This document shows positions 1-52,439 of a stretch of 52,439 nt of DNA, in pieces. Below the pieces are notes generated by a model that made no database searches, was not told where the DNA came from, and was given only the letters and a program-made list of their open reading frames with translations. The DNA is taken from the NCBI GenBank assembly GCA_029213195.1, contig JARGNI010000039.1, positions 1-52,439 of the forward strand. The letters are read 5' to 3'. The position numbers and the translations under genes are program-made. Source of the stretch: Verrucomicrobiales bacterium (GTDB lineage Bacteria > Verrucomicrobiota > Verrucomicrobiia > Verrucomicrobiales > DEV007). Each line of letters opens with the position of its first letter. Position 1 is the first letter of the stretch.

Positions 1-53
<53 letters not shown>

Positions 54-167
54 AGACCATTAAAAGGTTACTCCTTCGCGCCGCGAGAAGTGGGCCCCCT
101 CGCCAGTTCGGCTTCCTCTCTTCTCGCAGTGGAATCCCCCTCGAACCCGGATGAAAAGGAATTGGAT

Positions 168-199
168 ACAAAAAAGCCCCTGCCAGAGACAGGGGCTTT
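168..199 (-). terminator. Rho-independent terminator of the first exoprotein gene
   Basis: A perfect 10-bp stem (173-182 with 190-199, seven-base loop) is followed on the minus strand by a T-run. It lies 30 bp past the stop codon of the minus-strand exoprotein gene, so it is read as that gene's transcription terminator. Confidence 0.85.
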
Positions 200-229
200 G
201 GATTGAGGGAAAAACTCTCTGTGATCCGA

Positions 230-3200
230 CTACTGACCGCTGAAGACCGAGTAGCTCGAATACTTGTTCTGGGAAGGATAGAAGACGTAGTAGGTCGTTC
301 CGATCCGGATTCTTCCCCGGTTCAGCTTATTGCGACGCTCTTCATCTTCGTCATCATTGGAACCGAGGAGCGCATCGAAAAGATCTTCCAGTGCCCAGGT
401 TTCCCCTGCCGCGGTCGACTCCTCTTCTCCTTCTTCGAGGAACGGGATGTAGGTCACGACACCTTCACCACTGAAGTAACCTTCCTCGTCTCCCTCTTCC
501 TGGCGGAAGAAGACCTCGTTGAGGAATTGCTGGTTCTCATTCAGGAACCCAAGCAGAGGCTCGACCGTAGTGATATCGAACGGTGGCGGCGGCAGGATGG
601 GGAAAGTGAAGATGTCCTCGACCGGAATGTCTGCGAGAGCGTCGTAGAGGAAGGTCGCATCCGCGCCACCTCGCACCAGGCTACCGTTCGTGGAGCTTCC
701 CAGCTCACCAACATTCAGCGCCGTAAGGGTTCCAAGACCACCAAGCGGGTCGACATCTGCTGTCACACCACCTTGACCGGTAAGGGCATCGGTTGGAAAG
801 ACCCCAAAGGTATCGAAGCCAGCCTCGGTCGCCAAGTCAATCTGCGCATCACTCATCCACCAGAGATCGGGAGCGAGAAAGACCTCGTCCGCTTCTCCTG
901 CAAAGGGATCGGTGCCTCCGCCGGTAGGAAAGTCCTCGACCGGACGTCCTCCATATTCATTGCCATTGATCAGGGTGGAAGTCTCCACCAGGTTGAGGCT
1001 TCTCGAAGGAAGGTAGAACTTGATAGCAGAGTTCCCGGTAATCACCGAGCCACGGTCATCATAACTGGAAGCACTCCCATCTGTCTGATCTTCAACACCG
1101 CGGATTTCCATCAAGCCCGTTCCTCCGAAGAATGGGAAATTCCGGCTTGAGGCGATTTCGACGCCCCCGGCACGGAGTGCCGTGCTGAATCGCTCGTCGG
1201 CGTGGCCCACCATGGTGTGCTCGAAGTCGATGTCCTCGCCCACTGCGATCACGATATCGCCTTCGAGGAGACCGTTCATGCTTCCCCGGGAACCCACCGT
1301 TCCGTCACGCATCCAGTCGCCATGACCGATCTTGACGTAATTGTTTGCCGAAATGGGAAACAGCTGACCAGAATTGTCAAAAGTTCCATCCACGGTTTCG
1401 AAATCGTTCCCAACGAGGACTTCGATATCACCCAGTGCGCTCCCGGAGATTCCTCCAGGTCCGCCATGCCCAATCTGGGAGAAACCGTTCTCGACGCTCT
1501 GGCGTCCGAAAAGACCTGAACCCAGATCGACACCTACATCCTCGAAGTTGAGAGAATTGTGATCTGGAGTGCGTCCCGCCTGCATGGTCAGGTCATTCCC
1601 TGCCACGACGCGAACGTCGCCGGACATCAGGGTGGTATTCACCTGGCCCGAATCGTTGTTCTCACTCGAGAAATGACCGATCTTCGCAAAGTTCAGGTAG
1701 GTGAAAGCATTCGCTCTCAGGAGATTGACGTCCTCAGCACGACGCTGCTGAGCGATGATCTCGATGTCATTGCCTGCATACACACTGATGTCTCCCGAGG
1801 TGGGCGCATCGAGGTGAATTCCACCGTGCCCGATGAATCCGGCTGCTCCCTGGGATCCGAGAATGATATTACCCGCCTCGTCGCTGATGATGCCGTTGGA
1901 ACTGCCCATGACCGAGAGGTTTTGCCCGGCATAGACATTGATGTCTCCCTGGAAGCCACGGGTGGAGAGGGCGTCGCCAAAGAGGGATGCATAACCATGA
2001 CCAATCTGGGAATGGGTTCCTGATGGACCGGTTTCGGAAACAACATCATTGGTTCCTTCACCACCAACAAGGAGAATATCCCGTCCGGCAGTTACGTCGA
2101 TCGTGGAAGAGGCCTCGATCCCATTGATGAAGGCTCCATCGAGAACGGTCAACTGTCCGCGGTTACCACCCTCTTCGATACGGAACGCGCCGTGACCGAT
2201 CGCGAGACCATTGTCGATCGACGTTCCGTCCTCATTCTTGTCGAACTCGGCTCCGGTCCTGCCGTCGAGAATCACATCCTGTCCGGCATCGACCGTGATC
2301 AGACCGCCAATAATCAGCTCCTCACCATTGCGAACGCGGAGATCGTTCCCGGTAAATCCGTGTCCCACTCGAGACCACATTCCTTCGCGGTTTCCGCTTT
2401 CGAGGCGGAGATCACCGGCAGCGGTCACGAGAATGTCTCCAACCATGTCATCAAAGTTGGTCCCCTCATTTCTCCAATACTCCCCATCATAGAGTTGACC
2501 ACCGTGTCCGATCTGGGCGAAGGCGTCTTCCATCTGGTTCTTGTTGATATCGTCTGTGGCGTTTCCATTGAGGCGCCACTGCCCATCGAGGTGGAGGAGG
2601 CTGATCGATCCCGTCTCCGAGTTGACCGTGATATTGGCGGTATTCGAGGTCAGCTCGAATTCTCGAGTCCGGCTCCCACCCGAAAGATCGGCTACGCCGT
2701 TTCCGAGGGTCGACTGCACACCGGCTCCGTCCGCATCGCGATAGACCACGGAAGCCGAGGTCCCATCGATTTCGGAATCGATATCGATGGAAACGTTATC
2801 GAAGAAGAAATTTTCGTTCCGAGAATAATCCCCGCCGACCTGGCCGAACTCCCGTCCTCCCTTGTGACCGATCTTGGCGTAGGTATCGCCATAGGCGCCA
2901 GCCGTGATCGTGATGTCGCGAAAGACATCGACATTGATGTCACCCACAAAACTGATGAATCCGGATTCATAACCACCATGTCCGACGTGCGCCTGGGCTC
3001 GATGATGGCGATTTGCGCCATTCCCCGTCCACTTGGTCTCTCCACCACCGGTGATATCGAGGGCTCCTCCGGCGTTGATGTCGATGTTACCCGCGATGAA
3101 ACTGGAAGTCTCGAAGTCGGCGAGGGTGTTGCCACCATGCCCGATCTGGGCCGAGTCATAGACGTCATTTCCTGCCTTCACGATCACGTTTCCACCCGAG

Positions 3201-6200
3201 TCCACATCGATGTCACCCGTGATCGTCATGAAGGTGAGAGCACGGTTGAGACCGTTGTTTCGCTCTCCCACTACCGATGCCGATCCAGACGCATCGGCGT
3301 CCGCTCCGTTGTTCAAGGCAAGTCGGAACTGGACGATTTCCTGATTTCGATCAGTCCGATTCGAAGCAAATCCACTCGCTCCCTCGCCCCACAGCGCAGC
3401 GCTGGTACCGCCGTGGCCGACTCGGGCATACCGACGATCTCGATTGGTCGTGAGCCCGGCCTCGTATTCAGCGTCACCCGGAATGAATCCATCGGCTTCG
3501 TTGGACTGGTCCTCCGTGCTGTAGCCTTCGACGATCACGGAACCGGCGACCGCTTCCACGGTGACATCTCCATGGAAACCGGAGACGACGCTGCCATCGA
3601 GGGCTTCGACATCCACCGGGCCATCGATCATGGGATTGGTGGAGTCAAAGACGACGAGCTCGCGCCCCTGCCCTTCGAAGATGGCCTGGTTCCCCGAAGG
3701 ATCCGGGGGGCTATTATCGGGATCCGGATCCGGAAACTGGTTCGCGTTTACCCGGTCTGGTGCCAGGTTCCGGAGGCTGAGAACCCCGTAGACCGAGCCT
3801 GGATCAGGATCGCCTGCGGTAACGGCCGCATCGTAGGCCGCGTTCAAATCATTCGAGTTGTAGTCGTAGAGATTCCCCCGTCTCAGGAAAGGATCGTTGA
3901 AATCGGATCCCGAGCTGAAGAATCGGATCTGCGCGTCCTTGTTGCTGGGGGGATCCCAATAGTGATAGGTATCCACATTGTGCCCGATCTGGGCGTAGCC
4001 ACGGGTATTACTACCGGCCTTGACCGTCACTCCGGCACCAGCACGCACCTGGATATCTCCGTAGAATTCCCCAAACTGACCCAGTCCGCCGTGACCGATC
4101 ACGGCCGGCGCACCGGCACTGGCAGAGTTATTGTTGTCATCGTTCTTGTTCTCTGCAGAACCGAGACGCTGGATCCCCTGGACGAGGACGGAACCGGCTC
4201 GAGGAACCAGGGAAACGTTCACATTCCCTTCCGAATCCACCGAAATATCGGAATCGACATCCACTCCAGCAAGGACGTTGATCTGTCCACGGACAGGAGC
4301 CAATCGAGCGATCGCCATCGCGCTCCGGTCATTGTTTGCCCCATTCTGGCTCCACCGACGATTCACTCCCTGCTGAGTTCCGCCAGCGTTCAAAGCTCGG
4401 TTGTCAGCCCAGCCGGCGGAGTCCCCGCCGTGGCCAACATAGGCCCCACTCTGGTGACGACCTCCACCCTGCACAATCACGTTCGACCGTGCGATGAGAT
4501 TGATGTCCGCCGAATGCGCATCGCTGTAGACCGGCGCATTCCCGGAGATCGAGGCGGCTACATCGATGCCACCGGCCCCGTTTTCGGGACGCAGACTGCC
4601 GAGACCAGCAGGATCGGGAGCCTCAGCATCAATCCGCTGCCACCACCAGTTTCCGTGCCGTGCATTCATGTAATGGTTGGCGTAGGGCACCATCGTGCTC
4701 GCGACTTCCCCCGTGTTGTTGATCGCACGGACGCCCATCGCCACCCCATTCGCACCGGTAGGGTCTCCATTGACATCTGTCAGGAGGGTGCCGTCAGGTC
4801 CGGTGACTTCTAGGATTCCTGCGATCCCTACGGCAACATTGTTGTCACCCGTTGAGGAATTCCCGTTGAGGTCCAAATTTCCCCGACGAGGGGCAAAAAT
4901 CTGTCCCGAGTCGCGGAAACCAACTTGAGCGTGACGACTCTCCGCATTGGTATCTGCCGCGGTCACAATGATGTTATCGGCGGCGAGATTGGTATCGCCA
5001 AAACGACTGCCAACTTCGACATGTCGGTTCATCGTCGCACTCCCGACAAAGATATTCCCTTCGTTCTCTCCGAACTGACCCGCTTCGACATAGTATTCGA
5101 AGAGATCCTGGACGCCCATCGTTCCGCCACCTGCAGCAAGAGCACGAGTATTGCCGTCATCGAGAACTTCATCGGCATCGACTGTTCCATCCGCTCCGCC
5201 AGCAACTCCGACAGCTGGCCCACTGAAGAGCCCTGCCGCTTCCGCCTCGGTTCCACCCCAGCCTCCAATCAGGTTGATCGATCCTCCACCTGACGTCCGG
5301 ATGTGCGTTCCAATGATCACATCCCCGCCGGCAAAGGCGCCGAAACTGGCATTCGAGTTGGTCCACTGGATCGCATGATCGCGATCGTCTCCCAGTCCAT
5401 TGCTGGTGAAAACGATGTCACTGTCCGCCCCTTGCGTCGCGAGAAGGACGGAGGTACCGCCTTGAAGAGTGTCGTTGATAAACCCGGAGTCGATCTCGTT
5501 GACCCCGTTCAGCCCGTTCCCGATCGTCAACTCCCCCGGATCGAGGAGAACTGCACCAGCGGCTCCATTCAAAGAGGTTGCGGAAACCAGCCCGCGGAAA
5601 GTGAGCGTATTCAGACCCGAAACCTCGATCAGCCCCCCATTTCCGACCATGCCACTGGCATTGGCGCGAGCTTCACCTTCGAAGAGAGTATCGCCATCCG
5701 ACCAGACGATGATTTGTCCTGCATCACTGACGCTGGCGGAGACATCAAAGACAGCATCGGGTCCTACCACCGTGCTATTGGAAGCCTTCAGACCATTGGT
5801 GGAAATTCCCTGGAAATCGCCACCGGCCTTGATCGACCCGCCACGTCCACCAGCCGCATCGATCGAGGCAGTCACGGCGACTTCATCCGCCGTGATAGCA
5901 ACGGACCCGGCGTCGAGAATGGTCGAGGAAGCGTTGATCGTTCCGCCGATCTCAGCAGCCGCTCCGCCTTCCAGCGACACCGAACCGGCGTTTCCAACCG
6001 AACTGACATCGACGCGCGAGTCGTCTGTCATCACGATCGAATCCGCTTTCACGGAAACCGTGCCACCGTCATTGGCTCCGATGCTGGACGCATCGAGCGT
6101 TCCGCGGTTTTCAAAGCTTCCGCCCTCGACCTCGATCGCTCCCCCTCGTCCGTTCGGGCTTTGCGCCGCGACGGTTCCGGTGTTCATGATCCGGCTCGAA

Positions 6201-7078
6201 GATCCGGTCGCGAAAAGGCGAGCCCGTCCGTTCTTCCGGCTTCCCCCCGTTGCCCGGGTGATTCCCGTGTTGTTGATCGCAAGGGAATAGGCATTGCCCG
6301 AAGACATCAGCTCGGTCGCGGCTGCGGTCACCGAACCGGTCTGGTTGACGCCGATCCCTTCGTAAGAAGAAGCGCCGCGCACGGCAATCGTTCCACCCGA
6401 AGCTGGGCTGTTGACCAGGATATCGCTTCCCGATGCCAGTGCGACCGTTCCGGTCGCCGCCTCGATCGATCCGTGGTTGTGGGCAAATCCGCCCAGGAAA
6501 ACGACATCGCCATTCCGGGAACGAACCGAACCGTAGCTCTCCACCCCGTTTTTCGAATTTCCAAAGAAGCTCGTCGAACCCCCATTGAGGAGATCGGCAT
6601 TCGTGGCATCCAAGGTCGACATGGCGAGGAGACCTCCCACGTCGATCACACCCGAAGAACCCACGATCACGCCGTTGGGGTTGATGACCATGAGACCACC
6701 ATTGGCAGTCACCGAACCATAGATCGCACTGGGATTCCCCGAAACGACCCGGTTGATCGTCAGCGCGCTGACTCCAGGCTGGTTGAAGTGGACACTTTCG
6801 CCCGTTCCCACCGAGAAATCCTGCCAGTTGATGATCCCGACCTGGGTCGACTGATTTACCGTGAGGTTCGCAGTTCCCATGCCATCGAAGTTGATCCCGC
6901 CGGCAACCACACTGGCCCCGCTAGGGTTGGCAAGGAGAGGCACAGGCCCGGTCACCAGGGTGACGGATGGAATCAGGCTGGCAATCAGAAAAAGGCTGGC
7001 GCGGGTCGACCGTCGAAAGCGCCCCAGCAAGGTGATAGCAGGGCGAGACAGAGGTCTGGTCCGTTTGAATGCGTTCAT
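230..7078 (-). CDS. Giant filamentous-haemagglutinin-type exoprotein (IGHGG repeat protein 1)
   Basis: This 2282-residue protein is predicted to be secreted. An extended basic and then hydrophobic signal sequence ends near LLA-NPS (residue 50). The next 150 residues are a TPS/haemagglutination-activity domain with the NPNG motif at about 133-136. The remainder is a Gly/Asp/Asn-rich, probably beta-helical repeat body in which an A-Q-I-G-H-G-G type motif recurs roughly 14 times, usually followed by a G-D-I-x-V strand. The C-terminus is acidic and ends in a short tail with an E-E-R-R and a T-Y-Y-V-F motif, shared with the gene upstream. No TpsB/FhaC transporter gene is present in the window. ATG at 7076-7078 has no Shine-Dalgarno; its leader is pyrimidine-rich. 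It lies 72 bp downstream of its paralogue in the same direction. Adhesin or matrix function is an inference from the family. Confidence 0.85.
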   Translation of the reverse strand: MNAFKRTRPLSRPAITLLGRFRRSTRASLFLIASLIPSVTLVTGPVPLLANPSGASVVAGGINFDGMGTANLTVNQSTQVGIINWQDFSVGTGESVHFNQPGVSALTINRVVSGNPSAIYGSVTANGGLMVINPNGVIVGSSGVIDVGGLLAMSTLDATNADLLNGGSTSFFGNSKNGVESYGSVRSRNGDVVFLGGFAHNHGSIEAATGTVALASGSDILVNSPASGGTIAVRGASSYEGIGVNQTGSVTAAATELMSSGNAYSLAINNTGITRATGGSRKNGRARLFATGSSSRIMNTGTVAAQSPNGRGGAIEVEGGSFENRGTLDASSIGANDGGTVSVKADSIVMTDDSRVDVSSVGNAGSVSLEGGAAAEIGGTINASSTILDAGSVAITADEVAVTASIDAAGGRGGSIKAGGDFQGISTNGLKASNSTVVGPDAVFDVSASVSDAGQIIVWSDGDTLFEGEARANASGMVGNGGLIEVSGLNTLTFRGLVSATSLNGAAGAVLLDPGELTIGNGLNGVNEIDSGFINDTLQGGTSVLLATQGADSDIVFTSNGLGDDRDHAIQWTNSNASFGAFAGGDVIIGTHIRTSGGGSINLIGGWGGTEAEAAGLFSGPAVGVAGGADGTVDADEVLDDGNTRALAAGGGTMGVQDLFEYYVEAGQFGENEGNIFVGSATMNRHVEVGSRFGDTNLAADNIIVTAADTNAESRHAQVGFRDSGQIFAPRRGNLDLNGNSSTGDNNVAVGIAGILEVTGPDGTLLTDVNGDPTGANGVAMGVRAINNTGEVASTMVPYANHYMNARHGNWWWQRIDAEAPDPAGLGSLRPENGAGGIDVAASISGNAPVYSDAHSADINLIARSNVIVQGGGRHQSGAYVGHGGDSAGWADNRALNAGGTQQGVNRRWSQNGANNDRSAMAIARLAPVRGQINVLAGVDVDSDISVDSEGNVNVSLVPRAGSVLVQGIQRLGSAENKNDDNNNSASAGAPAVIGHGGLGQFGEFYGDIQVRAGAGVTVKAGSNTRGYAQIGHNVDTYHYWDPPSNKDAQIRFFSSGSDFNDPFLRRGNLYDYNSNDLNAAYDAAVTAGDPDPGSVYGVLSLRNLAPDRVNANQFPDPDPDNSPPDPSGNQAIFEGQGRELVVFDSTNPMIDGPVDVEALDGSVVSGFHGDVTVEAVAGSVIVEGYSTEDQSNEADGFIPGDAEYEAGLTTNRDRRYARVGHGGTSAALWGEGASGFASNRTDRNQEIVQFRLALNNGADADASGSASVVGERNNGLNRALTFMTITGDIDVDSGGNVIVKAGNDVYDSAQIGHGGNTLADFETSSFIAGNIDINAGGALDITGGGETKWTGNGANRHHRAQAHVGHGGYESGFISFVGDINVDVFRDITITAGAYGDTYAKIGHKGGREFGQVGGDYSRNENFFFDNVSIDIDSEIDGTSASVVYRDADGAGVQSTLGNGVADLSGGSRTREFELTSNTANITVNSETGSISLLHLDGQWRLNGNATDDINKNQMEDAFAQIGHGGQLYDGEYWRNEGTNFDDMVGDILVTAAGDLRLESGNREGMWSRVGHGFTGNDLRVRNGEELIIGGLITVDAGQDVILDGRTGAEFDKNEDGTSIDNGLAIGHGAFRIEEGGNRGQLTVLDGAFINGIEASSTIDVTAGRDILLVGGEGTNDVVSETGPSGTHSQIGHGYASLFGDALSTRGFQGDINVYAGQNLSVMGSSNGIISDEAGNIILGSQGAAGFIGHGGIHLDAPTSGDISVYAGNDIEIIAQQRRAEDVNLLRANAFTYLNFAKIGHFSSENNDSGQVNTTLMSGDVRVVAGNDLTMQAGRTPDHNSLNFEDVGVDLGSGLFGRQSVENGFSQIGHGGPGGISGSALGDIEVLVGNDFETVDGTFDNSGQLFPISANNYVKIGHGDWMRDGTVGSRGSMNGLLEGDIVIAVGEDIDFEHTMVGHADERFSTALRAGGVEIASSRNFPFFGGTGLMEIRGVEDQTDGSASSYDDRGSVITGNSAIKFYLPSRSLNLVETSTLINGNEYGGRPVEDFPTGGGTDPFAGEADEVFLAPDLWWMSDAQIDLATEAGFDTFGVFPTDALTGQGGVTADVDPLGGLGTLTALNVGELGSSTNGSLVRGGADATFLYDALADIPVEDIFTFPILPPPPFDITTVEPLLGFLNENQQFLNEVFFRQEEGDEEGYFSGEGVVTYIPFLEEGEEESTAAGETWALEDLFDALLGSNDDEDEERRNKLNRGRIRIGTTYYVFYPSQNKYSSYSVFSGQ

Positions 7079-7150
7079 AGTCTCAAGAGGGAAGAATGAA
7101 AGAAAGGGTTTGTTATCTATAATTGTCGTGGATCACGGGTTCGTGACGTC

Positions 7151-10100
7151 TTATTCACCGTAAGGAGATCCGAACAGGCGAAGACTGGAGTAGATTCTCG
7201 TGTTTTCGTTGAATCCAAAGAGGTAGTAGGTGCGTCCTCCAGCTCGGAGAAGAGCACGGCGGCGCTCTTCGTCGGCGACCTCCGCATTCAAGTCTCCGGC
7301 ATCGAAGAGAGGTCCGACCCACGCGTTCTCGTTCCCCACGGCCTCTCCGCCTTCCGTAGAAAGACCGAAGAGTTCGATAAGAGCGAGGTATTCCTCACTG
7401 CCTTCTCCGAACAGCTCGGCAAAGAGATCAGCCCGGTCGTAGGCGTCGAAACCACTGTCGAGGAAGAAGGGGTCTTCTCTAAGCAGCTGCGCAAGCACCG
7501 CGAGAGGGTCCACTGGCGCCGGGCCAGGAGGCACGGGTGGAACCGGCGGGAGAGAAGTGGGATCCGCGTAGTAGACATTGTAGAGCCCCAGGCTGTGGAA
7601 TGGGAAGCCGCCCTCGGGAGGATCGAAGAACGTTCCACCCGGCTCGCCAAACGCACCCGCGGTATCCGCCGTAAAGAAATGCTCGGTGGCAACCTGCTCA
7701 TCGATTCCGTCCCGGTTCCCCACGCCACCGGAATCCGTGCGGGAGTATTCCTGGTTGTTCAGGAAGGCGCCATCCTCGATCGCGTTTTCCGTTGCGCTCG
7801 GCATGTAGATCCGAAGATCGGTGGTGAGTCCGCCATCCGCACTGGTGAGGACGGTTCCACTGCTCATCGTCACACTCCCGACCGGCAGCGGAGCTCCGAA
7901 GGCATCCGTTCCGTTTCCAGTAGGATTGTTCCGGCTGGCGGCAATGAGGGTGTCGCCATCGGCACCGATCGTGACACCCGCGCTCGTGTTGGCGAGATCG
8001 ATGTGCCCGATCTGGGCCCCGAAATCGGTCTCCTCAAGGGAAACCATCGCATACTCGGCAAGAATCGACGTAGCCGTAGCACCCTCGGTGATGTCGCTGG
8101 TCAATTCGACCTCTCCCGTAGCGTAATTGATCGTTCCGACTACGGTTCGGGTTGCGGGAAAGCTGACCGTGTCATTGTCCGTATTCGTATCCGAACCCAC
8201 ATTGAGCACCTCGGCAATGAGAACGATATTGCCGTTACCGTCATCGCCGTAGTGATGGATCAAGGTGTCGGCTCCACTGGGCGATTCCACGGCAATCCCG
8301 AAGGCATTTGGTGCAACAGCCCCTCCGTCCGGATCGGCAGGACCGGCCAAGGTTGCGGTCCCGCCTGCGCCGATCGCGGAGAGATCTTCGTCCGAAGCCC
8401 GGAACAGATTGACACCATTCGCCATGAAGATGTCCTGTCCGACACTCACAAAAATATCTCCCGTTCGACCGCCGCTTCCGTTGTTGGCATTGCCCTGGAA
8501 AATGGAGGCGCTGTGCCCGATTTTTGCATTGGCGTCGCGGACTACGGTCCCATGAGCATCGACCGTGGATCCACGCCGCATGACGAGGTCGTTCCCCACA
8601 TCGATGTCAATCGTTCCGGTGAGGTCTCCGTTGACGTTGTTTCCGCCGTGCCCGATCTGGGCCTCGGAGCGCCGGGAACCGAATCCACCCAAAAGAGTAA
8701 GATCTGTTCCAGCCGTGACCTTGATGTTACCGGAGGCATCTCCATCCGAGTATGGACCGCCGTTTCCGATCTTGGCATAGAAAGCACGGAAGCTGTCATT
8801 CCCGGTTCCACCGGCTCGCTGCTGATCATCCCGGTTGAAAATGTCGCTTCCTCCACCCTGCAGGCTGACACTCCCATTTGCTGCGATGACCGTGATGTCT
8901 CCCGAATACCCGCTCCCATCTCCGGCAGCATTGTTCTGGTTGCCGCCCTGGGCATCCGTATCGAACCCGCCGTTTCCGATCTGCGCGTAGTTCTCACGAG
9001 CCACGGCTACATTGTTCGAGTTTGCAGGACCGGAGTTAGGATCGTCCTCGGTATCGGCCGACGGAATCCCACCCGTGAGAGTGATGTCGCCGGTCTCGGC
9101 AACGACGGAGATATCACCGCTCAAGGTCTCACTGCGGCCCCAGGTGCCACCGGAACCGATGATGCCGTAGGCGCCCCGCGGGCTGTCACCGGCCTCGAGA
9201 TTCACCCCGGTTCCCGTGATGATGTTGATATCGGCGTGGTGATTCCCCCCGTTGCTCAATCCTCCCGAACCGATCTGGACATAGGATCCGCGGGTAATGT
9301 CGTTGTCGACCTCGACATGGACGCCAAGTCCCGGGATGAGAGTGGCCACTTCACCGGTCGTGTCGCCGTTCTGGAGACCTCCGCCTTGCATGTCGAGGCG
9401 CCCATCGATATCGATGTCGATCGTAGTCGTCGCCCCCGTGTCTCCGTCGCGCTGGTTGTCACTGTTGACGCGGTCGGAGTCGTAGCCGCCGGAACCGACC
9501 TGGGCAAAAGCCTGACGACCTTCTCCCGCGATGAGGCTAAAGTCACCGCCGTTGGAGTTGTCACCATCACCGATGATGGAAATGGTTCCGGAGTGATCGC
9601 CTCGAGCCGTATCGCCACCGAGGCCGATCATCGCGTAGTTGCGGGTGCCCTGGGAAGGGTCATTCTGCACTCCATCGTTCCGAATGAAATTGCTGTTGGT
9701 GCCACCAACCGCCGGACCGATGAAACGCCAGCCCGTTCCGTCGCCATTGTTGGTGACGGCAGGATTATTGGCAACTCCAGCATCCATTCCCGAAAGAACC
9801 TGGATCGGAAGGAGCTGGCCCGATGAAACGCTTTGCTTGATGTCGCTGGCTTCCACACGGATATCTCCACCGACCTGGATGTCGATGTCTCCTCGGTGAC
9901 CCAATCCATCGATCGAGTTGCCGGCGATACTGCCTCCACCTCCGTTGCGGGTTCCACCCGAGCCGATGTAGTCGGTGGCCCGACCGCCGTTTCCGATCTG
10001 GACATAACTGTCGATCGCGCTGTAGACCGCGTTCGGCAGATACCAGACCTCGCCATTGTCCGAAGTATCCGACGTATCCGTGTCACTTCGAGTGATCTGC

Positions 10101-13100
10101 TGAAACCGTCCGCCGTGCTGACTGAAGAACCGGTCAGGAGTGACACTGGTGGAGAAAGCAAGTGCCGCCCCCGCATCCGGGACCTGGGTTGCATCTCCGC
10201 CGAGGATGGTGATTTGATTGAGAGGGTTCGCCGTGTTGTGCACATCGACAAGCTCCTGGACCGTCAGCGTCCCGTCTCCATTCAACGTGACCGCGGTTGG
10301 CGCCATAAGCACGATCTCACTGTCGAGACCGGCCACTGCACCGGGCCCCTGGAAGACGACCTGTCCCTCCGTGACATAGGTATTCTGGACGTTGCCGATG
10401 TTTGGGTTGCCAGCTCCGTTGTCCTGAAGGATCCGGATCTGGAGCGGCTTGTCTCCCGTGGTATCACGCATCGCAGCAAGAGCGGTAATATCCCCGCCCA
10501 CGTCGAGCGTGATGTCGGAAGCGCCGAGAACACCGATACCGTCCCCATTGACACCCGAGTTGTTCCAGTTGCTTGTCCCGTTCGTCGCAATGTGCTCGGA
10601 GTCACTTCCCCCATGACCCAATTGGGCAAAGTTCCGCTCCGCGGTCCGGCTGTTGTCCTGAGCCGAGTTCAACATCGGGGCTGCTACGTTATCGGCCGTA
10701 TTGCCGGCATTATTGAAGGAAACCGCATCCCAGCCTCCGCGAGCCTCGAGATTGAAATCACCCGTCGCGGTGACATCGATCTCGCCATAGTGGTTCCCTT
10801 TCGAGAAACGGCCGCCATGGCCAATCATGGTGAAGTTATCGTTTCCATTCTCCTCCATGTAGGACTGCCCTGTGAGAGTCTCGGTCTGCCCGGCAACGAA
10901 GCTGATATCTCCACCAGAAGTGACCGTGATGTTCCCATGATGCCCGGTTTCGAGGACATCGAGATCCCCATTGGCGTTGGTGGCGCCCCCACCGAAAGGT
11001 GCGCTCGTGGTGCCAACACCGTCACCCGTGAGATGATTGGTCTCGAGGACGTCCGCGTGCTGGAAGTATCCTCCATGACCGATCAGGGAGTGAGCCTGAC
11101 CGTTCTTGAATCCACTCCGGAAAATGATGTCACGTGCCGCAACAACATTGATGTCACCGGAGTGAGTGCCGTTGGCGATCTCATTGCGCTGGCGCCCTCC
11201 ACGCCAGGTGGACGAGTCCTCCCCTCGTCCGCCATGTCCGACTTGGGCGTAGGACTCAGAACGACCGCCATAAAACTCAACATTCCGGCCAGAAATGACC
11301 TCGATGTCACCCGTGGAACCCCCGTTGTAGCGTGTGCCCCCGTGACCGATCTGGACGTGGGCACGATGACCACGATTGGTGATATCCCGGCCTCGCTCGT
11401 TGACCTGCCAAGCCTCGCGGCTGAAGACAATGGATCCACCTGCAAGGACCGAAATATCTCCCATATGATCGCCATGGGTGGAACGACCACCATGACCGAC
11501 CATGGCATACGCGTCTGTCCCATTCCCTGCAACGAAGGTGACCGTAGAAGCCGAGTTGAGGGAAATATCCCCACTGTGTCCAAACGCCTCATTCGTGACG
11601 CCTCCGGCAATGCCATTGACCGTAACGCCTGCACCATCAGAGATCCGGCCACGAATCCGGTTGATCGCGATGCCATCGCCCGCATAGCTTGAGTTGTTCA
11701 CGGTATTGGCACCTGCAACGAGAGCACCGCCGCCATCAGGATCATTGGTGTTCAGGGTCACCGTCCTGCGAGGACTCGCATCCATGAAGGGGGCGTCCGG
11801 ATCGTCGGGGCGGGCCACATTCCCGCTGGTATCGTAGGCGCCCCTGTCCCGGTTGGCAGCAGCCACGGCCACGGATGAATCGGTGCTCGTTCCATCCCAT
11901 CCAGCAAGAGAGTCGAGGAAGAGGAAATCAGAATCGTACCCCCCGTGCCCCACCTGCACATGGGATCGATCACGATTACTTTGCCAACGCCAGTCATTCG
12001 AGTTTGCGGGCCCGCCCGTGGCGGAATCGGGCACGGCGCGTGCGCGAATCCCACCACTGATCGTCGTGATCTTAATATCACCGGAATGCTCCCCTCGGAT
12101 TCGGGTACCTCCGTGACCGATCATCGCGAAAGTATCCCGGTAACGTCCACCTTCGATATCGACCGCACCCGCATCGATCGTGATATCCCCGGACATGTTT
12201 CCGAAGACATGGATATTTCTCACATTGTTGTCTCCCAGACCGGAATCGGAAGCGGTCTGGTCCCTCCGGCGATCGGGATCGTCGTTGGCGAGACCTCCAT
12301 GACCAATCTGCGCGTGAGACTCGGCACGGCCGGCTTGCAACTGGACCGTTCCATTGGTGCGGATGGTGATATTTCCATGGTTGTCGCCGTTTCCGACCGA
12401 GGTGTTTCCGGCGTCACTCCCGTAGTCAGCAATGTCGAAACTGTTCCCATTGGCAATACTGGCACCATTCGTAAAGTTGCTGAACCCAAGCGCACTGTTC
12501 TCGAGGATGGTCACATCGGCTTCGTTGCGGTTGTTGTTGTCCCCTCCGTTGGTGTTGAAGGCACGGTTGTCGACGTCGTCGTCATTCTCACGAATTCCTC
12601 CGTGACCGATCATGACGTAGGCGCGATCGTTGCTCTTGATACCATCGTCGTTGTTGGCATTCTGGTTCTGAATCACGAAAACTCCCGACTCGGCGTCGAC
12701 GTTGATATCGCCGGTGACTCCCGTATCGAAATCGAGGTCGGTGGCGGTGTTGATCAGAATATCATCCGCGGTGCCGATATCGCCATCCGCTCCCAGGCCG
12801 GTAATGGAACGAGCCCGGAGGTCATTCTCCCGGCGGTAGCCCAGCTGGGTGAACTCTCCGTTGTGATTTCCCGAGGTCATCAACAGGATGTCGGCGAAGA
12901 CATTCGTTTCGCCACGAGCACTTCCAACCTCGACCGGCTCGAGAGCCGCATCGTTCATGAAAACAGTTCCACTGTTCTGACCCCAGGCACCGTAAGTTCC
13001 TGCATTGATATCCGCAAAACTGATCGCAGGATCGGCTGCGGACGGCAGGCCGCTACCGTCCACTGGATTGAACGCAAAAAGATCGGCGCCGGCGCCATCC

Positions 13101-14878
13101 CAACCGGCGACCAGGTTGATATTCCCCGTTCCGGCGAATGCCGTATCGGTCGTTCCGTGGTTCTTGATATCGCCATTCACGAAAATGTGACGGTGGGCGA
13201 AGAAAGAGAGGGAGTTCGGGCTGTCATACTGGATGTCGGACCCGGAATTGATGATGATGTCGCCGGAACCCGTTCCGGCAGAGGAAGTGTGGATGACCAC
13301 ATTGTTCGTCAGGATCGCCTCGAGAAGCGCGGCGTCCGTCATCGTCAGGCCAGTTCCTCCGGCAGGTCCGATGATCACATCACTGGGATCGAGGAGAAGC
13401 GTTCCGTTCGCTCCATTCAGGGAGCTGGTATTCGCGCTACCCACGTAGGAAAGCTGATTTCTTCCGGAAACCTCAATGAACCCGCCGTTTCCGACGGCAC
13501 CCGTTGCCCGGGCCGAAGCGTCGGCTGCAAAGAGCGTATCGCCATCGGACCACACCACGACCGTTCCACCGTCGCCGGAGAGACCGTCCGCAGTCAAGGT
13601 AGCCCCCGCCTCAGCGAGGGTTTCGCTGGAATTGCGGATATCGCTCTCGTTTCCTTGAATTCCGCCTCCTGCGCGGATCGCTCCGCCCGAGAAACCGGAA
13701 ACATCGACAGAGGAACTCGCAGCCACCGTGACCACGTCGCCGACCAGATCCACCTTGCCCCCCTCTTTGAGGGAGCCAGTGCTGGAGATATCTCCAGCCA
13801 CATTGAGAGCATCAGCCGCATCGAGAGTCACGCTGCCACCGCGAACACCGTCAGTGGAAATCGTCGTATCAGCGCCCACCGAGATCGTTTCAGCGTTCAC
13901 ACTGACGGAACCCCCGTCGCGCCCTTCGGCACCGGAGGCATCGACACGACCCGAAGCAAGATTCACCTCGCCGGCGGTCACCTGGACCTGCCCGCCTCGA
14001 CCATCACCCTGGCGGGCGTAGTAATTTCCCGTATTGACCATGCGCCCAGTGGATCCGGCACTGAGAGAAAGTCGACCTCCCTTGAAGTTGTAACCACTCG
14101 CACGGACAGTCCCCTTGTTGTTGATCGCCATCGCGTAGGAGTTGCCATGCGCGTCGAAAGACACATCGCCACCCTGGATCGTTCCGGAGTTCTCGATCCC
14201 GGTCGCCGCAGCAGGAGCCGCTCCGCGAACGGAAATTGTCGCCCCATCGGAGGTCTGGTTGACCATGATGTCTCCTCCGACACCGATCGCGACCTTCCGG
14301 TCGGCAACGATGCTGCCATCGTTGTTCATGAAATTACCCAGCACCACGACGTCCTGTCGGGCATAGATGCTCGCTCCCGCTTCCACCGTCACTCCCTTTC
14401 CGGTGTTGCCCTGGAATCGATTTGCCCCGCCGTTCAGGAGATCGGCATTGCTCGCATCGAGGGTCGAAAGAGTCAGAGCGTTGACATCGATCATCCCGTT
14501 GGCACCCACGATGATTCCATTCGGGTTGATGACCATGACCCGCCCGTTGGCGTTCAACTGGCCGTAGATCGCAGATACATTCCCTGAAACGACACGGTTG
14601 ACGGCAAGCGCGCTCGCATTCGGTTGCACGAAGGTCGTCGTATCGCCTGTCCCGATCGAAAAGTCCTGCCAGTTGATGATCGCGGTCTGACTGGACTGGT
14701 TGATCGTCAGGTTCCCCGTCCCCATTCCGTCGAAGTTGACCGTACCCGCAGCAACGGCGGCTCCGGAGGGATTCGCATTGATTGCGACGGGAAATAGAAC
14801 CAACCCTGGAGTCAACACGATCGTCAAAAACGATCGCAGAAACCATTGGTTTCGAAAACGTGTTATGAGTGTCTTCAT
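7151..14878 (-). CDS. Giant filamentous-haemagglutinin-type exoprotein (IGHGG repeat protein 2)
   Basis: This 2575-residue paralogue of the preceding gene has the same plan. A signal peptide ends near INA-NPS (residue 35), the TPS domain carries an NPNG motif near residue 117, and a very long Gly/Asp/Asn-rich body contains about 18 motifs of the type Q-I-G-H-G-G. The acidic C-terminus ends with E-E-R-R-R and R-T-Y-Y-L-F motifs matching the paralogue. Between about 8.75 and 10.0 kb the histidine of the motif is replaced by Asn, Ser or Leu (IGNGG, IGSGG, IGLGG) and then returns. The frame is open 51 codons further upstream, but ATG 14876-14878 was chosen because it immediately precedes the basic and hydrophobic signal sequence. 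No Shine-Dalgarno precedes it; the leader carries CTCCTCCT instead. Surface adhesin or exopolymer function is inference. Confidence 0.85.
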   Translation of the reverse strand: MKTLITRFRNQWFLRSFLTIVLTPGLVLFPVAINANPSGAAVAAGTVNFDGMGTGNLTINQSSQTAIINWQDFSIGTGDTTTFVQPNASALAVNRVVSGNVSAIYGQLNANGRVMVINPNGIIVGANGMIDVNALTLSTLDASNADLLNGGANRFQGNTGKGVTVEAGASIYARQDVVVLGNFMNNDGSIVADRKVAIGVGGDIMVNQTSDGATISVRGAAPAAATGIENSGTIQGGDVSFDAHGNSYAMAINNKGTVRASGYNFKGGRLSLSAGSTGRMVNTGNYYARQGDGRGGQVQVTAGEVNLASGRVDASGAEGRDGGSVSVNAETISVGADTTISTDGVRGGSVTLDAADALNVAGDISSTGSLKEGGKVDLVGDVVTVAASSSVDVSGFSGGAIRAGGGIQGNESDIRNSSETLAEAGATLTADGLSGDGGTVVVWSDGDTLFAADASARATGAVGNGGFIEVSGRNQLSYVGSANTSSLNGANGTLLLDPSDVIIGPAGGTGLTMTDAALLEAILTNNVVIHTSSAGTGSGDIIINSGSDIQYDSPNSLSFFAHRHIFVNGDIKNHGTTDTAFAGTGNINLVAGWDGAGADLFAFNPVDGSGLPSAADPAISFADINAGTYGAWGQNSGTVFMNDAALEPVEVGSARGETNVFADILLMTSGNHNGEFTQLGYRRENDLRARSITGLGADGDIGTADDILINTATDLDFDTGVTGDINVDAESGVFVIQNQNANNDDGIKSNDRAYVMIGHGGIRENDDDVDNRAFNTNGGDNNNRNEADVTILENSALGFSNFTNGASIANGNSFDIADYGSDAGNTSVGNGDNHGNITIRTNGTVQLQAGRAESHAQIGHGGLANDDPDRRRDQTASDSGLGDNNVRNIHVFGNMSGDITIDAGAVDIEGGRYRDTFAMIGHGGTRIRGEHSGDIKITTISGGIRARAVPDSATGGPANSNDWRWQSNRDRSHVQVGHGGYDSDFLFLDSLAGWDGTSTDSSVAVAAANRDRGAYDTSGNVARPDDPDAPFMDASPRRTVTLNTNDPDGGGALVAGANTVNNSSYAGDGIAINRIRGRISDGAGVTVNGIAGGVTNEAFGHSGDISLNSASTVTFVAGNGTDAYAMVGHGGRSTHGDHMGDISVLAGGSIVFSREAWQVNERGRDITNRGHRAHVQIGHGGTRYNGGSTGDIEVISGRNVEFYGGRSESYAQVGHGGRGEDSSTWRGGRQRNEIANGTHSGDINVVAARDIIFRSGFKNGQAHSLIGHGGYFQHADVLETNHLTGDGVGTTSAPFGGGATNANGDLDVLETGHHGNITVTSGGDISFVAGQTETLTGQSYMEENGNDNFTMIGHGGRFSKGNHYGEIDVTATGDFNLEARGGWDAVSFNNAGNTADNVAAPMLNSAQDNSRTAERNFAQLGHGGSDSEHIATNGTSNWNNSGVNGDGIGVLGASDITLDVGGDITALAAMRDTTGDKPLQIRILQDNGAGNPNIGNVQNTYVTEGQVVFQGPGAVAGLDSEIVLMAPTAVTLNGDGTLTVQELVDVHNTANPLNQITILGGDATQVPDAGAALAFSTSVTPDRFFSQHGGRFQQITRSDTDTSDTSDNGEVWYLPNAVYSAIDSYVQIGNGGRATDYIGSGGTRNGGGGSIAGNSIDGLGHRGDIDIQVGGDIRVEASDIKQSVSSGQLLPIQVLSGMDAGVANNPAVTNNGDGTGWRFIGPAVGGTNSNFIRNDGVQNDPSQGTRNYAMIGLGGDTARGDHSGTISIIGDGDNSNGGDFSLIAGEGRQAFAQVGSGGYDSDRVNSDNQRDGDTGATTTIDIDIDGRLDMQGGGLQNGDTTGEVATLIPGLGVHVEVDNDITRGSYVQIGSGGLSNGGNHHADINIITGTGVNLEAGDSPRGAYGIIGSGGTWGRSETLSGDISVVAETGDITLTGGIPSADTEDDPNSGPANSNNVAVARENYAQIGNGGFDTDAQGGNQNNAAGDGSGYSGDITVIAANGSVSLQGGGSDIFNRDDQQRAGGTGNDSFRAFYAKIGNGGPYSDGDASGNIKVTAGTDLTLLGGFGSRRSEAQIGHGGNNVNGDLTGTIDIDVGNDLVMRRGSTVDAHGTVVRDANAKIGHSASIFQGNANNGSGGRTGDIFVSVGQDIFMANGVNLFRASDEDLSAIGAGGTATLAGPADPDGGAVAPNAFGIAVESPSGADTLIHHYGDDGNGNIVLIAEVLNVGSDTNTDNDTVSFPATRTVVGTINYATGEVELTSDITEGATATSILAEYAMVSLEETDFGAQIGHIDLANTSAGVTIGADGDTLIAASRNNPTGNGTDAFGAPLPVGSVTMSSGTVLTSADGGLTTDLRIYMPSATENAIEDGAFLNNQEYSRTDSGGVGNRDGIDEQVATEHFFTADTAGAFGEPGGTFFDPPEGGFPFHSLGLYNVYYADPTSLPPVPPVPPGPAPVDPLAVLAQLLREDPFFLDSGFDAYDRADLFAELFGEGSEEYLALIELFGLSTEGGEAVGNENAWVGPLFDAGDLNAEVADEERRRALLRAGGRTYYLFGFNENTRIYSSLRLFGSPYGE

Positions 14879-15204
14879 ACGCTGGGAGTTAGGAGGAGTG
14901 TTTCGTAAAAAAGTCAGCGGAAAATGTAACCCTATGGATTCGCAATAACCTGACCGTTTGTAAACGTAAAAATGGGGCTTTTTCCCCGGTTTCTGCTTGG
15001 TTTTGTCGTTTCTCGGAAAGACGTGACACAATTTTAAGAATTTTTCTGCGATCTCAGCGAGTGCCAGATTTTCAGCGAGTTGCCGAAAAACCCGACTTTC
15101 GAGGTCGAATTCCCTCTTCCGGAGGAGGGAAAAACGAGCACCTGCAGAAACAAGGTCACAGGCTCAGCGCCCGAACCGGAGATCCCGGTCGCGTGAAAAT
15201 GCGA
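14879..15204 (-). other. Non-coding 5' region of exoprotein gene 2
   Basis: These 326 bp lie between the stop of the Dabb gene and the exoprotein start. No convincing ORF is seen. The stretch is more A/T-rich than its surroundings around 15020-15050, where a promoter could lie, but I see no clean -35/-10 pair. A short GGGG/CCCC hairpin occurs near 14972-14985. The last 20 bases before the ATG are pyrimidine-rich on the coding strand. Confidence 0.5.
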
Positions 15205-15231
15205 TCAGGAATACTTTGGATCGCGACCGGG
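15184..15231 (-). other. Inverted repeat across the Dabb gene stop
   Basis: A perfect 10-bp inverted repeat (15184-15193 with 15222-15231) brackets the stop codon at 15205-15207. There is no T-tract after it, so it is not a classical terminator; it could form a 3' end or stability stem in the transcript. Confidence 0.4.
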
Positions 15232-15522
15232 TTCGGTCTCGAAGACGAGCTCTTTCGCCTCCTCGGTGAAGGTCTCGACGACATCGGCAAGAAACCGGTG
15301 GTAATTTGGATCCTCCTGGAACATGAGAAGCTTGTCGCGACTCTCGAAATCGGCGGCAATGAAAAAGGCGTATTCGCTTTTTGGCTCGACATTGCGCCCC
15401 GATCGAAAGTTGTGCGCCTCGTTGACCTTGTGAAAACACGTCCGGCTGATCCGGATCATTTCCTCGAGATCTTCATCACTCGTCTTTTTCCCGACACGGT
15501 AGAGGGTGATGAAGTGGATCAT
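15205..15522 (-). CDS. Dabb-family stress-responsive alpha/beta-barrel protein
   Basis: This 105-residue protein fits the Dabb domain (dimeric ferredoxin-like alpha/beta barrel) in size and pattern. It has an N-terminal strand M-I-H-F-I-T-L-Y-R, a central strand Y-A-F-F-I-A-A-D-F-E, and the late segment with a Tyr-His pair (N-Y-H-R-F-L) followed by F-V-F-E-T-like residues. There is no signal peptide, so it is cytoplasmic. Members are small proteins of usually unknown ligand, and no partner can be inferred from the context. It follows nuoA in the same orientation with a 69-bp gap, so co-transcription is possible. Confidence 0.7.
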   Translation of the reverse strand: MIHFITLYRVGKKTSDEDLEEMIRISRTCFHKVNEAHNFRSGRNVEPKSEYAFFIAADFESRDKLLMFQEDPNYHRFLADVVETFTEEAKELVFETEPGRDPKYS

Positions 15523-15591
15523 GATTCACTCGAAACGGGCTGAACAAAACGTAGAGGCCGGGAAGGACTCCCCGCCCACGGGCGAAGAACC

Positions 15592-15966
15592 TCAGTTCCT
15601 CCACTCAAGGGCACCCTTTTTCAGGGCATAGAGATAGGCGATGAAAAGAATCCCGACGAATCCGAGCATCGCGAAAAGGAAAACCGTCGCCCCGCTGGCG
15701 ATCTGCTCCTTGTAGACCACGGCCCACGGGTAAAGAAAGACCACCTCGATGTCGAAGAGGACGAACAGCATCGCGACGAGGTAGAACTTCACGCTGAATC
15801 GAGCCTGACCGCCCCCGATCGGGTTCATCCCGCACTCGTAGGCAGAATCCTTGACCTTGTTGCGAAGGGCTCTCTTTCCGAGAAGCGCACTCGCGATCAA
15901 GGTGGCAATGGCAAATCCGGAGGCAATCACAACCTGGATTACAACGGGAATGTAGTCAGTCAGCAT
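15592..15966 (-). CDS. nuoA: NADH-quinone oxidoreductase subunit A
   Basis: NuoA is a small membrane subunit of respiratory complex I. The 124-residue product shows three hydrophobic helices, the family signature Y-E-C-G-M-N-P after the first helix, and R-F-S-V-K-F-Y and L-F-D-I-E-V-V-F-L-Y-P-W at the second helix. The frame is also open to an ATG at 15997-15999, but that codon lies inside a perfect hairpin; ATG 15964-15966, directly before the first helix, is preferred. No other nuo gene is in the window: the Dabb gene lies downstream and small unknown genes upstream. The start lies three bases from an eight-T run, which leaves no room for a Shine-Dalgarno. Confidence 0.9.
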   Translation of the reverse strand: MLTDYIPVVIQVVIASGFAIATLIASALLGKRALRNKVKDSAYECGMNPIGGGQARFSVKFYLVAMLFVLFDIEVVFLYPWAVVYKEQIASGATVFLFAMLGFVGILFIAYLYALKKGALEWRN

Positions 15967-15969
15967 GGC

Positions 15970-16005
15970 AAAAAAAATTCCGATGCCGGAAACCGGCATC
16001 GGAAT
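15970..16005 (-). terminator. Perfect hairpin plus T8, directly before nuoA
   Basis: A 13-bp perfect stem (15977-15989 with 15993-16005) with a three-base loop is followed on the minus strand by eight T. It is a textbook intrinsic terminator for the small gene at 16104-16403. Because it abuts the nuoA start codon it may also act as an attenuator controlling nuoA. Confidence 0.85.
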
Positions 16006-16103
16006 GTAGTGAATTCTTGGTCTCCGTCCAGACGATTTCGCAGGACGGGGAAGAAAATCAGAGGGAACGTTCAGCAGATCGGTCGATCCGCTGCAGATCC
16101 AAC

Positions 16104-16403
16104 TCAGCTCCCGGCTGCTGCCTGGGCGCTGGAGGCTTCACCGATATTCTCCAATCCGCGGTATTCCTTGCCGTTTTTCTCAACAAGGCCACGAGTGACG
16201 AGATTCTGAAGCTTTTCGTAGGCACGGAGGCGGAGCATCTCTTCTCCACCGCTGACTGCATTCCGGGCTTTCAAATTCTCGTATACGACCTCGAAGAGGT
16301 CATTAAATCCAAAGGTCTGCTTATCGGAGAGGACCGTAACCAGTTCGTCTGTGACGTGATCTGGAACCCTGCGGGAGAATCGTGTTCTACGTGTGGTTGA
16401 CAT
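16104..16403 (-). CDS. Small basic protein, possible winged-helix fold
   Basis: This 99-residue product is not recognised. It has a basic N-terminus (MSTTRRTRFSRR), then mixed helices, and a segment (R-L-R-A-Y-E-K-L-Q-N-L-V-T-R-G-L-V-E-K) followed by K-E-Y-R-G-L. That resembles the recognition helix and wing of a winged-helix domain. The last ten residues are Ala/Ser-rich. It is followed about 100 bp later by the strong hairpin at 15970-16005. A nucleic-acid-binding role is a guess from charge and pattern only. Confidence 0.6.
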   Translation of the reverse strand: MSTTRRTRFSRRVPDHVTDELVTVLSDKQTFGFNDLFEVVYENLKARNAVSGGEEMLRLRAYEKLQNLVTRGLVEKNGKEYRGLENIGEASSAQAAAGS

Positions 16404-16476
16404 GACTTACAGTCTACCACACCCCGCCCCTGATGCCTACAAATTTCTGTTCTCATTTCGCATATTCTGGAGATTC

Positions 16477-16851
16477 TCATAATTGAGATTCAGAAACTAC
16501 CTCAAACCCGAAAGTGGTAAGTGCTTGAGAAACAATTACTTTTAAGGAAGGTAAACTAATTCCAGGAGCATTTGTGAGAGTGCAGCAGTGGACATAACCC
16601 ATCATGTTGGAAAGGGGGCGAGAATCCACTCTCTGCTCCACGAGCCAGGCCTCGAAGACCTCGAGAGCTTCCGCCCAATCGTCGAGCGAATAATCGGACT
16701 GATCGACCTCTTCGAGGAGTCGATCGACGGTCTTTTCATCCGCTTCCGCGAACAGGCTGCCAAGAACCTCGCGAGAGCGCTCGGTCATCGCCAGGGTGGC
16801 CGAGGCCCTTTGCCAGGGACTCCGTTCTGCGCTTTGGGTTGGGTCACTCAT
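16477..16851 (-). CDS. Hypothetical acidic protein
   Basis: A 124-residue cytoplasmic protein of unknown function. The first 85 residues are helical and acidic; the last third contains a Cys-Cys pair (Y-V-H-C-C-T-L) and a mixed hydrophobic C-terminus. An in-frame TTG lies two codons upstream, but ATG 16849-16851 is the better start. It begins 19 bp after the stop of the secreted SGNH hydrolase on the same strand and is probably co-transcribed with it. I recognise no domain. Confidence 0.6.
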   Translation of the reverse strand: MSDPTQSAERSPWQRASATLAMTERSREVLGSLFAEADEKTVDRLLEEVDQSDYSLDDWAEALEVFEAWLVEQRVDSRPLSNMMGYVHCCTLTNAPGISLPSLKVIVSQALTTFGFEVVSESQL

Positions 16852-16870
16852 CGGCAAGTTTCGTTTCGCC

Positions 16871-17617
16871 TTACTTCTTCAGGGTCTTCTCGATGAGATC
16901 GGCGACCTCCTTGCCGAGGGCTTTCGATCCCTCAGGCGTGAAATGCACATTGGCGGGTCGCTGGATCTTCTCCTGGTTCTCGAGACTGAAGGTGTAGAGA
17001 TCGTGGATCGCGATTTTCTCCGCCTCCATGATCTCGCGAGCGATCTCATTGTAGACCTGGGAATCGCCAACGACTCGTCCTTTGCAGCCTTTGGGAACTG
17101 GAGTGGTATTTCTCCAGATCAGGGTCGCTCCGGTTTCCTGGAGTCGATCGACCAGCTTCTGAAGATTCTCCCGATATTCCTTGGGAGGAACCTGCTGCTT
17201 GCTTGTCTCCGCCTTGGGGTCGGCGAGGTTTTCTCCGTTGGGCCCCATATACTTGAGATCGTGAAGCCCCCAATTGAAATGAATGAGATCCCATTTCTTG
17301 TCCGCCCCACCTGTCGCTAGCCATTCATCGATCGAATCGACCCCTTTCGTCGTCGGGCCGCAATTGGTCAGCGGGCGATGCACGTTGGCCTTCCCCTGGA
17401 GCATCTCGCGAACGGGGACGGTGTAGCCGATGGAGATGGAATCTCCGACCAGGAGCACTCGCGGCAATCCGGCGACATCCTCGACCGGGGCCATCGGTCC
17501 CGATTTGGGAGCGGCTTTTTTCTTACCCTGCGCCTGCGCGACGACAGGGAGCATGGCCAGGAGAAGCAGCGAAAAGAGAGAAAGTGATCGGTGAAAAATA
17601 CGTGGGGGTGGATTCAT
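16871..17617 (-). CDS. Secreted SGNH/GDSL-family hydrolase
   Basis: The 248-residue product has a signal peptide ending near VAQAQ (residues 26-30). The SGNH fold is marked by block I V-G-D-S-I-S with the nucleophile near Ser60, a G-L-H-D-L segment near block III, and the late V-H-F-T-P-E-G with the catalytic His near residue 227. Members hydrolyse ester bonds, often acetyl groups on polysaccharides; the substrate cannot be read here. It is exported to the periplasm or beyond. It is divergent from the KDPG aldolase gene (97-bp gap, shared promoter region) and heads a probable two-gene unit with the 124-residue unknown protein. Confidence 0.8.
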   Translation of the reverse strand: MNPPPRIFHRSLSLFSLLLLAMLPVVAQAQGKKKAAPKSGPMAPVEDVAGLPRVLLVGDSISIGYTVPVREMLQGKANVHRPLTNCGPTTKGVDSIDEWLATGGADKKWDLIHFNWGLHDLKYMGPNGENLADPKAETSKQQVPPKEYRENLQKLVDRLQETGATLIWRNTTPVPKGCKGRVVGDSQVYNEIAREIMEAEKIAIHDLYTFSLENQEKIQRPANVHFTPEGSKALGKEVADLIEKTLKK

Positions 17618-17714
17618 TCGACAATGATGAAGGCGATCTCAGGCTTCTGCAACGCACTTGAAGACGGTCGATGATTGCAACGAAAAGAGATTCCTGTAGA
17701 AAGAGTGATTCCTG

Positions 17715-18368
17715 ATGAATGCATTGACCCCTACCAGCTCTCCCGGATCGCTCCTTCTCAAGAACCGACTTCTCGCCGTCCTTGTCATTGATTCCCTTGA
17801 AGCCGCGATTCCCGTCGCCGAGTCTCTCCTCGCGGGTGGAGTCCGAGCGATGGAACTCACTCTCCGAACGCCAGTTGCGTTCGATGCGGTTCGAACGATC
17901 TGCTCCGAGCTTCCGGAGATGACCGTGGGCGTCGGCACCGTTCTGACGACCGAGCAGGTCGATGAGGTGCATGACACTGGAGCCGACTTCGGTGTTTCTC
18001 CGGGTACGAATCTTCGCATCCTCCGGCGGGCCGCGGAGATCGGTCTGCCCTTCGGCCCGGGCGTCATGACTCCCACCGACATCGACACCGCGATCGGAGA
18101 AGGCGCTCGCTTGCTGAAGTATTTTCCTGCCGAATCATCCGGTGGACTCGCGCACCTCAACAATATCGCCGCGCCTTTCGGGCACCTGGGACTGAAGTTC
18201 ATCCCCCTCGGCGGCGTTTCCCTCGCCAACCTCGAGGAGTATCTCGCGAGCGACTGGATCGGGGCGGTCGGGGGAAGCTGGCTCGCCCCGCGGAATCTCA
18301 TCCAGGAGGGGAATTGGAAACAGATCGAGGAAAACGCGAGGGAGGCCTGTCGCAGGCTCTCGGCCTGA
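17715..18368 (+). CDS. eda: 2-dehydro-3-deoxy-phosphogluconate (KDPG) aldolase family
   Basis: The enzyme splits KDPG (or the related KHG) to pyruvate plus glyceraldehyde 3-phosphate (or glyoxylate), the last step of the Entner-Doudoroff route or of uronate breakdown. The 217-residue class I aldolase shows the catalytic region M-E-L-T-L-R-T (Glu and Arg), G-V-G-T-V-L, and the Schiff-base lysine in L-K-Y-F-P-A-E, followed by P-L-G-G-V. Length is typical. No other Entner-Doudoroff gene is adjacent, so the in vivo substrate is open. It converges on the frameshifted amidase with only six bases between the stop codons. Confidence 0.9.
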   Translation: MNALTPTSSPGSLLLKNRLLAVLVIDSLEAAIPVAESLLAGGVRAMELTLRTPVAFDAVRTICSELPEMTVGVGTVLTTEQVDEVHDTGADFGVSPGTNLRILRRAAEIGLPFGPGVMTPTDIDTAIGEGARLLKYFPAESSGGLAHLNNIAAPFGHLGLKFIPLGGVSLANLEEYLASDWIGAVGGSWLAPRNLIQEGNWKQIEENAREACRRLSA

Positions 18369-18374
18369 ACGATT

Positions 18375-19137
18375 CTATTCCGGGCGCTCTTTCGCGGTCG
18401 GCTCCAATTGCTCCAGCAGGGAGGTCGCAATCTCCCGGGCAATCGTGCGAAATCTCTCGCCTCGATCTTTCCCGAGCAGGGCTTTCTCCACCACCGGGTT
18501 ATCGATGAACTCGATCTCGAGAAAACACTTGGGGGACCTTTCGAAGCTGTCGATGCCGAGCCAGCTGGAAAAAGAAATTCGATCCGAGCCCTCCGTGGAG
18601 GTGACCATCGGTGATCACGCCACGTGACTTCGACGCAGGCAGATACTGCTGCACGCCTCGGGAGCAGGCCTCCGCAAGCCGTTTTCCAAAGGCGTGATCG
18701 ATCTCGTAGTTGGGATTGCGAGCGCGAGCTCCGATCAGGGCAAGACTTCCCATCGCCTTTCCACCACCGCCGGCATTGAAGTGGATACTGACGATGCAGG
18801 CCGTGTCAGACCGGTGAGCAATCGCAGCGCGTTCGGCAAAGTTGAGATTGCGATCGTCTTCCCGAGTCAGGAGCACCCCCACCTGCGGACCCGACTTTCG
18901 CGCCTCTTCGAGAATGACCTCGCGCAGGATGCGACTGAATTCCAGGGTAAGATCCTTCTCCAGAATTCCACCGGGAGTGGTTGCATTGTTGGGTGAACTG
19001 TTGGTTCGCTCCTTCAGGGATCCCGCAACGGCGTGCCCCCCATGACCCGGGTCGATGATGATCACGGGAATCTCGGCCTGAATGGGTGTCTCAACGAGAA
19101 ACCCCAGAAAGATGGCGAGCCACGAGAGGTGTCTCAT
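18375..19137 (-). pseudogene. N-acetylmuramoyl-L-alanine amidase (Amidase_3), frameshifted
   Basis: The reading frame from ATG 19135-19137 encodes a signal-like N-terminus. Zinc ligands of an Amidase_3 follow in I-D-P-G-H-G-G (His32), I-L-E-K-D-L (Glu60) and S-I-H-F-N-A (His119). At an A5 run on the plus strand (18569-18573; T5 on the coding strand) homology moves to the +1 frame. That frame supplies the C-terminal C-F-L-E-I-E-F-I-D-N-P block with the catalytic Glu and ends at 18375. The unshifted frame loses this block and stops at 18499. Deleting one T restores one continuous protein of about 253 residues. The start overlaps the M20 gene stop (ATGA). Pseudogene, sequencing error and programmed frameshift are all possible. 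Confidence 0.7.
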
Positions 19138-20294
19138 CGCGTTTCCTCCCCGAGGACTCGTTCCAGGTAGCGGCGACAAATCTCGAAATAGGAGAGCATC
19201 GAATCGATCTCGATCCACTCGTCGCGTCCATGGAGATTCCCCACCCTCGGTCGGGAGAGAAGCACGGGAACCCCTTCTTCGCGAAAGAATCGTCCGTCGC
19301 TTCCTCCACACGCTTTGACGAGACGGGCCGGCGCTCCGGTGACTTCTTCCGTGATCTCGAGAAACAAAGGCTTGGGATCCAGGTGAGTGGGCTCGGCCGC
19401 GACGATTTTCTCCACTCGGACACCATCGCTGAGAAGTCCTTCCACTTTCGCCAGCATTTCTCCCGAGGTGAAGGGGGGAATGAACCGGATATCGATCGTC
19501 GCCTCGGCCTCTCCCGGAATGCGGTTTGGGCTGTCATTCGAAGTCGCAAGGATCGTGACCGAGCAGGTCGGGAACCAGTGGGTATTCGTATCCTCCGGGT
19601 CGACCGCATCTGGTCCGTCGGGATCCGGATAGAAAGAATCGAAGGCTTCTCGAATGTTCTGGAGGCTTACCATGAGCCGTTCCAAGGCATTGGCCCCCAG
19701 CCAGGGACGAGCCGCGTGGGCCGCTTCCCCAGAGGCGATGACCTTTGCGTGAAGAATCCCTTTCTCCTCCACCGTGACATCGTTGAGCGAGCCTCCATCG
19801 GGGATGATCGCGACTCCGGCGCGCAGCCCGTATTCTTCGACGAGAAATTTCACGCCGCTCTCCCCTCCCCGCTCTTCATCCGAAGTGATCGCAAGCCCCA
19901 GGGAGAGATCCGGCGATATCCTCCCGAAGTGGCGGATCAGTTCGATCATGATCGCGAGCTGGCCCTTCATGTCTCCGGCACCCGGACCATAGATCCGACC
20001 GTCCTCGACGGTCGACTGATAGCTCCCGGGCACGATGTGCTTGACGACGTCGAGGTGGCCACAGAGGAGTACCTGGGGAGTTTCGATGCCACGAGGCAAG
20101 GCCAGCAGCGTCTCGTATCCATTCTTCTCCAGCATCTGGATCTCGAGACCCGGGACCTCATCGAGATGATTCCGGATCAGTTGGAAACAACGAGCCCGCT
20201 CGTCGGCACGGTCATCGGTGCTTTCTATCAGGACGAGATCTCTCGTCAGCTGGATAAGTCGCTCGCGCAATCGCGAAGGTTCGAGGTCGGCCAT
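19134..20294 (-). CDS. M20-family metallopeptidase (ArgE/DapE/CPG2-like)
   Basis: This 386-residue zinc hydrolase probably removes an acyl or amino-acid group from a small peptide or N-acyl amino acid. Metal and catalytic residues of M20 enzymes are visible: G-H-L-D (His80, Asp82), G-A-G-D-M-K-G (bridging Asp108), S-D-E-E-R-G-G (Glu140 and Glu141), P-D-G (Asp166) and a late G-N-L-H-G-R-D-E His. The dimerisation insert lies in the middle as expected. There is no signal peptide. It is the second gene of a minus-strand operon, 17 bp after the ATP-grasp ligase and overlapping the amidase start by four bases. The context points to peptide or cell-wall metabolism rather than arginine or lysine synthesis, but this is inference. 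Confidence 0.85.
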   Translation of the reverse strand: MADLEPSRLRERLIQLTRDLVLIESTDDRADERARCFQLIRNHLDEVPGLEIQMLEKNGYETLLALPRGIETPQVLLCGHLDVVKHIVPGSYQSTVEDGRIYGPGAGDMKGQLAIMIELIRHFGRISPDLSLGLAITSDEERGGESGVKFLVEEYGLRAGVAIIPDGGSLNDVTVEEKGILHAKVIASGEAAHAARPWLGANALERLMVSLQNIREAFDSFYPDPDGPDAVDPEDTNTHWFPTCSVTILATSNDSPNRIPGEAEATIDIRFIPPFTSGEMLAKVEGLLSDGVRVEKIVAAEPTHLDPKPLFLEITEEVTGAPARLVKACGGSDGRFFREEGVPVLLSRPRVGNLHGRDEWIEIDSMLSYFEICRRYLERVLGEETR

Positions 20295-20311
20295 GGATGA
20301 GATACTCTACC

Positions 20312-21727
20312 CTAGTCCCGCTCCGGGGTGCAGGGCAAGTCGAGTTCCGCGACACGCAGCAGCATCTTGTTGCTGAGACGGGAAGCAGACAGGCAGAGAA
20401 ACTGGCCCTTGTGGACGAGGCCGTCTTTTCCGAAATTGAAATTCACCGGGAAGATTCCAAAATCGGATTCTCCGGGGAGAAAGAGATCTCCACTGCTTCG
20501 CATCAACTCGAGCAGTTCCTCACCCGGAAGAGGCTCATGAAATCGGAGATTGCGAAGGAGCCAGGCACCTTCGGGCAGAAAATGTCGAGCAAGCACCGAA
20601 GGATAGGTCGCCCCAGTAACTCGGGCATTGATTTCGCAGACATACACGGTCCAGCCTTCCGAGTCGAAAGTGATGAGAAAATCGACACTCCCCGTCCCAC
20701 GATATCCCTGGGAATGAAGCCACTCTCCCGCGATCCCCGCCTGTCGCAACAATTCCTCCTGCAGCCCTTCGTGCTGAGACAGGTAGAAAGGGGGCGATTC
20801 ATTTCCCTCGTGGATGCTATCACTGCTGAGAATCTGCTCCGTCATGTCGAAAAGCCGAACCTCGGTCTCGCCGAGGAACAACTGGACACTGGGACTGCAG
20901 ACTCCAGTCACGCCGAACTCTCCCTCGCGGAGCCACCCCTGCACGAGGCAGGCCCCTTCCCCGAAAAAATGCTCAGGAACGGCGACCTCCTTCTCCTGGG
21001 CGAGAGAATCCACTTTGACCATCCCGATTCCGGAGGCCCCGATCGGGGCGCGAATCACTGCCGAGGTGTAGCCCGATTTTTCAAGCGACTCGAGACAGCG
21101 CCTCACATCCCGCGGGCTTTCTGCGAGCTCCGTCCCCGGGGTGGGTAATCCGACGCTTTCGAGGTGCTGATGGAGAAGCACTTTGTTGTTTCCCTTGCGA
21201 CTTCCCTGCGAAGTCGAACAGGTCGGCTTCTCCGCCCAGGCCGCCAGGTCGCAGAGAATCTCGTCCGTCACATAGCCGTCCAGGTAGGAGGCAGGGTGTT
21301 CTGCGATTCTCCCGAAAATCCCAGCAGAGCCGTTCGCGAGTTTCTCGTCACCCATCTTCTCCCCCCACTTCAGATACTCGCGATGGGGCAGGATCGAGGT
21401 TTCCGGCAGGGTCAGACCCGACTCGAGAAAATATCCCGAGAGAGCGGGATCCGGCCCCCTTTCGAGGATGAGGTGATTCCTGCCATCCCCTCGGTAAACG
21501 AGATCGAGCATGGGAAGAAGACGACCTCCATACGAATCGACTTCCCCGACCGCATCGGCCAGCATCTGGGTTTCCTCCTCGTTCTCGAAGAAAAGTCCCA
21601 TGAGATTGGCAACGAAAACCACGTTTCGATCCCAGAACTGCGGGGGCTTCCCGATCGTATCTACTACCTTTATCATGAGAGGAATCCGTCGCCCCACCGG
21701 GTGCAATTTGCTACCGAACCTGATCAT
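20312..21727 (-). CDS. ATP-grasp ligase with pre-ATP-grasp N-terminal domain
   Basis: This 471-residue protein looks like a carboxylate-amine ligase of the pre-ATP-grasp/PGM1-like type. The N-terminus holds a V-V-F-V-A-N-L-M-G strand, followed by the lid region with N-N-K-V-L-L-H, a nucleotide-binding I-R-A-P-I-G-A-S-G-I-G-M segment, and the metal-binding block V-C-E-I-N-A-R-V-T-G-A-T-Y-P. The C-terminal segment (G-I-F-P-V-N-F to the end) resembles the extra domain of peptide ligases such as PGM1; that part is tentative. ATG 21725-21727 is chosen because GGGGGAG stands five bases before it; a second ATG lies 17 codons in. It leads the ligase/M20/amidase operon, so a small-peptide or peptidoglycan-peptide product is plausible. 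Confidence 0.75.
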   Translation of the reverse strand: MIRFGSKLHPVGRRIPLMIKVVDTIGKPPQFWDRNVVFVANLMGLFFENEEETQMLADAVGEVDSYGGRLLPMLDLVYRGDGRNHLILERGPDPALSGYFLESGLTLPETSILPHREYLKWGEKMGDEKLANGSAGIFGRIAEHPASYLDGYVTDEILCDLAAWAEKPTCSTSQGSRKGNNKVLLHQHLESVGLPTPGTELAESPRDVRRCLESLEKSGYTSAVIRAPIGASGIGMVKVDSLAQEKEVAVPEHFFGEGACLVQGWLREGEFGVTGVCSPSVQLFLGETEVRLFDMTEQILSSDSIHEGNESPPFYLSQHEGLQEELLRQAGIAGEWLHSQGYRGTGSVDFLITFDSEGWTVYVCEINARVTGATYPSVLARHFLPEGAWLLRNLRFHEPLPGEELLELMRSSGDLFLPGESDFGIFPVNFNFGKDGLVHKGQFLCLSASRLSNKMLLRVAELDLPCTPERD

Positions 21728-21861
21728 AGCCGCTCCCCCGTCCCCCTGGCGAAACTTTTCTTGAATGCAGAATTCGCGCTAAGACTTCTTCTCGGCAATA
21801 CGTATTTGTGTCAGAACGATTTTCATCGCATGATTCTGCGATCCGATACGACTCACTCATC

Positions 21862-22926
21862 ATGAACCGGTTTCTCTCCCTCCTTCTCACCGCAGGCAGT
21901 GCCATGGCACTGCTCTCGCCGACCGATGTTTCTGCCCAGCGAAACAGCATTTCTGCCCAGGAAGCGGTCGATCTCGTTTCTTCCAATTTCGGTCCCAAAT
22001 CGATTCAATGGATCGCCGAGATCCGCGGACGTTCCGGCGTCCCCCAGCCCTCCGACTGGGAAGTCCTGACTTTCGATCAGAGAATGCCGCGTCTCCTCTA
22101 TCGTTTCTGGGCGACCGCCGGACGAGTCGTCGACGGTGGACCAGACGAAGAGCGCTACCCTCTCAATATCCCGGTCGGCTATTTCAACATGGCTCAAGTA
22201 GGCGTCGACAGCGTGGCCGCGTTCACCATTGCCGAAGGCGAAGCCCGCAAGGCGAAGATGGCCTTCGACAGCTGTGATTATCTTCTCCGGGTTCGAGAAT
22301 ACTCCACCGAGCCCATCTGGCGACTCGAGCTCTTCGATGCCCGTCAGCAGATCGTGGGGAAAATCTACATCTCTGCCAACACCGGGGCGGTTCGTCGGAC
22401 GGTCTGGATCTACCGAGACACTCGATCACTGGCCGGCGGAGTTCCTCGCATCGTGGACTCGATGGCCCCCAACCAGGCGGGTGTCGGCACCGGGCTGACC
22501 AGTGCCCCGGCTCCTTCCCAACTTTACCCCAGTGGTCCCCGCCCCGGCGAATCGACCGGAATCGTCCAGATGCAACCTCCCGCAGGTCCCCAGCCCGGAC
22601 AGCAGAGCGGCATCGCGCAAGCACCGGCTCGCCCCGCCCCTCGGTTCCAGGAGAATATGATCCCGGCCCCACCCGTCCCGAATGCGCCGGGGGCGCCTCA
22701 GCCGGGGGCGCCTCAACCCTACCGTCCCGTCGACTCGAATGGCAATGTCATCGACAACAGCATCCCTGATCCTCCTGCGGTCAGCGGCAGCGAAATGCGC
22801 GATCTGCGGGATGCACCTGCTTCCGAACCTGCGGCGAAGCCGGACCCCACTCGTCCTCCCATCGAGGTCCCGACCACGGGAGGAGGGTCGAGCGAAAGAA
22901 TTCCTCCCCCTCCTATTCCCCAGTAG
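21862..22926 (+). CDS. Secreted protein with proline-rich C-terminal half
   Basis: A 354-residue exported protein of unknown function. The signal peptide MNRFLSLLLTAGSAMA is followed by a cleavage region near DVSAQ. Residues 30-190 look globular, with a repair/lipoprotein-like beta pattern and W-R-L-E-L-F-D, but no family is recognised. The last 160 residues are a low-complexity Pro/Gly/Ala region. An upstream in-frame start (21808) is rejected because it precedes the signal sequence. It is divergent from the ATP-grasp operon, and its last 14 bases overlap the 3' end of the convergent cyclase-like gene. The Pro-rich tail probably spans the periplasm or cell wall; this is inference. Confidence 0.75.
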   Translation: MNRFLSLLLTAGSAMALLSPTDVSAQRNSISAQEAVDLVSSNFGPKSIQWIAEIRGRSGVPQPSDWEVLTFDQRMPRLLYRFWATAGRVVDGGPDEERYPLNIPVGYFNMAQVGVDSVAAFTIAEGEARKAKMAFDSCDYLLRVREYSTEPIWRLELFDARQQIVGKIYISANTGAVRRTVWIYRDTRSLAGGVPRIVDSMAPNQAGVGTGLTSAPAPSQLYPSGPRPGESTGIVQMQPPAGPQPGQQSGIAQAPARPAPRFQENMIPAPPVPNAPGAPQPGAPQPYRPVDSNGNVIDNSIPDPPAVSGSEMRDLRDAPASEPAAKPDPTRPPIEVPTTGGGSSERIPPPPIPQ

Positions 22927-24721
22927 GGCCTCCCGCCAAGGCGACCTCGCGAAACGCGTCCGTCGCCCAGATGATGGGATAGCTTTTCTCGAAATACCAG
23001 AGACGGGCGAAGTAGAACCCAATCGGAGCGGCATCGAAATCGGTGCCGTTTTTCGTTTTCTCACAGAGCCAGGCAATTCCTCGCGCAACCGCGGCCGCGG
23101 CTTCCTTTCGAGAGGCGAGGGCACGAAGCGCCAGGGAAGTCTCCTCGATCGTGGAAGGCGTCTCTCCCCTACCACTCCCCCAGCCACCATCCCCATTCTG
23201 GGCGGCACAGAGCCACCCGGCTCCCCGATCTGCCTCGGGGAAATCGCCCAACTCATCCAACGCGATGATCACCATCGCGGTTCCGTAGGTCGGATTCTCC
23301 TCGTCTCGCCGACGATATTGATTCCCGAACCAAAGGGGAATCCAGGCCCCATGATCGCGCTGCTCGCGTCGCAGATAGCGAAGCGCGTGTTGTTTGGCGA
23401 GATCGACTCGAGCCTGCTGGAAATCCGAGAGTTCATCCTCCCACGCGTGAAGTGCCCTGAGCGTGTGGGCGGTGAGATCCGGAGAAGAACGATCGAAAGG
23501 GAGCGCTCCCCATCCCCGGCAGAAGGTCGGAATCCCACCGTCTCGGTTCTGAATTCCAAGAAGCCAATCCACTCCGTTTTCAACGGCTTCCAGGATCTCG
23601 TCCTTCCTCGCACTCCAGCGTAAATGAGAGAGAGCCAGCAGGGCCCCGGGAGTATCATCGGCGTCGGGAACTCCACCCGGCAGATCCGTCCACGCCCATC
23701 CCCCAGGAGGCGAGTCGGTAAAAGGATGGCGCTCCTGGTATTGCTGCCCGAGAAGCCAGTCCAGCACCTCGGGGGCGGAACCGAACAGGGTCAGGTCATC
23801 GACCCAACCCTCTTGTTTCCGAGGCGAAAGCGCCTTGATGGAGAGCGTCGTCGACCAGGTCGCGAGATTGGTATCGATCGGCCAACTCCCATCGTCCCGA
23901 ACTGTATCGAGAAGAAACCGAACGGATCGGTGAACGACCGGGTGCTCGGTCTCTTCCGCCGCGACCAGGGCCATCGTGACGAAAGAGGTCAGTGGGGCTG
24001 CCTCGAGAAAGCCTCCCGAAGAAGGCTGGATTTCCTCGAGAAGAAGCGAGATGCGCGACCAGAAAATCGACTGCCGCTTCTTGTCCTTTCGAAATCGCCC
24101 CTGCTGAAAGCGGGCATACCCGATCGCGATCAGGGCAGGCAGAGCATAGCTGACGACGGGCAACCGCATCATGGCAAACCAGCGACGTGGAAACCAGGCC
24201 AGCTCGAAAGGCAGCCGAAGAACGCGCTTCCACCCTCCCTCTCCGAGGGTGCCGCAGATCGCACAGAGCATGAGAATGGGAACCGAAAAGGTGCGGTCTT
24301 TCCCGTAACGAGCCTTCACCGTTTCCGCGATCAGCCCCGGATCGAGTGAGCCGACGTAGGATCGCACCCACTCTCTTCCGGCAAGTTCGGCAGACTGCGT
24401 CTCCTCATGTCCAAATCGAAACAGAGCCGACCAACAGAGCAAGGTTGTCGAAATGTTAGAGAAACTTCGCGTCGTATCCCCCCAGCCACCATCGCCATTC
24501 TGGTTCTCCGCCAGCCAGGTGACCGCGGCCGCGATCTCCGCCTCGTATTTCTTTTCATCCACCGACCCGAGCGCGACCAGGGCCGTCGCCGTGGACAAGG
24601 CAGAGGTGGAAAGTTCGCCCACCCAGTGGCCTTCTTCGACCCGCTCCTCGAGCAGCCGCGCCGTCGCGTTCCGAAGAGATTCGGAGAGGCGATCCTGGTT
24701 CATCTGATTCTCCCCGCTCAT
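22913..24721 (-). CDS. Squalene-hopene-cyclase-like class II terpene cyclase
   Basis: The 602-residue protein has the alpha/alpha-barrel repeat pattern of the family: QW-type motifs such as N-Q-N-G-D-G-G-W-G near residue 75 and Q-N-G-D-G-G-W-G near residue 510, and the central P-R-R-W-F-A segment with V-S-Y that matches squalene cyclases. The protonating acid motif is present as D-A-D-D-T-P (canonical D-x-D-D-T-A). It is somewhat shorter than typical hopene cyclases (about 630-720). The substrate is unknown; a linear C30 or shorter isoprenoid is likely. It follows a prenyltransferase-like gene by six bases, so the two are an operon. Its 3' end overlaps the convergent secreted-protein gene. 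Confidence 0.75.
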   Translation of the reverse strand: MSGENQMNQDRLSESLRNATARLLEERVEEGHWVGELSTSALSTATALVALGSVDEKKYEAEIAAAVTWLAENQNGDGGWGDTTRSFSNISTTLLCWSALFRFGHEETQSAELAGREWVRSYVGSLDPGLIAETVKARYGKDRTFSVPILMLCAICGTLGEGGWKRVLRLPFELAWFPRRWFAMMRLPVVSYALPALIAIGYARFQQGRFRKDKKRQSIFWSRISLLLEEIQPSSGGFLEAAPLTSFVTMALVAAEETEHPVVHRSVRFLLDTVRDDGSWPIDTNLATWSTTLSIKALSPRKQEGWVDDLTLFGSAPEVLDWLLGQQYQERHPFTDSPPGGWAWTDLPGGVPDADDTPGALLALSHLRWSARKDEILEAVENGVDWLLGIQNRDGGIPTFCRGWGALPFDRSSPDLTAHTLRALHAWEDELSDFQQARVDLAKQHALRYLRREQRDHGAWIPLWFGNQYRRRDEENPTYGTAMVIIALDELGDFPEADRGAGWLCAAQNGDGGWGSGRGETPSTIEETSLALRALASRKEAAAAVARGIAWLCEKTKNGTDFDAAPIGFYFARLWYFEKSYPIIWATDAFREVALAGGPTGE

Positions 24722-24727
24722 ACCCTA

Positions 24728-25615
24728 TCAAAGCGCCAAATGTCCGAGCGCAAGCAAGCCGTAGTAGGTGTATTCGATATCGAGATCGTCGTCATCCCAA
24801 GTCCCATGAAACCCACCCGCAGCGGTCCAGAGACTGTCGATGAAATCGAGAATGCGCTCCTGCTTGTCACCGAAATCGATCTGCAATCCATCCAGCGCAT
24901 GAAGGGCAACTGCCGTCGAGAGCAGGTCGGGCATGGGCGCCATCGGGAAAGGCAGGAAGCCCCCCGTGGCATGATAGGAATCGAGAATCCAGGGCACCGT
25001 TTCTTCTGGAATGGGGAGACGAAGATTTCGGCAGATCGTGATCGCCGCGGCGGTCGACGGGACATTCGGGACGGGCAATTCGACATCATTGGCCCATGCT
25101 CCCCCCTCGACCTTGAGCCCCTCGAGACAACGGGCAACGCCTTCGGCATTCGGGACTTCCAACCCATGATCCGCGTAAGCTCCGTAGGCGAGAAAGCAAG
25201 CATAGGAGGATCCCGTCTCCGCCTCCTCGATCTGATTGTATCCTCCCTCCTGCGAGCGATAGCCTTCGATCGCAGCAAGGATGGAATCGAGTCGGGAGGA
25301 CTCCAGATTTCCTGACAAAGCTGAAAAACTCCTCGCAAGACAGCAAAGGTGGACAAAATCGAGCTCTTCGAGATGAGCGAGACGGTCCTCGAGAAAACGT
25401 CGCAATCCAGCCTCGGGCAGAGGCTCCTGAAGAGCGGTGAGGCAGTCGATCGCGAAACTCGTGTAGTAGAGATCGCGCTCTCCGTCCCGATCGCAGAAAC
25501 CTCCCTCGGGATGCTCCTGGGAAAAAACGAAATCCCGTATCAATTCACTCGCTTCCTCTCCCAGCAGGGAAGGAGCCAAGCGTGCGACCTGGAGCATTTC
25601 GAGACGAAGCGACAT
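24728..25615 (-). CDS. Prenyltransferase/squalene-oxidase-repeat protein
   Basis: This 295-residue protein is built from alpha/alpha repeats like the beta subunit of protein prenyltransferases and the half-barrels of terpene cyclases: E-G-G-F-C-D-R, Q-E-G-G-Y-N, T-A-A-G-G-F and W-D-D-D-D-L-D-I-E-Y-T-Y-Y. It lacks a clear D-x-D-D. ATG 25613-25615 is preferred over a TTG four codons upstream. It is the first gene of the pair with the cyclase-like gene (six-base gap), so it may be its partner or act on the same isoprenoid. Bacterial protein prenylation is not implied; the function is open. Confidence 0.7.
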   Translation of the reverse strand: MSLRLEMLQVARLAPSLLGEEASELIRDFVFSQEHPEGGFCDRDGERDLYYTSFAIDCLTALQEPLPEAGLRRFLEDRLAHLEELDFVHLCCLARSFSALSGNLESSRLDSILAAIEGYRSQEGGYNQIEEAETGSSYACFLAYGAYADHGLEVPNAEGVARCLEGLKVEGGAWANDVELPVPNVPSTAAAITICRNLRLPIPEETVPWILDSYHATGGFLPFPMAPMPDLLSTAVALHALDGLQIDFGDKQERILDFIDSLWTAAGGFHGTWDDDDLDIEYTYYGLLALGHLAL

Positions 25616-25840
25616 GGCAGAAATCAAAACGGGATCAAGGAAATCTCAAACCTCGCGAACGCGGCCTTTTCGATCGGGGGAAAATGACAATACGACCCGG
25701 GAAAAGTGTAAGGTTTCGTCAGAATTCCTCGTCATCGCTTTGAACTGTGGCCTATTCTCCCACCATCCTCCTCGTTCCTTCGAGGAGATCCGCGAATGGC
25801 GCGGAACCTACTATCCAGTCCCCTACCTTTTTGTAAACCT

Positions 25841-27262
25841 ATGTCCGAATCTTTTGACTTCGTCGTAATCGGCGGCGGCAGCGGAGGCTATGCCGCGGCC
25901 CGCACCGCTCACGAACTGGGAATGAAAACAGCCGTCATCGACGGTGCGGAGACTCTCGGAGGGCTTTGCATTCTCCGCGGCTGCATGCCCTCCAAGACCT
26001 TGATCGAATCTTCCAACCGCTTCCGCTCGATGCGCCGGGGAGCCGAGTTCGGACTGCATGCCGAAAATCTATCGGTCGATCCTCGCCAGATCGTCGCACG
26101 GAAGAAAGAATTGATTGGCGAGTTCGCCGAGTATCGGCAGGGGCAACTCGAAGATGAGCGATTCGAACTGATCCGTGGAACTGCCGCCTTTTCCGGCAGT
26201 CACACCCTCGAAGTTTCGCTCCTCGATTCCGACGAAACGAGGACGATCGACTTTCGGTCTGCCATCATTGCGACGGGATCGATCGTGACGAGAATTCCCC
26301 TCGAGGGTCTCGAAGAGACGGGATACTGGATCAGCGACGATGTCCTCGATGCGGAGGAAATTCCCGACAGCATCATTGTGCTGGGAGGAGGAGCCATCGC
26401 GCTTGAGATGGCCTGCTATCTCGAAGGACTAGGCAAGGAGGTCACCGTGATTCAGCGGAGCCAGCATGTGCTCACCGGATCGGACAAAGACGTCGCGGAA
26501 GCCGTGGAAGAAGCCATCTCCGAGCGTGACAATCTTGATCTCTACACCGGCACTTCTCTGAAACGGGTCTACTTCGATGAAAGCCGAAACCAGAAAGCTG
26601 TCGTTTTCGACCAAGGAGACGCGGAAAAGACGGTCTATGCGGATCAGATCCTGCAGGCCCTGGGGCGCAAGCCCAACTCCGCGCCAGTCAAACCGGAAAA
26701 TGCCGGCATCGAAATCGACCGAGGAGGAAAGGTTTCCTGCCAAAACACCCAGGAGACGAGCGTCCCGCACATCTACGCCGCGGGAGATGTCTGCGGTCCC
26801 TACGAGATCGTCCACATCGCCATCGAGCAAGGCGAGATCGCGGCGCACAATGCAGCGGTGAGACTAGGCTTTACTACCGAAGAGCCGAAGACCATCGACT
26901 ATCGACTCCGACTCTACGGCATTTTCACTGATCCCCAGGTCGGGATGGTCGGCATGACCGAGATCGAAGCCACCGAGCAAGGAATCCCCCATGCTGCTGC
27001 GAGCTATCCCTTCGACGATCACGGCAAATCCATGGTCATGGGAGAAACCCATGGCTTCGTCAAGATGATCGCCCATCGCGAAACGGGAGAAATCCTCGGA
27101 GCCGCCGTAGTCGGTCCGGAAGCGGTCGATCTCATCCACGAGCTGGTCGTTGCGATGCATTTTCGAGCAACAACTGCGGAATTTCTAAAAATTCCACACT
27201 ATCACCCCACCTTGAGTGAAATTTGGTCATATCCTGCAGAAGATCTTTTATTTTCTGACTGA
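25841..27262 (+). CDS. Dihydrolipoamide-dehydrogenase-family flavoprotein
   Basis: The 473-residue class I pyridine-nucleotide disulfide oxidoreductase has an N-terminal FAD motif G-G-G-S-G-G-Y-A-A-A, the redox disulfide C-I-L-R-G-C (Cys43 and Cys48), an NAD-binding G-G-G-A-I-A-L-E-M, a second FAD motif Y-A-A-G-D-V, and the catalytic H-Y-H-P-T-L-S-E at the C-terminus. All key residues are present. No lipoyl-complex genes are adjacent, so lipoamide, mycothiol-like or other disulfide substrates remain possible, and no symbol is given. The frame is open from ATG 25796, but ATG 25841 directly precedes the FAD domain. Confidence 0.85.
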   Translation: MSESFDFVVIGGGSGGYAAARTAHELGMKTAVIDGAETLGGLCILRGCMPSKTLIESSNRFRSMRRGAEFGLHAENLSVDPRQIVARKKELIGEFAEYRQGQLEDERFELIRGTAAFSGSHTLEVSLLDSDETRTIDFRSAIIATGSIVTRIPLEGLEETGYWISDDVLDAEEIPDSIIVLGGGAIALEMACYLEGLGKEVTVIQRSQHVLTGSDKDVAEAVEEAISERDNLDLYTGTSLKRVYFDESRNQKAVVFDQGDAEKTVYADQILQALGRKPNSAPVKPENAGIEIDRGGKVSCQNTQETSVPHIYAAGDVCGPYEIVHIAIEQGEIAAHNAAVRLGFTTEEPKTIDYRLRLYGIFTDPQVGMVGMTEIEATEQGIPHAAASYPFDDHGKSMVMGETHGFVKMIAHRETGEILGAAVVGPEAVDLIHELVVAMHFRATTAEFLKIPHYHPTLSEIWSYPAEDLLFSD

Positions 27263-27268
27263 TTACTG

Positions 27269-27274
27269 TATATT
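27269..27274 (+). promoter_or_regulatory. Possible -10 element (TATATT) of the bactofilin gene
   Basis: TATATT lies 61 bp upstream of the bactofilin GTG, just past the preceding stop codon, in an A/T-rich patch. No convincing -35 is visible at the right distance, so this is a weak call. Confidence 0.25.
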
Positions 27275-27334
27275 TTACCGAAGTTTGAGAATCCGCTCAG
27301 ACTCTGTGATCGAAAAAATTAAAATTTTTGAGCC

Positions 27335-27892
27335 GTGCTAAAACAAATCATTAATCAAGACAAGGACGCCAACTCCACCGACGGGAAGTCCAGTTCGGGT
27401 GGTGAATCGAGTGCTTCCTCCACGTCGTCCAAGATGAAGAGCTCGTCTTCCATCCCTACGGGGAGCAGGAACATCCTCTCTAGCGATGTGGAAATTAAGG
27501 GAAAACTCCGTTTTGCCAACGAACTCATCATCGACGGCCGGATCGAGGGAGAAGTGAACTCGGAAGGCGATCTCACGGTCGGCGAAAATGCACGCATCGT
27601 CGGCGACATCAAGACCCGCTCCGTCATCGTCTTCGGCAAGATCGAAGGCAACATCACGGTCACCGATCGCTGCGAACTCAAGCAAAACGCGGAGCTGCAC
27701 GGCGATGTCGTAGCTGGAAAGCTCGCGATCGAAGAAGGAGCCGCTTTCATGGGATCCTCTGCGGTGGGAACGCCCTCCAAGTTGGGGTCCGCCAAGCCGG
27801 CAGGATCCAGCAGCAGTTCCCCCGGCTCCAGTTCAGGTGGCGATTCGTCCTCCGGATCCTCTGGTGGTCACGGAGGCGACGGTCACAAATAA
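27335..27892 (+). CDS. Bactofilin (polymer-forming cytoskeletal protein)
   Basis: Bactofilins self-assemble into filaments at the membrane and organise cell shape or wall synthesis. In this 185-residue protein a Ser-rich N-terminal linker (about 40 residues) leads to the beta-helical core of about 95 residues. The core starts S-D-V-E-I-K-G-K-L and contains I-D-G-R-I-E-G-E-V, F-G-K-I-E-G-N-I and L-H-G-D-V. A Ser/Gly-rich tail ends the protein. GTG 27335-27337 opens the frame; a later ATG before the core cannot be excluded. An intrinsic terminator follows it, and a second, zinc-ribbon bactofilin-like gene comes next. Confidence 0.85.
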   Translation: MLKQIINQDKDANSTDGKSSSGGESSASSTSSKMKSSSSIPTGSRNILSSDVEIKGKLRFANELIIDGRIEGEVNSEGDLTVGENARIVGDIKTRSVIVFGKIEGNITVTDRCELKQNAELHGDVVAGKLAIEEGAAFMGSSAVGTPSKLGSAKPAGSSSSSPGSSSGGDSSSGSSGGHGGDGHK

Positions 27893-27942
27893 GGAGAGAA
27901 ATTTTCTGTTACCTTTCGCTACGGCGAAACCTTTGCCCGAGG

Positions 27943-27969
27943 CGCGCCGAATCCCATCGGCGCGTTTTT
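27943..27969 (+). terminator. Intrinsic terminator after the bactofilin gene
   Basis: An 8-bp GC-rich stem (27943-27950 with 27957-27964), a six-base loop and a T5 run lie 51 bp past the bactofilin stop and only 22 bp before the next gene's GTG. It may be a partial terminator setting the ratio of the two products. Confidence 0.8.
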
Positions 27970-27991
27970 GGTATCAACCCCTTCCCTGATC

Positions 27992-29143
27992 GTGTTCCGA
28001 AAATTCAACCATTCCAAAACGATTGAGCTCGCCTGTCCGTATTGCGGACATCGCCAGCAGGAACCCACGCGGGTGATCTCCTCGTTTTGCCGAGAGTGCA
28101 GCGAGCACTTTCGCGTGCAGAAGGGGGTCGCGATCCCGAATCCGGGAATGCGGATTTCCGGAATCTCCGAAGTGGGAACGCCGCAGTCCAAACCTGAATC
28201 GTCGAATCTCCCGGAGGAGAACAATGCCCTGATTGCCGATCCACAGAAGGAGGATGCCTGGCTCATGTCCGCCGAAGACGATGCCGAGGTCGCACGCCCG
28301 TTGCCGCGGGAAGAAGAAGGCGAAGAAGAAGTGGCCGATGCCATTTCTGCTGGGGCTTTCTTTGGACTCGTCGACCCCGAGGGCGAGCAGCTCGATGGAA
28401 AAGATGCCGAAGAAAAAGGAATCGGCGAGAAAGCTCAGGGCAAAGAAACTCTCGCAGAGGGCTCCATGGCCGCGCTGATCGACAACCAGCCGCCGACTGT
28501 TCCCGAAAAAGGGAAAATGCCCCCGAACTACAAGGAGCCCGAAAAGCGAAAGCAGGCCGGAGATCACAGTCGTGATCTCGAAGTCCGCTGCTTCCGCTGC
28601 TATCACATTCAGCATGTCTCCCGATTTGCCAAGTCTACCCAGTGCGAGCGCTGCAGCGTTTACATCAGCCTGGCGAACTACGAAATCACCTCGAACAAGA
28701 GCCTCACGCTGCGGACTCGCGGTGACATCACCATTGCCAAGCGGGGCGGTCTCAAGAAATGCGAGGTTGCCTGTCACAACCTGACCGCCCACGGCACCAT
28801 CGATGCCTTTGTCGACTGCTCCGGGCTCGCGGTTTTCCGGCGTTCCGGCGTTGTCCGCGGCCATCTCCACTGTCGCAAGATCGTGGTGGAGAAAACAGCC
28901 TCGCTGGAATTCCCCGATGGTCTCTTCACGGAACAGGCTGACGTCCAGGGGCAGGTCAAAGGGGACATCACCTGCTCGGGCACCGTTCGAATCGCAAAAG
29001 GTGCCGAAGTCGAAGGAAACATCCGAGCCGTCTCCATCGATCTCAAGGAAGGGGGAAGCGTCCACGGCGAAACCCTCGTCGATCCTGAGGTCAGCACAGC
29101 GCTTCAAGTCAAGGTAGGGTTCAATCCATCCGTCATCGGCTAA
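27992..29143 (+). CDS. Bactofilin-like protein with two N-terminal zinc ribbons
   Basis: The 383-residue product begins with a zinc-ribbon-like C-P-Y-C-G-H ... C-R-E-C, then an acidic Glu/Asp-rich low-complexity linker of about 110 residues. A second ribbon C-F-R-C-Y ... C-E-R-C follows near residue 205. A beta-helical bactofilin-type domain (R-G-D-I-T-I, T-I-D-A-F-V, V-Q-G-Q-V-K-G-D-I, V-E-G-N-I) fills the last 150 residues. The GTG at 27992 is chosen because a TTG upstream (27968) sits in the terminator T-run. It is downstream of the classical bactofilin, so hetero-assembly or a membrane or DNA link via the ribbons is plausible but unproved. Confidence 0.7.
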   Translation: MFRKFNHSKTIELACPYCGHRQQEPTRVISSFCRECSEHFRVQKGVAIPNPGMRISGISEVGTPQSKPESSNLPEENNALIADPQKEDAWLMSAEDDAEVARPLPREEEGEEEVADAISAGAFFGLVDPEGEQLDGKDAEEKGIGEKAQGKETLAEGSMAALIDNQPPTVPEKGKMPPNYKEPEKRKQAGDHSRDLEVRCFRCYHIQHVSRFAKSTQCERCSVYISLANYEITSNKSLTLRTRGDITIAKRGGLKKCEVACHNLTAHGTIDAFVDCSGLAVFRRSGVVRGHLHCRKIVVEKTASLEFPDGLFTEQADVQGQVKGDITCSGTVRIAKGAEVEGNIRAVSIDLKEGGSVHGETLVDPEVSTALQVKVGFNPSVIG

Positions 29144-29201
29144 CCCCCGTTCTGGTCCTTTTTGATCGCCCCCTTCTTTTGCAACGTAACTTCTCCGATT
29201 T

Positions 29202-30143
29202 ATGACCACTGCCACTACCACCGATCTTCGGGCGGACATTCTCGCCCTCAAGGAAGAACGCAACGCCGTCATCCTCGCGCACAATTACCAGATCGCCGAG
29301 ATCCAGGAAATCGCCGACTACGTCGGAGATTCACTCGGACTCGCTTTCCGTGCCCAGGAAACCGAGGCGGATGTCATCGCCTTTTGCGGAGTCCACTTCA
29401 TGGCGGAGACCGCTAAAATGATCAACCCGGAGAAGACAGTGGTGCTCCCGGATGCCAATGCGGGATGCTCCCTCGAAGACTCCTGCCCCGCTGAAGATCT
29501 CGGCGCCTTTCTCGAAGAGAACGCCGAAAAGAACTACTACGTCATCACTTACATCAACTCTTCGGCAGCAGTGAAAGCGCTCTCCGATGTCATCTGCACG
29601 AGCGGAAACGCGGTGCGTATCGTGGAAGCAGCTCCCCAGGATCGCCCCATCCTCTTCGTGCCCGACCAAAATCTCGGAGCGTGGGTTTCCCAGCAAACCG
29701 GCCGGGAAATGGATTTCTGGAACGGCAACTGTTACGTGCACGTGGAATTTACCCGAGACAGCATCCAGCGAATCAAGGATGAGTATCCCGACGCCGTCAC
29801 CGTGGCCCACCCCGAGTGCACCACCGCCGTCCGCCTTCTCGCCGATGAAGTCTGCTCGACCGAGAAGATGGTGGATTTCTGCAAGGAGTCGGATTCGCAG
29901 AACATCATCGTCGTCACCGAAGCCAACATGCTCCACCGGCTGCGTCGGGAGGTGCCTGGCAAAAACCTCATCCCCGGCCCGACCGACAACTGTGCCTGTG
30001 CCGAGTGTCGTTACATGAAGATGAACACGATGGAGAAGCTGTATCTCTGTCTCCGCGATCTCAGTCCCCAGGTCCAACTCGACGAGACGACCCGGGAGAG
30101 AGCCAAGGCTCCCATCATGAAGATGCTCGAACTCAGCAAATAA
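29202..30143 (+). CDS. nadA: Quinolinate synthase
   Basis: NadA condenses iminoaspartate with dihydroxyacetone phosphate to quinolinate in NAD synthesis, using a 4Fe-4S cluster. The 313-residue protein shows the family blocks A-H-N-Y-Q at about 26-30, P-D-A-N-A-G-C-S with a cluster cysteine at 89, A-H-P-E-C-T with Cys206, and the C-A-C-A-E-C group near 264-269 supplying the third ligand. Length is typical. ATG 29202 has no Shine-Dalgarno. No nadB or nadC is adjacent. It is followed 19 bp later by DUF5069 and a TPR gene in the same direction. Confidence 0.95.
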   Translation: MTTATTTDLRADILALKEERNAVILAHNYQIAEIQEIADYVGDSLGLAFRAQETEADVIAFCGVHFMAETAKMINPEKTVVLPDANAGCSLEDSCPAEDLGAFLEENAEKNYYVITYINSSAAVKALSDVICTSGNAVRIVEAAPQDRPILFVPDQNLGAWVSQQTGREMDFWNGNCYVHVEFTRDSIQRIKDEYPDAVTVAHPECTTAVRLLADEVCSTEKMVDFCKESDSQNIIVVTEANMLHRLRREVPGKNLIPGPTDNCACAECRYMKMNTMEKLYLCLRDLSPQVQLDETTRERAKAPIMKMLELSK

Positions 30144-30162
30144 ACTTCACACTTTTCCTCCT

Positions 30163-30687
30163 ATGAATCACTACCAATGGGACTCCACTTTCGTCGAACT
30201 TTTCGAGCGTTGCCTCGCCAAGTATCGAAGCGGCGATGAAGATTTCACCGGCTACTACAACGAGGCCGATTCTGCCTTTCTCACCTCGATCGGCTACAAG
30301 CCACGCGAGTTTTTCGACTTCGTCGAGGATTTCGGCGACGGCGGAGAGCCGACCCTGTCCACTGCCGTGATGATCGCCAGTGTTCGCCGCGACTACCTGC
30401 GTTGGGAAATGAATGGTGAACTCAGCGATCACGAGATCAAACCGGAAGAACTTCCCGGAAAAGGAGAAGAGCTCGGAGGGTTTGTCTGGCTTCCTCGCAT
30501 CCTCATGAAAGCCCGTGGCAAACTCCGCGGAGAACTTGATCCCGACATTATGTTCTGTTGCGGAGGCGACCGAAAGTTTCTGCGAACGAACAATATCGCT
30601 CCCGCCGACTTCCTTCGCGCGGTCTGGAGTGCCGGAGACGACGATGACAAGATGGTGCATTTCGTCTCCCAACATGCCGAGGGATGA
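30163..30687 (+). CDS. DUF5069 family protein
   Basis: A 174-residue cytoplasmic protein that fits the DUF5069 pattern common in Verrucomicrobiota and Planctomycetota: L-P-R-I-L-M-K-A-R-G-K-L-R-G near residue 110 and a C-terminal D-D-D-K-M-V stretch. Function is unknown. Its TGA overlaps the ATG of the following TPR gene (ATGA), so translation of the pair is probably coupled. It starts 19 bp after nadA. Confidence 0.7.
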   Translation: MNHYQWDSTFVELFERCLAKYRSGDEDFTGYYNEADSAFLTSIGYKPREFFDFVEDFGDGGEPTLSTAVMIASVRRDYLRWEMNGELSDHEIKPEELPGKGEELGGFVWLPRILMKARGKLRGELDPDIMFCCGGDRKFLRTNNIAPADFLRAVWSAGDDDDKMVHFVSQHAEG

Positions 30688-33053
30688 GAGGACGAGGTCA
30701 GCACCCCTGGAGAGTTCGACTTCTCGCGCTGACCAGCCTGGCCTGCGGACTCTTGGTGTTGCCTGGAATTTCCCAGGAGAACCTGGTTGATCTCGCGTCC
30801 TTCCGTTCCGGTTGCCAGGCACTCGAGGACGAGCGTTTCGGTTCGGCTGCCGATTCTTTCCGCGCCACCTGGGAGGAACGAGTCGGCGCGGGTGCCGGAG
30901 ATGTCGAGAAAGACCTCATCGCTTCCCGACTCCTCGAAGCCCTCGTCCGCAATGGGGAGACTCGGGCCGCGATCGTCTGGATGGACACTCATCCGACCGT
31001 GAATCCTTCACCGGAAACCATTCGCTGGAAAGCTCTCGCGCTTCACGAAGAAGGAAGATACGCAGAAGCTGCGGTCCAGTATTCCATCCTGCAGAACACG
31101 ATGCAGGCACTCCCTCCCGACCTTCAACTCGGGATGGCGAGCTGTTTCTCCCGGTCCGGGAAGAACGATCTCGCCTATGATCTGATCTCAGATCTACCTC
31201 CCGCGGAAACCGTCTCCGACGCGGTGGAGGTCGGATCCATTCTTGCACAGGCGGGGAAATATGACGAGGCGCTGGATAGTCTGCTCGAGCCCAAAGAAAC
31301 GACGACGGACGAACTCGCACTGGCTCAACTCCGACTGAAGACGACGCTCCTCTTGAAACTCAATCGGGGCGACGAAGCCATTGCCTTGCTCTTCGAGAAT
31401 ATCGAGACAGCAGAAACCGAGCAAGATGCGCTGACGGGATTGCTTCTCCTCGAGGCGGCCCGGGTCAGTTCCGGTTACCCGCCCTTGAAAAGTCACCTTG
31501 GAGATTGGTCGGAAAACCGCGATCATCCGGCTTCGGATGCAGCCCGTTTTTTTGCCCCTCTCCTCCTTAAGCCTGAAACCGATCCCGCCGCCCACTTACG
31601 AAAGACCCTCGAAAATTCGGCCAGTTCACTCCTCAAGGCCGAAGCGCAGGCTCGACTCCCCTTGGCGACAGACGCACCCGAGAATCCCTTCCCCGAATCC
31701 CACTCTGCTTCCCTTCTGGGAGGAGACACCCGCACTGCTTTCGAGAAGGCTGCGACCCAATTTCGATCCGACAATTTCGACACGGCCGCGGAAGAATTCT
31801 CGCGCCTCGCAGGACGCCAGATCGGCGAGAACCGGGTGCGCAGTCTTTTCAATGCCGCCATCGCCTATCTCCGATCCGGTGATCTGGACCAATTCAAAAG
31901 ACACAAGGAGATCCTGCGAACCGAAAACCCGAAGTCCGACATCCTCGGCGACCTCGAGTATATCGAAGGACTTTCCCTGGCCGCTCAGGCCGACGCCCGA
32001 GCTGCTGTTGTATTGAAGCAGTTCACCCAGGAATATCCCGACCATCGATCGCAGATTGACGCTCTACTCGCCCTCGCTGAGTTTCACCTCAACCAGGCAC
32101 CGGCCCGGCCCCAGGCAGCGAGAGAACTCTTTGAAAATTTGAGAGTGCGCCCCCTAACACTCGAACAAAACGAGCGCTTCGATTATGCTTCCCTCTGGCT
32201 GGAACGGGTCGAGAACAATCCTTCCGTTTTTCGCTCGGCCGCCGAGAGATTTCTCCTCGATTGGCCAAACTCGAAGTACCGGCCCGAAATATCCATGCTG
32301 CTTGGAAGGGCCTACTATGCTGCTCGCGATTTCAACGAAGCCAGCGTGCTCTTCCATTTCGTGGCCACCGAGCATCCTTCCTCACCTTTTGCACCCATGG
32401 CTCGCTTTTTCGAGATCAAGGCCAATGGAGACCCCCTCGAGGCGGAGAAAGGATGGGAACGCCTGATCGTGGAAAACCCACAACTTGCCGACCAGGCCCG
32501 TCATGAACTCGGGATGCTTCACCTGGCCGAGGGTCGCTTCGAAGAAGCACGCCAAAAATTCAAGGAAGTGGCGGAAACTGTAGAACTCGACAACCCCCTG
32601 CACTTCGCTGCGCTGGGCGACATCGGATACACTTACTATCGAGAAGCTCTGCTCGCCAAGGCCCCCGCCCCCCTCCTCGAACAGGCCTCCGAGGCTTTCG
32701 CGAAAGTCGTGCAACAACCGAAAGCCCCGGAAAAATGGGTTTTTGATGCGGCAGTCCGCCGAGGAAAATGTCTCGAAATGCTCGGCAAGCCCTCCGTCGC
32801 TCTCGAGATCTACGAATCCATCGTGCAACGCTCACGCGAAAGAGATTCCCTGTCCTCGGCCACCCTTTCTCCCGAGGCCAGAAACTGGGTCTTTCGCGCC
32901 GGATTTGCCGCCATCGACATCCTGACGAGCGAAGAAAACTGGAAGTCGGCCATTCGGATCGCCGATGCCCTCGCGCAAGAGGATGGTCCCCGTGCCATCA
33001 AAGCCTCTCGCCTTGCCGAGAGGATGAGGCTGGAACACTGGATTTGGGATTGA
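30684..33053 (+). CDS. Secreted TPR-repeat protein
   Basis: The 789-residue product has a signal-like N-terminus (hydrophobic L-L-A-L-T-S-L-A-C-G-L-L-V-L-P) and then many helical tetratricopeptide-type repeats, for example G-R-Y-A-E-A-A, Y-D-E-A-L-D-S-L, D-F-N-E-A-S-V-L-F-H, and G-R-F-E-E-A-R-Q-K-F. Long arrays of this kind form periplasmic or outer-membrane scaffolds. The start overlaps the DUF5069 stop by four bases. The 3' end converges on a HAD phosphatase gene with a seven-base gap. The partner is unknown. Confidence 0.8.
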   Translation: MRGRGQHPWRVRLLALTSLACGLLVLPGISQENLVDLASFRSGCQALEDERFGSAADSFRATWEERVGAGAGDVEKDLIASRLLEALVRNGETRAAIVWMDTHPTVNPSPETIRWKALALHEEGRYAEAAVQYSILQNTMQALPPDLQLGMASCFSRSGKNDLAYDLISDLPPAETVSDAVEVGSILAQAGKYDEALDSLLEPKETTTDELALAQLRLKTTLLLKLNRGDEAIALLFENIETAETEQDALTGLLLLEAARVSSGYPPLKSHLGDWSENRDHPASDAARFFAPLLLKPETDPAAHLRKTLENSASSLLKAEAQARLPLATDAPENPFPESHSASLLGGDTRTAFEKAATQFRSDNFDTAAEEFSRLAGRQIGENRVRSLFNAAIAYLRSGDLDQFKRHKEILRTENPKSDILGDLEYIEGLSLAAQADARAAVVLKQFTQEYPDHRSQIDALLALAEFHLNQAPARPQAARELFENLRVRPLTLEQNERFDYASLWLERVENNPSVFRSAAERFLLDWPNSKYRPEISMLLGRAYYAARDFNEASVLFHFVATEHPSSPFAPMARFFEIKANGDPLEAEKGWERLIVENPQLADQARHELGMLHLAEGRFEEARQKFKEVAETVELDNPLHFAALGDIGYTYYREALLAKAPAPLLEQASEAFAKVVQQPKAPEKWVFDAAVRRGKCLEMLGKPSVALEIYESIVQRSRERDSLSSATLSPEARNWVFRAGFAAIDILTSEENWKSAIRIADALAQEDGPRAIKASRLAERMRLEHWIWD

Positions 33054-33060
33054 ATCCCGA

Positions 33061-33720
33061 TCACTTCCCGGCTGCGGCGAACGCCTCAGCACACGGGCGT
33101 AACTCGCTCGGGGCATCGATACAAAAATCGGGATCCTCCGTCTGCATGGCGTCACGGCCGTTGACGCCCCAGCACACTGCGACCGCACTGACCTTGCTGT
33201 CCCGAGCGGCTTCCATGTCTCGCGTTTCGTCCCCGACATACATGACCTCTGCGGCGGGGATTTTTTCTTTCCGCAGAACATTCGTAATCCGTTGGGCCTT
33301 CCCGAAGAGACTGACACCTGCCTCGATAAAGCTGAAACACTCAAGCAGTCCGAACCGCCGGAGCACCAGTCGCACGTTGCTGATCGAGTTCGAGGTCAGA
33401 ATCCCGAGCCGAAAACCCTCAGCGTGCAATCCCAGGATCGCTTCCTGGATCCCCTCGATCATTTCCACTTCATCCATTCGCTGATGAAGAACCTTGCGAA
33501 TGTGAGCCCCCACCTTCACCGCCATCAATCGAGAAATCCCGAGATGGTCGAGCAAAGCCCGAGTGTTGAGCTTTCGAAGCTCGCGAACTTCCTCTGCCGT
33601 CACCGGGGAAAGCCCATATCCGTCCGCGAGATCGTTGTAGATCCCTATCCCGGTTTCGAGAGTATTTGCAAGAGTCCCGTCAAAATCGAATATCAAGAGT
33701 GGCTTCGGAGCGTCGGGCAT
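33061..33720 (-). CDS. HAD-family phosphatase (phosphoglycolate-phosphatase-like)
   Basis: The 219-residue HAD hydrolase shows motif I D-F-D-G-T-L-A-N-T, motif II L-T-S-N-S, and motif IV V-G-D-E-T-R-D, with a helical cap between I and II as in type I HADs. It probably dephosphorylates a small phosphorylated metabolite, perhaps 2-phosphoglycolate. ATG 33718-33720 directly precedes the catalytic strand and is preferred over an upstream in-frame start at 33780. It is divergent from the large PVC cytochrome protein gene. Confidence 0.8.
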   Translation of the reverse strand: MPDAPKPLLIFDFDGTLANTLETGIGIYNDLADGYGLSPVTAEEVRELRKLNTRALLDHLGISRLMAVKVGAHIRKVLHQRMDEVEMIEGIQEAILGLHAEGFRLGILTSNSISNVRLVLRRFGLLECFSFIEAGVSLFGKAQRITNVLRKEKIPAAEVMYVGDETRDMEAARDSKVSAVAVCWGVNGRDAMQTEDPDFCIDAPSELRPCAEAFAAAGK

Positions 33721-33884
33721 GGCTACCCAATTTCCATTCCCACGCCGGATACGCAAGCGACGATCGGGAAAGCGATCCACATGTCCAAATCCGAGAGGAA
33801 ACTACGACATACGAGACGCAAATCTGGGCTGAGAGTCCCTTGCCTTTTTGGCTCGTTTTGAGAAACTGATCGCCATTTCATGCC

Positions 33885-36593
33885 ATGAAGCGCTCCCTGA
33901 AATCTCTTTATCCGCTCGTCGCCCTGCCCCTTTTCCTGGGTTCCCTCTATGTGAACGCAGAGGATTCCTATCCCGAGGCTGCCCCGCAGAAAGTTTCCCA
34001 GTCTCTGTTCACGATTCCCGAGGGCTTGGAGGTCACGGTCTGGGCAAGTTCCCCGGACCTCTTCAATCCCACCAACATCGATATCGACAAGGACGGACGC
34101 ATCTGGGTCGCAGAGGGAGTGCGGTATCGTCGCAACCACGAACGCCAACCCGAGGGAGATCGGATCGTCGTGCTCGAGGACACCGATGGCGATGGGAAGG
34201 CCGACTCGAGCCATACCTTCGTCCAGGAGCCTCTGCTCGTCGCCCCTCTTGGGGTTGCCGTCATCGACAATCAGATTGTCGTGTCCCAGCCGCCTCACCT
34301 CCTCGTCTACACGGACGTGGATCGCGACCTGAAATTCGACCCGGAAAAGGACAAGCGAGAAGTGCTCCTGACCGGATTCAACGGACAGAACCACGACCAC
34401 TCCCTCCACTCGGTCACCGTCGGTCCCGATGGGAAGTGGTATTTCAATTCCGGAAACTGCGGAGCCAAGTTCACCGACAAGTCGGGACAGACCTTTTCCG
34501 TTTTTGGATCCTATCGCCCCAAGCCGATCGGCCCCTTCCCCTACCCTCACAATGCTGCCGAGCTCGCAGGACAACCCAGCGATGACGGTCATGTCTACGT
34601 CGGCGGGTTCACCGTACGCATGAACCCCGACGGCACCGATGCCGAGATCATCGGTCACAACTACCGGAACTCCTACGAGCAATCGGTGACGTCTTTCGGC
34701 GATGTCTTTCAAAATGACAACGACGATCCCCCCGCCTGCCGCGTCAGCTGGGTCATGGAGTATGCCAACTTCGGGTTTTCCTCCAACGATGGCCAGAGAA
34801 CCTGGCGCGTCGACAAGCGTCCCGGCCAGACAACCGCCGTGGCCGAATGGCGACAGGACGACCCTGGCATCACCCCGGCAGGCGACGTCTATGGCGGTGG
34901 TTCTCCCACCGGAAACGTCTATTATGAAAACGGCGCGCTGGGGGAAGACTGGGTCGGTACCTTTTTCGCCTGCGAACCCGGACGGAACGTCATTTTCTCG
35001 TATCAGCCAGAACTGGATGGTGCCGGATTCAAACTGGAACGAAGCGACTTCGTGACCAGCAACGCGGAGGGTGAGTTTGCCGGTTCGGACTTTCTCGGAG
35101 GCGGCAACAGCGTCAACAATGCGGAGAAAACTCTCTTTCGCCCCTCGGACATCGCCATCGGACCCGACGGAGCGCTCTACGTTTCGGATTGGTATGATGC
35201 TCGCGTCGGCGGTCACCAGGACCTCGACAAGACCTGTTCCGGGACGATCTACCGGATCGCGCCGAAAGGCTTCCAGCCCAAGATCCCGGCGATGGACCTC
35301 GACACCATCGAGGGACAGGTCACCGCTCTGAAATCTCCCGCTCCGAACATCCGGGCGATCGGGTTTGAGAAACTCAAGGCGCAGGGCCGAGCCGCTCTCG
35401 ATCCAGTTGCCGAGTTGCTCGACGATCCCAATCCTTATATCCAGGCACGGGCCATTTTCCTGCTCTATCAGCTGGGAATCAGCGGCCCACGGGTCGCGGG
35501 CTACCCGGCGGAACAACCCACCGCCGAACGGAAAATCGCCGCCTATCGGGCCATGCGTCGTGCCGGGCTCGACTTTACGGCGAGTGCGATGAGACTCGCC
35601 GCAGATGAGAATCCTGCCGTTCGCCGGGAGGTCGCGCTCTCGATGCGAAACGAGTCCATCGAGACGGCAAAAGAGATTCTCGTGATGATCGCCTCCGGTT
35701 TCGACGGAGAAGATCGCAGCTATCTCGAAGCGCTCGGAACGGGGGCCGCGGGAAAAGAAAAGGAAGTCTATCTCGCGATCAAGTCGGCGATGGGGAATGA
35801 CGACCCGCGTGCCTGGAGCGAGCCGTTTGCGGCCATTGCCTGGCGACTTCATCCATCCTCCGCAGTGGATGACTTCCTGGCACGAGCCAAGTCGGAGAAC
35901 CTTCCTCGAAACCTCCGCAAGCAGGCCCTCGACGCGCTCGCCTTCATCCAGACGAAAGCGGCCGCCGATGCGATGCTGACCTTCTCCATGCTCGATACGC
36001 CCCTCAAGGCCGATGCCGTCTGGTGGCTGATGAACCGAGCCAACAATCACTGGAAATCCTACGACCTCATGACGCAGCTCAAGGATCGTGGGATCTACGA
36101 CCCGGCGGAGGTCGTGATCCAGGAAATCGTCACCCCGAAGCCTGACGATGCGATGAAGAAGGCGCTCACCGTCGAAGGTGTCCTGGAACTGACAGGCGAT
36201 CCCGTCCGCGGAAAAGCAGTCTCAGCTCGCTGCATCATGTGTCATGAAGTAGGAGGACTCGGAGTCCAATACGGCCCTCCTCTCGCCGGTTGGGGCAAGG
36301 GGCAGACCCGGGAGGTCATTGCCCGGTCCCTCGTCGAGCCCAGCGCGGATATCGCTCATGGATTTGACGGAACGGAACTCAAGACCAAGGATGACAAGAC
36401 CATCCACGGACTTCTCATCCAGGACGGCAACCCCTCCATCATCGTCAGCATGGGTGGTGTTACCCAGATGATTCCCAAGGGGAAAATCCAGTCGAAAAAG
36501 AAGCTCGATCGATCCCTCATGATGAGCGCCGCGCAGCTTGGGCTCACCGCCCAGGAAGTGGCTGATCTCGTTGCCTATCTGCAGGAGAATTAA
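33885..36593 (+). CDS. PVC-type membrane-bound dehydrogenase/HEAT/cytochrome c protein
   Basis: A 902-residue exported protein with the plan typical of PVC bacteria. The signal peptide ends near VNA-ED (about residue 25). A beta-propeller (sorbosone/glucose-dehydrogenase-like) has I-D-I-D-K-D-G-R-I-W-V-A-E-G and I-A-I-G-P-D-G-A-L-Y-V-S-D-W blades. A helical HEAT-like section lies around residues 480-750, and a C-terminal cytochrome c domain has its haem site C-I-M-C-H near residue 783 and a late Met ligand region (S-M-G-G-V-T-Q-M-I-P). It likely oxidises a sugar or other organic substrate in the periplasm and passes electrons on; the substrate is unknown. Two ATG codons lie three bases apart in the leader; ATG 33885-33887 is in frame. 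Confidence 0.85.
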   Translation: MKRSLKSLYPLVALPLFLGSLYVNAEDSYPEAAPQKVSQSLFTIPEGLEVTVWASSPDLFNPTNIDIDKDGRIWVAEGVRYRRNHERQPEGDRIVVLEDTDGDGKADSSHTFVQEPLLVAPLGVAVIDNQIVVSQPPHLLVYTDVDRDLKFDPEKDKREVLLTGFNGQNHDHSLHSVTVGPDGKWYFNSGNCGAKFTDKSGQTFSVFGSYRPKPIGPFPYPHNAAELAGQPSDDGHVYVGGFTVRMNPDGTDAEIIGHNYRNSYEQSVTSFGDVFQNDNDDPPACRVSWVMEYANFGFSSNDGQRTWRVDKRPGQTTAVAEWRQDDPGITPAGDVYGGGSPTGNVYYENGALGEDWVGTFFACEPGRNVIFSYQPELDGAGFKLERSDFVTSNAEGEFAGSDFLGGGNSVNNAEKTLFRPSDIAIGPDGALYVSDWYDARVGGHQDLDKTCSGTIYRIAPKGFQPKIPAMDLDTIEGQVTALKSPAPNIRAIGFEKLKAQGRAALDPVAELLDDPNPYIQARAIFLLYQLGISGPRVAGYPAEQPTAERKIAAYRAMRRAGLDFTASAMRLAADENPAVRREVALSMRNESIETAKEILVMIASGFDGEDRSYLEALGTGAAGKEKEVYLAIKSAMGNDDPRAWSEPFAAIAWRLHPSSAVDDFLARAKSENLPRNLRKQALDALAFIQTKAAADAMLTFSMLDTPLKADAVWWLMNRANNHWKSYDLMTQLKDRGIYDPAEVVIQEIVTPKPDDAMKKALTVEGVLELTGDPVRGKAVSARCIMCHEVGGLGVQYGPPLAGWGKGQTREVIARSLVEPSADIAHGFDGTELKTKDDKTIHGLLIQDGNPSIIVSMGGVTQMIPKGKIQSKKKLDRSLMMSAAQLGLTAQEVADLVAYLQEN

Positions 36594-36617
36594 GCGAGTC
36601 TAGAGCTCCTTTCCCAA

Positions 36618-36641
36618 GACTCGCCCACTATCGGGTGAGTC
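36618..36641 (+). other. Stem-loop 3' of the PVC cytochrome gene
   Basis: A 9-bp stem (36618-36626 with 36633-36641, one G-T pair) lies 25 bp past the stop. A T/C-rich but not T-only stretch follows, so it may be a weak terminator or an mRNA 3'-end stem. Confidence 0.45.
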
Positions 36642-36716
36642 GACTCTCTTCGGCCCCCCATTCCACCCGGTTGCCCGGCCTGAGGAACAGGGTCAGATCC
36701 CCGATTCAACCCTGTC

Positions 36717-36766
36717 GATCCCCGATTTCCACCCGGGAAATCGGGTCGAATTCCGGGGATTTTTTC
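36717..36766 (+). terminator. Compound terminator before gyrB
   Basis: A perfect 10-bp stem (36721-36730 with 36736-36745) is nested in an outer ATCCCC/GGGGAT pairing (36718-36723 with 36755-36760) that runs into T6. GATCCCCGATT also occurs 21 bp earlier (36696-36706). The structure separates the PVC cytochrome gene from gyrB. Confidence 0.6.
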
Positions 36767-36858
36767 GTAAAAAAACCGATTTTTCGGAGATCTTAACTAA
36801 TCGAGGCTAAAAAGCGGAAAAAACACCCTGTTTTTGCCCTCGAAAACGGCGCAAACCA

Positions 36859-39586
<2,728 letters not shown>

Positions 39587-39621
39587 GGGTCAAGGGACAC
39601 CGGTCAAGAGTCATGGGTTCA
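39587..39621 (+). repeat. Left heptad array
   Basis: Five consecutive seven-base units read GGGTCAA, GGGACAC, CGGTCAA, GAGTCAT and GGGTTCA, starting one base after the gyrB stop. They are degenerate copies of GGGTCAC. Confidence 0.8.
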
Positions 39622-39626
39622 CGAGC

Positions 39627-39986
39627 ATGGATATCGAAGATTTGGAGATCTACCGAGAAGCGATGCGGATTGGTGACCAGGTCTGGGATCATGTCACTGA
39701 ATGGACCTTTTTTGAAAAAGACACGGTCGGTAAACAATGGGTCCGCTGCACAGACTCGATTGCAGCGAACATCTCAGAGGGCTATGGCCGCTTCCACTAC
39801 CTCGAGAACAAGAAATTCTGCTACTACTCGAGAAGCTCTCTCGATGAAACTCTCACTTTTTTGGAAAAGGCTGCGACCCGAAACCTCATTCCTGAATCCA
39901 ATGCCCTGCAGCTGAAAAACGATCTGACGATTCTGCGCAAACGCCTCAATTCCTACATCCGAAGCATTGGTCCTCGTGACCAGTGA
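39627..39986 (+). CDS. Four-helix-bundle protein (S23/IVP family)
   Basis: A 119-residue helical protein of the S23/intervening-sequence family. It starts M-D-I-E-D-L-E-I-Y-R-E-A, and the signature D-S-I-A-A-N-I-S-E-G-Y-G-R near residue 50 is followed by S-R-S-S-L-D-E-T. Relatives are encoded inside 23S rRNA intervening sequences or as stand-alone genes, and similar bundles serve as accessory proteins of diversity-generating retroelements. Function is unknown. ATG 39627 is the family start; the open frame extends 75 codons back into gyrB but is a shadow there. The stop codon lies in the right repeat. It is oriented with gyrB and gyrA and probably read through with them. Confidence 0.85.
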   Translation: MDIEDLEIYREAMRIGDQVWDHVTEWTFFEKDTVGKQWVRCTDSIAANISEGYGRFHYLENKKFCYYSRSSLDETLTFLEKAATRNLIPESNALQLKNDLTILRKRLNSYIRSIGPRDQ

Positions 39987-39996
39987 CCCGTGACCC
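39969..39996 (-). repeat. Right heptad array
   Basis: Read on the minus strand these are four heptads GGGTCAC, GGGTCAC, TGGTCAC and GAGGACC. They are the inverted partner of the left array and overlap the last codons and stop of the four-helix-bundle gene. Confidence 0.8.
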
Positions 39997-40008
39997 CCAA
40001 CTTTCCTT

Positions 40009-42693
40009 ATGGCTGACAACGATCCTGCCCCAGAAACCCCACCTTACGAAAGTGACATCGAGCCCATTTCCGTGGCGGATGAGATGTCCAATTCGTTCCT
40101 CGACTATTCCATGTCGGTGATCATCTCGCGGGCATTGCCGGATGCTCGTGATGGCTTGAAGCCTTCGCAACGGCGCATTCTCCTCGCGATGAACGACCTC
40201 GGTCTCGCTCCGGGCAAGAATTACCGAAAGTGCGCCAAGATCTGTGGTGATACCTCCGGTAACTACCACCCACACGGTGAAGCGACGATCTACCCGACAC
40301 TCGTGAACATGGCACAGCCATGGACGATGCGGGAAATCCTGATCCAAGGTCAGGGAAACTTTGGTTCGGTCGAAGGTGACCCTCCCGCAGCGATGCGATA
40401 TACCGAGGCCCGTCTCACCCACGTCGGTCATGTTCTCATGACGGACATGGAGAAAGACACGGTCGATTTCGTCCAGAACTACGACGAAACTCGCCAGGAG
40501 CCCGTCGTCTTCCCCGCCGCGATTCCCAATCTCCTCGTCAACGGAGGAACCGGTATCGCCGTCGGTATGGCGACGAACATCCCGCCGCACAACCTCGGTG
40601 AAGTGATCGATGGGGTCTGCGCGACGATCGACAATCCCGACATCACCCACGAAGAACTTCTCCAGCTGATCAAGGGCCCTGATTTCCCGACCGGATGTAC
40701 CATCCTCGGACAAAAGGGAGTCGAGGATTACTCCCGCACCGGTCGTGGTTCGATCCGGGTCCGGGGCCGGGCCACCGTCGAAGAGACGAAGACAGGTAAG
40801 GAGCAGATCATCATCACAGAGATCCCCTACGTCGTGAACCGAGCCCGTCTCGTCGAGCGGATCGCGGAATTGGCGAACCTGAAAATTCTCCCCGAGATCT
40901 CGGCAGTCCGGGATGAGTCCGACGAGAACACCCGCGTCGTGGTGGATCTGAAGCGGGACTCCCGCGCCCAGGTTGTCCTCAACAATCTCTACAAGCACAC
41001 CGCTCTCGAGTCGTCCTACTCGGCCAACATGCTGGCGATCGACGATCGTCGTCCCAAGCTCCTCTCGGTGAAAGACGCGCTCGTTTGCTACATCGAGCAT
41101 CGTCGCGAAGTGATCCTTCGACGCACCCGCTGGCTCCTCGCCCAGGCAGAGAAGAACGCAGAGAAGCTGGAAGCCTATCTCCTCGCCCTCGGAAATCTCG
41201 ACGACTTCATCAAGATGATCCGCGATTCCAAGACACGGGATGAAGCACGTGAGAAAATCAAGGCCTACACTTTCAAGCCCGAAGAAGTCGAAGCACTCGG
41301 TATCCTCCTTCGGGATCAACCCAGTCTCCAGATCCAACCCGGTCTCTATGTCTTCACCGACACGCAGGTGAATCACATTCTCGAACTGCGCCTCTACCAG
41401 CTGGTCGGACTCGAGCGAGACAAGATCAAGGCGGACTACGATGAACTGATCGAAACGATCAAGGACCTCCTCGACATCATCGCCCGAGAGGAACGAGTTC
41501 TCCAGATCATCAAGGACGAGCTTCGCGAGATCCAGGCGAAGTGGGCCACTCCACGGAAGACCGATTTTGCTGCCTACGAAGGTGAAATCGCCAATGTCGA
41601 TCTCATCGCCAACGAGTCCAATGTCATCACGATTTCTCATCGTGGCTACATCAAGCGAACTCTCGCTACGGAATTCCGAACCCAGGCCCGGGGCGGGAAA
41701 GGGCTCAAGGGAATGGAAACCCGTGAAGTCGTCGACGAGGAGGATGAAAAGGATTTCGTCGAACACCTCTTCGCGGCCACTTCGCACGATTACCTCATGT
41801 TCTTCACGAACACGGGACGCGTCTACATCGAGCGGGTCTTTCAGATTCCGGAAGGCAGCCGGGTGTCCAAGGGGCGTTCGATCAAGAACCTCCTCAATCT
41901 GCAGCAGGACGAGAAGATCGCGGCTGTTCTCCGAATCGAAGCCGTAGGCAACGAGGACAAGGATGCCACCTTCGTTGAAGATCAATTCGTCCTCTTTGCG
42001 ACCCGCAGTGGAAAAGTGAAGAAGACCAAGCTCTCCGACTTCCGCAATTTCCGGAAGGATGGAATCATCGCGATCAAGATCGAGGAAGGAAACGAACTCA
42101 TCGATGTGAAGATGACCGATGGCACCGACGACATCTCCCTGGTGACCAGCAAAGGATACGCAGTCCGCACCAACGAGTCGAACATCCGCTCGATGGGTCG
42201 CCCCTCCGCCGGGGTGGCCGGGATCCGTCCTGGCGACGATGACTTCCTCGTTTCGCTGGCTGTCGTCGACAACAGCGAACAGCTTCTCGTCGTCAGTGAA
42301 AAAGGCCTTGGAAAGCGAACTCCCTTTGAAGACTATCCGACCAAGGGCCGCGGCGGAAAAGGGGTCATCACGATGAAAGTGACCGAGAAAACGGGGCGCG
42401 TCGTCAAGGCACTCCGTGTTTCCGAGGATGACGATGTCATGCTGATGACGAACAAAGGGCAATCCGTCCGCATCAAGGCCTCCAGTGCCAGACTCACCGG
42501 TCGAAATGCCCAGGGAGTGATCCTGATGAAGACCAAGGACGGAGAATCGATCCAGGACATCGCGCGCGTCGTCAATGAAGAGGACGAGGCGGAAACGGAA
42601 GAAGCCGCGGATGCCGGAGCCATAGCTGACGGAGACGGAACCGGAGCCGATGCGAATCCCGAAACCGCTTCCCCTTCCGACGAGCAAGAGTAA
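40009..42693 (+). CDS. gyrA: DNA gyrase subunit A
   Basis: The 894-residue GyrA carries the DNA breakage domain with catalytic Tyr131 (A-A-M-R-Y-T-E-A-R), and a C-terminal beta-pinwheel whose GyrA-box reads Q-A-R-G-G-K-G near residues 558-564 (canonical second residue Arg or Lys). The quinolone-determining stretch is H-P-H-G-E-A-T-I-Y-P: where E. coli has Ser83 and Asp87 this protein has Ala92 and Pro96. The last 40 residues are acidic (Glu/Asp/Ala). No Shine-Dalgarno precedes ATG 40009, which lies 11 bp after the right heptad repeat. The M42 peptidase follows 20 bp later. Confidence 0.97.
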   Translation: MADNDPAPETPPYESDIEPISVADEMSNSFLDYSMSVIISRALPDARDGLKPSQRRILLAMNDLGLAPGKNYRKCAKICGDTSGNYHPHGEATIYPTLVNMAQPWTMREILIQGQGNFGSVEGDPPAAMRYTEARLTHVGHVLMTDMEKDTVDFVQNYDETRQEPVVFPAAIPNLLVNGGTGIAVGMATNIPPHNLGEVIDGVCATIDNPDITHEELLQLIKGPDFPTGCTILGQKGVEDYSRTGRGSIRVRGRATVEETKTGKEQIIITEIPYVVNRARLVERIAELANLKILPEISAVRDESDENTRVVVDLKRDSRAQVVLNNLYKHTALESSYSANMLAIDDRRPKLLSVKDALVCYIEHRREVILRRTRWLLAQAEKNAEKLEAYLLALGNLDDFIKMIRDSKTRDEAREKIKAYTFKPEEVEALGILLRDQPSLQIQPGLYVFTDTQVNHILELRLYQLVGLERDKIKADYDELIETIKDLLDIIAREERVLQIIKDELREIQAKWATPRKTDFAAYEGEIANVDLIANESNVITISHRGYIKRTLATEFRTQARGGKGLKGMETREVVDEEDEKDFVEHLFAATSHDYLMFFTNTGRVYIERVFQIPEGSRVSKGRSIKNLLNLQQDEKIAAVLRIEAVGNEDKDATFVEDQFVLFATRSGKVKKTKLSDFRNFRKDGIIAIKIEEGNELIDVKMTDGTDDISLVTSKGYAVRTNESNIRSMGRPSAGVAGIRPGDDDFLVSLAVVDNSEQLLVVSEKGLGKRTPFEDYPTKGRGGKGVITMKVTEKTGRVVKALRVSEDDDVMLMTNKGQSVRIKASSARLTGRNAQGVILMKTKDGESIQDIARVVNEEDEAETEEAADAGAIADGDGTGADANPETASPSDEQE

Positions 42694-42713
42694 TCCTCAA
42701 CGCCTCTCTTCCC

Positions 42714-43787
42714 ATGGACAAAGACGCCGAATCTTTCCTCTACGAACTCCTCAACACTCCCAGCCCGACCGGTTTCGAAGCGCCGGGACAACGGGTCTGG
42801 GCCAATCGTTGCCGCCAGTTTGCCGATTCCGTCGATAGCGATGCCTACGGTAATGCCTGGGCAACCGTGAATGGCACCGACCCGGATGCCCCCACGGTGA
42901 TGATCGAGGCCCACGCCGACGAGATTGGGTTCATGGTCAAGTGGATCGACAGCGACGGCTTTCTTCGAGTCGATCGCATCGGAGGTTCCGACTGGGCCAC
43001 GGCACGAGGTCGTCGCCTTACCTTCTACGGCGACAAGGGCGAGGTGACGGGAATCGTCGGAAACACGGCGATCCATATCCGGGATCGGAAGGACGGCGAG
43101 AAAGCCCCCGAAGTGCACGAACTCTATGTCGATATCGGAGCCAGTTCTCCAGAGGAAGCCGCCGAAATGGGAATTCGCGTGGGTCATCCCGGTGTCTATG
43201 CCGATGCCGCGCAACCGTTTGGAAAAAATCAGATCGTTGGTCGCGCGCTCGACAACCGCATCGGAGGTTTCATTATCTCCGAGGTCACCCGCCGTCTCGC
43301 CGCCGAGAAGCCGTCGGCTTCCTGCGTTGCCCTCAATGCCGTTCAAGAAGAAATCGGAGGCTATGGAGCGACGATGGCTTCCTATCGCCTTCATCCGGAC
43401 CTCTGTCTCGTTCTCGACGTGACGCATGCGACGGATAGCCCCGACATCAAGCATGCCCAGCACGGTCATGTGAAGCTGGGAGAAGGACCGTCCCTGACCC
43501 ACGGCACGGCGAACCATCCGCTCATGGTCGATCGTCTCATCGAACTTGGAAAAGATCTTGAGATTCCCCTGCAGCACGAAGCGTCATCTCGTTTCACCGG
43601 AACGGATACGGACTCGATCTATCACCAGCAGGGCGGAATCCCAAGCGCCCTGGTTTCCCTTCCGCTCCGCTACATGCACTCGGTCGTGGAAATGGCGGAC
43701 TTCGATGATGTCCAGCGCGTGATCGATCTCATGACCGGCTTTGTCCTTTCGGTCAAGGCTGGCGATACCTTCGCCATCGAGATCTAG
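42714..43787 (+). CDS. M42-family aminopeptidase
   Basis: A 357-residue cobalt/zinc aminopeptidase of the tetrahedral (TET) type. Metal and catalytic residues are in A-H-A-D-E-I-G-F, R-A-L-D-N-R-I-G-G, Q-E-E-I-G-G-Y-G, D-V-T-H-A-T-D and the late R-Y-M-H-S-V-V-E. It removes N-terminal residues from peptides in the cytoplasm. It is transcribed behind gyrA (20-bp gap) although functionally unrelated. A perfect CCGCTAGCGG palindrome (43796-43805) stands in the 19-bp gap to the convergent SGNH hydrolase. Confidence 0.9.
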   Translation: MDKDAESFLYELLNTPSPTGFEAPGQRVWANRCRQFADSVDSDAYGNAWATVNGTDPDAPTVMIEAHADEIGFMVKWIDSDGFLRVDRIGGSDWATARGRRLTFYGDKGEVTGIVGNTAIHIRDRKDGEKAPEVHELYVDIGASSPEEAAEMGIRVGHPGVYADAAQPFGKNQIVGRALDNRIGGFIISEVTRRLAAEKPSASCVALNAVQEEIGGYGATMASYRLHPDLCLVLDVTHATDSPDIKHAQHGHVKLGEGPSLTHGTANHPLMVDRLIELGKDLEIPLQHEASSRFTGTDTDSIYHQQGGIPSALVSLPLRYMHSVVEMADFDDVQRVIDLMTGFVLSVKAGDTFAIEI

Positions 43788-43806
43788 AAGTGCTCCGCTA
43801 GCGGCC

Positions 43807-44559
43807 TCACGGAGTTCGTGCCAACGTAGCTTCGATGACCGGGACCACTTCGTCGGCCCAGATCTTGTAGCCCTTCGCATTGGGATGAAGAGCATCCGGC
43901 ATGATCCTGGCCGGGAGATTGCCCTCGGCATCCAGGAAAACATCCCAGAGCGGCACCCAGTTTACGCTGGCCAGTTCTCCGAATTTTTCGAGAAGCCGAT
44001 TGGTCTGAACCACGGTCTGTCTCATCGGATCGCCCGGGGTGTTCCCACGGGGAAAAATGGCGTGGAGAAGAACCACACTGTCAGGAAACTTTTTCTGCAG
44101 CTCTGCGAGGATGGCACGAACACCTCGAGCCACTTTCTCGGGAGGATCCTTATGCAATCCGATATTGTTGGTCCCGATCATGAGAACGATTACCCGGGGA
44201 GAAATCCCCTCCAATGCTCCTCCCTCGGTGATTCTCCAGAGCACATTCTGAGTAGTATCTCCTCCGATCCCAAAATTGGCGGCCTTCAGTGGAGCGAGTC
44301 GTTCATTCCAGATTTCGAGCCCTCGGGTGTCCCAGCACTCCGTGATCGAGTCACCGAGAAAGAGAACATCGACATCTCCCTCCCCGGCCCGCTTGAGATC
44401 CTCGGTGTGAAACCAGCGCCACTTCTCCAGATCCATCCACGGATACTCGATGACCCGTGGGGTCGGAACATCGCTGCGCTGCTCCTCCCCGCATACTTCT
44501 CTCGAGAGCAGACCCAGGCTCAGGGAAAAAAGCAGAAGGCAGAAAACAAAGCGAGTCAT
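43807..44559 (-). CDS. Secreted SGNH/GDSL hydrolase (PAF-acetylhydrolase-like)
   Basis: The 250-residue protein has a signal peptide (MTRFVFCLLLFSLSLGLL) and the SGNH blocks: G-D-S-I-T-E with nucleophile Ser71, G-I-G-G-D, G-T-N-N, and D-A-L-H-P-N with the catalytic Asp-His. It resembles PAF-acetylhydrolase-type lipases/esterases and may deacetylate polysaccharides. ATG 44557-44559 is chosen because it begins the signal sequence; the frame is open 40 codons further. It lies 67 bp downstream of the RfaE2-PurN fusion gene on the same strand. Confidence 0.8.
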   Translation of the reverse strand: MTRFVFCLLLFSLSLGLLSREVCGEEQRSDVPTPRVIEYPWMDLEKWRWFHTEDLKRAGEGDVDVLFLGDSITECWDTRGLEIWNERLAPLKAANFGIGGDTTQNVLWRITEGGALEGISPRVIVLMIGTNNIGLHKDPPEKVARGVRAILAELQKKFPDSVVLLHAIFPRGNTPGDPMRQTVVQTNRLLEKFGELASVNWVPLWDVFLDAEGNLPARIMPDALHPNAKGYKIWADEVVPVIEATLARTP

Positions 44560-44626
44560 GTCTAGGGTTGAACCACAAGCGGTCGAAAATAACAAGGCTT
44601 CGAACTTCGGAAAGAGCCTCGCGAAT

Positions 44627-45694
44627 CTATGAGATGCAATCCGCGATGACCTCCGGATAGATACGATGCTCCACGGCATGAATCTTCTCGGTCAGGCTCT
44701 CCACCGTGTCGCTCGAGTCGATCGGAACCTCCTCCTGTCGCAGGACCCTACCCGTATCGACCCCGGCATCCACCAGGTGAACAGTGCACCCCGTTACCTT
44801 CTCGCCCGCTTCGAGCGCCCGCTTCACGGGATGAATCCCGGGATAGGAAGGAAGGAGCGAAGGATGAAGATTGAGGACACGATCCGGAAAAGCGGAAAGA
44901 AGTGGATCTCTGACAATCCTCATGAATCCGGCCAGGATGACCCAATCGACTTCCGCCGCCTCGAGGCGGTCGGTCAGCTCCTTGATCGCCGCATCAGTGA
45001 GTCGTCCTTTTCGATCCGTTCCGGGATCGAGGACGAGCGAGGGAACTCCTGCGGATTTTGCGACCTGGAGGATCCCGGCTTCGGGTACATCGGACAGGAT
45101 CACGGCGACCTCGACATCAAGCGAACCCGCATCCACCGACTTCAAGATCGCTGCCGCATTGCTCCCCTTCCCAGAACCGAGAATGGCAATCTTTGGCTTT
45201 CCGGATCCCGGCTCCTCTTTTGCAATTCGTTTCACCGTCTCACTCGTCGACTGTCCCGGCACCAGCGAGAGAATCCGAATCTCAATTCCGAGACGGTCGA
45301 GCAATTCCTTTTCCTCATCGATGAGGGAATCCGGAGTGTAGTCTCCGCCCTTCGTGTAGATATGGGGGCGGATTTTCTCGATCACACCGGTCGCCCGTTT
45401 CTCGCTGAAAACGACTACATGATCGACAAAGCCGAGGGCACAGAGGATCTCGGCACGATCGGCTTCACAATACACGGGGCGGTCGGGCCCCTTCAGTTCT
45501 CGCACCGATTCGTCGCTGTTGATCGCGACCACCAGTCGGTCGCCCAGGGCCGCCGCTTCCCGAAGATACCGGACATGACCGACATGGAGCACATCGAAAG
45601 CTCCATTGGTCAAAACGAGCTTCCGTCCACTCGCCTCCAACTCTTCTCGCAATTCGCGGATCTCCTCGATGCTGCTGATCATTCCTTCAGACAT
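44627..45694 (-). CDS. RfaE2-like nucleotidyltransferase fused to PurN
   Basis: A single 355-residue frame carries two enzymes. Residues 1-160 form an RfaE2/HldE-C-type nucleotidyltransferase with [11 protein letters not shown] (HxGH at about 37-40) and K-G-G-D-Y; such enzymes adenylylate heptose 1-phosphate for LPS core sugars. Residues 166-355 form phosphoribosylglycinamide formyltransferase, which makes formyl-GAR in purine synthesis, with I-L-G-S-G-K-G-S-N and catalytic Asn275, His277 and Asp313 (L-N-L-H-P-S-L-L-P and V-D-A-G-V-D-T-G). The short join at about 160-166 has no frameshift. No other purine or heptose gene is adjacent. Both active sites look intact. Confidence 0.85.
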
Positions 45695-45757
45695 GGACTT
45701 TCAACTACGCCACAATTTCCCCTTTTCACAAACCCGTTTTCCACGGAGACTACCGCC

Positions 45758-46855
45758 ATGCATGATCCTCGCATCGACCAACTCGCCCGCCAACTCGTCC
45801 GCTACTCTACCGCCACCAAGAGAGGCGAGAATGTGCTGATCGAACTGTTCGATGTTCCCGAGGAGATGGGCATCGCTTTGATCCGCGAGGTCCGGGCTGT
45901 GAAAGCGACTCCTTTCATCAATATCCACAATGCCAAGATCAGCCGGGAGATGGGACGCGCTGCGACCGAGGAGCAGTATTCCACGATCGCCAAGCACGCG
46001 ATGCACCAGATGAAGAATATGGATTGCTACATCGCGATCCGGGGCAGTCACAATGTCAACGAGTTGTCCGACGTGCCAGCCAAGAAGATGCAAATGCTCT
46101 CGACCAAGATGCGACCAGTCCTCAACGAGCGCGTCAACAAGACACGTTGGTGCGTCCTTCGTTGGCCCAACCCCTCCATGGCTCAAAGTGCCGGGATGTC
46201 GACCGAGGCCTTCGAGGATTTCTACTTCCGGGTCTGCCTGCTGGAATACAACAAACTCAAGCGAGGAATGAATGCCCTCGGGAAACTGATGACCGAAGCC
46301 AACGACGTCCACATCATGGGACCGGGCACGGACCTGCGTTTCAGCGTCAAGGGACTCCCCGGAATTCCCTGTGGGGGAACTCACAATATTCCCGACGGAG
46401 AATGCTTCACCGCTCCCGTCAAGGATTCCGTCGAAGGCGTGATCAGCTACAATGCCCCCTCGATCTACCAGGGGATCGCCTTCGACAACGTGAAACTGGA
46501 ATTCGAGAAAGGAAAAATCGTCAAGGCGACCGCCAACAATACCAAGGCGATCAACAAGATCTTCGATACCGATCCCGGAGCGCGCTACATCGGGGAGTTC
46601 GCCATCGGCTTCAATCCTGAAATCAAGGAGCCGATGCGGGATATCCTCTTCGACGAGAAAATTGCCGGTAGTTTTCACTTCACCCCCGGACAGGCCTACG
46701 AGGTTGCGGACAACGGGAACCGCAGTTCCGTCCACTGGGACCTCGTCAACATCCAGCGACCCGACTACGGTGGCGGTGAGATCTATTTCGACGGCAAGCT
46801 GATCCGCAAGAACGGTCAGTTCGTTCCCAAGTCCCTGCATTCGCTCAACTACTAG
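45758..46855 (+). CDS. M29-family aminopeptidase
   Basis: A 365-residue thermophilic-type (AmpS/AmpT-like) metalloaminopeptidase. Metal-site residues appear in [18 protein letters not shown], the following S-F-H-F-T, and a late H-W-D-L. There is no signal peptide. ATG 45758-45760 has a good Shine-Dalgarno (GGAG, about 12 bases upstream). The long frame extending upstream to 44666 is a shadow of the RfaE2-PurN gene. It is divergent from that gene and followed by fluC 19 bp later. Confidence 0.85.
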
Positions 46856-46874
46856 AAAGGGACGGGAGAATCCG

Positions 46875-47252
46875 ATGTGGAAAGCCGTCGCCGCCCTGAT
46901 GCTGGGAGGCTCCTTTGGCGCCCTCTCGCGCTGGGGGCTGCACTACTGGATCGACTCGCGGCTCGCGAGTTCTTCCGCATTCCCGTGGGGAATCCTCGTC
47001 GTCAACACGGCCGGCTGTTTTCTCTTCGGATGGCTTTTCGGTCTTTTCGAGAACCGTGCCTGGTTCTCCGACACCCTGCAACTCGCGGTCTTCACCGGTT
47101 TCCTGGGAAGCTTTACGACTTTTTCCACCTTCAGTTGGAACACGCTGGAACTGCTTCGCAACGGGCAGAGTGGGCTCGCCTTCCTGAATATCGGACTCAG
47201 TGTATTGCTCGGGATGATAGCCGTTTGGGCCGGGTTTGCCCTTTCCCGCTAG
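46875..47252 (+). CDS. fluC: Fluoride channel FluC/CrcB
   Basis: FluC dimers export fluoride through paired pores. The 125-residue protein has four transmembrane helices and the signatures G-G-S-F-G-A-L-S-R-W, V-N-T-A-G-C-F, and G-F-L-G-S-F-T-T-F-S-T-F (the central Na+ site and Phe box). A GGGAG Shine-Dalgarno stands seven bases before ATG 46875. The gap to the M29 gene is too short for a fluoride riboswitch. It converges on a small membrane-protein gene with a 12-base gap. Confidence 0.92.
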   Translation: MWKAVAALMLGGSFGALSRWGLHYWIDSRLASSSAFPWGILVVNTAGCFLFGWLFGLFENRAWFSDTLQLAVFTGFLGSFTTFSTFSWNTLELLRNGQSGLAFLNIGLSVLLGMIAVWAGFALSR

Positions 47253-47264
47253 CTCTTCGCTCTT

Positions 47265-47699
47265 TCAAGCTTCCTCTTTAGGAAAGAAGAAAGGAGGGGC
47301 GATCAAAACCAGCGTGACGAGGGCCATCACGAAAAGAGGAAGATAGTCTTTCATCGGTTCTCCCTGGAATCCCAGCACCAACCCGAAAATGGCAGGGGCT
47401 TCGCCAAGAGCGAGCGCCATGATGTAGGCCGCGAACAAATTGGGAGTGATTCCGGCTTCTCCTGCAGGCCTCATCCGATGACGGACGAAATGTTTGACTC
47501 CCAGGCTTACGACCATCAGCACGAGACCGACGAACAGAAGGACCTTCTTCAACATGCCGTCCCCTTCCGCGGACGGTTTGGGGGAGATGTCGGAGATCTG
47601 CAAAAAGAAGAAGTACAGACCGATTGCACTGATCAGCGCAAACCAGAACACCCAACGCATCAGGTCCGGAATCGGGGGAGCCTTGCCCTCAGGATTCAT
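47265..47699 (-). CDS. Small integral membrane protein
   Basis: A 144-residue protein with about four transmembrane helices. The third helix reads A-L-A-L-G-E-A-P-A-I-F-G-L-V-L-G-F. That resembles the Glu-containing helix of ATP-synthase c-subunits, but the protein is too long and lacks the hairpin form, so it is not called atpE. ATG 47697-47699 is chosen; the upstream extension is implausible. It probably follows the next small gene in one transcript. Function is unknown. Confidence 0.65.
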   Translation of the reverse strand: MNPEGKAPPIPDLMRWVFWFALISAIGLYFFFLQISDISPKPSAEGDGMLKKVLLFVGLVLMVVSLGVKHFVRHRMRPAGEAGITPNLFAAYIMALALGEAPAIFGLVLGFQGEPMKDYLPLFVMALVTLVLIAPPFFFPKEEA

Positions 47700-47716
47700 C
47701 GGAGAAAATGGGATGG

Positions 47717-48079
47717 CTACTTCGCTCTTCGGAAAATGTAGACGCTGTCCGCCGTAACCGACACGAATTCCCAACCACCATCGTTCTCGACTTCCTGGAT
47801 CTCCCGAGGAAGCAATCTCGTTTTCACGAGCTGATCGGCCATCTCCTTCGGAAAACTGATTTCCCCCTCTTCAGAGATGGGAATATCGTTCGCCTTGGCT
47901 ACCGCACGGAAACCAATCACATCCATCTCCTGTCCACTAAGCGCCTTGTATTCATAGGTCACGCTTCCGGCGGAACCTGCTGTGGAACCGCCTCCGCCGA
48001 GAAGCCCGAGCGAGGAGAGGAGCGATACGAAAGAAACCAGCAAGGTGACAACCAGAAGGACGAGAAAGGTGTTTTTCAT
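47717..48079 (-). CDS. Small exported or membrane-anchored protein
   Basis: A 120-residue protein starting with one hydrophobic segment (M-K-N-T-F-L-V-L-L-V-V-T-L-L-V-S) and a Gly-rich linker, followed by a small globular beta-rich domain (V-T-Y-E-Y-K-A-L ... W-E-F-V-S-V-T-A). No family is recognised. It precedes the four-helix membrane protein by 17 bp on the same strand. Confidence 0.65.
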   Translation of the reverse strand: MKNTFLVLLVVTLLVSFVSLLSSLGLLGGGGSTAGSAGSVTYEYKALSGQEMDVIGFRAVAKANDIPISEEGEISFPKEMADQLVKTRLLPREIQEVENDGGWEFVSVTADSVYIFRRAK

Positions 48080-48516
48080 AGAATAAAGAGGACTACGAGT
48101 TTCTCAGAAAGCTGCGAGAGTGTAAAGGGTGAAGAATTGATCGGGTGGGAATGAAAGTGTGAGACAAAACACTGGCAGATCGACAGCGTCCCGGATCGCA
48201 ACTGCTGGGGTGTCGTGTCGCTGCGCTCGGGAGAGCGCGGACGCGGTCTGCGAGCCTCGCCTGCCGGGCCCACCTTCTTCCGAAGGTGGCTACTTTTCCG
48301 TAGCGGAATCGGCCACGATTCCGACAGAATGCGTCTCGTTGAAAATCAGGCTTCCTCCCCGGCCCTTGCAGAGACCGGGGGCCGGCCTTCCGGCTACAGG
48401 TGCCTCAGGGCAAAAGAGCTGGGCTTGGCATCCCATGAAATCGGATGGCGCAACTCCGTTTGTGTCCTTCACTTTCATTCGCACCCGAATCGATCCATGG
48501 CGGTTTCCAGACTCGA
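48080..48516. other. Non-coding region with a cluster of hairpins
   Basis: These 437 bp have no convincing gene. Within 48223-48394 five stems are visible: 48223-48238 (6 bp), 48270-48289 (8 bp, TTCC loop), 48304-48323 (8 bp, GCCA loop), 48357-48380 (6 bp) and 48381-48394 (5 bp). It is GC-rich. An interspersed repeat or a structured RNA would explain this; I cannot tell which. Confidence 0.5.
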
Positions 48517-49230
48517 CTAGAGATCGAGCAATGACTCGACGAGCTCCACTGCCTCGGCGGTGTCGGAGAGATCGTCGAGAAGGCCATCGGGTGAATCTGC
48601 TGCCAAGGTTTCGCGTGACACCGTCCCGGTAGCTACTGCGAGAACCTTCGCTCCACAGGCCCGAGCACAGGCGATATCTTTCCCCGTGTCACCAATCACC
48701 AGCGCCTTGGTCGTTGGATAAGATCGACCCGTCGCCTTCCTGGCCCGCTCCAGGGCAATCGGTCCCAGCTGATTCCGGTCATGATGATCACTCCCGAAAG
48801 CGCCAAAGGGAAAATACGAATCAAGCCCAAATGACTCCAACTTGATACGGGCTCCCGCTTCGGTATTTCCCGTGAGGAGGGCGAGAACAAAATCGTGATG
48901 GCGCTCGGCCAACCTGGCCAGCAATTCCGGGATTCCAGGCAAGACTCTCCCCTTCTTCATCGAAAGAAATTCTCTCAGCTTCTCCGCGAGCGCTTCCTCG
49001 TAGTTCCGGAAAAAATGAGCCCGGTGACGATCGTGATCTTCGATCTCGAAGTGCTCGAAAAGGAACGCAACAACACTCCCATCGGTCGCACCTCCGAGAT
49101 CCAGGGCGGGAAATCGGCTGCCGCTTCGTTCCGGAAAGGAGCGAAAAAAACCTTCCTCCAAGGATACCAAGCCAGCGCCCTCGGTATCGATCAGGGTTCC
49201 GTCGATATCAAAGAGGAGGAGCGATTTCAC
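48517..49230 (-). CDS. HAD-family phosphatase
   Basis: The 237-residue HAD hydrolase has motif I F-D-I-D-G-T-L-I-D-T, motif II L-L-T-G-N-T, and motif IV V-I-G-D-T-G-K-D. The G-N-T in motif II is like phosphoglycolate-type phosphatases. The start is GTG at 49228-49230. It is 30 bp downstream of infC on the same strand, where rpmI and rplT stand in many bacteria. The substrate is unknown. Confidence 0.8.
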   Translation of the reverse strand: MKSLLLFDIDGTLIDTEGAGLVSLEEGFFRSFPERSGSRFPALDLGGATDGSVVAFLFEHFEIEDHDRHRAHFFRNYEEALAEKLREFLSMKKGRVLPGIPELLARLAERHHDFVLALLTGNTEAGARIKLESFGLDSYFPFGAFGSDHHDRNQLGPIALERARKATGRSYPTTKALVIGDTGKDIACARACGAKVLAVATGTVSRETLAADSPDGLLDDLSDTAEAVELVESLLDL

Positions 49231-49260
49231 GACAGGACTCGGTCCCGAGATCCAGACAAT

Positions 49261-49962
49261 CTACTCCTTCTCTTCCGAGTCATCACTCTCGGGAGAGGCA
49301 TCCTGCTCGTCGACTACGTCGGTAGCGTCGTCCTCATGGGACTCCTCGTCGTCCTCTTGAGACTCCTCGTTGGCGGCATCTGACTCGTCGATATCAAACT
49401 CTTCGTCATGCTTCCGGAACTTGCGCTTCTGCTTTTCCGGAGGAAGAGGCGAAACCATCATGAGGATGTTTCGATTGTTGAGCTTGGGCTCGAGATCGAT
49501 GTGGGCCATGTCCTTGAGGTCTTCCTTGACCCGCTCCATGAGCTGGAAGCCCAATTCCTTGTGCGCCATCTGACGTCCCCGGAATTGAAGCTGAATTCGC
49601 ACCTTGAAGCCGTGCGCCAGGAAATCCTCGGCGTGCATCATCTTGATGCCGTAGTCATGGGGATCAATATTGACCCGAAACTTGACCTCCTTCTCCCGCT
49701 TCTTCGGCTTGTCCGCCTTTTTCTGCTTCGACTGCTCATACTTGTATTTGCCGTAATCCACGATCCGGCAAACAGGTGGACGAGCATTGGGGGCGATCTC
49801 AACGAGATCGAGTCCCAACTCCTTTGCTTTCTTCAGGGCTTTGTGAGTAGGAAGCACGACATTATGCTCCCCATAGATCACCCGAATTTCGGATGCCCTG
49901 ATTCTTTCATTGACCCGCGTCCTAGGTTGGCGCGGCCGGCGTCTCATGGGTCTCTTAGCGAT
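49261..49962 (-). CDS. infC: Translation initiation factor IF-3, ATC start
   Basis: IF-3 binds the 30S subunit and checks the start codon. The protein has the N-domain (R-I-R-A-S-E-I-R-V-I), the linker D-Y-G-K-Y-K-Y-E, and the C-domain F-R-G-R-Q-M-A-H, plus an acidic tail of about 50 residues. The first ATG (49945-49947) is 23 bases from the only Shine-Dalgarno. ATC at 49960-49962 is in frame, five codons earlier and eight bases from GGAGGT, and an in-frame stop lies just before it. ATC is therefore the likely start (233 residues), as infC often uses rare start codons for autoregulation. It lies downstream of thrS, a common order. Confidence 0.9.
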   Translation of the reverse strand: MAKRPMRRRPRQPRTRVNERIRASEIRVIYGEHNVVLPTHKALKKAKELGLDLVEIAPNARPPVCRIVDYGKYKYEQSKQKKADKPKKREKEVKFRVNIDPHDYGIKMMHAEDFLAHGFKVRIQLQFRGRQMAHKELGFQLMERVKEDLKDMAHIDLEPKLNNRNILMMVSPLPPEKQKRKFRKHDEEFDIDESDAANEESQEDDEESHEDDATDVVDEQDASPESDDSEEKE

Positions 49963-49970
49963 AGCGTATT

Positions 49971-49976
49971 ACCTCC
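49971..49976 (-). promoter_or_regulatory. Shine-Dalgarno that selects the ATC start of infC
   Basis: GGAGGT on the minus strand lies eight bases before ATC 49960-49962 and 23 bases before the first ATG. It is one of the few strong Shine-Dalgarno sequences in the window and is the reason for choosing the ATC start. Confidence 0.8.
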
Positions 49977-50118
49977 GTTGGGTGTGCGTTCTTACAATCG
50001 ACGAACAAATTCTCTCGATCGGGAGAAGAAAGATAAATTTTGTCACAAGGACGAAACCTTGGACGACTGCCCTCGCTCGAGAGGACAGTAAGAAAGGACA
50101 GAAAACGAAAGGAACAGA

Positions 50119-52005
50119 TCATAGACTTCGGGAGCGGATCTCGGCGGTGAGTTTCTCTACGAACTCCTCAACACCGACAGAACCTTCGTCACCACGATCG
50201 CGATGACGAACAGATACCTGATTCAATTCCTGTTCCTTAGCTCCTATAATTAACATATACGGAATCCTCGCCAACTGAGCAAGTCGAATTTTTGCTCCCA
50301 CTTTTTCAGCTGTAGTATCCACAGTCACTCGGACGCCGGCTTTTCGGAGTCTCTCGTATGCCTCTTGGGCAGGAGTCTCGAACTTCTCCGAAATGGGAAG
50401 GATTCGGACCTGCTCGGGAGATAGCCAGGTCGGAAACTTCCCGGCAAAGTGCTCGATCAGGACCCCGACAAAGCGCTCCATCGATCCAAAAGGAGCTCGA
50501 TGGATCATCACCGGGCGATGGGGCTTGTTGTCCGGCCCGATATACTCAAGTCCGAATCTCTCGGGCAGGTTGTAGTCGACCTGCACGGTTCCCAACTGCC
50601 ACTCTCGACCGATCACATCCTTGACCACGAAATCGATCTTGGGTCCGTAGAAGGCTGCTTCTCCAGGTTCTTCGGAAAATTCGGTCCCCAGGGTCGAGGC
50701 GGCCTCCCGAAGCGCGTTTTCGGCATGATCCCAGTTCTCGGGATTCCCCACATACTTGGTGGAATCGGGATCTCGCAAACCGACGCGAACCCGGTAGTCC
50801 TCCATCCCCAGCGTTCCGAGGACGATCTTGACGAGTTCGAGACAACCGAGAATTTCATCCTTCACCTGTTCCTCCGTGCAGAAGAGATGGGCATCATCCT
50901 GGGTAAACCCGCGGACCCGGGTCATCCCCCCCAATTCTCCCGACTGCTCCCAACGATAGACCGTCCCGAACTCGGCCAGTCTCACGGGAAGATCCCGGTA
51001 GCTGTGGTGGTTGCTCTGAAAAATCTTGATGTGATGCGGACAATTCATCGGCTTGAGCAGAAAGCCGGCGACTTCTCCGGTCTCGAGCTTGTTGCTCAGT
51101 TCCCCGCAGCTGCATCCTTCCTCGGAGAGAATCTTCATCGCCTCGCGCTCCGCCAGAGGCGGGAACTGGGAATCCGCGTAGTAAGGAAAGTGTCCTGAAG
51201 TCCGGTAGAGATCGAGCTTCCCGATGTGCGGGGTGAAAACCTGGCTGTATCCCTGGCGCTCAAGATGCTCGGAAATGAAATCCTGCAGTTCCTGACGAAT
51301 CACAGATCCATTGGGTTTCCAGAGGACCAACCCCTGGCCCACACTTTCGTCAATATGGAAGAGATCGAGGTCCTTCCCTATCTTTCGGTGATCTCGCTGC
51401 TTCGCTTCTTCCAAGCGCTCGAGATGCTCGGTCAAAAGCGTTTTATTCTTGAAGGCGGTTCCGTAGACCCGCTGGAGCTGAGGGTTGGCAGCGTCTCCCT
51501 TGTAGAAAGCGCTGGCAACACTCATGACCTTGTAGGCCTTGCAATTCCCGGTGCGGGCGACATGCGGTCCCGCGCAGAGATCCCAGAATTCCCCGTTCTT
51601 GAAAATCGAAATCTCTTCGTCTTCCGGAATATCTTCGAGCAAATCAATCTTGTATTGGCTGGGAACCCCGCGCTCTGTCTCGGCGGCAAGACGGCCTTTT
51701 TTTGCCATCCCGAGAGCTTCCTCTCGACTGACGATCATCTTCTCGAAAGGCTGGTTCTCCTTGACCACCTTCTTCATCTCCGCCTCAATTTTCTCGAAGT
51801 CATCGGGCGTGATGCGATGCTCGAGATCGACATCGTAGTAGAAACCATTTTCCACAGGAGGCCCGGCAGCAAACTGGGCATCCGGCCAGATCCGGCAAAT
51901 GGCCGTGGCCAGAACGTGGGCGGTGGAGTGCCGGAGTCGCTCCAGGTCCGACATCTGGTGTCGCTCTTCGAGGGTCTTGCGTTGGCTTTCGGGGGATTCA
52001 GGCAT
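50119..52005 (-). CDS. thrS: Threonyl-tRNA synthetase (no TGS domain)
   Basis: ThrS charges tRNA-Thr. The 628-residue protein begins almost at the editing domain (H-S-T-A-H at 26-30 and D-L-C-A-G-P-H), followed by the class II catalytic core with K-P-M-N-C-P-H-H (zinc ligand), F-G-T-V-Y-R-W-E-Q-S-G-E-L, V-M-I-H-R-A-P-F-G-S-M-E-R, and the anticodon domain. The N-terminal TGS domain of typical ThrS is missing. An insert of about 30 residues with C-S-C lies before the K-P-M-N-C-P-H-H motif. It is followed by infC after 156 bp that contain no other gene. Confidence 0.95.
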   Translation of the reverse strand: MPESPESQRKTLEERHQMSDLERLRHSTAHVLATAICRIWPDAQFAAGPPVENGFYYDVDLEHRITPDDFEKIEAEMKKVVKENQPFEKMIVSREEALGMAKKGRLAAETERGVPSQYKIDLLEDIPEDEEISIFKNGEFWDLCAGPHVARTGNCKAYKVMSVASAFYKGDAANPQLQRVYGTAFKNKTLLTEHLERLEEAKQRDHRKIGKDLDLFHIDESVGQGLVLWKPNGSVIRQELQDFISEHLERQGYSQVFTPHIGKLDLYRTSGHFPYYADSQFPPLAEREAMKILSEEGCSCGELSNKLETGEVAGFLLKPMNCPHHIKIFQSNHHSYRDLPVRLAEFGTVYRWEQSGELGGMTRVRGFTQDDAHLFCTEEQVKDEILGCLELVKIVLGTLGMEDYRVRVGLRDPDSTKYVGNPENWDHAENALREAASTLGTEFSEEPGEAAFYGPKIDFVVKDVIGREWQLGTVQVDYNLPERFGLEYIGPDNKPHRPVMIHRAPFGSMERFVGVLIEHFAGKFPTWLSPEQVRILPISEKFETPAQEAYERLRKAGVRVTVDTTAEKVGAKIRLAQLARIPYMLIIGAKEQELNQVSVRHRDRGDEGSVGVEEFVEKLTAEIRSRSL

Positions 52006-52037
52006 GAGGGAAAAAAGGTCTCGGCTTCAAACTACGT

Positions 52038-52043
52038 ATTTTA
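52038..52043 (-). promoter_or_regulatory. Possible -10 element (TAAAAT) for thrS
   Basis: TAAAAT on the minus strand is 32 bases before the thrS ATG, in an A/T-rich patch. No convincing -35 was found. The rest of 52006-52246 shows no gene. Confidence 0.25.
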
Positions 52044-52246
52044 CAGCAATTACAATCTCGAATCCCGTCCGAAATCCCGGAAATAGAGGCTTTTGTGAAG
52101 ATTGCGTCTACTTCGGCTCCGCTTCCGGGCCTGAGAAAGAGAGATCCATATCCCAGCTCTTTTCACCAGCCCAAGAAATCCACTTGCTATCTGAACCGAA
52201 ATGAGGAAGTTACCCGCCCTTCCTTTGCGGAGCGATTCACAAAGCA

Positions 52247-52320
52247 CGGGACGTAGCACAGCTTGGTAGTGCGCCTGGTTTGGGACCAGGAGGTCGCTGG
52301 TTCGAATCCAGTCGTCCCGA
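52247..52320 (+). tRNA. tRNA-Pro (anticodon TGG)
   Basis: A 74-base cloverleaf with acceptor CGGGACG/CGTCCCG, anticodon stem CCTGG/CCAGG around a TTTGGGA loop (anticodon TGG), and a T arm with GGTTCGAATCC. The discriminator is A and no CCA is encoded. A small hairpin (52323-52337) follows directly. Confidence 0.95.
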
Positions 52321-52325
52321 TACTT
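52305..52325 (+). repeat. tRNA-Pro 3'-end direct repeat, copy 1
   Basis: The last 16 bases of tRNA-Pro plus five following bases occur again, identically, at 52419-52439, the very end of the window. The copies are 114 bp apart. This is the form of an attachment-site duplication. Confidence 0.85.
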
Positions 52326-52418
52326 TGCGAAGCAAAGCTCAATCCAAAAGACTGGATGAAGAACTCGTTCGAGCCGCAGCGAGCCCGCGAGCGGAGACAG
52401 ACGGAGCGCAGCGCAGTC

Positions 52419-52439
52419 AATCCAGTCGTCCCGATACTT
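52419..52439 (+). repeat. tRNA-Pro 3'-end direct repeat, copy 2 (runs off window)
   Basis: A 21-base exact copy of 52305-52325. The full tRNA is not repeated. The 93 bp between the copies hold no gene. The window ends inside or at the end of the copy, so its full length is unknown. Confidence 0.85.

Follow-up and report, generated by a model that had tools for sequence, protein, structure and literature searches.

Can one gene serve both the activation of lipopolysaccharide heptose and the synthesis of purines, and how would such a gene come about? This question is raised by an open reading frame of a Verrucomicrobiales bacterium (GTDB lineage Verrucomicrobiales; DEV007) in contig JARGNI010000039.1 of assembly GCA_029213195.1, of which positions 1 to 52,439 (the whole stretch of 52,439 nucleotides, hereafter the window) were analysed. 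The original prediction was that an RfaE2-type nucleotidyltransferase and PurN, the GAR formyltransferase, are joined here in one frame, and this is borne out by the open reading frame, by Pfam and NCBIfam matches and by a structure model. The features of the locus are as follows.

44627..45694, minus strand: hldC-like/purN fusion gene, 355 amino acids (open reading frame, Pfam, NCBIfam, alignment, AlphaFold2)
45221..45694, minus strand: N-domain, residues 1–158, a predicted HldC/RfaE2-like heptose-1-phosphate adenylyltransferase (HxGH at 37–40, STS at 149–151)
45194..45220, minus strand: linker of 9 residues, 159–167 (alignment)
44639..45193, minus strand: C-domain, residues 168–352, a predicted GAR formyltransferase PurN (N275/H277/D313)
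45695..45757, no strand: intergenic gap of 63 bp between the fusion gene and the M29 aminopeptidase gene
45758..46855, plus strand: divergent M29 aminopeptidase gene, a conserved neighbour that anchors the fusion locus in the genus

The fusion protein and its two active sites

The frame has an ATG start and zero internal stops across its 355 codons, and its promoter is presumably located in the 63-bp gap. Pfam matches the protein to CTP_transf_like at residues 28–140 (55 bits, cut-off 21) and to Formyl_trans_N at residues 168–350 (174.1 bits, cut-off 26.1). The C-terminal half had been predicted to be a complete GAR formyltransferase with an Asn–His–Asp site, and so it proved: the NCBIfam PurN model (TIGR00639) gives 191 bits, above its cut-off of 150.1, which six out of six further fused proteins also passed (180.9–225.7 bits), and the three residues are N275, H277 and D313, which we take to be the catalytic residues of PurN.

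The N-terminal half had been assigned to the RfaE2 group on account of its HxGH motif, and this held with one qualification: the motif (H37-V-G-H40) and the fold of HldC are there, but the score against the NCBIfam model rfaE_dom_II (TIGR02199) is 165.1 bits, below the cut-off of 181.5. The same cut-off is missed by the six further fused proteins (164.2–181.2 bits) and by a stand-alone RfaE2 in the related genome G025 (160.7 bits). Because of this score, the N-domain is named HldC-like here and is not filed as a member of HldC. The missed cut-off and the common superfamily are what one would expect if the N-domain were instead another nucleotidyltransferase, of the glycerol-3-phosphate or ethanolamine-phosphate cytidylyltransferase type; however, the comparison with other groups suggested by the original prediction gave only 39.8 bits for the glycerol-3-phosphate cytidylyltransferase model, the best solved relative is HldC, and the N-domain co-occurs with HldA and GmhA, so that we consider such an identity very unlikely.

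To count conserved residues, 50 fused proteins were aligned, loci L138 and L078 being excluded. Residues H37, H40, N59, K68, R100, K115, S149, N275, H277 and H306 are invariant (50/50), and D313 is an aspartate in 49/50. For HldC of Burkholderia pseudomallei, residues Asn30, Asn59, Lys69, Lys100 and Lys116 are described as functionally important [see PMC7993394]. As read from the alignment with these residues, Asn30, Asn59, Lys69 and Lys116 correspond to N30 (47/50), N59, K68 and K115 (50/50 each) of the fusion, whereas the position of Lys100 is variable (K99, a lysine in 15/50) and adjoins the invariant R100. Mean identity to the window protein in the aligned set is 67% for the N-terminal half and 56% for the C-terminal half. 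Judged by these residues, both halves look catalytically intact.

An AlphaFold2 model built from the 50-protein alignment is confident, with a mean pLDDT of 89.8 and a pTM of 0.73. Its residues 1–160 align with HldC (5xf2_B) with a Z of 20.4 and an rmsd of 2.8 over 153 aligned residues, and its residues 165–355 with PurN (3av3) with a Z of 28.0 and an rmsd of 1.8 over 188.

Distribution of the fusion

Within the genus of the window, 26 of 33 genomes (its own included) have one continuous match to the fusion, and members of family groups f3, f4, f5 and f6 have it too. In the order, 288 genomes were searched; of the 159 that lie outside family group f2, at least 115 have a single frame that runs unbroken through the two domains, the genome groups being sorted from the tables of the fusion and HldA searches. 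By family group the shares are 51/74 (f1), 10/13 (f3), 50/68 (f4) and 4/4 (f5 and f6 together), all of them lower bounds. The count of 115 is low because G530 and G569 read as fused at base level and G050, G510 and G554 likewise have one frame, with longer linkers. The length of the linker region, aligned to residues 158–167, ranges from 7 to 39 residues among the 50 fused relatives.

This distribution bears on whether two genes were joined by an assembly or sequencing error. Many of the relatives are draft assemblies, which would allow for such an error, but the frame is continuous in at least 115 genomes, among them G039 and G510, each assembled into one contig (the linker of G510 being longer), and an artefact has a negligible probability. 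Assembly artefact and chance are thus excluded by recurrence within the order, in agreement with the original reading of a continuous frame with a short linker. The suggested search for the same fusion in Verrucomicrobiota showed it to be widespread in one order, and the relatives do not all have separate intact copies.

No fusion match at an E value of 1e-35 was found in 21 of the 159 genomes outside f2; nine of these have HldA (G016, G545, G558, G560, G580, G586, G602, G618 and G627), and most of the nine are incomplete. Five genomes that gave no match do not appear in the table of the fusion search; one of them, G618, is known from the HldA table. In f2, a group that may correspond to Akkermansiaceae, there was no continuous fusion among the matches listed, and no best E value in the genome table was below 2e-57. 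In the f2 genomes examined PurN stands alone; many of these genomes also have an HldE-like bifunctional frame of about 500 amino acids, and some a stand-alone HldA. Four f2 genomes (G311, G587, G610 and G676) each have two fusion matches, and in G311 no N-domain lies within 2.6 kb upstream of PurN. Among 383 genomes drawn from the phylum, the matches listed included no continuous fusion outside the order. A single-protein scan of genome contigs gave 25 loci, fused only at L078. At locus L138 (G544:C215:31000-33500) an N-domain is followed by about 107 residues and then by a formyltransferase-like part with 32% identity; this may be a fusion of another sort, or the gene may be damaged.

A search of the literature for a fusion of heptose and purine enzymes found no description of one. 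The two halves both belong to known types, and the combination was not found described in the papers searched; we rate the protein as a multifunctional enzyme made from fused operon neighbours.

Origin from a gene pair

The original prediction held that heptose activation and purine synthesis are not normally joined. The fusion is real, but the joining is less exotic than this implied, as many families of the class have rfaE2 and purN side by side. Out of 141 class genomes, 106 have a listed N-domain of the stand-alone type (weaker, HldE-type rows being excluded) and 103 of these also have PurN. In 41 of the 103 the N-domain gene and purN lie on one strand no more than 260 nt apart (35 unfused, 6 fused), a state that spans 17 family groups, the two fused ones included, and in a further 5 they lie within 1 kb. 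The N-domain gene is upstream in all 46 close cases. In the remaining 57 the pair is not close, none of them having a close pair in the reverse order; linkage of the two genes is therefore not required.

Unfused pairs were read at base level in 42 cases, 38 of them from outside the order. In 19 a possible purN start lies in a 4-nt overlap with the upstream stop (ATGA, GTGA or TTGA), in 14 the genes share a reading frame but are separated by one or more stops, and 9 are otherwise arranged. Outside the class, none of 20 inspected PurN loci has an N-domain upstream, although one of them (L206) has only about 240 bases of upstream sequence. Since many class genomes have the two as separate adjacent genes, with the N-domain gene first, the simplest account is that the fusion arose in the order from an hldC–purN gene pair of the class type that turned into one frame, the direction of evolution being inferred.

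Evolution may also have run the other way. In both quick trees (N-domain and PurN), the separate adjacent genes of G529 and of G542 are nested within fused sequences; those of G053 do so in the PurN tree and are unresolved at the base of the main fused group in the N-domain tree. This nesting suggests later re-splitting. For the quick tree of PurN, an AU test rejected one exclusive clade of all fused rows, an outcome that nesting of unfused and N-less rows within the fused ones would predict. In the N-domain tree the f6 fusions are placed apart from the main fused group, though not with strong support, the quick trees being weakly resolved at depth. The states found among relatives comprise unlinked genes, neighbours, genes with a 4-nt overlap, same-frame neighbours, fused genes, separate genes among fused ones, and loci with one half absent; this range lends itself well to testing, in nature's own variants, whether a gene fusion signals functional coupling or just operon neighbourhood.

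Heptose and purine genes in the genome of the window

The original prediction had proposed to check for separate purN and hldE genes elsewhere in the genome. Formyl_trans_N matches three places in the 95%-complete assembly, namely the fusion and two genes named Fmt-like and PurU-like from their own sequences, and no separate purN was found by this search. CTP_transf_like matches three genes, the fusion and two that are above cut-off as CoaD and NadD, and no separate hldE or hldC was found in the same assembly. A separate PurT does exist (612.5 bits, G000:C38:1551-2687), so GAR formylation does not depend on the PurN domain alone. Within the genus, 29 of 33 genomes have PurT alongside PurN; the six f2 genomes in which PurT was sought gave no match.

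On a contig other than that of the fusion, HldA (323.2 bits) lies 12 bp before GmhA (192.5 bits), with matches at C104:51263-52234 and C104:52391-52840; both miss their NCBIfam cut-offs (345 and 209.45, respectively). This HldA is a stand-alone kinase that lacks an adenylyltransferase domain; with kinase and adenylyltransferase on separate contigs, the genome does not show the HldE-type fusion of the two here. The fusion is the only adenylyltransferase candidate found for ADP-heptose synthesis in this 95%-complete assembly. It would thereby fill the adenylyltransferase gap in the heptose synthesis of these bacteria, and annotation of the protein as PurN only would make their heptose pathway look broken.

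No HldD epimerase above the cut-off of 274.6 was found in the genus of the window (33 genomes; best score in its own genome, 129.1 bits) or in five f3 genomes, while HldD is present in every f2, f4, f5 and f6 genome searched and in genera g2 and g3. In the genus of the window, where HldD is not recognisable, the heptose pathway may be incomplete or different: it may stop at ADP-D,D-heptose or employ another epimerase.

At L103:10454-12882, the hldA–gmhA pair is preceded by a NusG/RfaH-like gene, named from its sequence, whose product possibly acts as an antiterminator for surface-polysaccharide genes in an operon. In the window, two giant open reading frames on the minus strand (230–7078, 2282 amino acids; 7151–15031, 2626 amino acids) each have an N-terminal TPS secretion domain and probably encode large secreted proteins of the two-partner type.

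The N-domain and the heptose pathway

HldA (E value 1e-30 or better) is present in 110 of the 115 genomes with a fusion, the five exceptions being assemblies of 410–940 contigs. As sorted, eight genomes of the order have a PurN with no clear N-domain attached; among these eight, the PurN of G594 runs into a contig end and the placement of G544 is doubtful. Five of them (G006, G007, G022, G043 and G055) have no HldA, nor do they have a GmhA match of more than 100 bits; G022 is 63% and G055 86% complete.

In G006, G007, G022 and G025, all of the window's genus, PurN lies directly beside the divergent M29 gene and the N-domain is absent. The same M29 gene flanks the fused locus of the window and 23 of 25 further fused loci of its genus (L008–L032), and the PurNs of these four genomes nest among fused PurNs in the tree. 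As PurN has been kept beside the M29 gene, it seems that the N-domain was taken out of the locus and PurN left behind. In G025, HldA is kept, and a distant stand-alone RfaE2 elsewhere in that genome apparently replaces the fused N-domain; this gene (L108:2826-3353, minus strand) adjoins a glucosyltransferase-like gene. A tree-based test of joint loss had only three independent supported pairs and gave a mean of 2.6 concordant and 0 discordant (p 0.25); its power is low, as six or more informative independent pairs would be required for significance.

The retention of PurN also bears on whether the fusion might belong to a single sugar pathway, its formyltransferase domain having been recruited to formylate an ADP-activated amino-sugar in the manner of ArnA. 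Formyltransferases fused to sugar-nucleotide enzymes are known, and ArnA is among the structural matches of the model; against this, all seven fused proteins scored pass the PurN cut-off, the ArnA model gives 52.5 bits compared with a cut-off of 777, PurN is retained in genomes that lack the heptose genes, and no other PurN was found in the genome. On the scores and on the retention of PurN, a sugar formyltransferase was rejected as the identity of the C-domain, and its recruitment to one sugar pathway is highly improbable.

What the fusion may do

It is very probable that the fusion is a bifunctional enzyme of two self-contained catalytic domains, both activities being inferred. The C-domain would formylate GAR with 10-formyl-THF (the PurN step); the N-domain would adenylylate heptose 1-phosphate in the manner of HldC, and this part most likely supplies the heptose-1-phosphate adenylyltransferase step. 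One chain would thus have two independent active sites. Heptose-1-phosphate adenylylation and GAR formylation have no common intermediate; hence, substrate channelling is not expected. The likely benefit is that a step of one pathway is always expressed together with a step of the other; both pathways draw on the pentose phosphate pool (sedoheptulose-7-phosphate, ribose-5-phosphate) and depend on adenine nucleotides. In view also of the metabolic link in Escherichia coli described below, such fixed co-expression is plausible but unproven as the benefit of the fusion; alternatively, the fusion may be an operon accident that has persisted neutrally.

Could the two domains sense each other? Regulatory coupling would mean that the purine or folate state (GAR, 10-formyl-THF or THF on PurN) tunes ADP-heptose synthesis, or the reverse. 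Conservation of the fusion across five family groups favours it, as does a metabolic link between gmhA and purine synthesis in Escherichia coli, where deletion of purR, which derepresses purine synthesis, is reported to suppress gmhA phenotypes, so that the two pathways interact through metabolism in that species [see PMC10671730]. Against coupling, several genomes keep PurN without the N-domain, separate adjacent genes occur inside the order (G529, G542 and G053), and the linker region varies in length. If the domains depended strongly on each other, one would not expect the N-domain to be absent repeatedly, or separate genes to occur among the fused relatives. We therefore regard regulatory coupling as unlikely, and a metabolic coupler in which GAR or folate bound at the PurN site would determine how fast ADP-heptose is formed as equally doubtful; if true, the latter would tie the supply of outer-membrane sugar to the supply of purines.

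Comparison with known systems

As a probable bifunctional enzyme of two self-contained domains, the fusion can be set beside several known proteins. Its N-domain resembles HldC of B. pseudomallei (PDB 5xf2, 5x9q) in fold, in sequence (about 40% identity), in the HxGH motif and in most of the named active-site residues, and like HldC it accompanies a separate HldA kinase; unlike HldC, the protein continues into a C-terminal PurN and scores 16 bits below the NCBIfam cut-off. HldE, which occurs in several f2 genomes in frames of about 500 amino acids, also contains an RfaE2-type domain, there as the C-terminal half. The partner in HldE is a kinase of the same pathway, whereas the partner in the fusion is a purine enzyme and the adenylyltransferase is N-terminal.

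The C-domain resembles monofunctional PurN (PDB 3av3, 1cde) in its fold, in its Asn, His and Asp and in passing the NCBIfam cut-off, and differs in bearing the N-terminal HldC-like extension. In the trifunctional GART of animals every domain serves purine synthesis; the fusion is similar in having a PurN-type domain inside a multifunctional protein, and the GAR transformylase domain of GART (5j9f) is among its structural matches. In ArnA, both domains act in one sugar pathway and the formyltransferase is N-terminal. This formyltransferase–dehydrogenase fusion has about 22% identity to the fusion described here and shares with it the joining of a formyltransferase fold to an enzyme of surface sugars.
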